Virus record (IMG/VR): IMGVR_UViG_3300027861_000081 | Span: 1-37,986 of that record | Strand: one strand, 5' to 3' | Source: a virus | Length of the DNA: 37,986 nt | Shown here: positions 1 to 37,986 of the stretch, piece by piece | Numbering within the stretch: position 1 is the stretch's first letter | Layout: the number at the start of each line of letters is the position of its first letter | The notes under the pieces: generated by a model | The model's database searches: none | What the model saw: the letters and a program-made list of their open reading frames with translations, nothing else | Told to the model about the DNA's origin: nothing | Translations under genes and position numbers: made by a program

Positions 1-690
1 CAGCCATATGAAACCCGAGCGTCATCAAGAGCTGTTAAAAAAGAGCAAAGAGATATTCGTAGGGCCAAAATTAAAGCTGCAAAAAAAGCAGGCACATTAA
101 CGCCTGAATTGCGCAAGGAATATAAAGCCGAAGAGGCAGCAGCCGAATTAGAAGAATTTCAAGCACAGGCTACTAGACAGAAAAAAGCTAGGGCTAGCGG
201 TAAAGCTCCGGGCGCAGGCAGTGTTTATGCTGGTGAAAGAAAAATGGGTAAGTCTGAATTAGGCATAGAAGGACAAAAAGAATTAGCAGCTAGAAAAGCA
301 AACATAATTACAGAAACTTCTACCGCTCCTGAAACATCTGCAGCTGATGAAATTGAAATTACGCCTGTAACAGTTAGCAATACTCAAGAAAGCACTCCTG
401 AGGTAACGGACACGACCGAATACGGCAAATACAGTGCACCTACAAAAATGAAACCTTCTGCATATAAAATGAAGGCGAAAAGCCCGGCAGCTAAAAAATT
501 ACAAGGAAATCAAAACAGATTACCACAACATTTACAAGACGCTATTAAATCAGCGCCAGAGTCGCCAGCTAAGTTAGGTCCATTAGCGGCTATAGCAGGT
601 AAAGCACTTATTGGTGCGGCGGTTAATAAACTTGCTAGTAGTAATAAAATGCGGTCTGGATTTAAAATGAAGGGTTACGGTAAAAAATAA
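1..690 (+). CDS. Basic small virion-associated protein candidate (5' end outside window)
   Basis: The frame is open from the first base, so this gene is truncated by the window edge and the true start lies upstream. A TTG at 109 would give 193 residues, but the codons before it continue the same Lys/Arg/Ala-rich helical composition, so I do not treat it as the start. The first part is charged and probably helical. The middle is Thr/Glu/Pro-rich and looks disordered. The C-terminal part carries KMKPSAYKMKAKSPAAKKL and ends in GFKMKGYGKK. The same KMK and SPAK elements occur in the genes at 694, 1153, 32234 and 32586, so this belongs to a set of small basic late proteins. A short Ala/Gly hydrophobic stretch (PLAAIAGKALIGAAVNKLA) lies near the end. 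I do not recognise a catalytic domain. Role inferred from position only: virion or DNA-associated accessory protein. Confidence 0.75.
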   Translation, partial: QPYETRASSRAVKKEQRDIRRAKIKAAKKAGTLTPELRKEYKAEEAAAELEEFQAQATRQKKARASGKAPGAGSVYAGERKMGKSELGIEGQKELAARKANIITETSTAPETSAADEIEITPVTVSNTQESTPEVTDTTEYGKYSAPTKMKPSAYKMKAKSPAAKKLQGNQNRLPQHLQDAIKSAPESPAKLGPLAAIAGKALIGAAVNKLASSNKMRSGFKMKGYGKK

Positions 691-693
691 ATT

Positions 694-981
694 ATGGCTT
701 ACGTTCAAAATAATTCTCCATTTAAAAAACTTCGTAAAACTACGAAAGGCAAAGGGAGACATTTTCTTTCAGCTAAAGAGGGGGCTGGTATGACGGCTGC
801 GGGCAGAGAGGCATATAATAAAGAAACCGGTGGTAATTTAAAAGCCCCACAACCTGGCGGTGGATCTAGACGCACATCATATTGCGCGAGATCTTTAGGT
901 CAAATGAAAATGCACAATATTAATTGTAGCAAAACTCCAGATAAACGGATTTGCGCCGCAAGGCGTAGATGGAAGTGCTAA
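694..981 (+). CDS. Small basic Cys-containing phage protein (DUF6321-like)
   Basis: This is a 95-residue basic protein starting 3 bases after the previous stop. The N-terminus carries NNSPFKKLRKTTKGKGRHF, which shares SPFK with the gene at 32586 and KTTKG with the gene at 1153. The middle (GAGMTAAGREAYNKETGGNL) resembles the short domain I remember as DUF6321, found in many phages. The C-terminal third has four Cys residues in a basic context (SYCARSLGQ, INCSKT, RICAARRRWKC), which could bind metal or form a compact fold. No enzyme motif is visible. The family assignment is from memory of the motif and has not been searched. Function is unknown; a nucleic-acid-binding or virion accessory role is an inference from charge and context. 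Confidence 0.8.
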   Translation: MAYVQNNSPFKKLRKTTKGKGRHFLSAKEGAGMTAAGREAYNKETGGNLKAPQPGGGSRRTSYCARSLGQMKMHNINCSKTPDKRICAARRRWKC

Positions 982-991
982 ATATAATATT

Positions 992-1147
992 ATGAAATCA
1001 CAGGGATTAGGCGATACTGTTGAAAAAATAACAACAGCCACAGGTATTAAAACAATTGTAGAAAAAGTATCAAAAGGATTAAATATCCCGTGCGGGTGCC
1101 AGCACAGAAAAGAAAAGTTAAACAAAATATTTCCATATAAAAAATAA
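992..1147 (+). CDS. Tiny conserved phage protein with a CGC motif (51 aa)
   Basis: A 51-residue gene fills the gap between its neighbours, with ATG at 992 and TAA at 1145-1147. The sequence begins MKSQGLGDTVEKITTATGIK, continues through a short helix (TIVEKVSKGL), then NIPCGCQHRKEKLNKIFPY. The pattern GLGDT-EKIT-ATGI followed by CGC-xRKE-LNK is one I recognise from many marine phage genomes, always as a small protein of unknown function in the late region. The two Cys residues flanking Gly next to His-Arg-Lys might bind a metal, but four ligands are not present, so that is speculation. It sits 5 bases before the next ATG with an A-rich leader, consistent with co-transcription. Confidence 0.8.
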   Translation: MKSQGLGDTVEKITTATGIKTIVEKVSKGLNIPCGCQHRKEKLNKIFPYKK

Positions 1148-1152
1148 AAACA

Positions 1153-1872
1153 ATGGCTAATAAAAATTACGGGAGTTGCACTCCTATAACGGCGAAAATA
1201 CAAAAAACTACCAAAGGTGGTATCACGGAGCCTTTACTTAATGTAGGCGGTCCTGTAAAAATGAAGATGACATCTCCAGCTAAGCAAACGCGCTTGACAG
1301 GTGCACAAATTCAAGAGCGTAACGCAAAAAGAATAGCTGATAAAAAAAAGGCTAAGCTTGACCAGGCAGCATCGAAACCACAATTAAAGCCCGGGCAAAC
1401 TGGTTATTATAGACAAGAAAAAAGAAAAGGGCGCGACGCTGATAGCATTCGTAAAGAAAATTATTCTGCAGCTAATGGTTCGTCTACAGGCTCTACAGAC
1501 CCTAATTATGGCGTAAGCCCATCTTCAAATAGCCCTACTAGCCAACCTGTTCCGGATTTATTAAAAGGGCCAGAAAAGCGTAAGTTTACTAAAACAATTA
1601 CGCCTAAGAAGAAAAAGGCTGTAGCTATTGAAACTAAAAGGCCTAGTGCTGATATAAAAATTAAAGCTACCATAACGCCTAAAGTAAGTGAGAAAAAAGA
1701 AAAGCAAATAAAAAGAATTTCTGATCGCGCTGATAAAACAAGAAAAAAAGGCATAGATGCTCTTGAGAGCGGTAATTTGCAAAGAGCAAAAAGATTAAAA
1801 GGTCGCGAGCAGCGCCTTGAAAAAAGAGCAAGTAGAAAAGCAAAAAGAGCTATTAGAAAATCTAACAGATAA
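1153..1872 (+). CDS. Highly basic, low-complexity phage protein
   Basis: This 239-residue protein is dominated by Lys, Arg, Ser, Thr and Pro. The N-terminal 45 residues carry IQKTTKGG and the motif GPVKMKMTSPAKQ, matching the KMK/SPAK element of neighbouring small proteins. Residues ~95-140 are Ser/Asn/Pro-rich and probably disordered. The last ~70 residues are a strongly basic helix-forming tail (RISDRADKTRKKGIDALESG, then RAKRLKGREQRLEKRASRKA). Composition is similar to the partial gene at the window start, so the two may be distant relatives. No catalytic motif is seen. A DNA-binding or internal capsid role is plausible from the charge but not shown. The stop shares its last base with the next start (TAATG). 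Confidence 0.75.
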   Translation: MANKNYGSCTPITAKIQKTTKGGITEPLLNVGGPVKMKMTSPAKQTRLTGAQIQERNAKRIADKKKAKLDQAASKPQLKPGQTGYYRQEKRKGRDADSIRKENYSAANGSSTGSTDPNYGVSPSSNSPTSQPVPDLLKGPEKRKFTKTITPKKKKAVAIETKRPSADIKIKATITPKVSEKKEKQIKRISDRADKTRKKGIDALESGNLQRAKRLKGREQRLEKRASRKAKRAIRKSNR

Positions 1873-2267
1873 TGAAAAAAATTTGGCAATGGCTTTCAGG
1901 TTCCGTAATAAAAGAGGTTGGCGAGGTTTTAGATAATCTTACAACAACTAAAGAAGAAAAATTAGAAGCTCAGCGCCTTATTACAGAAATACTTAAGAAA
2001 GCTGATAAAGAAGCTCAAGAGCAAGTTACGGCAAGATGGGAGTCAGATATGAATTCTGATTCCTTCTTGTCTAAGAATATAAGACCATTGGTTCTTATAT
2101 ATCTTACTTTTATATTTACAGTATTAGCCGTTTTTCATGGCAATATTGGGGAATTTAAAATAGATGAAGCATATGTACCAATCTTTCAAACATTATTAGT
2201 AACGGTTTACAGCGCTTACTTTGTAGGTCGTACTATAGAAAAGTGGGAAAAATCAAAAAATAAATAA
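1872..2267 (+). CDS. Holin (gene-transfer-type 3TM holin family)
   Basis: This 131-residue protein has an N-terminal soluble amphipathic and charged region (residues 1-65) followed by two clear membrane segments: PLVLIYLTFIFTVLAVFHG (about 72-90) and IFQTLLVTVYSAYFVGRTI (about 104-122). It ends in a short charged tail (EKWEKSKNK). The NIRPLVLIYL lead-in to the first membrane segment is typical of the holin family annotated as 3TM or gene-transfer holins. Holins form the inner-membrane holes that let the endolysin reach peptidoglycan. The likely partner, an M15 peptidase, lies far away at 32974, next to another tiny membrane protein. The start overlaps the previous stop (TAATG), implying translational coupling. 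Family call is by pattern; lysis timing cannot be read from sequence. Confidence 0.75.
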   Translation: MKKIWQWLSGSVIKEVGEVLDNLTTTKEEKLEAQRLITEILKKADKEAQEQVTARWESDMNSDSFLSKNIRPLVLIYLTFIFTVLAVFHGNIGEFKIDEAYVPIFQTLLVTVYSAYFVGRTIEKWEKSKNK

Positions 2268-2283
2268 TAAATAAATAATAAAA

Positions 2284-2532
2284 ATGGGACAATTTATTAA
2301 TCAACCAGACTTCGGCACAAACGCATTTCCAGTTGTTGCAGGAACTACTAACGTTAAAAACTGCGCATTATACTTAGGGAGTGGGGGAAACATAGAAGTT
2401 ACTTTGATGGGTTCACCTAATACTCCTGTGGTATTTAAAAACATTCCAAATGGTAGTTTTTTGCCTTGCATAGTCAGCACTATTGTAACAGGAGCTAACA
2501 CTACGGTTGCAGACATTGTAGCTATTCAATAA
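2284..2532 (+). CDS. Small beta-rich virion decoration or spike-base-type protein
   Basis: This 82-residue protein has alternating hydrophobic strands and many Gly, Asn, Thr and Pro residues. The blocks NVKNCALYLGSGGNIEVTLMG, VVFKNIPNGSFLPC and ANTTVADIVAIQ match a small protein common in marine and Bacteroidota phages, usually encoded among tail-fibre or decoration genes and often listed simply as a structural protein. No transmembrane or signal sequence is visible. The stop overlaps the ATG of the next gene (TAATG), so the two are probably made together. The next protein is a fibre-domain paralogue, which supports an exterior virion role. The precise virion location is inference. Confidence 0.75.
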   Translation: MGQFINQPDFGTNAFPVVAGTTNVKNCALYLGSGGNIEVTLMGSPNTPVVFKNIPNGSFLPCIVSTIVTGANTTVADIVAIQ

Positions 2533-3062
2533 TGAATTGGTCTGCAATATTAAACGGGGTTTGGTGGCCAGATAGAGATGCTGCGGGGGTGCCTTGCAAT
2601 AGTCAAGTGCAATCTGGCGGCGTTGGCATTTCAGATTCCACTATACCGCTAGATCCATCTGGTGGCGTAATAACTTTAATGTTTGAGCCAATGAACGTCC
2701 CTGATAAAATGGAAATAATTCATGGACCTGCAACCGGGACTAAAATATCTACTTCAGGAATGACTGTTGCTAATGCGGGCCCTTTTGATAATACCTATGG
2801 CACAGAGCCGACCAACTTAATACCTACGGCACCACAGATGAATGCTACGGACCAATTTATTGGTGTAAATAAAGGAACCATACCAACTAGGTCTTCAGAG
2901 TACACAATAGAAACCGGCATTTCTAACCCGTTAATTGCACCGTATCAACAATTAGTATGGTGGGTTTATACGACTTTAGACTATCAAGCATTTCCCTATG
3001 TTACCGTTAGAGTTACTGGAACGGCTAACACCCTTTGGACCTATGCTAGGTATTGCGAATAA
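2532..3062 (+). CDS. Stand-alone copy of a tail-fibre domain
   Basis: This 176-residue beta-rich protein aligns from residue 22 to its end with residues 511-674 of the 768-residue protein at 20179. Shared blocks in the same order are SGG-GI, IPL-PSGG, DK-EIIHG, NAGPFDNT, PTN-IPT, ATDQFIG, PTR, YQQ--WW-Y and the closing R-C. Both copies start at a Cys and end near a Cys. The small protein lacks the long Ig-like N-terminal part and the extra C-terminal domain of the large one. It could cap, decorate or compete for the same virion site, or both could bind a common ligand; sequence alone does not decide. It is coupled to the preceding small decoration-like gene by TAATG and is followed by an A/T-rich gap containing a repeated 13-mer. 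Confidence 0.8.
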   Translation: MNWSAILNGVWWPDRDAAGVPCNSQVQSGGVGISDSTIPLDPSGGVITLMFEPMNVPDKMEIIHGPATGTKISTSGMTVANAGPFDNTYGTEPTNLIPTAPQMNATDQFIGVNKGTIPTRSSEYTIETGISNPLIAPYQQLVWWVYTTLDYQAFPYVTVRVTGTANTLWTYARYCE

Positions 3063-3070
3063 TACGTAAT
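3058..3070 (+). repeat. 13-base repeat AATAATACGTAAT, copy 1
   Basis: The sequence AATAATACGTAAT spans the stop codon of the fibre-domain gene and the start of the gap before 3106. An identical 13-mer spans the stop of the small structural gene ending at 22822. It contains the palindrome TACGTA. In such AT-rich DNA two copies could be chance, but both sit in the same place relative to a stop codon and precede an A/T-rich leader. Confidence 0.45.
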
Positions 3071-3105
3071 TAATAATAAAAGTAATAACAATCAAATTAA
3101 ATAAA

Positions 3106-3351
3106 ATGGAAGTAAAAAAATTAACAGAAGAAGAATTAAAGAAATTGCAAGATACTGTAAATGAAATGAATAATTTACAATTGCAAATTGGGGGGATAGA
3201 AGCTCAGAAGCATGAATTGCTTCACGCCATTGAAGGAGCTAAGAAAAAGTTATCCGATACACAAAAAGAACTCGAGGCTATTTACGGGAATTGTTCTGTA
3301 GATATTTCAACAGGAGAAATAAAAGAAAATGAGCCTAATACGGAAAATTAG
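3106..3351 (+). CDS. Small coiled-coil phage protein
   Basis: This 81-residue protein is almost entirely heptad-like helix (LTEEELKKLQDTVNEMNNLQ, then EAQKHELLHAIEGAKKKLSD), followed by a short tail with YGNCSVDISTGEI. The pattern of a long coil, then YG-----DI-TGE, is one I know from many marine phages, where it is annotated only as a coil-containing or hypothetical protein. It probably oligomerises. Its 3' end overlaps the next gene by 23 bases in another frame, which favours tight co-expression. It lies between decoration-type genes and the packaging genes, giving no firm clue to its role. Confidence 0.8.
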   Translation: MEVKKLTEEELKKLQDTVNEMNNLQLQIGGIEAQKHELLHAIEGAKKKLSDTQKELEAIYGNCSVDISTGEIKENEPNTEN

Positions 3352-3547
3352 TATTGGCAGAGACTATAAAAATGACGCCATGCATTATTCCGTTGGACAG
3401 GAGGTGTATGGCGGTCATACTATAGCTAATATAATAGAAGAAGATAATAAGTATTCTATATATATAAAAAAAGATAATGAGTTATTGCCGTGGAAAGATT
3501 TTAATAAGAATATGGCAATCGCGGTTGAATATGATTTACAGTATTAA
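3329..3547 (+). CDS. Small conserved phage protein of unknown function (72 aa)
   Basis: This 72-residue protein begins MSLIRKISIGRDYKNDAMHY and continues with SVGQEVYGGHTI, a strand-rich middle (KYSIYIKKDNELLPWKDFNK) and a hydrophobic end (MAIAVEYDLQY). I recognise the signature ISIG-DYK-NAMHY plus a WK-FN element from other marine phages, always of unknown function. It is predicted to be a small beta domain with no membrane segment. It overlaps the coiled-coil gene upstream by 23 bases and shares TAATG with the GroES-like gene downstream, so all three are probably translated as a unit. Confidence 0.8.
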   Translation: MSLIRKISIGRDYKNDAMHYSVGQEVYGGHTIANIIEEDNKYSIYIKKDNELLPWKDFNKNMAIAVEYDLQY

Positions 3548-4137
3548 TGAAAGCCCTATATAATTTTATTATAGAGCCTGTCGGCGAAAGATATAATAAT
3601 AAAAAAAATATAGGCGGTGCGGATCTTATTTTAAACACCGAATTACATAATCATAATTATTCTAATCGTATTGCTAAAGTATTAGCTTTACCGTCTGAAA
3701 TAAAAACCGAAATACAAGTTGGTGATAATGTGATAGTGCATCATAATGTTTTTAGACGTTTTAAAGACATTAGAGGGCAAGAAAAGAATAGTAAGTCTTA
3801 CTACACTGAAAATGTTTATTTTGCAAATGAGGATCAAATATATGCTTATAAAAGAAAGAATAAATTTGTAGCATGCAAAGGTTTTAATTTTGTAAAACCA
3901 ATAAAAGAAGACAAGATGTTTTCTATTAATTTTGAAAAAGAGTGTATTGGCGTTTTGTATGTGAAGGATCCTTTTTTAAATAATATAAATAAAGGTGACT
4001 TAGTTGGTTTTAAACCAGGGGCGGAATATGAGTTTGTTATTAATAACGAGCGATTTTATAGAGTACCCACGAATTCAATTACAATTAAATATGAATATCA
4101 AGGAAACGAAGAAGAATATAATCCAAGCTGGGCATAA
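3547..4137 (+). CDS. GroES-like co-chaperonin with two tandem Cpn10-like copies
   Basis: Residues 1-103 follow the GroES plan: opening strand NFIIEP (6-11), a loop region (19-38) that corresponds in position to the mobile loop, IAKVLALP (42-49), VGDNVIVHH (58-66), and closing YFANEDQIYAYK (91-102). Residues 114-184 repeat this plan in the same order: NFVKPI, IGVLYVKD, KGDLVGFKPG, and FYRVPTNSITIKYEY. The second copy has a shorter loop. GroES-type proteins cap host GroEL and help fold large proteins; phage versions such as T4 gp31 serve capsid folding. Placement directly before terminase, portal and capsid fits that role. The tandem arrangement recalls plastid Cpn20 in concept, but homology to it is not implied. 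The Cpn10 call is by pattern and should be confirmed structurally. Confidence 0.65.
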   Translation: MKALYNFIIEPVGERYNNKKNIGGADLILNTELHNHNYSNRIAKVLALPSEIKTEIQVGDNVIVHHNVFRRFKDIRGQEKNSKSYYTENVYFANEDQIYAYKRKNKFVACKGFNFVKPIKEDKMFSINFEKECIGVLYVKDPFLNNINKGDLVGFKPGAEYEFVINNERFYRVPTNSITIKYEYQGNEEEYNPSWA

Positions 4138-4366
4138 AGCAGTTGAGGAATTAATTAAAGTAGCTAAAGAGGCTATTGTAGATTCGGGTGATGATATTAC
4201 AGCGGACAGATTAAAGAATGCCGCTGCTACAAAAAAGCTAGCTATATTCGATGCTTTTGAAATTCTTAATAGAATACAAGACGAAGAAAACTTACTTGAA
4301 AATAAACCTAAAGAAGAAATAGAAAAAAAAGCTTTTAAGGGTTTTGCCGAAAAAAGATCTAGGTAA
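4091..4366 (+). CDS. Candidate small terminase subunit (91 aa)
   Basis: I place the start at ATG 4091 (MNIKETKKNIIQAGHKAVEE) because earlier in-frame starts would run deep inside the GroES-like gene and add residues unlike the rest. The remaining overlap is 47 bases. The protein is helical and charged: KAVEELIKVAKEAI, then DITADRLKNAAATKKLAIFD, then AFEILNRIQDEENLL, ending in KAFKGFAEKRSR. Proteins with this pattern commonly lie immediately upstream of TerL in related marine phages. Position and the helical, DNA-binding-like composition suggest the small terminase subunit that recognises phage DNA for packaging. There is no diagnostic motif, so the function is inference. The stop overlaps the TerL start (TAATG). 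Confidence 0.65.
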   Translation: MNIKETKKNIIQAGHKAVEELIKVAKEAIVDSGDDITADRLKNAAATKKLAIFDAFEILNRIQDEENLLENKPKEEIEKKAFKGFAEKRSR

Positions 4367-6579
4367 TGTACGAGCAATCATTATATAGCGTCATAACGCC
4401 AATAAGGCAAAATACAATAGCCAGGCTTAATAAATCTAAGAAGTGGATATACGGTTATGACAAGGAGCATGATATAGTTGTTATAAGTAAGACCGGCCAA
4501 ATCGGTGAAATATACAACATACAAAATCTTAAAATAGCATTGCCGAAAGAGCCTGCTAAAATAGATAAATCAAAAAATAAATGGGAAGTAGATGGGTATC
4601 CTAAAGAGCTAAAACAAATACAAAGTATTTTTGATTGGCGAGATTATCCAGAAGACTTCCAAAAAAAATGGGAACCATATATAGATGAACAATTCAAGCG
4701 CAGAGACGAGGGCCATTGGTTCAATAACAAAGGCTTGGCTACTTACATTACTGGTACTCACTTTATGTACTTGCAGTGGTCCAAGATTGATGTTGGGAAC
4801 CCAGACTTTAGGGAAGCAAACAGATTATTCTATATATTCTGGGAAGCTTGCAAAGCAGACGCAAGGTGCTATGGTATGTCTTACCTCAAAAACAGACGTT
4901 CTGGGTTTTCGTTTATGGCTTCAGGAGAAACAGTTAATATGGCAACCATATCAAGCGACTCACGGTTTGGAATATTGTCCAAATCTGGCGCCGATGCAAA
5001 AAAAATGTTCACAGATAAGGTTGTCCCAATATCTGTTAACTACCCGTTCTTTTTCAGGCCAATACAAGACGGTATGGATAGGCCCAAAACTGAACTCGCT
5101 TATAGGATACCCGCGTCTAGACTCACTAGAAAGTCTATTCAAAACAAACAGGACCAAGAGCTACTCGAAGGACTTGATACAACCATCGACTGGAAAAACA
5201 CAGGAGACAACTCTTATGATGGTGAAAAACTAAAACTATTAGTACACGACGAAAGCGGAAAGTGGGAAAGACCTGATAATATATTAAATAACTGGAGGGT
5301 CACAAAAACGTGTTTACGATTAGGGTCTAGGATTATAGGAAAGTGCATGATGGGTTCAACATCAAACGCTTTAGACAAAGGTGGTGACAACTTTAAAAAG
5401 TTATATAATAATTCAAATGTAACTAAAAGAAACAAAAACGGACAAACGGCCTCTGGGCTATATTCTTTATTTATTCCTATGGAATGGAACTATGAAGGTT
5501 TTATAGATGAATATGGGCATCCTGTTTTTAACACCCCAAAAGAAGAAGTCTTGGGGCCATATGGTGACGTTATAGACGTCGGAGTAATTGAGCACTGGGA
5601 TAATGAGGCAGATGGATTAAGAGGCGACCAGGATGCTTTAAATGAATTCTATAGGCAGTTTCCGCGTACAGAGGAGCACGCTTTTAGAGATGAAACTAAA
5701 AATAGCATATTTAACTTAGTTAAGTTATATGAGCAAATAGATTATAACGAAGATTTAAGAAATACTAATGTTATAACAACAGGTAATTTTCAATGGGTTG
5801 GCGGTATAAAAGACTCAACCGTTGTTTTCACGCCAAATCCAAGCGGAAGATTTAAAGTATCTTGGGTACCAGGGGCTGCTTTACAAAATAGACAAATAAT
5901 AAAGAATGGTTTAAAAAGCCCAGGCAATGAACATATGGGCGCATTTGGTTGTGATAGTTATGATATATCAGGAACAACAGATGGTAAAGGATCAAAGGGA
6001 GCTTTGCACGGGTTAACTAAATTTAGCATGGAAGATGCTCCCGCTAATGCATTTTTTTTAGAATATATAGCTAGGCCACAAACTGCAGAAATGTTTTTTG
6101 AAGATGTATTAATGGCTTGCGTGTTTTACGGAATGCCGCTGCTTGCAGAAAACAATAAACCAAGATTGTTGTATTATTTTAAACGAAGAGGTTATAGAGG
6201 TTATTCAATGAATCGCCCTGATAAAATTTGGAATAAACTATCAGTTACAGAAAGAGAAATAGGCGGTATGCCTAACTCAAGTGAAGATATTAAACAAGCA
6301 CACGCCGCGGCTATCGAATCATATATAGATAGATATGTTGGGATTTTAGAAGACGGCAATTATGGCATTATGTATTTTAATACTACATTAAATGAATGGG
6401 CCAGGTTTGATATAAATAAAAGAACAAAGTTTGATGCGGCTATTAGCTCAGGTTTAGCTATTATGGCATGCAACAGGCATTTATACCATCCAAAACCCAC
6501 CGTTGAAAAAAATAAAATAAATTTAAAAATAGCTAAATACACCAATACAGGTGGTTTATCAAAACTAATAGAAAAATAA
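4366..6579 (+). CDS. terL: Terminase large subunit (packaging ATPase/nuclease)
   Basis: TerL pumps DNA into the procapsid and cuts the concatemer. The 737-residue length is on the long side for the family. The N-terminal ~170 residues form an adaptor region with W/Y-rich blocks (GTHFMYLQWSKID). The Walker A-like loop is KNRRSGFS (175-182), lacking the classical GK(S/T) but resembling the Arg-containing version seen in many terminases. Walker B is LLVHDES with D295 and E296. A coupling-type motif is MMGSTSN. The C-terminal RNase H-like nuclease begins at GAFGCDSYDIS with D530 as the first acidic metal ligand. Gene order (small protein, TerL, portal, scaffold, capsid) strongly supports the assignment. 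Translation is coupled to the preceding gene by TAATG. Confidence 0.9.
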   Translation: MYEQSLYSVITPIRQNTIARLNKSKKWIYGYDKEHDIVVISKTGQIGEIYNIQNLKIALPKEPAKIDKSKNKWEVDGYPKELKQIQSIFDWRDYPEDFQKKWEPYIDEQFKRRDEGHWFNNKGLATYITGTHFMYLQWSKIDVGNPDFREANRLFYIFWEACKADARCYGMSYLKNRRSGFSFMASGETVNMATISSDSRFGILSKSGADAKKMFTDKVVPISVNYPFFFRPIQDGMDRPKTELAYRIPASRLTRKSIQNKQDQELLEGLDTTIDWKNTGDNSYDGEKLKLLVHDESGKWERPDNILNNWRVTKTCLRLGSRIIGKCMMGSTSNALDKGGDNFKKLYNNSNVTKRNKNGQTASGLYSLFIPMEWNYEGFIDEYGHPVFNTPKEEVLGPYGDVIDVGVIEHWDNEADGLRGDQDALNEFYRQFPRTEEHAFRDETKNSIFNLVKLYEQIDYNEDLRNTNVITTGNFQWVGGIKDSTVVFTPNPSGRFKVSWVPGAALQNRQIIKNGLKSPGNEHMGAFGCDSYDISGTTDGKGSKGALHGLTKFSMEDAPANAFFLEYIARPQTAEMFFEDVLMACVFYGMPLLAENNKPRLLYYFKRRGYRGYSMNRPDKIWNKLSVTEREIGGMPNSSEDIKQAHAAAIESYIDRYVGILEDGNYGIMYFNTTLNEWARFDINKRTKFDAAISSGLAIMACNRHLYHPKPTVEKNKINLKIAKYTNTGGLSKLIEK

Positions 6580-6582
6580 AAT

Positions 6583-9009
6583 ATGGCTGAGTCAGTTGTA
6601 ACAAGTTATTTTCCGAGTCAAATAGCGAGCGATGCAGAAAAAATGTCAATCGAGTATGGTACAACCATCGGTAGGGCTATAGAAAACGAATGGTTTAGTA
6701 GCGATAATGGCATTAATAGATTTGTAAGTAATCAAAATACTTTTCATAATTTAAGACTATATGCTAGAGGCGAACAAGGTATTCAAAAATATAAAGATGA
6801 GTTATCAATTAACGGTGATTTATCTTATTTAAATTTAGACTGGAAACCGGTGCCAATTATACCTAAGTTTGTAGATATAGTTGTAAACGGTATTTCAGAT
6901 AGACAATTTGATATAAAAGCATACTCTCAAGATCCATACGGTGTTGAAAAAAGAACCAAGTATATGGAGTCTTTAATTAGAGATATGCAAACAAAAGAAT
7001 TAAATGAATTTGCTGAAGCCGAATTTGGCGTTAATTTATTTGAAAATGATAAGTCGATAGTGCCTCAAAATAAAGAGGAATTAGATTTGCATATGCAACT
7101 AAGCTATAAGCAGCAAGTTGAATTAGCTGAAGAGCAAGCTTTAAATGTATTATTAGATGGTAATAAATACGATTTAATTAAACGCAGATGTAATTATGAT
7201 TTAACCACTATCGGTATTGGCGCGGTTAAAAATACATTTAATAAAGCTGAAGGAGCTAAAGTTGATTATGTAGATCCGGTTAATTTAGTTTGGTCTTATA
7301 CAGATTCACCTTATTTTGATGACATATATTATGTTGGTGAAATAAAATCAGTACATCTTAATGAGCTTAAAAAGGAATTCCCTTGGCTAACTAATGACGA
7401 TCTTACAGAAATAGCCAGCCAGTCTTATAATAATAATGGTTTTTATGATAGAACTCTTACAAATTATAATGAAGATGATTCTAATACTGTTCAAATTTTA
7501 TATTTCAATTACAAGACTTTTGCTAATGAGGTTTATAAAGTTAAAGAAACAGCCACAGGCGCAACTAAAATAATTCCTAAAGATGATCAATTTAATCCTC
7601 CTGAAGAAATTATAGCGGAGTATGGGATTGCAAAATTATCGCAATCATTAGAAGTGTTGTATGAAGGGGTTAAAGTTTTAGGTGGCAGAATGCTTAAATG
7701 GGAATTAGCTACTAATATGATTCGCCCTAAAAGCGATTATACTAAAGTTAAAATGAACTATAGCATTGTAGCGCCTAGAATGTACAAAGGGCGTATAGAA
7801 TCTATAGTAAGCAGAATAACTGGATTTGCAGATATGATCCAGCTAACACATTTAAAATTACAACAAGTAATGTCAAGAATGGTTCCAGATGGGGTATATC
7901 TTGATGCCGATGGATTAGCTGAGGTTGATTTAGGAAATGGTACAAATTACAACCCGCAGGAAGCGCTTAACATGTTCTTCCAAACTGGTTCTGTAATCGG
8001 TAGATCATTCACCCAAGATGGAGATATGAATCCAGGTAAAGTGCCTATTCAAGAAATATCAACTGGAGCCGGTGGCCAAAAAATGCAAAGTTTAATTGCT
8101 AATTATAATTACTACTTACAAATGATCCGCGATGTAACCGGGTTAAATGAAGCCAGAGACGGAAGCGCACCTGATTCTAGAGCATTAGTGGGTGTACAAA
8201 AATTAGCAGCGGCAAATTCAAATGTAGCTACGCGACATATTTTAGATGGTAGTTTATTTTTAACAGCTGATTTATGCGAGGGATTATCATTAAGGATTTC
8301 AGATATATTAGAATACTCACCAACAAGAGAAGCTTTTATACATAAAATTGGTAATCAAAATGTTGCAGTATTAGAGGAAATGAGCGATCTATACCTTTAT
8401 GACTTTGGCATATTTATTGAACTACAACCAGATGAAGAAGAACGCGCTGTATTAGAAAACAATATTCAGGCTGCTGTTCAAAGCGGGCTTATAGATTTAT
8501 CGGATGCTATTGATCTTCGAGAAATTAAAAATTTAAAACTGGCCAACCAATTGCTTAAGATACGTAGAAACGAAAAGCAAATGAAAGACCAGCAAATACA
8601 ACAGCAAAACATACAAGCTCAAGCCGAGGCAAATGCCCAGGCGACGCAAGTTGCAGCGCAGGCCGAAGTACAGAAGCAACAAGCTTTGATACAACAAAAG
8701 ATTTCGTTAGAGCAAGCTAAAGCGCAAATAGATCAACAAAAACTAATGCAAGAAGCAAATTTAAAGAAAGAGCTAATGCAATTAGAGTTTGAAATGAATA
8801 TGCAATTAAAAGGATTAGAAGTCCAAGGCAAAAAGTCAGAACTAAATGCAAAAGAAGATCGTAAAGACGATCGCACTAAATTGCAAGCTACTCAACAAAG
8901 CGAATTAATAAATCAAAGACAAAACGATTTACCTCCTAAGAATTTCGAATCTAGCGGAAACGACATACTTAGCGGTAATTTTAACTTAGGTTCCTTCGAG
9001 CCTAGGTAA
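6583..9009 (+). CDS. Portal protein
   Basis: The portal is the dodecameric ring at one capsid vertex through which DNA enters and leaves. At 808 residues it is in the size range of podovirus portals of the P22 type. It starts 3 bases after TerL. Recognisable portal features are the N-terminal WKPVPIIPKFVDIVVNGISD block, the middle wing/stem region (DYVDPVNLVWSYTDSPYFDD) and the helical RDVTGLNEARDGSAPDSRALVG-type region typical of portals (split here by residue limits: RDVTGLNEARDG, then SRALVGVQ). Residues ~665-775 are a long Gln/Ala/Glu/Lys-rich coiled coil, comparable in position to the barrel or crown helices that project into the capsid in P22-like portals. Assignment is supported by position between TerL and scaffold. 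Confidence 0.85.
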   Translation: MAESVVTSYFPSQIASDAEKMSIEYGTTIGRAIENEWFSSDNGINRFVSNQNTFHNLRLYARGEQGIQKYKDELSINGDLSYLNLDWKPVPIIPKFVDIVVNGISDRQFDIKAYSQDPYGVEKRTKYMESLIRDMQTKELNEFAEAEFGVNLFENDKSIVPQNKEELDLHMQLSYKQQVELAEEQALNVLLDGNKYDLIKRRCNYDLTTIGIGAVKNTFNKAEGAKVDYVDPVNLVWSYTDSPYFDDIYYVGEIKSVHLNELKKEFPWLTNDDLTEIASQSYNNNGFYDRTLTNYNEDDSNTVQILYFNYKTFANEVYKVKETATGATKIIPKDDQFNPPEEIIAEYGIAKLSQSLEVLYEGVKVLGGRMLKWELATNMIRPKSDYTKVKMNYSIVAPRMYKGRIESIVSRITGFADMIQLTHLKLQQVMSRMVPDGVYLDADGLAEVDLGNGTNYNPQEALNMFFQTGSVIGRSFTQDGDMNPGKVPIQEISTGAGGQKMQSLIANYNYYLQMIRDVTGLNEARDGSAPDSRALVGVQKLAAANSNVATRHILDGSLFLTADLCEGLSLRISDILEYSPTREAFIHKIGNQNVAVLEEMSDLYLYDFGIFIELQPDEEERAVLENNIQAAVQSGLIDLSDAIDLREIKNLKLANQLLKIRRNEKQMKDQQIQQQNIQAQAEANAQATQVAAQAEVQKQQALIQQKISLEQAKAQIDQQKLMQEANLKKELMQLEFEMNMQLKGLEVQGKKSELNAKEDRKDDRTKLQATQQSELINQRQNDLPPKNFESSGNDILSGNFNLGSFEPR

Positions 9010-9022
9010 TAATAATAGTAAT

Positions 9023-9036
9023 AATTATATAATATC
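9023..9036 (+). other. Leader motif before scaffold, similar to that before the 11785 gene
   Basis: AATTATATAATATC lies just before the scaffold start. AATTATATTATATC lies directly before the ATG at 11785. They differ at one of 14 positions. They may be translation leaders or part of late promoters; AT-richness makes chance possible. No -35/-10 or Bacteroidota TAnnTTTG element could be assigned nearby. Confidence 0.3.
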
Positions 9037-9041
9037 TTATC

Positions 9042-10244
9042 ATGTCAGAAGAACTAGAACAAGAAGCACCTGTTGTTGAAGAAACACAGGCACAAGAAAA
9101 TAAACCTATGTCGTTTGAAGACGGGGTTATTAAAGTAAATTTATCAGAACTAAATAAACCAGAACAAAATGCCATTCCAGAGCAAGAAGCAAATGCAAGC
9201 GATGTTCCTGTCGGAGAATCCGAAGACGAGGGAAGTAGCGAAGAAATGGTTCAAGAAGTACGGGAGCCCAGCGAAGAAAATGTTCCGAATGAAATCGTCA
9301 ATAGCGAAGATGTGCCAAGCGCACTCGAAGAAATAACAGACGAACAAGTTCAAGAGCAAGCTGAAGAGTTAACTAATGAAGTCCAAGATGCAATAGCTGA
9401 GTCAAATGAGACTGGCGTTGAATTGCCGGAAAATATTCAAAAAGTAGTTGAATTTATTAATGATACAGGCGGTAGCTTAGAAGATTATGTTAAACTTAAT
9501 ACGGATTATTCTTCATTAAACGAAGCGCAGCTTATTAGAGAATATTATGAAACTACAAAACCTCATTTAGACAGAGAAGACATAGAGCTTCTTATGGAGG
9601 ACTTTTTGTACGACGAAGAGCTAGATGAGCCTAAAGAAATACGTAAAGCTAAAATTGCTTTTAAAGAAGAAGCAGCAAAAGCTAAAAAACATTTAGATGG
9701 ATTAAAATCTAAATATTACGAAGAAATTAAAGCTGGGTCAAAGTTAAATCCAGAACAGCAAAAAGCGGTTGAATTTTTTAATCGCTATAATAAAGAAAAC
9801 GAGGAAGCAACTAAATTAGCTGAAAGCCAAGTGTCCACATTTAAAAATAAAACAGAAAAGCTTTTTTCCAATGATTTCAAAGGTTTTGATTTCAATGTTG
9901 GCGAAAAGAAGTTTCGTTTTAAAGTAAATAATGCGGATCAGGTTAAAGACACCCAAAGCGACATCAATAATTTTGTCAAGAAGTTCTTGAACGATAAAAA
10001 TGAAATGAGCGACGCGGTGGGTTATCACAAGTCTTTATTTACAGCTATGAACGCAGACGCGATTGCAAACCACTTTTACGAGCAAGGAAAATCCGATGCA
10101 ATGAGAAGTAGCGTTGAAAAAGCCAAGAATATTGATATGAATCCGAGAGGGACTCATGAAAAAGTCAATATGCCTGGTGGTATCACGGTTAAGTCAATTA
10201 AATCTTCTAGTACTTCTAAGTTTGGAATTAAAAAAAGAAATTAA
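9042..10244 (+). CDS. Capsid scaffolding protein candidate
   Basis: This is a 400-residue, very acidic, helix-rich protein between portal and major capsid, the standard place for a scaffold. The first ~135 residues are almost entirely Glu/Gln/Asn/Ser/Pro and look disordered (EEVVQ-type runs such as NVPNEIVNSEDVPSALEEIT). Residues ~195-290 are Lys/Glu coiled coil (RKAKIAFKEEAAKAKKHLDG). The C-terminal ~60 residues switch to basic, Ser/Lys-rich (KSIKSSSTSKFGIKKRN), matching the basic C-terminal capsid-binding segment of several scaffolds. No protease motif is visible in it, and no separate prohead protease lies beside it. Function is inferred from position and composition. Confidence 0.75.
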   Translation: MSEELEQEAPVVEETQAQENKPMSFEDGVIKVNLSELNKPEQNAIPEQEANASDVPVGESEDEGSSEEMVQEVREPSEENVPNEIVNSEDVPSALEEITDEQVQEQAEELTNEVQDAIAESNETGVELPENIQKVVEFINDTGGSLEDYVKLNTDYSSLNEAQLIREYYETTKPHLDREDIELLMEDFLYDEELDEPKEIRKAKIAFKEEAAKAKKHLDGLKSKYYEEIKAGSKLNPEQQKAVEFFNRYNKENEEATKLAESQVSTFKNKTEKLFSNDFKGFDFNVGEKKFRFKVNNADQVKDTQSDINNFVKKFLNDKNEMSDAVGYHKSLFTAMNADAIANHFYEQGKSDAMRSSVEKAKNIDMNPRGTHEKVNMPGGITVKSIKSSSTSKFGIKKRN

Positions 10245-10265
10245 TAACTTAAAATACTAAATATT

Positions 10266-11705
10266 ATGGCAGCAGGTGAATTTGGCGTACCTAAAGGTAC
10301 TCCCGCTGGCGCGCAGTTAAACCATTTAACTCCACGCCCAACACAAACATTATTTAATGACAACTATTTGTCATTAGCACAATTAGATTTTACACAACAA
10401 TTCTTACCAGAAGTATATGAGAAAGAAGTAGAGCGTTACGGAAATCGTACAATCTCTGGTTTCTTACGTATGGTAGGAGCTGAAATGCCTATGGCGTCTG
10501 ACCAAGTTGTTTGGTCTGAGCAAGGGCGTTTGCATATTGCATACGATCCAGTTGTAACCACTACTACTACAGTAACAATTCCAGCAGGTGCAGGGGGAGT
10601 TAACCAAAATGTTATTGGCCCAGGAGCTACAATTGTTGTTGCTTCAGCTAATGGATTGGTTGTAGAAAAAGCTTATGTTCAAGCGGTAGCCGCTCCAGTA
10701 GCTGGCGCTGTTGAACTAACAGTAGTTGGTTATGCCGCAGCAACAATCACCGCTCACGCAGCTGGTAAGGTTTTTGTATACGGTTCTGAATACGCAAAAG
10801 GAACATCTAATGCAGGTACTTCTGTTGATGCAGCTTTCGAGCAGTTTAACAACAAGCCAATTATCCTTAGAGATAAATACAACGTAAGTGGTTCTGATAC
10901 CGCTCAAATTGGATGGGTTGAAGTAACTACTGAGGCTGGAACTTCTGGGTATCTTTGGTACTTAAAATCTGAACACGAAGCTCGTATTCGTTTTGAGGAT
11001 CAATTAGAAATGAGTATGATTGAAGCTGAAAAAGCAGCTACAGCAATTACTCCAGCCGCTGGATTAGGTGGTGGTACTGAGCTTACAGGTTCTGATGGAC
11101 TTTTCGCTGCTCTTGAAACTAGAGGTCTTGTTTACTCAGACGCTAACTTTGGAGCTGCTGGAGGTTTAGAAGACTTTGACGCTATATTGCAAGAGCTTGA
11201 CAAGCAAGGAGCTATTGAAGAAAATATGCTTTTCTTAGATCGTGCTACTTCTTTAGGTATTGACAATATGCTAGCGCAACAAAATTCTTATGGAGCTGGA
11301 GGTACATCTTACGGTGTATTTGATAACTCTGAAGATATGGCGTTGAACTTAGGGTTTAGCGGATTCCGCAGAGGATCTTACGACTTCTATAAGACAGATT
11401 GGAAATACTTAAACGATTCTACTACTCGTGGATTAGTTGGAGATGTTGAGGGCGTTATTGTGCCAGCAGGAACTTCTACAGTTTACGATCAGCAATTAGG
11501 TAAAAATATTTCACGACCTTTCTTACACATTCGTTATAGAGCTTCTGAAGCTGACGATCGTAAGATGAAGTCTTGGATTACTGGATCTGTTGGAGGAAAC
11601 TTCACAAGCGACGAAGACGCAATGAACGTTCATTTCTTATCAGAAAGATGTTTATGTGTTCAAGGAGCTAACAACTTTGTATTGTTGAAAAAAGCAACAG
11701 TATAG
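10266..11705 (+). CDS. Major capsid protein (HK97-fold expected)
   Basis: The 479-residue protein follows the scaffold and is followed by a strong hairpin, as expected for the most abundant late product. Residues 1-94 form the N-arm and start of the core (FLPEVYEKEVERYGNRTISG, EMPMASDQVVWSEQGRL). Residues ~95-178 are Val/Thr/Ala/Gly-rich beta sequence that looks like an inserted surface domain. The core resumes with an axial region (LGFSGFRRGSYDFYKTDWKY) and ends FLSERCLCVQGANNFVLLKK, a C-terminal strand typical of capsid proteins in related podoviruses. Codon choice looks more uniform than in neighbours (many GGA, TCT and GTT), fitting high expression, though I did not count. Fold is inferred from family knowledge, not from a structure. 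Confidence 0.85.
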   Translation: MAAGEFGVPKGTPAGAQLNHLTPRPTQTLFNDNYLSLAQLDFTQQFLPEVYEKEVERYGNRTISGFLRMVGAEMPMASDQVVWSEQGRLHIAYDPVVTTTTTVTIPAGAGGVNQNVIGPGATIVVASANGLVVEKAYVQAVAAPVAGAVELTVVGYAAATITAHAAGKVFVYGSEYAKGTSNAGTSVDAAFEQFNNKPIILRDKYNVSGSDTAQIGWVEVTTEAGTSGYLWYLKSEHEARIRFEDQLEMSMIEAEKAATAITPAAGLGGGTELTGSDGLFAALETRGLVYSDANFGAAGGLEDFDAILQELDKQGAIEENMLFLDRATSLGIDNMLAQQNSYGAGGTSYGVFDNSEDMALNLGFSGFRRGSYDFYKTDWKYLNDSTTRGLVGDVEGVIVPAGTSTVYDQQLGKNISRPFLHIRYRASEADDRKMKSWITGSVGGNFTSDEDAMNVHFLSERCLCVQGANNFVLLKKATV

Positions 11706-11715
11706 TAAATTAATG

Positions 11716-11754
11716 TAATTGTTACCCTCGTTGTAATGACGGGGGTAATTATTA
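11716..11754 (+). terminator. Hairpin after major capsid gene, loop TGTAATG
   Basis: Arms 11716-11730 (TAATTGTTACCCTCG) and 11740-11754 (CGGGGGTAATTATTA) pair over 15 positions with one T-T mismatch and two G-U pairs. An inner T-A pair closes the 7-nt loop TGTAATG (11732-11738). A weak T-rich tract (CTTTTAT) follows. It is probably a terminator or attenuator that lets capsid mRNA accumulate, or a 3' stabiliser. The loop sequence is identical to those of the hairpins at 12621 and 33351. Confidence 0.75.
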
Positions 11755-11784
11755 CTTTTATCAATTATTTAATTATATTATATC

Positions 11785-12612
11785 ATGGCTAAAAAAGCTA
11801 CAGCAGAAACTGTTGAGGTTGCACCTCAGGAAACAGCGGTTAAAACCGCGCCGGTTAAAAAAGTAAACACTAAACCAGTGTTTGAATTTAAAGATAGAAC
11901 TTATTATATTGCTACAGGTAAATCACCTTTAGTGTATACTATACCATCAAGGCACAGTCAGCGAAAACCTTTGTTATATTTTGATAAAGAACTTGGGTAT
12001 GCGCGTGAACTTCGTTATGCTACTAATCAGCCATCGCCACTTGTTGACGAGCAAAAAGGAGAAGTAACATTAGGAAGAATTGTTTTTAGAAACGGCACAT
12101 TGACCGTTAAAAAAGAAGATGTTGCTTTGCAAAAGTTATTATCTATATACCATCCTTTTAAAGATAAAGTATTTAAAGAACTAGATCCAGTACAAGATTC
12201 TGTTAATGAATTAGATTGGATTGAATATGAGCTTGAGGCTTTAAACATTGCTAAAAGTATGGATGTTGATTACGCAGAAGCTGTATTAAGATCTGAATTT
12301 GGTGAAAAAGTTGTAAATCTTTCGTCAAGTGAATTAAAAAGAGACTTAATGATTTTTGCAAAAAGAAATCCTGTTTTATTTATTGAATTAGCAAACGATG
12401 ATACCATCGAGCTAAGAAATACAGGAGCTAAAGCCGTTGAGGCCGGAATATTAAAATTATCTTCCGATCAACGTACCTTTACATACGGGGACGGCAATAG
12501 AAAATTAATGACCGTTCCTTTTGATGAACATCCTTATTCCGCATTAGCGTCATTTTTTAAGACTGATGATGGAATGGAAGTTTACAAAACAATTTTAAAA
12601 AGACTTAAATAA
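11785..12612 (+). CDS. Conserved head-region protein of unknown function
   Basis: This 275-residue protein lies between the two hairpins that flank it, so it may be expressed as its own transcript segment. The first ~35 residues are Ala/Lys/Val/Pro-rich and likely a flexible tail. The body starts FEFKDRTYYIATGKSPLVYT and includes GRIVFRNGTLTVKKEDVALQ, LLSIYHPFKDKVF, SSELKRDLMIFAKRNPVLFI and MTVPFDEHPYSALASFFKTD, all of which I recall as conserved in related marine phages. The mix of an N-terminal beta part and C-terminal helices has no enzyme motif. Immediate location after the capsid gene suggests a head-associated or assembly factor, but that is inference. Confidence 0.75.
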   Translation: MAKKATAETVEVAPQETAVKTAPVKKVNTKPVFEFKDRTYYIATGKSPLVYTIPSRHSQRKPLLYFDKELGYARELRYATNQPSPLVDEQKGEVTLGRIVFRNGTLTVKKEDVALQKLLSIYHPFKDKVFKELDPVQDSVNELDWIEYELEALNIAKSMDVDYAEAVLRSEFGEKVVNLSSSELKRDLMIFAKRNPVLFIELANDDTIELRNTGAKAVEAGILKLSSDQRTFTYGDGNRKLMTVPFDEHPYSALASFFKTDDGMEVYKTILKRLK

Positions 12613-12620
12613 GTCACACA

Positions 12621-12663
12621 TTATAGTAGCTAGGCCGCTGTAATGGTGGCCTACTTACTATAA
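12621..12663 (+). terminator. Second intergenic hairpin, loop TGTAATG
   Basis: Arms 12621-12636 (TTATAGTAGCTAGGCC) and 12648-12663 (GGCCTACTTACTATAA) pair at 14 of 16 positions. G37-T47 and C38-G46 extend the stem and leave a 7-nt loop TGTAATG (12639-12645). No run of T follows, so it may be an attenuator, an mRNA processing site or a 3' stabiliser rather than a simple intrinsic terminator. It sits between the 11785 gene and the first connector gene. Confidence 0.7.
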
Positions 12664-12682
12664 ATAATAAAAAAATACACAA

Positions 12683-13414
12683 ATGGCAATAAGCGTAGAT
12701 ACTGTTTATCAAAGAGTGCTTGGCATACTTAATAAAGAACAGCGAGGTTATGTAACACCGCAAGAATTTAACTTATTTGCTAATCAAGCCCAATTAGATT
12801 TATTTGAACAATACTTTTATGATATAAATCAGTTTGGTAGAATACCTGGAAATAGTACAGAGTATTCAGATATGCTTAACTTGCTAAATGAAAAAATAAA
12901 TATTTTTGAAAGTACTGCCCAACCAACTAGGTCTGGGAATTATTTTCAAGAGCCTACTAACTTATATAGGCTTGGCACCGTGGTGTATAAAAATACCACA
13001 ACTAATTCCTTCGGTGTAGCATCTACTGAAAACATTGAAGCAGAGCGAATCAACGCTAATGAATTCCTATATATAAACTCATCTCCATTAACAAAACCTA
13101 AAAACGTTAGACCTGTGTTTGTTGCAAATACAAGCGGAATTAGAGTTTATGGTAATTCTGAAATTACAGATGTAACTAAAGTTGAGCTCCAATATATAAA
13201 GAAACCAGCTGTAGTTAATTGGGGGTATCAAATGGTTTTTAACGAAGCATTGTACGACGCAAATACTTCAGTTAACTTTGAATTGCATCCGTCAGAAGAG
13301 GTAGAGCTTGTCGTTAAAATATTAGAGTTATCTGGTATATTAATAAAAGATCTTAATTTATACCAGGTATTCGACAAAGAAGAGCAAGAAACTATACAAC
13401 AAGAAAAAGCATAA
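12683..13414 (+). CDS. Head-tail connector/ring protein candidate 1
   Basis: This 243-residue protein begins with a helical part (MAISVDTVYQRVLGILNKEQ, then RGYVTPQEFNLFANQAQLDL) and continues into a strand-rich middle with Asn/Thr/Ser, then VELQYIKKPAVVNWGYQ and an acidic helical end. The NKEQRGYVTPQEFN-type start is common to a structural protein lying after the capsid gene in related marine podoviruses and crAss-like phages. Position and size suit an adaptor or ring between portal and tail hub, and it is paired with the next gene with only 3 bases between them. No enzyme motif is present. The ring assignment is inferred from gene order. Confidence 0.7.
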   Translation: MAISVDTVYQRVLGILNKEQRGYVTPQEFNLFANQAQLDLFEQYFYDINQFGRIPGNSTEYSDMLNLLNEKINIFESTAQPTRSGNYFQEPTNLYRLGTVVYKNTTTNSFGVASTENIEAERINANEFLYINSSPLTKPKNVRPVFVANTSGIRVYGNSEITDVTKVELQYIKKPAVVNWGYQMVFNEALYDANTSVNFELHPSEEVELVVKILELSGILIKDLNLYQVFDKEEQETIQQEKA

Positions 13415-13417
13415 CAT

Positions 13418-14329
13418 ATGGCCTTAATAAATCAAACAGACGAGCAATACTACTTAGGTCCAGACGGCGTATGGAATAGTTGGGATGAAGATTATGGTAA
13501 TTATCAATTTACCAGTATCAAAGACATTATAAATAACTTTATTATATCTTACGTTGGCGAAGAAAAAATTATACCTAAAGCTAAAAGAACCGACGTTGCA
13601 TTCCATGCACAACGAGGTATACAAGAATTTAGCTTTGATATATTACCTTCTGTTAAATCGGCAGAGATTGAAATAGGGCCAAATTTAAACTTCATTTTGC
13701 CTAAAGACTACGTAAACTATGTAAAGCTAACTTGGGTTGACCAGAGAGGCATAGAACGCGTTATATATCCAGCTATTAAGACTAGCAATCCTTATCCAAT
13801 ATTACAAGACAACAATTATGAGTATTTATTTGATGAACAAAATGAAGAAATAATATCTGCTCAGTCTTCTGAAACAAAAAAACGATTTGAATCTACTGGA
13901 GGCAATAGACAACAAAATTTAGATAATATTAATAACTCTGACATTTTATATGCCAACAACTTTGGGAGAAGATACGGTATATCACCAGAGCAAGCACAAG
14001 CTAATGGCGTTTTTTATGTAGATCAATTGCAAGGAATAATTTTCTTTGACTCTTCTTTTGTTGGAAAAATTGTTACATTAAAATATATATCTGATGGCTT
14101 AGGGTCTGATGAAGAAATGACAGTGCATAAATTTGCAGAAGAAGCCTTGTATAAATATATAGCTTATGCTATCCTATCGACTAGAGCAAATACGCCAGAA
14201 TATTTAGTATCTAGATTTAAAAGAGAACAATCTGCGGCTAAACGAAATGCAAAAATAAGATTATCAAATATTAAAATTGAAGAGATTACGCAAGTTATGC
14301 GTAACAAATCTAAAATTATAAAACACTAA
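13418..14329 (+). CDS. Head-tail connector/ring protein candidate 2 (gp4-like)
   Basis: This 303-residue protein begins with a charged acidic start (DEQYYLGPDGVWNSWDEDYG), followed by IKDIINNFIISYVGEEKII, AKRTDVAFHAQRGIQEFSFD and a strand section LNFILPKDYVNYVKLTWVD. The C-terminal ~85 residues are helical (KFAEEALYKYIAYAILSTRA, then FKREQSAAKRNAKIRLSNIK). The R-D-AFHAQRGIQEFSFDILP signature is one I recall from proteins described as P22 gp4-like tail-stabilisation or adaptor proteins in podoviruses and crAss-like phages. It probably forms a ring under the portal and passes DNA to the hub protein encoded directly downstream. Assignment is by pattern and context. Confidence 0.72.
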   Translation: MALINQTDEQYYLGPDGVWNSWDEDYGNYQFTSIKDIINNFIISYVGEEKIIPKAKRTDVAFHAQRGIQEFSFDILPSVKSAEIEIGPNLNFILPKDYVNYVKLTWVDQRGIERVIYPAIKTSNPYPILQDNNYEYLFDEQNEEIISAQSSETKKRFESTGGNRQQNLDNINNSDILYANNFGRRYGISPEQAQANGVFYVDQLQGIIFFDSSFVGKIVTLKYISDGLGSDEEMTVHKFAEEALYKYIAYAILSTRANTPEYLVSRFKREQSAAKRNAKIRLSNIKIEEITQVMRNKSKIIKH

Positions 14330-14332
14330 TAT

Positions 14333-17300
14333 ATGCCGGAAATTGTACATGTCTTCCAATCAGGGAGAATGAACAAAGATCTTGACGAAAGACTTGTTCC
14401 AAATGGAGAATATCGGGATGCGTTAAATTTAGATTTAGCAAACTCAGACAATGGCAACATTGGCAGCCTACAAAATATTCAAGGAACCATTCAGCTTAGA
14501 GGCAAAGAAGGAACCGGAGCGACCTGGACTGGCAATTTTATTGATGCAATGTCAAACCCCGTTTGTATTGGTTCATATAGAGACGATATAAATGAACGTG
14601 TATATTGGTTTATAGCTTCTGACAATATTAGTGCAATTGCAGAATATGATCAAGTAGCTAATACTATTAGTCCTATATTAGTAGACACACAAAATATTTT
14701 AAAATTTAACGAGCAGTATCTTATAACTGCTATCAATATTATTGATAAACTTTTATTTTGGACAGATGATCAAACTGAACCTAAAAAAATTAATATTGAA
14801 AAGTTTAAAACAGGTTCTACAGACTTTACAACACATACTAAAATACCTCTTTACAATCAAACTAGCGAAACCTATTCAACAACTTTAACGGGACAACCAG
14901 ACTTTATAGAGGAGGATGTAACGGTAATTAAAAAATCGCCCCTTACTGCTCCTTTATTAGATATGGCTGCAAGTAAATTTGGTAATGATATTCCAGGTAC
15001 CGGCGTGACACCTGTTACAACAGCGTATACGGTAACTGGGCTAGAGAACTTTACATATGTACCAGACCAAGTTACAGCCCCAGGTGACACAGAGTCTATG
15101 CCTCCACACGGAGTATATGATGATAATATTGCTACAGATCCCACTTATTACCAAAATAGTAATTTACCTAGTACTTATGGCAATGGGATTGACATTACAG
15201 TTAGCTCGTCTGTTCAAGGCGTTTGGGTGCCTGGTGTTGATGATATTATTATATTAAAAGGCTCTCGTGCTAATGAAAATAACGAGGCTTTCAATTATGA
15301 AATTAGGGCTCTTGTAATCGGAGTAAGCGATGTTACTGTAAAAATAAAAATATTATCTATATCTGCTGATATACTAATTTTTACAACCCCAATAGTATGG
15401 GAAGCAACGCTTGAGGAATCAGAGCCATTATTTGAATATGTATTTCCTAGATTTGCATATAGATGGAAGTATATAGATAATGAGTACTCTGTTCTTTCAC
15501 CGTTTACCGAGGTTGCTTTTATTGGCACTGAATTTGAATATGTATCTACTGATGGGTATAATTCGGGCATGTCAAATAATATACGCAAGCTTGTTATTAA
15601 TGGATTAACTTGGGGAAGCCAAGAGGTGGTTGAGCTTGATATATTATATAAAGCATCAAATAGCCAGGCTGTATATACAGTAGAGACTATAAAAAGAATT
15701 GACTATACTAATTTAAACGGAAGCTTAAATAATTCTTTTCAAATAACGAGTGAAATATTTGGATCGGTTATACAGGCAAATCAATTATTAAGGCCATGGG
15801 ATAACGTACCGCGTCAAGCAAAAGGTCAAGAGATAATTGGTAACAGAATAGTTTATGCTAATTATTTGCAAAATTATAATGTACCTACCATTGCTATTAA
15901 CGCGCGACCGTTTAGTCAGCCACATCCGAACGAAGACTCTGATAATAATACTAATGACGCGCAAAAATCAATTAAGTCAATTCGGCAATACCAAACCGGT
16001 ATCGTATTTAAAGACAAGTTTGGTAGAGAAACACCAGTTGTAACAGATAAAACAGCGGGGCTGGAATTTCCTATTGGAACATCGGGTAGCATAAATAAAA
16101 TTCAAATAAATCCAACAGGTTCAGCTCCTTCTTGGGCTACTCACTATAAGGTATTCATAAAAGATATATCTAATGAATATTATAATTTAGCACTAGATAG
16201 ATATTATCAAGCTGAAGATGGTAATGTTTGGATTTCTTTCCCGTCTTCAGAAAGAAATAAAGTAACCGAAGATTCTTATTTAATATTAAAAAAGCAGCAC
16301 GCTACACCTCAGGCTGTTAATAATTTATTTAAATATAAAATATTATCTATAGCAAATGAGGCCCCAACTTTTATAACAAGAAGAAATAAATCTGTTGCTA
16401 GAGCTACAGTTGAAATACTTGGAAGCTCACAACCTCAGCGAGATGCTGTATTTTTTAAATTTGACGGGCCCTCCGCGGACTCAAATCCTAACTTTGCGCA
16501 AGGATTTACTTCTAATTCATCTTTACGAATAAGCACTGGTAGCAATTCAACTGATACTTATAAAATACAATCTGGGGGACCAACTGGGGTTGGTGATACT
16601 TATAGCGTTCAATTAGACGAGCCATTAGGGAATGAAGCTTTTTTCTTAAATGATTTAGGAGAGGGTGATGAAATAACAATAGTATTATTTGAAGAAGAAG
16701 ATAAGATACTGCCGGAATATAGTGGTAGATTTTTTGTTAAAATAAATAGAGACTTTGGCTTCGAGCAAAATGTAATTGATACCTTCCCTCTTATATCTAC
16801 AGATTACGGTATAAAAGACTCTTTTGGAATTCTTCCATTTAAAAATCAGGGTAATGGCGATGGTGGTCAATTTGTTGTTTGGCGCGATTTTGGTAATACA
16901 AGTGGCAGTAGCAGCAGAAGAAGACAAGCTGGGAATACATCGCCTTGGATGTACCCTGGCGAGGGCGGCGATAATACTAAGCTTATAATTATAATGCAAA
17001 GTATTCCTAGAGACCAGGCTAGTGACCCCGCACAAATGTTAGGGGGAGTATTAGACCCTTTAAATAAAATTGGGACTATTCTAAGATTTGCTGATGCGGA
17101 CGGGAATGTTGGTGCAATATATACTATAAAAGAAACAGTAAGGTCTTTCGACAGAAGGGGGATGAGCAGCAGTAATAGTAATTACACAAACGCCACCAAT
17201 GGTAGACTTGAATGGGAAATAACACTTGAAGAGCCGTATGAGGATCAGGCTATATTTACAGGCAGGACGGGAACAAACCCAATATCCGAAATACAAATAT

Positions 17301-20167
17301 TAGAAAAGGTATTAACGGATGACAATAAAACGTTGTCAAGCTCTAATCCCGCAATATTTGAAACAGAACCTCGTGAAGCTGTTGATTTAGATATATATTA
17401 CGAAGCAAGCGATGCAAAACCTATTGCTGAATTTAACAACTCATTAACTATAGATTATCATAATGTTTTTGCTTTTGGAAATGGGGTTGAATCTAATAGA
17501 ATAAGAGATGACTTCAATGCTGTTACTATTGATAAAGGTGTTAAAGCTTCTTCTATAGTTGATGGTCCATACTCGGAAGAGCGCAGAGGGAGTGGATTTA
17601 TATTTTCACAAATATATAATTCAACATCAGGGATAAATAGATTAAATCAATTTATACAAGCCGAGCCAATAACAAAGGATATAAATCCTATATACGGCAC
17701 AATACAAAAACTACACGCAAGAGATACCGATCTTATATCTTTATGTGAAGATAAATGCTTACGTATATTAGCGAATAAAGATGCTTTATTTAATGCGGAT
17801 GGCAACTCAAACATTACATCAAACACCAATGTTTTAGGTCAAGCCGTGCCTTACGCCGGGGAATATGGAATATCTAAAAACCCGGAGTCTTTTGCGGATT
17901 ATGCTTTTAGAACATATTTTTCTGATAAAAATAGAGGGGCAGTTATAAGATTATCAAAAGACGGTATAACTGTTATATCGGACAACGGCATGAGTGACTT
18001 TTTTGCTGACAACTTAAGAACCTCAAATAAAATAATTGGTACCTACGACGAAGACAAAGGAATATATAATATTACTTTAAATAAATTGTCCTCTGATTGG
18101 CAAGAACAATTAAGCGCTGGGCAAGATTATAATTTAACTGCAGAATGTGATTCTCCAAGTGCCGCCACTGGTTTGGTGTCACAAACAACTGTGTCGTTTA
18201 AAGAAGAAGTTTCCGGTTGGACAAGTAGAAAAAGCTTTATTCCAGAAAGCGCTATATCTTTAAACAATATATATTATGCATTTAAAGATGGTTTAATATG
18301 GGAGCATAACGCATCGGCTGTATATAATAATTTTTATGGCACACAATATAATAGTTCTTTTAATGTATTAATTAATGAGCTGCCACAAATTGTAAAAGGA
18401 TATAGTGCCTTAAACTACACTGGGACAGAGTCTAGAGAATTAGAGTATTTGTATAATAATAAATGGTATTCTTTAGCTGAAGTTAATGCAAATCAAATCG
18501 TACCAATAGCAGTTCAAACAAAACGTGAGGGATGGTTGGTTAATTATATAAGAACAAATCTTGAGGCTGGCGAAATTAAAGAATTTGAAAACAAAGAAGG
18601 CAAATATTTTAATTATATAAAAGCATTAGAAGTTTGTAAAACTGGAGAGGGCATAGGTTCGCCTGAAACAGTTGTTCCAGACCCACAAAATTATATTTTA
18701 ACAATCACGATAGATGAAGCATGTAGCTCTGAAGGAGGCGTAACACCTGATACATTTACGGAAAATTTATGGTATTTATGGAGTAAAGAAGCTGTCGCTA
18801 CAACCAATATTTCTAATTTTGTTAGTAATGATGAGGTTATCTGCGCTTTAGATAATTTTTATATTTCTGTAAATGGAGACTATAGTGATATTGCACTAAA
18901 CGGACAGATATTTAAATATTTAGGGACGGATGGGTTTGTTGTCGGAACTCAATTATATAATAATTCTGACCTAACACCCGTAACAGGACCTTTAGCTTAT
19001 GTCACTGGCCCAATCCCTAATATTCATCCAAATTTGGACCCCGATAATCCTACGCCCACCCCTAATACTTACAATGTTGTATTAATAGACGCGTCCGGTG
19101 TAATTAGTTCTATAACGCAGTATAATACAGTGCCCGATTGTAATGCTGTTGACCCATATGTTCCGGTAGAAGGCCAAAACGCTAGATTTATAGCGCGTAA
19201 ACCAACCGCTCCATATTTTGGTTTATTTGATGAAACTTTAGCCGAAGTGACTTCTCCTTATGTATTTGCTGATGTACCTGGTGGTGGTATAGGGGCGGCA
19301 GCGGTGGCTCAAGTAAGTGATAACTATACTTATATGCTGGTAGCCGGAGTAGGCACTCGCGAACCAGTTTATTTATCGACTAACAACGGCGAAAACTGGC
19401 AGAGCTTAGGCTTTTCAGCGTATGTAGGTGAGACGCACATGTCTAAGTCTGGCCAAACTATGGTGATTGAAACTAGCGACTTAACAGTTAAAGTTTCAAA
19501 TAATTTTGGAAACAGCTTTACAACTATTAACTTAAATGATATAATTACGCTAGGGACAAGCGTCACACTTATAACTAGAACAGCGCTGTCCTCGGGCGGA
19601 GCAACTATAATAATAACCGTACGGGTTAATGGCCTTTACCCTAATAATCCATTTCGTATATTAAAAAGTACTAATTACGGGGCTAGTTTTAGCGACATAA
19701 CTGATAATGTTGGTTTTCCTTTTACGGGAGCTAATAGCTCTGTAGACATTCAGGACAATTTAGTATCGGGGGATGGTAAGTATGAAATATACTTTAATTT
19801 AAGAGGGGTTTCTAGATATTCTGATGATTACGGTCAGACGTTTGTTGATAAAGCCTACCCACAAAGTGATTGGAATGAGAGGGGCAAAATAAACGAAACT
19901 GGGCAGTATTTTATGCTATCCAGTAGTGCATTGCCAGCCGTTTATTCAACTGATTTCGGGGTTTCTACATCTTTAAGCAGCATCCCAGGTGCTACCCAAT
20001 TTGATTCAGGGGTAAGCAATTCAGGCAAGTTTTCTTTCACTACAGGTTCTAACACATTCCCTAATTATGATATTAAGTTTAGTAATGATTTTTTTAACAC
20101 ATTTATTAGTGTCAATTATAATACTGCAAACGTACAAACACCTTTCATATTAATAGACGTAAGTTAA
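14333..20167 (+). CDS. Giant tail hub/nozzle protein with C-terminal Asp-box propeller
   Basis: This is a 1944-residue, beta-rich protein directly after the connector genes. The N-terminus (GRMNKDLDERLVPNGEYRDA, then LNLDLANSDNGNIGSLQNI) is the typical start of the large tail-stabilisation or nozzle/muzzle proteins that close the tail of P22-like and crAss-like short-tailed phages. The body is strand-rich with many Asn, Ser, Tyr and Asp. From about residue 1640 to the end, Asp-box motifs repeat: STNNGENW (1682), SNNFGNSF, STNYGASF, SDDYGQTF (~1830), STDFG and SNDFFNTF. Asp boxes mark sialidase-type beta-propellers, usually carbohydrate-binding or hydrolysing. No sialidase Arg triad could be assigned, so glycan binding is more likely than cleavage. 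The fusion suggests hub and receptor-binding roles in one chain. Confidence 0.75.
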   Translation: MPEIVHVFQSGRMNKDLDERLVPNGEYRDALNLDLANSDNGNIGSLQNIQGTIQLRGKEGTGATWTGNFIDAMSNPVCIGSYRDDINERVYWFIASDNISAIAEYDQVANTISPILVDTQNILKFNEQYLITAINIIDKLLFWTDDQTEPKKINIEKFKTGSTDFTTHTKIPLYNQTSETYSTTLTGQPDFIEEDVTVIKKSPLTAPLLDMAASKFGNDIPGTGVTPVTTAYTVTGLENFTYVPDQVTAPGDTESMPPHGVYDDNIATDPTYYQNSNLPSTYGNGIDITVSSSVQGVWVPGVDDIIILKGSRANENNEAFNYEIRALVIGVSDVTVKIKILSISADILIFTTPIVWEATLEESEPLFEYVFPRFAYRWKYIDNEYSVLSPFTEVAFIGTEFEYVSTDGYNSGMSNNIRKLVINGLTWGSQEVVELDILYKASNSQAVYTVETIKRIDYTNLNGSLNNSFQITSEIFGSVIQANQLLRPWDNVPRQAKGQEIIGNRIVYANYLQNYNVPTIAINARPFSQPHPNEDSDNNTNDAQKSIKSIRQYQTGIVFKDKFGRETPVVTDKTAGLEFPIGTSGSINKIQINPTGSAPSWATHYKVFIKDISNEYYNLALDRYYQAEDGNVWISFPSSERNKVTEDSYLILKKQHATPQAVNNLFKYKILSIANEAPTFITRRNKSVARATVEILGSSQPQRDAVFFKFDGPSADSNPNFAQGFTSNSSLRISTGSNSTDTYKIQSGGPTGVGDTYSVQLDEPLGNEAFFLNDLGEGDEITIVLFEEEDKILPEYSGRFFVKINRDFGFEQNVIDTFPLISTDYGIKDSFGILPFKNQGNGDGGQFVVWRDFGNTSGSSSRRRQAGNTSPWMYPGEGGDNTKLIIIMQSIPRDQASDPAQMLGGVLDPLNKIGTILRFADADGNVGAIYTIKETVRSFDRRGMSSSNSNYTNATNGRLEWEITLEEPYEDQAIFTGRTGTNPISEIQILEKVLTDDNKTLSSSNPAIFETEPREAVDLDIYYEASDAKPIAEFNNSLTIDYHNVFAFGNGVESNRIRDDFNAVTIDKGVKASSIVDGPYSEERRGSGFIFSQIYNSTSGINRLNQFIQAEPITKDINPIYGTIQKLHARDTDLISLCEDKCLRILANKDALFNADGNSNITSNTNVLGQAVPYAGEYGISKNPESFADYAFRTYFSDKNRGAVIRLSKDGITVISDNGMSDFFADNLRTSNKIIGTYDEDKGIYNITLNKLSSDWQEQLSAGQDYNLTAECDSPSAATGLVSQTTVSFKEEVSGWTSRKSFIPESAISLNNIYYAFKDGLIWEHNASAVYNNFYGTQYNSSFNVLINELPQIVKGYSALNYTGTESRELEYLYNNKWYSLAEVNANQIVPIAVQTKREGWLVNYIRTNLEAGEIKEFENKEGKYFNYIKALEVCKTGEGIGSPETVVPDPQNYILTITIDEACSSEGGVTPDTFTENLWYLWSKEAVATTNISNFVSNDEVICALDNFYISVNGDYSDIALNGQIFKYLGTDGFVVGTQLYNNSDLTPVTGPLAYVTGPIPNIHPNLDPDNPTPTPNTYNVVLIDASGVISSITQYNTVPDCNAVDPYVPVEGQNARFIARKPTAPYFGLFDETLAEVTSPYVFADVPGGGIGAAAVAQVSDNYTYMLVAGVGTREPVYLSTNNGENWQSLGFSAYVGETHMSKSGQTMVIETSDLTVKVSNNFGNSFTTINLNDIITLGTSVTLITRTALSSGGATIIITVRVNGLYPNNPFRILKSTNYGASFSDITDNVGFPFTGANSSVDIQDNLVSGDGKYEIYFNLRGVSRYSDDYGQTFVDKAYPQSDWNERGKINETGQYFMLSSSALPAVYSTDFGVSTSLSSIPGATQFDSGVSNSGKFSFTTGSNTFPNYDIKFSNDFFNTFISVNYNTANVQTPFILIDVS

Positions 20168-20178
20168 AATAAATAAAT

Positions 20179-22485
20179 ATGCCAAGTTTTAATAATTATA
20201 CATTTTCAGACGTTACATATACAATAGCAGAAGGCGATTTAATTACAACCGGAACCGGAGGGGTGGCGGTTATAACTATATCACCTATTAGCGGGTATAC
20301 TTTAGATGTGGCTGATTTTTCATTAGCCCCAGGTTTTTCTAATAGCTATGTAAATTCTGTGGTGTTTTCGCAAGACGGCAGTAATGTTAGGGTAACTGTT
20401 AACCTTACAGCGGGCACGGTAATGCCATCATCTAATCTTTCAATACCTTTATGTATTTTAGGGTCTGGTGAAGTAGATCTTGTTACAATAGCTGGCAAAT
20501 ATAGCAGTGTAGTTGGTAGTAACGTAACGCCAACGAGCGAAACAAATATTGTATATAGCAATTCAGGAAGTGTTGGTGAATCTGAGCTTTTGTTTTCTAA
20601 AACATATACAGCAGACAGCGGGTATTATTTTGATATTATACCAACAGCGCAGATATTAGCTGGTAATCAGTCTAACTATAACATAGTACAAACACCTACA
20701 TACGATATTAGCGGACAATTAACCGCATTGCAATTTGATGTAAATTATATTTACCCAAACAATGATACTAGCGGTAATGAAATAAAGTTTACAGCGCAAG
20801 CAAAAGAAATATACGTACCTGTACAAGAAATTACAAGATGGAATATATTAAATTCCGTTATACCTGTATTAGGCGAAAATAGAACATTATATGTATGGGG
20901 AGAAGCAGGAGCGACGTACTCTATAACGCTTTCAGATGGAACTACAGTTCAGAATATAGCTACTAATATAACTATTGGCAGCAATGGTCTAGATCAATAT
21001 TTAGTTACATTTGGTCCTAATGCTTTAAATAACAATGTTACGTGGACTTTTACAATTTCAGGTGATATAAGCGGCACATTACCTACAACCATAACACTAA
21101 CTCAAGCCGAGCAAATAGAGGGTACGTTTTTACCAAAAGCATCATCTGTATTTAGCGGGGGATTTAGTGTAGTTAATAATGGGGATTATTTAGCTACGCC
21201 AGTCGAGGGTACTTCCGAGGCAACGGTATCAATAGAGTGGTTAATAACCTCTACGGATGGAAATGTTATCACTATTTCAGAACCACCAGTAAGCCAAATA
21301 GAATGGGATAATCAAGGCGGTCCTACTCAGCAAGTCATAAGCGCCGCCGCAGGGACGGCTACATTAACATCAACAACTGGCTTAGTTGCCGGCATGCGAT
21401 TTAATGCTGACGGTAGCGTAAGCGCTCCTTTAGACTATGAAATCGTTTCTGTCGATTCACCAACTCAAATAACATATACACCTACAGATTTAGTAATAGT
21501 AGAAATACCCGGTGAAACCATTGGTATAGGGTTTACAGATGCTAACGGCTTTTTGTTCGACACAAGTAACCTCGTTACTGCATTTGCAAACGACGAAAGA
21601 ACAGCTGTTACAATATCTGGTGATATAAATGTAGAAATATTTGGAGATGAAGACACTAGCTTCTATCTTGATTTAGAACAAGTATTAGACGTGTTGCCTA
21701 TTGTAGAATGCGGTAGCTTACAAGTTTCCGGCGGTCAAGGTATAACGGAATATTCTATACCTCTTTCCCCATCTGGTGGATTATTAACATTTTTAACTTT
21801 TGCAGATGGCGTAGTTGACAAGTTTGAAATTATCCATGGAGATCAAAGCGGTGTTAAAGTTGCCACGTCTTCTATGATTGCAAGCAACAACGCAGGCCCA
21901 TTTGATAATACCTTTTCAACGCCTCCTACTAATATAATACCAACAACAGCGCAGGCTCAAGCAACCGATCAATTTATAGGTACTGATGTAGGCACCCCTC
22001 CAACAAGACAAACCGAATTTAATGTTGATACAGGGTATGAAATAACAAGTATGACTCCAGGTGGAATTGGTACTACAACATATCAACAAGTTCTTTGGTG
22101 GAAATACAGTGCTGCCGATTATGATGCAAACTCTATGGCAATATTGCGTATAACGGGGTCTGGTATCGGCACTTCATGGACTGTTCTTAGAGAATGTTGT
22201 CCAAGCGGTAATTGTACGCTAACACCGTTTGTGCCAAGTGCTTTTGATATGACTGCATCAAATACTTCCGCTGCTAACGCTTGCGCAGATGTGACATATA
22301 CGAACACTGTTTATACATCAAATGATAATTTTACTTTCGGCGGAATTGTATATACTGATGTTGCACTAGCAACGCCCTTCGTGGGAGATAGTGGCTATTA
22401 TCGTATAGATAGAGGATCAAGCACCATTGCTGCACAAATAAACTCAAACGGTGAAATAATACAACCAATAACATTATGTTCATAA
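20179..22485 (+). CDS. Tail fibre/decoration protein with Ig-like repeats
   Basis: This 768-residue protein is dominated by Ser, Thr, Gly, Ile and Val in alternating strands. Residues 1-500 look like several Ig-like or other beta-sandwich modules (ITISPISGYTLDVADFSLAP, TWTFTISGDISGTLPTTITL, SVEWLIT-type strands). Residues 511-674 duplicate the 176-residue protein at 2532. A final module of about 90 residues (NCTLTPFVPSAFDMTASNTS, VYTSNDNFTFGGIVYTDVAL, ending AAQINSNGEIIQPITLCS) resembles a C-terminal domain found on other Bacteroidota phage fibres. There is no signal peptide or membrane segment. Placement between the hub and a small decoration protein points to a peripheral fibre or head-decorating role. 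Receptor specificity cannot be read from sequence. Confidence 0.75.
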   Translation: MPSFNNYTFSDVTYTIAEGDLITTGTGGVAVITISPISGYTLDVADFSLAPGFSNSYVNSVVFSQDGSNVRVTVNLTAGTVMPSSNLSIPLCILGSGEVDLVTIAGKYSSVVGSNVTPTSETNIVYSNSGSVGESELLFSKTYTADSGYYFDIIPTAQILAGNQSNYNIVQTPTYDISGQLTALQFDVNYIYPNNDTSGNEIKFTAQAKEIYVPVQEITRWNILNSVIPVLGENRTLYVWGEAGATYSITLSDGTTVQNIATNITIGSNGLDQYLVTFGPNALNNNVTWTFTISGDISGTLPTTITLTQAEQIEGTFLPKASSVFSGGFSVVNNGDYLATPVEGTSEATVSIEWLITSTDGNVITISEPPVSQIEWDNQGGPTQQVISAAAGTATLTSTTGLVAGMRFNADGSVSAPLDYEIVSVDSPTQITYTPTDLVIVEIPGETIGIGFTDANGFLFDTSNLVTAFANDERTAVTISGDINVEIFGDEDTSFYLDLEQVLDVLPIVECGSLQVSGGQGITEYSIPLSPSGGLLTFLTFADGVVDKFEIIHGDQSGVKVATSSMIASNNAGPFDNTFSTPPTNIIPTTAQAQATDQFIGTDVGTPPTRQTEFNVDTGYEITSMTPGGIGTTTYQQVLWWKYSAADYDANSMAILRITGSGIGTSWTVLRECCPSGNCTLTPFVPSAFDMTASNTSAANACADVTYTNTVYTSNDNFTFGGIVYTDVALATPFVGDSGYYRIDRGSSTIAAQINSNGEIIQPITLCS
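21709..22200 (+). repeat. Internal copy of the domain encoded at 2595-3059
   Basis: Residues 511-674 of the fibre protein correspond block by block to the stand-alone protein encoded at 2532-3062. Conserved elements include IPL-PSGG, EIIHG, NAGPFDNT, ATDQFIG, PTR and YQQ--WW-Y. This copy carries a short Gly/Thr insertion (TPGGIGTTT) before YQQ. The nucleotide sequences have diverged, so the duplication is old or came from a related phage. Confidence 0.8.
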
Positions 22486-22486
22486 T

Positions 22487-22822
22487 ATGGCTAATATAAC
22501 TTTACAATTCAATAATTCATTACCTGAAGGCATACAACCAACTGACATTGCTTGGTATTTAGATATATCCGCAGGTAAAGAAATAAAAATGGGCCCTATA
22601 ACATCTATAACACAGGGCCCTCCGACTTGGACTATTGTCGTTAATGCAAGCGCAGGCGTTGAGCCACCCGATACTTCTGATTTTGTTTTTTACCAAAAAA
22701 ATCCAATAACTTACGTTGGATCACTGAAAGGGTATTATGCAGAAGCCCAATTTGTAAACAACGCTACTGACTATGCCGAATTATATTCTGTTGGTGCAGA
22801 GATATTTGAGAGCAGCAAATAA
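22487..22822 (+). CDS. Small virion structural protein (111 aa)
   Basis: The protein begins MANITLQFNNSLPEGIQPTD, then IAWYLDISAGKEI, and ends KGYYAEAQFVNNATDYAELY then SVGAEIFESSK. I recognise the GYYAE--FVNN---AELY-VGAE-F-SSK ending from many marine phage structural proteins, including those of cyanophages, where it is described only as a virion or hypothetical protein. It is probably a small beta-sandwich. It starts one base after the stop of the fibre gene, suggesting they act together on the virion. Its stop lies within the 13-base repeat also found after the fibre-domain gene at 3062. Confidence 0.78.
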   Translation: MANITLQFNNSLPEGIQPTDIAWYLDISAGKEIKMGPITSITQGPPTWTIVVNASAGVEPPDTSDFVFYQKNPITYVGSLKGYYAEAQFVNNATDYAELYSVGAEIFESSK

Positions 22823-22830
22823 TACGTAAT
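22818..22830 (+). repeat. 13-base repeat AATAATACGTAAT, copy 2
   Basis: This is identical to 3058-3070 and again overlaps the TAA stop of a small structural gene, followed by an A/T-rich leader and the next ATG. It contains TACGTA. It may be a regulatory or RNA-processing signal, or a chance match in AT-rich DNA. Confidence 0.45.
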
Positions 22831-22854
22831 AATAAATTATAAAAAGTTAATAAA

Positions 22855-23451
22855 ATGGTAGGACAAGTAATTGGCGGCCTCACTAGTATAGCTAGTGGAA
22901 TGATTGGCAGCGGAAAAAGAAAACGAGAGCAAAGAGCTGCTCAGGCGGAATACAATCGTAGAAAGGCGAGCTTTGAAAATTTAGATACTTCTAATGTATA
23001 TGCTAATATGCAAAATACTATGGAAGATTTAACTGTTAATCAAGAACAGGCCCAATTCCAAGCTGAACAGTCGCAGCAAGGCTTATCTAATATAATGGGG
23101 TCTATGCAAGGTGCGGCTGGCGGATCTGGAATTGCAGCTTTAGCCCAATCATTGGCGGGCCAACAGCAGCAACAAGTTAGGCAAGCTTCTATGGATATTG
23201 GCCGGCAAGAACAAGCTAACCAAATGGCTGAAAGACAACAAGCTGGTAACCTACAATTATATGAGGCTAAAGGCGAGCTACAATCACGTGAGGCTGAAAA
23301 AGAAAAAACCGAAACATTATTGGGTATGTCTCAACAAAGATTAGGCGCCGCAAATGCAGCAAGACAACAAGCTACTAACGCTATTGTCGGAGGAGTCGGG
23401 AGCATAGCTTCAGCGGGGGCTAGTTTTATACCGGGAATGAGGCAGGAATGA
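22855..23451 (+). CDS. Internal virion/ejection protein candidate (gp14-like organisation)
   Basis: This 198-residue protein has hydrophobic Gly/Ala/Ile segments at both ends (VIGGLTSIASGMIGSG near the start and AIVGGVGSIASAGASFIPG near the end). Between them is a long Gln/Ala/Arg/Glu-rich helical middle (QAQFQAEQSQQGLSNIMGSM, AGQQQQQVRQASMDIGRQEQ). The small GxxG-type ends plus amphipathic Gln-rich middle are the usual look of podovirus internal proteins such as T7 gp14, which leave the capsid and insert into the outer membrane during DNA ejection. It precedes two further putative internal proteins. There is no sequence-level homology that I can claim, so this is an architectural inference. 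Confidence 0.7.
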   Translation: MVGQVIGGLTSIASGMIGSGKRKREQRAAQAEYNRRKASFENLDTSNVYANMQNTMEDLTVNQEQAQFQAEQSQQGLSNIMGSMQGAAGGSGIAALAQSLAGQQQQQVRQASMDIGRQEQANQMAERQQAGNLQLYEAKGELQSREAEKEKTETLLGMSQQRLGAANAARQQATNAIVGGVGSIASAGASFIPGMRQE

Positions 23452-23465
23452 TCAAAATATAAATT

Positions 23466-24884
23466 ATGAGTCAACAATTAATTAAAGGGGAAGCTTTTGC
23501 AAGGCAATCCGCACAACCCACTTGGAACAAAGCTTTTCAAGAAAGTTTTAGTGCAGGCATGCAAAATATTGCTAAAATAAATGCTATTAAAAAAGCTGAA
23601 AAAACCGCCGCTTCTAATAAAGTTGCTAACTATATAAATCAATTAAATTCAGATATTGATTTAACACAACTAACAGGCCCTCAGCAAAATTCGGTTACTA
23701 ACTTTTTAGTTCGGGAGCGTGACAAATATGCTCAAGCCGCATCGCGTATAGCAAAAATTGATGACCCATCATCTAAAGAGTATTTAGATCTTAGAGACCA
23801 AATGAATGGTGTACAAAGATCATTTGCTAATTTAGCTAGCCAGCTTAATAAGTATAAAGAGGATAAAATTTCTTATTTAAAAGATTTTGATGATAAAAGA
23901 ATTTCTGACGGTAATGATATAGGTTCATTAAAAGAGGCCTCTAAAATTTATACTGATGAGGGATCAATGGGTATTGGCCCCGGCGGACAAGTTACTTTTT
24001 GGAATGAAAACAATTTAACTTATGAAAATTATGCTACTATTCAAAAGCCCTTCTTAAAAGATTTTAAAGCTGCAGATAATATATTACAACTTAATGAATC
24101 TATATATAGTGCGGGACATGCTTTGTCGGGGGCTAGAGAAGATATGATACGCAATAAGTTAAAAAACATGATTAACTCCGGTGGCAGAGATACTTTGCTA
24201 TCATTGGCTTCTGATGATTTTTTAATTGAAGGAGGTTTAAATTTACAAGATCCATCTTTATTTGAGCCAGAAAATCAAGATATGCTTAGTGATATGGTTT
24301 TAAATAGTTATATGGATGCGTTGACAAAAACCGCAATACAAGGAGCTAATGATAAAAGACCTGAGCAAGGTATGGGCAAAGGTGGATTTAGCGGCGCTTT
24401 AAAAGATGAAATTGCAACATCTGAGCCTGTAATAAATAATGCTCTTAACTTTTCTATGCTTAGTCAAAATGTACCCGCTGGCCAGCGCGAGCAAAAAACT
24501 CAGTTTCTTGTTAACGAAATTAATAAAATAGATACAGCCTCACAAGCTAAATACATGACTCGTGGTGAACTTTATAATCAATACCTTAATGTAAACAATC
24601 TTGATGATAATAAAGAGGATAGGGATAACTTTAAAAAGGAATTTGGTATGTCTCAAATATATTCTTATAATCCACGATCTTTGTCATTATCTCAAGTTAA
24701 AGGAATACCTGTAAATACAGATAACCCTAAAGAGTTGTATAAGTTTTATTTAGATAATCTTAAATTAAGTGCTAAGGCAAGGAACTATTTTTACGGTAAT
24801 TACGATAACTACATGCGGAATTCCACCACCACACCTACTTCTACAAATTCCTCTACAGGCGGAGGTTCACTAGATAATCTTTAA
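23466..24884 (+). CDS. Internal virion (cargo) protein candidate
   Basis: This 472-residue, mostly helical and polar protein begins MSQQLIKGEAFARQSAQPTW, then NKAFQESFSAGMQNIAKINA, a start I have seen on proteins between the gp14-like and giant internal proteins of related phages. Residues 30-150 form long amphipathic helices with many Lys, Asn and Gln. The C-terminal ~20 residues are Ser/Thr/Gly/Asn-rich and disordered. There is no membrane segment and no catalytic motif. It ends 4 bases before the 2446-residue gene, so the two are probably co-translated and may assemble into the same ejected complex. Function is inferred from context. Confidence 0.68.
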   Translation: MSQQLIKGEAFARQSAQPTWNKAFQESFSAGMQNIAKINAIKKAEKTAASNKVANYINQLNSDIDLTQLTGPQQNSVTNFLVRERDKYAQAASRIAKIDDPSSKEYLDLRDQMNGVQRSFANLASQLNKYKEDKISYLKDFDDKRISDGNDIGSLKEASKIYTDEGSMGIGPGGQVTFWNENNLTYENYATIQKPFLKDFKAADNILQLNESIYSAGHALSGAREDMIRNKLKNMINSGGRDTLLSLASDDFLIEGGLNLQDPSLFEPENQDMLSDMVLNSYMDALTKTAIQGANDKRPEQGMGKGGFSGALKDEIATSEPVINNALNFSMLSQNVPAGQREQKTQFLVNEINKIDTASQAKYMTRGELYNQYLNVNNLDDNKEDRDNFKKEFGMSQIYSYNPRSLSLSQVKGIPVNTDNPKELYKFYLDNLKLSAKARNYFYGNYDNYMRNSTTTPTSTNSSTGGGSLDNL

Positions 24885-24888
24885 TTAA

Positions 24889-27800
24889 ATGGAAAAATTA
24901 TTCAACGCGCTTTCTGAGCAAGGCAAATATACTAAATCTTTTGAAGATTTTCAAACACAGTTTGGATCAGCAGAAGGGCAAGAAAAATTATATGGTGCAT
25001 TAAAAGAATCCGGAGATTACACAAAGTCTTTTGATAATTTTAGTAATCAATTTTTTATTGCAGAACCAGTAAAGACAAACGACTCTGCAAGTGCGGATCC
25101 AGCTGTGGAGTCGGTAAACGTAGATATGGGATCCAACTTGGAAAATGGTTCTTCGGAATTACCAAATGAAAAGAACACTTGGTTAGAAAACTTTTTTGGA
25201 GAAGAAGAAGACGCTGAAGACAAACTTTTTGGCGCTGTAGATTTTGTTAGTGATCTATGGAGATCAGGTAAAGGTGGATGGGCTGTTGGTGCAAGTGTAG
25301 ATGAATCTTTTGATCTATTTAAATCAGAGGGAGGAATGTCTGAAGAAGATGCTGCTGCTCTGGTTGAAGCAGGAAGAAACGTTGAAAGCTACGGTTCTAC
25401 TAATGAGCAAATTGCAGCTTCCAATAAAATGAAAAAACTACAGGAAGAAGGTTATTCTGGCGTTGGAGCTTTTATTACTGCGTATTGGGAGAATCCTAGT
25501 GCTTTAGCTAGTACCATGGCTAGTTCCCTAGCTATGATGGCTTCCAGTTTTTTCGATAGCGAAGAGGTTAGATATAGTGCCGCTGCAGGTTCAGGCGCAG
25601 GAGCTGCTACAGGGGCGGCTGGAGGAGCTGGTGTAGGAGCCGTGTTTGGTGGAATAGGAGCTGTTCCAGGGGCTATAATAGGAGCAAAACTAGGTGCAGT
25701 CAGTGGAGCTATGAGTGGAATTACAGCGGCTATGGAAACGGGGCTTACCACAGCTCAGCTACTGGAAGAGCAAGCTATATCTACAGGTTTAGATTGGGGA
25801 GTAATGACTGACAAGCAAAGAATTAATTTTGTTATGAGTCTTACAAAAAATAAAGATCAGTTTGACGACTTAAAAAACAAAGCTTTAGCTAGAGGTTTAA
25901 CGATTGGAGGAGTCGATTTTGTTGTTAATATGGCTACTTTTGGTGTTGGTAAGCTCGTATCAGGCAGAATAGCTGGATCAGCTGCAAGCGCTTTAACAAA
26001 ACCAGCAACAGGCTTAGCTGCTGGAGCAACAGAATCTATTGGATCTGGTGTAGGGGAGTATTTAGGGCAAAAAGCTGCTGGCCAAGAATTTAATTTTGAA
26101 GAAATTGCTTTAGAAGCTCTTGCAGATAAGCAAGCTACTGTTATTTCTGCTGTCAAAAACATAAGAAAAGGTAATCCATCATACAAGCTTAACGGCGAGA
26201 AAATGAATGGTAAACAATTTTCAGAAGCATTAAAAATAATGGACGATGTCGCTATTGTAAAGGCCGACATTAAAATTGAAGACTCTCCTTCAGTGCAAAA
26301 AATAGTTGATAATAGAAGAGGCAATATAGCCGCTGATCAAAGGGTTGATAGCAGAATAAGCGATGTAGCAGATAGAGCTGAAGCTATTAGACTGACTAAA
26401 GAAAAAAATAAATTAGAAGGTAACAAAGAGGGCAATAAAACAAAGCTAGCTCAAATAAATGGGGAGCTGGAAGTTATTAGTGATAAATATGCAGATTCTG
26501 AAGTTGATGCTACGATTCAAGAAAGACAAGACGCGGTTGCTCAAGCAGCTGATACTAAGTTTGAAACAGAATTTAATAAAAACTACAAAGCTCTTAAAGA
26601 CAAGCAAAAAGAAACTGGCGTTGAACCTGTTATATTTGAAGATGACAATTTATTCGCTGAAACAGCAGCTAAGGATCTTAACGTTACCAAAGAGTACATA
26701 CTTAAAGAAGCACCTGAGGGTGTTTTTGTAGGTGGAGGAAAAGTATATATAAATAAAAATCAAGCTAAAAGAAGTATAAATATAGCCACTGGTAATATTG
26801 GAGCAATATCTGTAGCAAGCCACGAAGTATTGCACCCTATATTTAATGCTTTAATAGGAGGAGCTAAAGCGCAAGGTCAATTTGTTAATCAGTTTAAAAA
26901 ACAAATGACCAGTAAGCAAAGAGCTTATGTTAATAAAAGGTTAAAGTCAGCATATAAAGATCAGCCTGGAGCTGAAGCTATAGAGCTTATGAATATCTTT
27001 TCTGATGGCATAATTAAAAATGAAATTAATTACGATCAAACAACATTTGAAAAGCTAGGAAGCACTATAGTTGATTTCTTTAGATCACAATTAGGGTTAA
27101 CTACAAATGAAATATCTTTTGATGACGGTAGAAGTGTGTTTAACTTTCTTAAAGAATACAATACTAGCATAAAAGCAGGTAAATTAAGCGACAAAGCAAT
27201 ATCCGCTATTAAAGCTGCCGAAACAAAAAATAAAACCACTGTAGCAAAAGCAGGAATTTTACAAGAAGAGCAGTTTTCTAAAACAATAGCAGAAGCAGAA
27301 GCGGCTTTGCAAGAAGCACAGGACGCAGATCCAAATGACCCTAGGTACTTTGACAACTTAGACAAAGCTGAAGCTGCACTAGATGCAGCGGAAGAGGCCG
27401 CTAAAAATCCCCAAGCGCCTGCTCCTAAAGTTAAAACAGAAGACAAGCCTAAGCCTAAGCCAAAAGTAAATAGACCTGAAAAGCCTACCAGAACTACTGA
27501 TTTAAGCCCTAGAGATCCAAAGTCTAAAAAGATCATGGACACTTACAACGAAGGTATGGAGGGCGTCGAAAGAACGGAGTACAAATCAAACAAACCACTA
27601 CCAGCTTCTTTAGAAAGAAAGTTGGTGCCGTTATTTGAAGGGTACATAAATACTATTGTTCAACAAAAGTTTAAGCAATTTGCAACAGAGGCTTTAGAAT
27701 TTCAAGATGCTTTATCTATACTAAGAGCTGAGGTGATTAGCGCTTTACGTACTTATAATCCTTCTAAAAATAAAGATTTAGCTGGTTATGTAAAAAAGAT

Positions 27801-30800
27801 AGTACAAACTAGGCAGTCTTTAATGTTTAAGGAAGCTAATACTGAATTTACATCTAATTTAGACGACGCTAAAGGCGTTACAAACACTACCGATGTTCAA
27901 ACTATAGATAGAAGCGGCACTGTAGAAAGAGGGCAAGCTACATTTGAGGAACTTGACATTGTTGATGATACTTTAATTAAAGACATTAAATCTGATTTAG
28001 AAAAAGAGATTAGGGCTAGAGTACAAAAAGGAACGTTATCAGAAACGGTTGCTGTAAAAAAAGGTCGCGAAACATATTTAGTTACATGGCTTGAGGATTA
28101 TGTAAACAAGCAACTGTTTAAGAAATTATCTAAAAGGTTAGGGGCGATAGGAGAAAAGAATGGCCAAACATTTATCCCTGGAGCTTATATAGACTTTCTA
28201 AACGATCCAAAAACTTTTGATATAATAACTAAAGCTTTGCCGATTAAAAGCATTAAGAAGAGCTATAATAAGTTATTTCCTACTGAAAGAGTTGGCAGAG
28301 AATTAACAGCAGAAGGCAATCCTATATTCAGAATTAAAAAGATTGATAAAAAAGCTTTTTTAACTTATTTTGTTGAAGGCAAAAAGTCTACTATATTAGA
28401 AAGACAAAAGCAATTATTTAGAGAAATACTTGAGCCATTGGCTAAACAAATTGTTGCTGATTATGCAACGCCTGAAAATATAGCAGCTCTTAAACCAATT
28501 CAAGCATTAGCTCCAGCGGAATCTATAGATGTAGTTGAAAATATAGTTATTGATGCACAGCTTAATAATTTAGAATCTAAATTAGATAGATACAAAGGCG
28601 AACAAGCTGGGTTTGATATTATACAATTTTCTAAAGAAGCAACAGGTAAATTTGACAGAAAAGAAATTACATCTGTTAAAGTTAGAAAAGCTTTAAATTT
28701 AAACGAACATTCAGAAGAATTTTTATCTTTACCGGAAAGCTTACAAATGGCTACTAATTGGGTTAGAGAAAGTTTACAATTAAAAGGGGCGACAATAGGA
28801 GGGTTAATATACGAGATATTGACGATAGGCCGAGTAGACGCTAATGCTAAAGATTTAAACCTTAATATTAAAGTAAAAACTTTAAAAGGAGAGGTTGATT
28901 TTGATAGCAACAGACCGGATATACAATTAAGTATAAAAAAAGACGGGCAAACTAAAGATATTAATTACGAGCTTAAACAAAGCGCTATTGCAAGGTGTGG
29001 CCAAACAACTTTAAGAGCCGATTTTAATAATGACGAAGTATTTTCTGTTTCAAGCAAAAGAAAAAATATCGCAGGAGACAAAGTTAAAATGAATTTTGCT
29101 GACATGCCCACTGGTCGGCAACTTAAGTTAAGCCTAAAAAGTGTTCAAAAAGATCTTAGACAAATATTAGATATAATAAATAAAATTGACGGTTCAAATA
29201 TAAATACTATACCAATGGGTGGGACCATGAGTATAGAAGCTGTTAACGCTGTTAAAAAATCTGAAGCATATAAAAGAATAGCAAAAGTTGAAACAGGCGC
29301 TGACGGACAAACAGTCTCCAATCATTACAACGCAAAAGATACTCATCTTTTTCAAATAGGAGGCATAGGTACTTTATTAATGGGGCCAGACATATATGGT
29401 CTTAATAATAATGATTTAACTCCTGTTCAAAATTTAACTGATGTTAAATTTAAAGGCAACTTACGAATTAAATTTAATTATAGATATAAAAATAAAAAAA
29501 GGATTGGAGCCTCTATTAGTTTAATATCAGAGCCTATAATAGCAAATCCAAAAAATTTAAGTAAGTCACCTATAAATTTAGACACAAAACAAGGTACAGC
29601 TGCGCTATATGATAGATTACAATTTTCTAAAACTGCCCAACCTAGTTTAACGCAATTTAGCAAAACAGTAAACAAAGCTAAAGCAATGATAAACCGTCCT
29701 AACGCACCTGTTAAAGGTATCAGCGTTTGGGATTTTGATGACACTCTAGCTACAACTAAAAGTAATGTTTTATATACATTGCCAGATGGTACAAAGGGAA
29801 AGATTAACGCAACTGAGTTTGCATTACAAGCTGATAACCTTGAAAAACAAGGCGCTGAATTTGATTTTAGTGAATTTAGTAAAGTAATGAAAGGAGCAAA
29901 AGGTCCTATGTTTGACAAGGCCATTGCAAGAAATAAGAAGTTCGGCAATAGCAATGTTTATATTTTGACCGCTAGGCCAGCAGATTCAAAATATGCTATA
30001 CACGAGTTTTTAAAAGGTATTGGCTTAGATATTAAATTAGAAAATATATTTGGATTAGGTGATGGTACGGCTATTGCTAAAGCTAAATGGGTTATTGGAA
30101 AAGTTGCCGAAGGGTATAATGACTTTTACTTTGCAGATGACGCATACAAAAATGTTAAAGCAGTACAGGAAGTATTAGAGCAGGCGGATGTTAAATCAAA
30201 AGTTCACCAAGCTAAAGTGCAATTTTCTAAAAATCTTAATAAAGACTTTAATAATATAATACAAGACGCTACTGGTATTGAGGCAGCAAAAGATATATCT
30301 ACTGCTAAATCTAAAATATTAGCTAAAAAGAAAGGGAGGTTTAAATTCTTTATTCCGCCTTCTGCTGATGATTTCGCTGGATTGCTATATAAGTTAACAG
30401 GTAAAGGTACTAAAGGTGAACAGCAACAAGCATGGTTTAAGCAAGCTTTATTTGACCCCTTTGCAAGAGGAATGCGCGAATTTGAAAGCTATAAGCAAAA
30501 TGTTACCGCAATTGTAAACCAATTAAAGAAAGATATTAAAAACGTTCCTGCTAAATTAAAGAAAGTAAACGAAACAGGATTTACTAATGAAAATGCAGTA
30601 CGGGTTTATCTTTGGGATAAAAACGGGTTTAAAATTGATGGATTAAATAAGGAAGATATTCAAGAGCTGATAAGCATAGTAGAGAATGATAAAAATTTAT
30701 TAGATTTCGCAGATCAAATGGATGCAGTTTTAAATGGTTATCCAGAGCCACAAAATGATTGGCTAGCTGGAACTATAACAACTGATGCTATTAATATGAT

Positions 30801-32229
30801 TAATACTTCTAAGCGAGCTGAATTTCTTCAAGAATGGCAAACAAATGCTGACGCTATATTTTCAAAAGAAAACTTAAATAAACTTAGAGCTGCATTTGGT
30901 GAAAATTATGTAGAGGCATTGCAAGACATGCTTTACAGGATGAAGACTGGCCGTAATAGACCATCTGGCGCAAATAAGTTAACTAATCAGTTTATGAACT
31001 GGGTTAATGATTCTGTAGGTACAATAATGTTCTTTAATACAAGATCAGCATTGCTACAAACATTGTCTACTGTAAACTTTATAAACTGGGGAGATAATAA
31101 CCCTATAGCCGCTGCAAAAGCATTTTCTAATCAAAAACAATTTTGGAGTGATTTCGCTATGTTATTTAATTCTGATTTCTTAAAGCAAAGAAGATCTGGT
31201 CTAAAGAATGATGTTAACGCAGATGATATTGCAAACGCAGCAGAAACAGCCACTAACAAAACAAAAGCAGTTTTATCTTCGTTACTTAAGGTGGGATTCT
31301 TACCGACTCAAATAGCGGATAGCTTTGCTATTGCACTAGGAGGAGCCTCGTTTGTTAGGAATAGAATTAATAAATATGTATCAGAGGGGCTAACAAAACA
31401 AGCCGCTGAAGAGCAAGCGTTTTTAGACTTTCAAGAAATAGCAGAAGAAACGCAGCAGTCATCAAGGCCTGACAGAATATCACAACAACAGGCAAGCCCA
31501 TTAGGGCGTATTATATTGGCTTTTGCAAACACACCTATGCAATACATGCGTTTAACCAAAAAGGCCTTCTTAGATCTTAAAAACGGACGTGGCGATGCAA
31601 AAACTAATATAACTAAGATAGCGTATTATATGGCTGTGCAAAACATTATATTCTCTAGTTTACAAGCCGCATTATTTGCAAGTTTGTTTGAAGATGATGA
31701 TGAAGAATTAAACAATAAACAAATTAGAGTAGCAAACTCTATGCTTGATTCTATATTAAGAGGTGTTGGTATATACGGGGCTATTGGTTCTACATTAAAA
31801 AATATAATTATAGAAATTAAAAGGCAGTCTGAAAAAGATAGACCTGATTATACGGTAGCAGCTCAGCGTGCATTAAGCATATCGCCTCCAATCGATTCTA
31901 AGATGCGTAAATTAATGGGTGCAGCGCGAACTTTTAGTTATAAAACAACCCGTGAAAAAATGGTTGGATATGGGTTAGATAACCCAGCATATTATGCAGC
32001 GGGGCAAGTTGTTTCTGCTACTACAAATATACCTCTTGATAGAGCAATACGTAAAGCAGATAACATTAGAGTAGCAATGGATAATGACACTAAGTACTGG
32101 CAATCAGTAGCATTAATGTTAGGTTATAGCCAATGGGATGTAGGTTTAGTTGAAACATCTAAAAATAAAAAGAATAAAACAGGTTTTGGTAAAACAACAT
32201 CTTGGAAAAAAAGTGAATGGAAAAAATAA
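24889..32229 (+). CDS. Giant multidomain internal virion protein (polyvalent-type): zincin, sigma-like, nuclease-like, HAD, membrane C-terminus
   Basis: The 2446-residue product appears in order: two short repeats (4-25 and 36-57, KYTKSFEDF and DYTKSFDNF); a glycine-zipper hydrophobic region (~231-284); a zincin with H645-E-V-L-H649 and a possible third ligand E696 or E699; a helical, Pro/Lys-rich linker (~800-900); a segment resembling sigma-factor region 2 (~905-985); a candidate PD-(D/E)XK nuclease (D1344, E1361-L-K1363); a HAD phosphatase (D1615-F-D1617, ILTARP at 1692, FADDAY at 1748); and a long helical C-terminus with LAFANTPMQYMRLTKKAF and a membrane-like MAVQNIIFSSLQAALFASLF, recalling the LPD38-type domain. 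QFSK occurs at 795, 1246, 1578, 1589 and 1778, near domain borders. Such chains match the polyvalent proteins thought to be injected with phage DNA. Only the zincin and HAD motifs are strong; the rest is pattern inference. Confidence 0.8.
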   Translation: MEKLFNALSEQGKYTKSFEDFQTQFGSAEGQEKLYGALKESGDYTKSFDNFSNQFFIAEPVKTNDSASADPAVESVNVDMGSNLENGSSELPNEKNTWLENFFGEEEDAEDKLFGAVDFVSDLWRSGKGGWAVGASVDESFDLFKSEGGMSEEDAAALVEAGRNVESYGSTNEQIAASNKMKKLQEEGYSGVGAFITAYWENPSALASTMASSLAMMASSFFDSEEVRYSAAAGSGAGAATGAAGGAGVGAVFGGIGAVPGAIIGAKLGAVSGAMSGITAAMETGLTTAQLLEEQAISTGLDWGVMTDKQRINFVMSLTKNKDQFDDLKNKALARGLTIGGVDFVVNMATFGVGKLVSGRIAGSAASALTKPATGLAAGATESIGSGVGEYLGQKAAGQEFNFEEIALEALADKQATVISAVKNIRKGNPSYKLNGEKMNGKQFSEALKIMDDVAIVKADIKIEDSPSVQKIVDNRRGNIAADQRVDSRISDVADRAEAIRLTKEKNKLEGNKEGNKTKLAQINGELEVISDKYADSEVDATIQERQDAVAQAADTKFETEFNKNYKALKDKQKETGVEPVIFEDDNLFAETAAKDLNVTKEYILKEAPEGVFVGGGKVYINKNQAKRSINIATGNIGAISVASHEVLHPIFNALIGGAKAQGQFVNQFKKQMTSKQRAYVNKRLKSAYKDQPGAEAIELMNIFSDGIIKNEINYDQTTFEKLGSTIVDFFRSQLGLTTNEISFDDGRSVFNFLKEYNTSIKAGKLSDKAISAIKAAETKNKTTVAKAGILQEEQFSKTIAEAEAALQEAQDADPNDPRYFDNLDKAEAALDAAEEAAKNPQAPAPKVKTEDKPKPKPKVNRPEKPTRTTDLSPRDPKSKKIMDTYNEGMEGVERTEYKSNKPLPASLERKLVPLFEGYINTIVQQKFKQFATEALEFQDALSILRAEVISALRTYNPSKNKDLAGYVKKIVQTRQSLMFKEANTEFTSNLDDAKGVTNTTDVQTIDRSGTVERGQATFEELDIVDDTLIKDIKSDLEKEIRARVQKGTLSETVAVKKGRETYLVTWLEDYVNKQLFKKLSKRLGAIGEKNGQTFIPGAYIDFLNDPKTFDIITKALPIKSIKKSYNKLFPTERVGRELTAEGNPIFRIKKIDKKAFLTYFVEGKKSTILERQKQLFREILEPLAKQIVADYATPENIAALKPIQALAPAESIDVVENIVIDAQLNNLESKLDRYKGEQAGFDIIQFSKEATGKFDRKEITSVKVRKALNLNEHSEEFLSLPESLQMATNWVRESLQLKGATIGGLIYEILTIGRVDANAKDLNLNIKVKTLKGEVDFDSNRPDIQLSIKKDGQTKDINYELKQSAIARCGQTTLRADFNNDEVFSVSSKRKNIAGDKVKMNFADMPTGRQLKLSLKSVQKDLRQILDIINKIDGSNINTIPMGGTMSIEAVNAVKKSEAYKRIAKVETGADGQTVSNHYNAKDTHLFQIGGIGTLLMGPDIYGLNNNDLTPVQNLTDVKFKGNLRIKFNYRYKNKKRIGASISLISEPIIANPKNLSKSPINLDTKQGTAALYDRLQFSKTAQPSLTQFSKTVNKAKAMINRPNAPVKGISVWDFDDTLATTKSNVLYTLPDGTKGKINATEFALQADNLEKQGAEFDFSEFSKVMKGAKGPMFDKAIARNKKFGNSNVYILTARPADSKYAIHEFLKGIGLDIKLENIFGLGDGTAIAKAKWVIGKVAEGYNDFYFADDAYKNVKAVQEVLEQADVKSKVHQAKVQFSKNLNKDFNNIIQDATGIEAAKDISTAKSKILAKKKGRFKFFIPPSADDFAGLLYKLTGKGTKGEQQQAWFKQALFDPFARGMREFESYKQNVTAIVNQLKKDIKNVPAKLKKVNETGFTNENAVRVYLWDKNGFKIDGLNKEDIQELISIVENDKNLLDFADQMDAVLNGYPEPQNDWLAGTITTDAINMINTSKRAEFLQEWQTNADAIFSKENLNKLRAAFGENYVEALQDMLYRMKTGRNRPSGANKLTNQFMNWVNDSVGTIMFFNTRSALLQTLSTVNFINWGDNNPIAAAKAFSNQKQFWSDFAMLFNSDFLKQRRSGLKNDVNADDIANAAETATNKTKAVLSSLLKVGFLPTQIADSFAIALGGASFVRNRINKYVSEGLTKQAAEEQAFLDFQEIAEETQQSSRPDRISQQQASPLGRIILAFANTPMQYMRLTKKAFLDLKNGRGDAKTNITKIAYYMAVQNIIFSSLQAALFASLFEDDDEELNNKQIRVANSMLDSILRGVGIYGAIGSTLKNIIIEIKRQSEKDRPDYTVAAQRALSISPPIDSKMRKLMGAARTFSYKTTREKMVGYGLDNPAYYAAGQVVSATTNIPLDRAIRKADNIRVAMDNDTKYWQSVALMLGYSQWDVGLVETSKNKKNKTGFGKTTSWKKSEWKK
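27271..30231 (+). repeat. Five QFSK tetrapeptides inside the giant protein
   Basis: QFSK is encoded at 27271, 28624, 29620, 29653 and 30220 (residues 795, 1246, 1578, 1589, 1778). Ser is coded by TCT in four and AGC in one, so conservation is at protein level rather than from a recent DNA repeat. The sites separate the zincin, sigma-like, nuclease-like, HAD and membrane regions. Two other FSK triplets lack the Gln and lie inside domains. Confidence 0.7.
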
Positions 32230-32233
32230 ATAT

Positions 32234-32584
32234 ATGAAACCTATAACAGCAAGAGTAAAAGAAAAGGGCGGAGCGGTAACATATCCATGCAATCAAGAGG
32301 TAACAATGAATGCTGACGGTAGTGGTGGCCCAATATCTATTGCTAAATTTAAAAAACATAATATGTTTAGTAAAAGCGGCAAGGTTGAGGTTGCAGAAAC
32401 TAAAAAAGAGCACTTAGCATTACAAAAACAAGGTTACGGTCATGAATCACCTGCTAAGAAAAAAGATGCTTGCTACACGAAAGTAAAAAGCCGTTATAAA
32501 AAATGGCCTTCAGCTTATGCTAGCGGTGCATTAGTTAAATGTAGAAAAGTTGGGGCTGCTAACTGGGGAAATAAATCTAAATAG
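32234..32584 (+). CDS. Small basic phage protein with DUF5872-like C-terminus
   Basis: I use ATG 32234 (MKPITARVKEKGGAVTYPCN) because it follows the giant gene's stop by 4 bases; an earlier in-frame ATG would overlap that gene by 80 bases. The 116-residue product is basic. ESPAKKKDACYTKVKSRYKK contains the SPAK element of the small proteins at the window start. The ending WPSAYASGALVKCRKVGAAN is a signature I recall from DUF5872-type proteins of phages and giant viruses, with paired Cys residues. The function of that family is not known to me. Basic charge and its place among late genes suggest a nucleic-acid-binding or virion protein. Confidence 0.78.
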   Translation: MKPITARVKEKGGAVTYPCNQEVTMNADGSGGPISIAKFKKHNMFSKSGKVEVAETKKEHLALQKQGYGHESPAKKKDACYTKVKSRYKKWPSAYASGALVKCRKVGAANWGNKSK

Positions 32585-32585
32585 C

Positions 32586-32813
32586 ATGGCATTTAAAATG
32601 AAACCATCACCATTTAAAAACCTCAAACGTTGGTTTGAAGAAGAATGGGAAACACCAAGTGGCGAAAAGGACTATAGCAAAGGCGAAAATACCTTTAGAC
32701 CAACCAAAAAAATTAGCAGTAAAACACCAAAAACCTGGAGTGAAGTTACCCCTGAATCCGAAAGAAAAGCCCAAAGAGAAAAAAACACTAAAGGTAGAGT
32801 CACTAAATATTAA
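32586..32813 (+). CDS. Small basic late protein with FKMKPSPFK motif (75 aa)
   Basis: Start ATG 32586 gives MAFKMKPSPFKNLKRWFEEE, beginning one base after the previous stop. An in-frame ATG at 32550 would overlap the previous gene and break this motif's terminal position. The protein continues with WETPSGEKDYSKGENTFRP and ends TPESERKAQREKNTKGRVTK. It has no hydrophobic core long enough for a membrane segment and is probably largely disordered. The N-terminal motif combines the KMK and SPFK elements of the small proteins at positions 1-1872, linking both ends of the late block. Function unknown. Confidence 0.78.
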   Translation: MAFKMKPSPFKNLKRWFEEEWETPSGEKDYSKGENTFRPTKKISSKTPKTWSEVTPESERKAQREKNTKGRVTKY

Positions 32814-32818
32814 TAAAA

Positions 32819-32974
32819 ATGAGCTTGAATGAATTTAAACTTTATATTATAAACGGTAGTACGCTAGGAGTAACTACTTTTACACAAATAGAGGACGGTT
32901 TAAAAATAATGCTTTTATTGGTTACTATAGGATATACTATAGCAAAATGGAAAGATATTAAAAAAGAAAAATAA
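32819..32974 (+). CDS. Tiny single-span membrane protein, possible second holin/antiholin (51 aa)
   Basis: ATG at 32819 opens a 51-residue frame: MSLNEFKLYIINGSTLGVTT, then FTQIEDGLK, then one membrane segment (IMLLLVTIGYTIA) and a basic end (KWKDIKKEK). TAA at 32972-32974 shares its last base with the endolysin start, so the two are probably translationally coupled. Similar tiny EFKLY-start, single-span proteins lie beside lysis genes in other marine phages. Possible roles are accessory holin, antiholin or pinholin; sequence does not decide. The main holin candidate is far away at 1872. Confidence 0.75.
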   Translation: MSLNEFKLYIINGSTLGVTTFTQIEDGLKIMLLLVTIGYTIAKWKDIKKEK

Positions 32975-33348
32975 TGTTTAAATATTTTGAATACGAGCAT
33001 TTTGATTCGCCAGACGTACAAGGTAGTGGGCAAATGATGGATTTAAAGATTATTCAAATGCTAGATAAAGCTAGAGCTATATATGGTAAGCCTATATATA
33101 TAACTAGTGGTTATAGAACTGAAGCACATAACGAAAAAGTAGGCGGAGTTTTAGGTTCTTCCCATTTAAAAGGTTTAGCAGCTGATGTATCTGATAATCC
33201 ACGTGGAACTAAAATAGATAGCCGTAATAGGTTCTTAATGCTACAAGCATTGTTTGCTGTAGGTTTTGATAGAATAGGTGTAGGAAACGGCTTTATACAC
33301 GTGGATATAGATACGTCAAAAAAACCAGATGTAGTCTGGACATATTAA
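32974..33348 (+). CDS. Endolysin, M15A-type peptidase (D,D-carboxypeptidase/endopeptidase fold)
   Basis: This 124-residue protein matches the peptidase M15A pattern. SGYRT (45-49), SSHLKGLAADVS with H64 and D71, and HVDID with H109 provide the zinc ligands (H64, D71, H109) and the typical Arg. Such enzymes cut peptide cross-links in peptidoglycan. The length suits a single catalytic domain without a cell-wall-binding module, as usual for phages of Gram-negative hosts. There is no signal peptide, so export needs a holin. The gene is the last one on the + strand, coupled to the tiny membrane protein before it (TAATG), and is followed at once by the terminator hairpin. Confidence 0.88.
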   Translation: MFKYFEYEHFDSPDVQGSGQMMDLKIIQMLDKARAIYGKPIYITSGYRTEAHNEKVGGVLGSSHLKGLAADVSDNPRGTKIDSRNRFLMLQALFAVGFDRIGVGNGFIHVDIDTSKKPDVVWTY

Positions 33349-33350
33349 AA

Positions 33351-33381
33351 AAAAAGAGGCGCCATTACAACGCCCCTTCTT
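33351..33381 (-). terminator. Intrinsic terminator for the leftward nrd operon, loop TGTAATG
   Basis: On the minus strand, AAGGGGCG pairs with CGCCTCTT (one mismatch), a T-G pair follows, and the loop is TGTAATG (positions 33363-33369 as CATTACA on +). A run of nine T (33355-33347) follows, the classic intrinsic terminator form for transcripts from nrdA. It lies between convergent genes; on the + strand no T-run follows the hairpin, so termination of rightward transcripts is less certain. Confidence 0.82.
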
Positions 33382-33385
33382 CAAC

Positions 33386-33404
33386 AACTAACTAACTAAC
33401 TAAC
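33386..33404 (-). repeat. AACT tandem repeat (TTAG on minus) at the nrdA stop
   Basis: (AACT)x4 plus AAC. Read on the minus strand it is a run of TTAG units that includes the nrdA TAG stop and puts further stops in all three frames immediately after it. It may be a readthrough and frameshift barrier or simple slippage. It sits between the gene and the terminator hairpin. Confidence 0.7.
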
Positions 33405-35118
33405 CATCGCAAGCTAAACAATCTTCGCTCATCGCTGTAGCTGCAATATCTCCGCGCAGGACGCTCTCCGTTCTGGTATAATATAAAGTCTTTACCCCAT
33501 TTTTCCAAGCATCCATGTGAACCTTATTAAGCCATTTTGGCGTTGCTTCACTTGGGAAAGCTAAATTTAAACTAACCGACTGATCTACGTATTGCTGTCT
33601 CAGTCCAGCCTGATTAACTAATTCTAATTGGTTTATTTCTTTAAACGTCTTATAAACTTCTTTCGCTGGAATATCCGGCCCGACGTGTATAGCATCAAGT
33701 TCTTTTATATCTTGTACAGATCCACCATCAGCAAGTATCTTATCCCATATTTCATTTGTATTTAACTTATGTTTTCTGAGAAGCTTTAAAAGTGTGGGAT
33801 TTTTCCTAATGAACGTACCCTTCGCGCTTTGTTCCGTGAAAACATTAGCGGCCCAAGGCTCAATACCAGGACTAACATTACCACTGAGCTTACTATTAGA
33901 CACAGTAGGAGCAATAGCCCTAAGATGAGTGTTACGATAACCAGTGCCAGCGCACCAAAGAGGTTCGCCATAGATTTCAGAAAGATCTCGGCTTGCTCTT
34001 TCAGATTCAATTTTAATCTGCGAAAAAATACGCCTAGTTTCAAACTGAGCAAGTAACCCTTCAAAAGGAATGCCCTTCTCTTGGAGATGCGTGTGCCATC
34101 CAAGTACACCCAACCCGAGTGCTCGTCCTTTTGTAGCAGAACGAATGGCATTTTCAAAACCTCTAAGTCCTTTGGCTCTTTGAATAAATTCCTCCATAAC
34201 ACCATCAAGAAACCAAATGGCGTCGTATATAAGGTTAGTGTCTTTCCATTCTTCATATTTAGCTAAATTTAGTGACGACAAACAGCAAACAAAACTATGA
34301 TTTTCATCCGTATGCAAAGTAATTTCGCTGCATATGTTTGTCATATGTACTTTTAATCCGTTGTCTTTATATGCTTTTGGATTGTTTTTGTTAACATTTC
34401 CTTTAAACATAATATACGGCTCTCCAGTTGCTTTTCGCTTTCTAATAAGTTTACTCCATCGAGTCCTCGCTTCCGAATCGCCTTGCTCAAGGCGTCGCAT
34501 AAACTTATCACCAACAACTGCGCATTGATGAAGGTTGAGTGACTGTCTGTTAACGTCGCCTTTTGGTTCTCTAATTTCAAGCCACTCTTCAAAATCGTCG
34601 TGTTCAATATTGATATTGACTGATGCTGCGCCTCTGCGAACAGAGCCTTGATTAGTCGCGAGGATAGTTGAGTCGTAGATTTTGCAAAAGGGGACAACTC
34701 CGTCTGATGTTCCATTTCCTGTAATTTTAGCGCCAGCGGGTCTGATTTGATTAATGCCAATGCCAACTCCACCGCCGTGCTTAGCGAGCAACATCATCTC
34801 TAAGTTCTTTTGGCCAATGTCCTGAATCGAATCGGCTACATCGATACCAAAACAAGATATAGGTAAGCCACGGTCAGTGCCGGTATTACTAAGTACCGGG
34901 CTAGCAAGGCAAAGCCAACCATTCCAAATATAATTAAAGAAAGTTTCTGCCATTTCCGGTTTATATAATCTGCGAGCAACCGTTTTACTGACACGCATGT
35001 ATGCTTCTCTAGGTGACTCGTCGTATAATAAATATCCCCCGGATATAGTCTTCTTGTATACGTCGTTATTACCCCACGCAGGGTAATCTTCTCCTTTTTT
35101 CCAGTTTTCATTCCACAT
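33400..35118 (-). CDS. nrdA: Ribonucleotide reductase class I, large (alpha) subunit without ATP cone
   Basis: NrdA makes deoxynucleotides from ribonucleotides using a radical from NrdB. At 572 residues it is much shorter than E. coli NrdA (~760) and begins at the catalytic domain, so the N-terminal ATP-cone that senses ATP/dATP is absent. Visible catalytic features are redox Cys C89 in LPISCFG and C278/C279 in FVCCLSSLNL, the active-site set N261, C263 and E265 in NICSEITL, the radical-path tyrosines Y546-Y547 in LYYTRTES, and the C-terminal reductant pair C567 and C570 in EDCLACDG. The ATG at 35118 follows an A-rich leader with no Shine-Dalgarno. It is downstream of nrdB, separated by two small genes, and is the last gene of the leftward operon. 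Confidence 0.93.
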   Translation of the reverse strand: MWNENWKKGEDYPAWGNNDVYKKTISGGYLLYDESPREAYMRVSKTVARRLYKPEMAETFFNYIWNGWLCLASPVLSNTGTDRGLPISCFGIDVADSIQDIGQKNLEMMLLAKHGGGVGIGINQIRPAGAKITGNGTSDGVVPFCKIYDSTILATNQGSVRRGAASVNINIEHDDFEEWLEIREPKGDVNRQSLNLHQCAVVGDKFMRRLEQGDSEARTRWSKLIRKRKATGEPYIMFKGNVNKNNPKAYKDNGLKVHMTNICSEITLHTDENHSFVCCLSSLNLAKYEEWKDTNLIYDAIWFLDGVMEEFIQRAKGLRGFENAIRSATKGRALGLGVLGWHTHLQEKGIPFEGLLAQFETRRIFSQIKIESERASRDLSEIYGEPLWCAGTGYRNTHLRAIAPTVSNSKLSGNVSPGIEPWAANVFTEQSAKGTFIRKNPTLLKLLRKHKLNTNEIWDKILADGGSVQDIKELDAIHVGPDIPAKEVYKTFKEINQLELVNQAGLRQQYVDQSVSLNLAFPSEATPKWLNKVHMDAWKNGVKTLYYTRTESVLRGDIAATAMSEDCLACDG

Positions 35119-35153
35119 ATTTTATTATTTACTATTGCTTTTTGCTTTGTTCA

Positions 35154-35432
35154 TTATCTAAAAAATAAAGCGGCATAGGCTGCCATTACGTTTATGTTTA
35201 CTATTACTAAATTCCATTGTTTTGCTACAAAAACTTGTGGCAAAGAAAATAACCCAGCTAAAAAGTATATTATTACACCAGGTGTTTCAGGCAACATATG
35301 GGGAGCAGTTACAAAAAAACCAGTCCCCATATACCCAAGCCTATTCGCTAGTCTTTCCGTCGCTGATAAACGTCTCTGCTTTACTAGATTGTTTAGCCAT
35401 TTTTTCTTTAAGCTTGTTGATAGCTTGCTCAT
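35154..35432 (-). CDS. Small two-span membrane protein (start uncertain)
   Basis: The protein has a basic N-terminus (RRLSATERLANRLGYMG), then two hydrophobic segments (GVIIYFLAGLFSLPQVFVA and NLVIVNINVMAAYAALFF) around AKQWNLV. The VAKQWNLV-N-N element is one I recall from small membrane proteins of marine phages near nrd genes. ATG 35432 gives 92 residues but overlaps the preceding coiled-coil gene by 92 bases. A second ATG at 35330 gives 58 residues and packs 10 bases after that gene's stop, but drops the ERLANRLGY helix that seems family-conserved. I keep the longer form with low certainty for the start. Function unknown; a membrane anchor is all that can be read. Confidence 0.6.
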   Translation of the reverse strand: MSKLSTSLKKKWLNNLVKQRRLSATERLANRLGYMGTGFFVTAPHMLPETPGVIIYFLAGLFSLPQVFVAKQWNLVIVNINVMAAYAALFFR

Positions 35433-35571
35433 ATCCTTCCATAAGTTTAATTGTTTCTAATGTACCTATAGCTAGGTCTTTTAAATATTCGGTTTCATTT
35501 AGTAACTTTTGAGCTACATTCCCTAACATTTCAACTTTATTTTTTATTTCTATTAATGTTTGTTCTTTCAT
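35341..35571 (-). CDS. Small helical coiled-coil protein (76 aa)
   Basis: It is entirely helical: MKEQTLIEIKNKVEMLGNVA, then QKLLNETEYLKDLAIGTLET, then IKLMEGYEQAINKLKEKMA, with a polar tail. The LKDL-IGTLETIK-M-GY--AI-KLKE pattern is familiar from other marine phages near nrd genes and is always of unknown function. It lies 45 bases downstream of nrdB in the same direction. No motif links it to nucleotide metabolism; association is by position only. Confidence 0.75.
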   Translation of the reverse strand: MKEQTLIEIKNKVEMLGNVAQKLLNETEYLKDLAIGTLETIKLMEGYEQAINKLKEKMAKQSSKAETFISDGKTSE

Positions 35572-35616
35572 ACTTTATGATTTAATTCGTCCCACATTTC
35601 GTCTTCATTTAGTATA

Positions 35617-36585
35617 TTACCAAATGTCTTCAAAGTCTTCGCCCTCTCCCGCCTTTGAATAATCCGTCGGACGAATAGCGAAAAAATCAGTATGGGTAAC
35701 GCCCCCGGTAAGATGGTAAAACCAATCCAGGTTAGACGCTGCTTCCATGTCGAACGCAAAATAGTTTCCAAGATCATCATAACCAAGTTCAACGAGTTTT
35801 TCATTTGTTCTTTTTCTTATAAAGTGTTTTAAATCGTTAGCGCTAATGCCTTCAATGTCCCCCATCTCAAACATTTTGTCTATATATTTTATTTCAAGTT
35901 TTACCATTGTTTCAGCAGCGGATATTATATCTTTGCGACATAAACCCGCTAATTGATTGTTTTCACTGCAAATATCACGAAACAGTTTACAGCCCATTTT
36001 GCTATGTAAAGATTCATCTCTTACACTCCACTTCATTTGTTGACCAATGCCTTTTAATAAATTTCTTAATTGAAAAGAATAGAGAACAGCAAAAGCAGAA
36101 TATAGACTAACCCCTTCAGCAAAAGCACTAAAAACAGCAAGAGACTTACCAATACCAACAGAGCTTGTCCCGTCATAAGCAACCAAGTTGTCAAACCTTT
36201 GAGCAGTTGCAGGCTCATGTAAAAAGGCTTCATAATCTTCAAGACCCAATGTTTCATTTAAATAACTATATGCGACAGCGTGTATTGTTTCTTGCGAACC
36301 AAACATCATTGCCATTTGTTGTATCTCGTGTTTAGGAAACCATCCAACTACCTTCTGCGTCCAGTAATCAGAAACCGCACACTCAGTTTGCGCAAAGCCG
36401 AGTAATATATTACCGACCAAATTCTTTTCTTCTGGTGTTAATTTTTCTTTCCAGTCTTTAATATCGCCTTGCATAGGTATTTCAGTATGTAACCAAAATG
36501 CCTGTGCTTGCTTTAACCAACCTTCAGTATAATATTCCGGATATTCAAATGGTTTGTACGCTACGCGCTCTTCAAACAATCCCAT
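35617..36585 (-). CDS. nrdB: Ribonucleotide reductase class I, small (beta) subunit with Glu first metal ligand
   Basis: NrdB holds the dimetal cofactor that generates the radical used by NrdA. The 322-residue length is typical. The metal ligands are E68 (FAQTEC), E99 and H102 (SQETIHAVAY), E157 (FAEGV), E191 and H194 (RDESLHSK). E68 lies exactly 31 residues before E99, the spacing of D84 to E115 in E. coli, so the usual Asp is Glu, as described for classes Ic and Id. Y106 is at the radical tyrosine position (ETIHxxxY). The C-terminus EGEDFEDIW is the acidic, aromatic tail that docks to NrdA. The start shares TAATG with the preceding 54-residue gene. Cofactor metal (Fe or Mn) cannot be read from the sequence. 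Confidence 0.93.
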   Translation of the reverse strand: MGLFEERVAYKPFEYPEYYTEGWLKQAQAFWLHTEIPMQGDIKDWKEKLTPEEKNLVGNILLGFAQTECAVSDYWTQKVVGWFPKHEIQQMAMMFGSQETIHAVAYSYLNETLGLEDYEAFLHEPATAQRFDNLVAYDGTSSVGIGKSLAVFSAFAEGVSLYSAFAVLYSFQLRNLLKGIGQQMKWSVRDESLHSKMGCKLFRDICSENNQLAGLCRKDIISAAETMVKLEIKYIDKMFEMGDIEGISANDLKHFIRKRTNEKLVELGYDDLGNYFAFDMEAASNLDWFYHLTGGVTHTDFFAIRPTDYSKAGEGEDFEDIW

Positions 36586-36749
36586 TATTTATATATTTCA
36601 ATTGCTAAGTCAATAAACGGCAAGTAAAATACATGCGCTGTTTGATTTTCTTCCTCATAGGTTCTCATTCCAAATAGCACTCCAGGATAAAATCCTATTG
36701 ATACTGCCCAGGTTGGATTATTTCCCTTGCCCTCTGTATTTTTTGACAT
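36585..36749 (-). CDS. Tiny conserved phage protein next to nrdB (54 aa)
   Basis: The 54-residue frame starts at the ATG on 36749 and ends at the TAA sharing a base with the nrdB start. The sequence includes NPTWAVSIGFYPGVLFGMRT, then YEEENQTAHVFYLPFIDLAI. The GFYPG-LFG-RTYEEE----HV-Y-PF-DL signature is known to me from cyanophages and other marine phages, usually in or near nucleotide-metabolism genes; its function is not established. It is strand-rich with no membrane segment. Its start overlaps the 3' end of the 44-residue gene by 32 bases. Confidence 0.85.
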   Translation of the reverse strand: MSKNTEGKGNNPTWAVSIGFYPGVLFGMRTYEEENQTAHVFYLPFIDLAIEIYK

Positions 36750-36852
36750 AATTTTTGCTGTTTTTATTATTACTTGTTTTTGATTTTGCGTGCACGCCTT
36801 TTCTACGTACTTTTGGTACTTCTATATAAGAAGATAAAGTTAATTTAGCCAT
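36718..36852 (-). CDS. Tiny basic conserved phage protein (44 aa)
   Basis: The frame runs from ATG 36852 to TAA at 36720-36718: MAKLTLSSYIEVPKVRRKGV, then HAKSKTSNNKNSKNYVKKYR, then GQGK. The ending R-KGVHAKSKTS----SKNY-KKYRGQG is a strong signature of a tiny basic protein present in many marine phages, with unknown role. Its high Lys/Arg/Asn content suggests RNA or DNA contact, but that is inference. It overlaps both neighbours (8 bases upstream, 32 downstream), so it is embedded in a translationally coupled chain leading to nrdB. Confidence 0.85.
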   Translation of the reverse strand: MAKLTLSSYIEVPKVRRKGVHAKSKTSNNKNSKNYVKKYRGQGK

Positions 36853-37042
36853 AGCATTTTATTCCATGTTTTTCTTGTTGTTCAACCAATTCTTTATACA
36901 TTACTTTGCCTCTATTGTTCCAACTCCATTTAACCCAATTGTCAATCTGGCGCTCAGCATACTTTTGCCTGGAAATGTTTTTTTCAATTATCCTGGCATA
37001 GCCCGTTACTTGGAAAGGATTATCCTTACTGTTTCGTCGCAT
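36845..37042 (-). CDS. Small basic protein of unknown function (65 aa)
   Basis: The 65-residue product begins MRRNSKDNPFQVTGYARIIE, continues KNISRQKYAERQIDNWVKWS and ends YKELVEQQEKHGIKCYG. It is basic and Trp/Tyr-rich, probably helical, and overlaps the nuclease gene upstream by 37 bases and the 44-residue gene by 8. A shorter start (MYKELVEQ) would remove most of the protein and leave a gap, so I keep the longer one. I do not recognise the family. Its tight packing argues it is a real gene in the operon. Confidence 0.6.
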   Translation of the reverse strand: MRRNSKDNPFQVTGYARIIEKNISRQKYAERQIDNWVKWSWNNRGKVMYKELVEQQEKHGIKCYG

Positions 37043-37458
37043 TCTTTTTGATTTTGTGGTTTATATAGTGTATATCCAGGGAATTGATTTGTTACTAATT
37101 GTTTAAATAACTTCCAGCGCATTGGGAACGATTCGTTAGCCCTACCTTTTGTTTCTATTATAAAATTATCCCCAATAAAATCAGGTGTGTATTTAATCGG
37201 CAATATACGTTTGCAACCACGATTTTTATAATCGCCTTTACCATTAGCTTGTCTTTCATATACTTCGTTTTCAAAATGAAAGCCATTTAATAAAACAAAT
37301 GTTTCTCCTTCATATTTGGCTTTAATCTTAGCTTTCTTTAACGCCATATACATATAACGCTCTAAGCCGGAAGCAAAGTTAATCCCGTCATAAGTAACTT
37401 TTTTGCTTACAACAGGACCACGCTTCTTGCTTCTTTTTTTATAGGGTAGTCTCCTCAT
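37006..37458 (-). CDS. Endonuclease I-like PD-(D/E)XK nuclease (junction resolvase type)
   Basis: The 150-residue length is the same as T7 endonuclease I, which resolves branched DNA and Holliday junctions. Motifs are in the right order: a conserved Glu in FASGLERYMYMAL (E33), then IKYTPDFIG with D93, then FIIETKGRA with E102 and K104. These correspond to the E, PD and ExK catalytic elements of the PD-(D/E)XK fold. The N-terminal ~20 residues are very basic, suitable for DNA contact. There are three Cys, but they do not form an obvious zinc site. It probably acts in recombination, debranching before packaging, or host DNA degradation. It overlaps the 87-residue gene upstream by 20 bases. Confidence 0.85.
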   Translation of the reverse strand: MRRLPYKKRSKKRGPVVSKKVTYDGINFASGLERYMYMALKKAKIKAKYEGETFVLLNGFHFENEVYERQANGKGDYKNRGCKRILPIKYTPDFIGDNFIIETKGRANESFPMRWKLFKQLVTNQFPGYTLYKPQNQKECDETVRIILSK

Positions 37459-37702
37459 GGATCTCGATATTTCTTAGCAAAGCTTCTTGCATCTCTTCTG
37501 TACTAGATTCTTTTAATTTTTGCATGTATAGCACAGCATCCATTAATTCTTCTTGCAAGTGATTAATCCAAGCAAACAAATTTGATTTGTCGTCATTAAG
37601 TGTTACGCCGTACTTCGCAAAGCCTATATCAGATCTTGATACAAACTTATCAACTACACGTTCAACAACTGGGTCTCTAAATTCTATTTGTTTTTTATTC
37701 AT
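37439..37702 (-). CDS. Small helical protein with EELMDA motif (NTP-pyrophosphatase-like?)
   Basis: The 87-residue protein includes DPVVERVVDKFVSRSDIGFA, KYGVTLND and WINHLQEELMDAVLYMQKLK. The KYG-TL-----WL-HLQEELMDA-LY--KLK pattern is one I know from many phages. The EELMDA helix is reminiscent of all-alpha NTP pyrophosphatases (MazG/dUTPase-like), but only one acidic helix is visible, so activity is doubtful. It lies next to a true MazG-like gene, sharing ATGA, which may mean joint regulation. I treat it as a conserved protein of uncertain function. Confidence 0.7.
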   Translation of the reverse strand: MNKKQIEFRDPVVERVVDKFVSRSDIGFAKYGVTLNDDKSNLFAWINHLQEELMDAVLYMQKLKESSTEEMQEALLRNIEIHEETTL

Positions 37703-37986
37703 AATGATTCTGTTTTAACAAATGTTCCATTTACCATACGTCCAGTTCTATTGCTGATTTGAGCGTACGACTCATCGATACAATGCTCAATACCGACATT
37801 ACCCAGCTCGGCAAGATTGGTAAGTACCACAACACAATCACCAATAGCATCAATGAACTCAGCCCTATCGTTTTTAAGAATTGCTTGTGCAAGTTCACCT
37901 GTTTCCTCCAGTAGTTTAATATATTGTGTCTTAGTATCTCCATTGTCTAATATTCCTTTTTTTCTTGCCCATTGGCGTATTAATTC
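37699..37986 (-). CDS. MazG-like nucleotide pyrophosphohydrolase (5' end outside window)
   Basis: The frame is open at the window edge, so the N-terminus is missing; 95 residues are visible. They contain ELIRQWARKKGI, then KLLEETGELAQAILKND, then EFIDAIGDCVVVLTNLAELG. This is the MazG arrangement EExxE (EETGE) followed by ExxDxxGD (EFIDAIGD), which binds Mg for hydrolysis of NTPs to NMP and pyrophosphate. Phage MazG proteins are proposed to adjust nucleotide pools or (p)ppGpp-type signalling, which fits the neighbouring ribonucleotide reductase genes. The stop overlaps the next start (ATGA). A different frame of the same stretch, at 37731-37943, is only a shadow. Confidence 0.85.
   Translation of the reverse strand, partial: ELIRQWARKKGILDNGDTKTQYIKLLEETGELAQAILKNDRAEFIDAIGDCVVVLTNLAELGNVGIEHCIDESYAQISNRTGRMVNGTFVKTESL

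Follow-up and report, generated by a model that had tools for sequence, protein, structure and literature searches.

We found that a 2446-residue protein encoded in a 37,986-nucleotide stretch of viral DNA (hereafter, the window) joins several unrelated modules, with invariant catalytic residues in its zincin, nuclease and HAD segments, and that a tetrapeptide, QFSK, sits at the module borders from the zincin onward, in or beside unstructured linkers, and is under selection at the level of the peptide. This recurrent junction motif, missed in the original prediction for the gene, is the element that specialists would find surprising. On balance, and with reserve, we favour the reading that the protein is a self-processing, ejected polyvalent cargo, whose zincin would cut the chain at the junction motif and whose freed parts would act at entry into the host.

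Gene neighbourhood, relatives and class of the protein

The gene (P0001; 24889..32229, + strand, as are all features of this protein given below) encodes 2446 residues with no internal stop, and many independent contigs of IMG/VR hold uninterrupted relatives in its length class; the frame is therefore not an assembly fusion. It closes a crAss-like podoviral late operon. The window is a podovirus late block with terminase, portal, structural proteins and a 1944-residue protein, and its source is a marine flavobacterial-type phage, a crAss-like podovirus, whose portal is 43-55% identical to those of Flavobacterium elemo phages, Maribacter phage Panino and an uncultured podovirus. The 1944-residue structural protein (14333-20167) weakly matches, below the Pfam cut-off, the C-terminal domain of the crassvirus muzzle, a likeness to crAss001 (PMC10172136). 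Directly past the late block lie the genes for the large and small subunits of a class I ribonucleotide reductase (33400-35118 and 35617-36585, minus strand), and a short endolysin/peptidase-like gene (phrog_894; 32974-33348) is located 745 bases past the giant gene.

Gene order was compared with phi38:1 gp97-gp101, Gundel1_72-74 and elemo_86-90, and these cultured relatives share the series muzzle-like protein, small gene(s), structural protein of ~200 residues, protein of ~450-550 residues and giant "structural protein". In the window, the giant gene is preceded by a gene for a ~200-residue protein (22855..23451, +), in the slot of the gp14-type internal virion protein by an order shared with phi38:1 gp99 and Gundel1_72, and by a gene for a 472-residue protein (23466..24884, +), which by gene order holds the slot of the structural protein phi38:1 gp100. 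The position remarked upon in the original prediction, directly after these two genes, is thus the slot of the giants Cellulophaga phi38:1 gp101, Tenacibaculum Gundel1_74 and Flavobacterium elemo_90. Because the cultured relatives keep the same order, the 2446-residue protein is presumably carried in the virion, and its synteny together with its polyvalent class suggests delivery into the host. phi38:1 gp101 is syntenic, but its homology to every module was undetectable, so that virion status is transferred from it by position only. Gundel1_74 and the elemo giant, which occupy the same slot, likewise carry HExxH, and the former is 25% identical over residues 2161-2299; the QFSK-type motif is absent from both, and similarity to the rest was undetectable.

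Scans of IMG/VR yielded 157 distinct relatives in viral contigs, whereas megablast and tblastn searches of 50,697 phage records matched only Gundel_1, over 6% of the giant (139 residues). A Pfam search of the window protein gave zero matches above cut-off, and a scan of genome contigs for prophage copies confirmed none. Among the searched proteins, the C-terminal region was found in 148, the zincin in 123, the HAD module in 108, the sigma-like module in 61, module M in 56 and the nuclease in only 10. The nuclease directly precedes the C-terminal region in L029 and L051 and precedes the HAD module in the window protein and L031. To judge from these module profiles, modules recombine freely among relatives, and the particular domain order to which the original prediction attached importance is not fixed. 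Single-linkage clustering of the unassigned modules merged everything into one cluster. Two contigs, L003/L004 (10001-18847), encode a 2948-residue version whose N-terminal region differs from that of the window protein, is ~500 residues longer and is also found in L010. The syntenic giant of the uncultured podovirus MW202828 (L013; 3859 residues) contains HExxH twice, and at its start it matches the N1 and glycine-zipper modules of the window protein.

The 2446-residue protein belongs among the Iyer/Aravind-type polyvalent proteins. It shares with the MPTase polyvalent proteins (PMC5512222) a very large size, a phage gene beside virion genes, several unrelated enzymatic domains (zincin, nuclease and HAD, each with invariant catalytic residues) and a zincin as the hub. 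Of the domains named for the class, the zincin signature is present and Pfam LPD domains are absent in the window protein, with LPD14 detected in one of 18 long relatives (E 1.4e-5). One giant relative with a zeta-toxin/AAA_33 match and the one with LPD14, both members of alignment A7, suggest a wider effector repertoire.

Modules along the chain

The multi-effector reading of the original prediction is well supported, by the gene position described above and by four of its named activities, each of which shows either invariant catalytic residues or a fold that matches consistently. The glycine zipper that it had placed in the chain is present as an Ala/Gly-rich segment at residues 225-300 (25561..25788), helical in AlphaFold model 1. 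The zincin-type metallopeptidase domain (residues about 570-790; 26596..27258) contains the foreseen HEVLH active-site motif at residues 645-649 (26821..26835). H645, E646, H649 and the downstream E699, that is, the HExxH and Glu of zincin metallopeptidases, are invariant in 40 sequences with identity down to 19% (alignment A10), and HExxH occurs in 138 of 140 long relatives. Model 1 shows a strand-strand-helix arrangement, with HEVLH on a single helix and E699 on another further along the chain. A significant PDB match to the module was absent, and its Pfam matches were all under the curated cut-off.

The claimed sigma-like segment was recovered as a sigma-region-2-like domain at residues 866-987 (27484..27849). 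The top five VIA-align rows, covering residues about 851-988, are sigma factors with Z of 8.9 to 6.4 (moderate for helical folds), and the first eight matches of an independent profile search against PDB sequences are again sigma factors (best E 3.2e-4); the helical fold is that of sigma-70 region 2. Because the Pfam Sigma70_r2 cut-off was missed (12.6 bits vs 24), we name the module sigma-2-like, not a sigma factor. A search of five relatives for single-subunit RNA polymerase (PF00940) gave zero matches, the control being equally silent. A conserved alpha/beta domain, M, to which no function is assigned, occupies residues about 1027-1240 (27967..28608), with pLDDT mostly 70-90.

The candidate nuclease of the original prediction corresponds to residues 1250-1577 (28636..29619), where G1305, E1309, D1344, E1361 and K1363 are invariant among ten diverged copies (alignment A9), and the pattern E...D...E-x-K reads as the signature of PD-(D/E)XK enzymes. 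In model 2, these catalytic residues are carried by an alpha-beta core (H65-83, E87-92, E106-112 and E115-121) of modest confidence, the confidence across the nuclease region being low to moderate. A profile search with the nuclease against the PDB found nothing relevant.

The predicted HAD phosphatase lies at residues 1609-1777 (29713..30219). All four HAD motifs (DxDxT, Thr/Ser, Lys and DD; D1615, D1617, T1694, K1731, D1750 and D1751) are invariant, and the fold is that of the HAD family, with the T4 Pnkp 3'-phosphatase as the nearest structure (Z 13.7, 129 residues, 3.1 A), in agreement with a match to the polynucleotide kinase family phrog_415 (E 4.3e-5); a sequence-based search with the HAD profile against the PDB found nothing relevant. 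The module shares the HAD core with T4 polynucleotide kinase, at 11% identity, and differs from it in having no attached kinase domain. Of the structural matches anticipated for the three enzymatic segments, that of the HAD module was obtained by fold, and the zincin and the nuclease are recognized by their invariant catalytic residues, fold matches being absent. The VIA-align rows for the two 1200-residue models include no zincin and no nuclease, the zincin region being barely covered and the nuclease region lying outside the rows, and Foldseek gave zero matches for both models at E<=0.001.

The chain ends in a conserved all-helical region (residues about 1790-2446; 30256..32226), present in nearly all relatives. 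The membrane-type C-terminus once proposed here is not supported: over the C-terminal third, 19-residue hydropathy peaks at 1.44, short of the usual 1.6 and of the shuffled mean maximum of 1.81.

A peptide motif at the module borders

The window protein has five copies of QFSK, at residues 795 (27271..27282), 1246 (28624..28635), 1578 (29620..29631), 1589 (29653..29664) and 1778 (30220..30231). Four of the five copies lie inside stretches with pLDDT<50 (795 and 1246 in model 1 segments 738-743 and 1178-1200; 1578 and 1778 in model 2 segments 326-349 and 538-541), and the fifth, at 1589, adjoins one, directly behind a low-confidence segment of model 2 and next to a homology breakpoint at 1586-1587. 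At the border between the HAD module and the C-terminal region, the motif is conserved with the consensus [VI][KQ]FSK, and the Ser is retained in 66 of 78 relatives. QFSK occurs 98 times in 149 long relatives versus 5 times in shuffles, and it is absent from every other ORF tested in the window and from 319,153 residues (569 other ORFs) of the same contigs.

Since copies at homologous sites lack independence, the motif was tested by position. All-against-all BLAST gave 589 homology breakpoints, 463 of them in motif-bearing proteins. [QK][FY]S[KR] was found within 20 residues of 106 of these 463 breakpoints, as compared with 19.4 under a rotation null (maximum 35 in 1000); because breakpoints of related proteins are not fully independent, the enrichment ratio carries more weight than the count. 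Five of six control tetrapeptide classes were at the null, and [QK][FY]S[DEN] was mildly enriched at breakpoints (11 vs 3.2).

The flavour of the motif varies with the zincin. Window-like zincins are mostly accompanied by Q before FSK and intermediate zincins more often by K, and the flavour (Q vs K/R) is uniform within 57 of 71 proteins (null, 24). The number of Q motifs correlates with the zincin score (rank correlation 0.66; partial, given the C-terminal score, 0.44). Changes between Q and K/R numbered 7 on the zincin tree as against 10 and 12 on two C-terminal trees, 8 against 11 and 12 when the zincin-adjacent motif was left out, and 5 against 8, 7 and 7 in HAD-bearing proteins only; when the C-terminal junction motif was scored alone, the numbers were 8, 8 and 8 and the advantage of the zincin tree was gone. 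The fit of the motif's first residue to the zincin tree therefore appears, from these sequence trees, somewhat closer than its fit to the C-terminal tree, with a modest advantage. The tree and flavour data are consistent with, and stop short of proving, a cognate protease and site. Among the distant relatives, many carry the zincin with few or no copies of the motif, and these would need another site or another mechanism.

Proposed processing and alternative explanations

The mechanism that we favour builds on the role predicted for MPTases in polyvalent proteins (PMC5512222) and on the crAss001 picture of ejected cargo (PMC10172136). The cargo chain would be made late as a single polypeptide, would share the virion interior with the products of the two genes before it, and would leave ahead of the DNA on ejection. 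The zincin would then cut it, either within its own chain (in cis) or from copy to copy (in trans), at the linker motif h-x-[QK]-F-S-[KR]. Thermolysin-kind zincins commonly favour a bulky hydrophobic residue on the C-terminal side of the scissile bond, and we therefore place the putative cut before the Phe. The predicted products are an N-terminal helical/glycine-zipper part with the zincin, the sigma-2-like module with M, the nuclease, the Pnkp-like 3'-phosphatase and the helical C-terminus. Of these, the sigma-like part may act on host RNA polymerase at entry, the freed nuclease may act on nucleic acid, and the phosphatase may mend 3'-phosphate ends. A bolder version, to which we give a little less than an even chance, is that of a phage "polyprotein", in which exchangeable effectors would be split by one standard peptide, the site of the chain's own zincin, with site and protease coevolving, and in which one freed effector would be a virion-delivered sigma-2-like factor. 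In this version the motif would serve as a universal connector that allows effectors to be swapped without redesigned processing.

The same motif might instead serve in docking or packaging, for instance as a binding site in the linkers for the portal, tail or a scaffold, and so keep the modules together in a chain that stays whole. Such a role is compatible with the flexible-linker position, the genes remain fused (gene splits were looked for at the motif, and only frameshift-like breaks, several of them inside domains, were seen), and the MPTase-bearing virion RNA polymerase of phage N4 is packaged uncut (PMC5512222). However, docking predicts neither the match between the first residue of the motif and the zincin tree nor the partial rank correlation with zincin type, and we regard this explanation as unlikely, while giving it real weight. 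Less probable still is that a different protease, of phage maturation or of the host, cuts the motif and that the zincin is an effector acting on host proteins. Polyvalent MPTases have also been proposed as effectors (PMC5512222), but QFSK is missing from the other virion proteins of the window and from the 569 other ORFs, where one would look for such sites if a maturation protease of general use were at work, and the zincin is almost always present.

Two further readings deny the protein or its motif an active role, and both are very improbable. That the protein is a tape-measure-like structural protein with decayed enzyme-like parts would suit its location in a structural operon; in zincin, nuclease and HAD alike, however, the catalytic residues are invariant, while the remainder has diverged, to about 20-30% identity in the zincin and nuclease. 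The least probable reading takes the tetrapeptide as a DNA-level recombination joint or gene-assembly scar with no protein role, as its coincidence with the points of module exchange might suggest. The identity of the 12 bases between copies of QFSK is 0.0965, against 0.0936 predicted from codon usage, and the serine is written with both the TCN and AGY codon families, which are not interconvertible by one silent change. The motif codons thus vary freely, which places selection on the peptide and not on the DNA; the reverse codon pattern would be expected of a recombination signal or microhomology, and the motif at one and the same junction is conserved across 78 diverged relatives. The recombination joint was rejected by this codon analysis.

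Autoprocessing of polyvalent proteins by their zincins was predicted in 2017 (Iyer et al., PMC5512222). With candidate sites named to the residue and a 157-member family that varies in protease and site, this prediction becomes directly testable. The main text of that paper mentions no sigma, haloacid, phosphatase or linker, so that the sigma-2-like module, the Pnkp-like phosphatase and the repeated junction motif apparently do not appear in it. In crAss001, the large cargos gp45, gp46, gp47, gp49 and gp50 are stored in the capsid and tail, and the model put forward for them is that they leave partly unfolded, before the DNA (PMC10172136). Three of them are RNA-polymerase-associated, whereas the 2446-residue protein carries a sigma-like module, with no match to RNA polymerase; PMC10172136 describes no processing of the crAss001 cargo, in contrast to the cleavage proposed here. 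If the self-processing reading is true, the motif would provide a rule, legible in the sequence, by which other giant phage proteins of unknown function could be divided into domains.

The sigma-2-like module points to a virion-carried sigma-like factor, and relatives in this group have a sigma factor gene of its own as well. In four of five relatives tested, a separate protein of ~250 residues above the Sigma70_r2 cut-off is encoded on the opposite strand (G001:C1:30365-30595, G002:C1:25543-25686, G003:C1:52186-52413 and G005:C1:53969-54115, in the records of L004, L009, L029 and L024), so that a sigma-directed takeover would suit the group.
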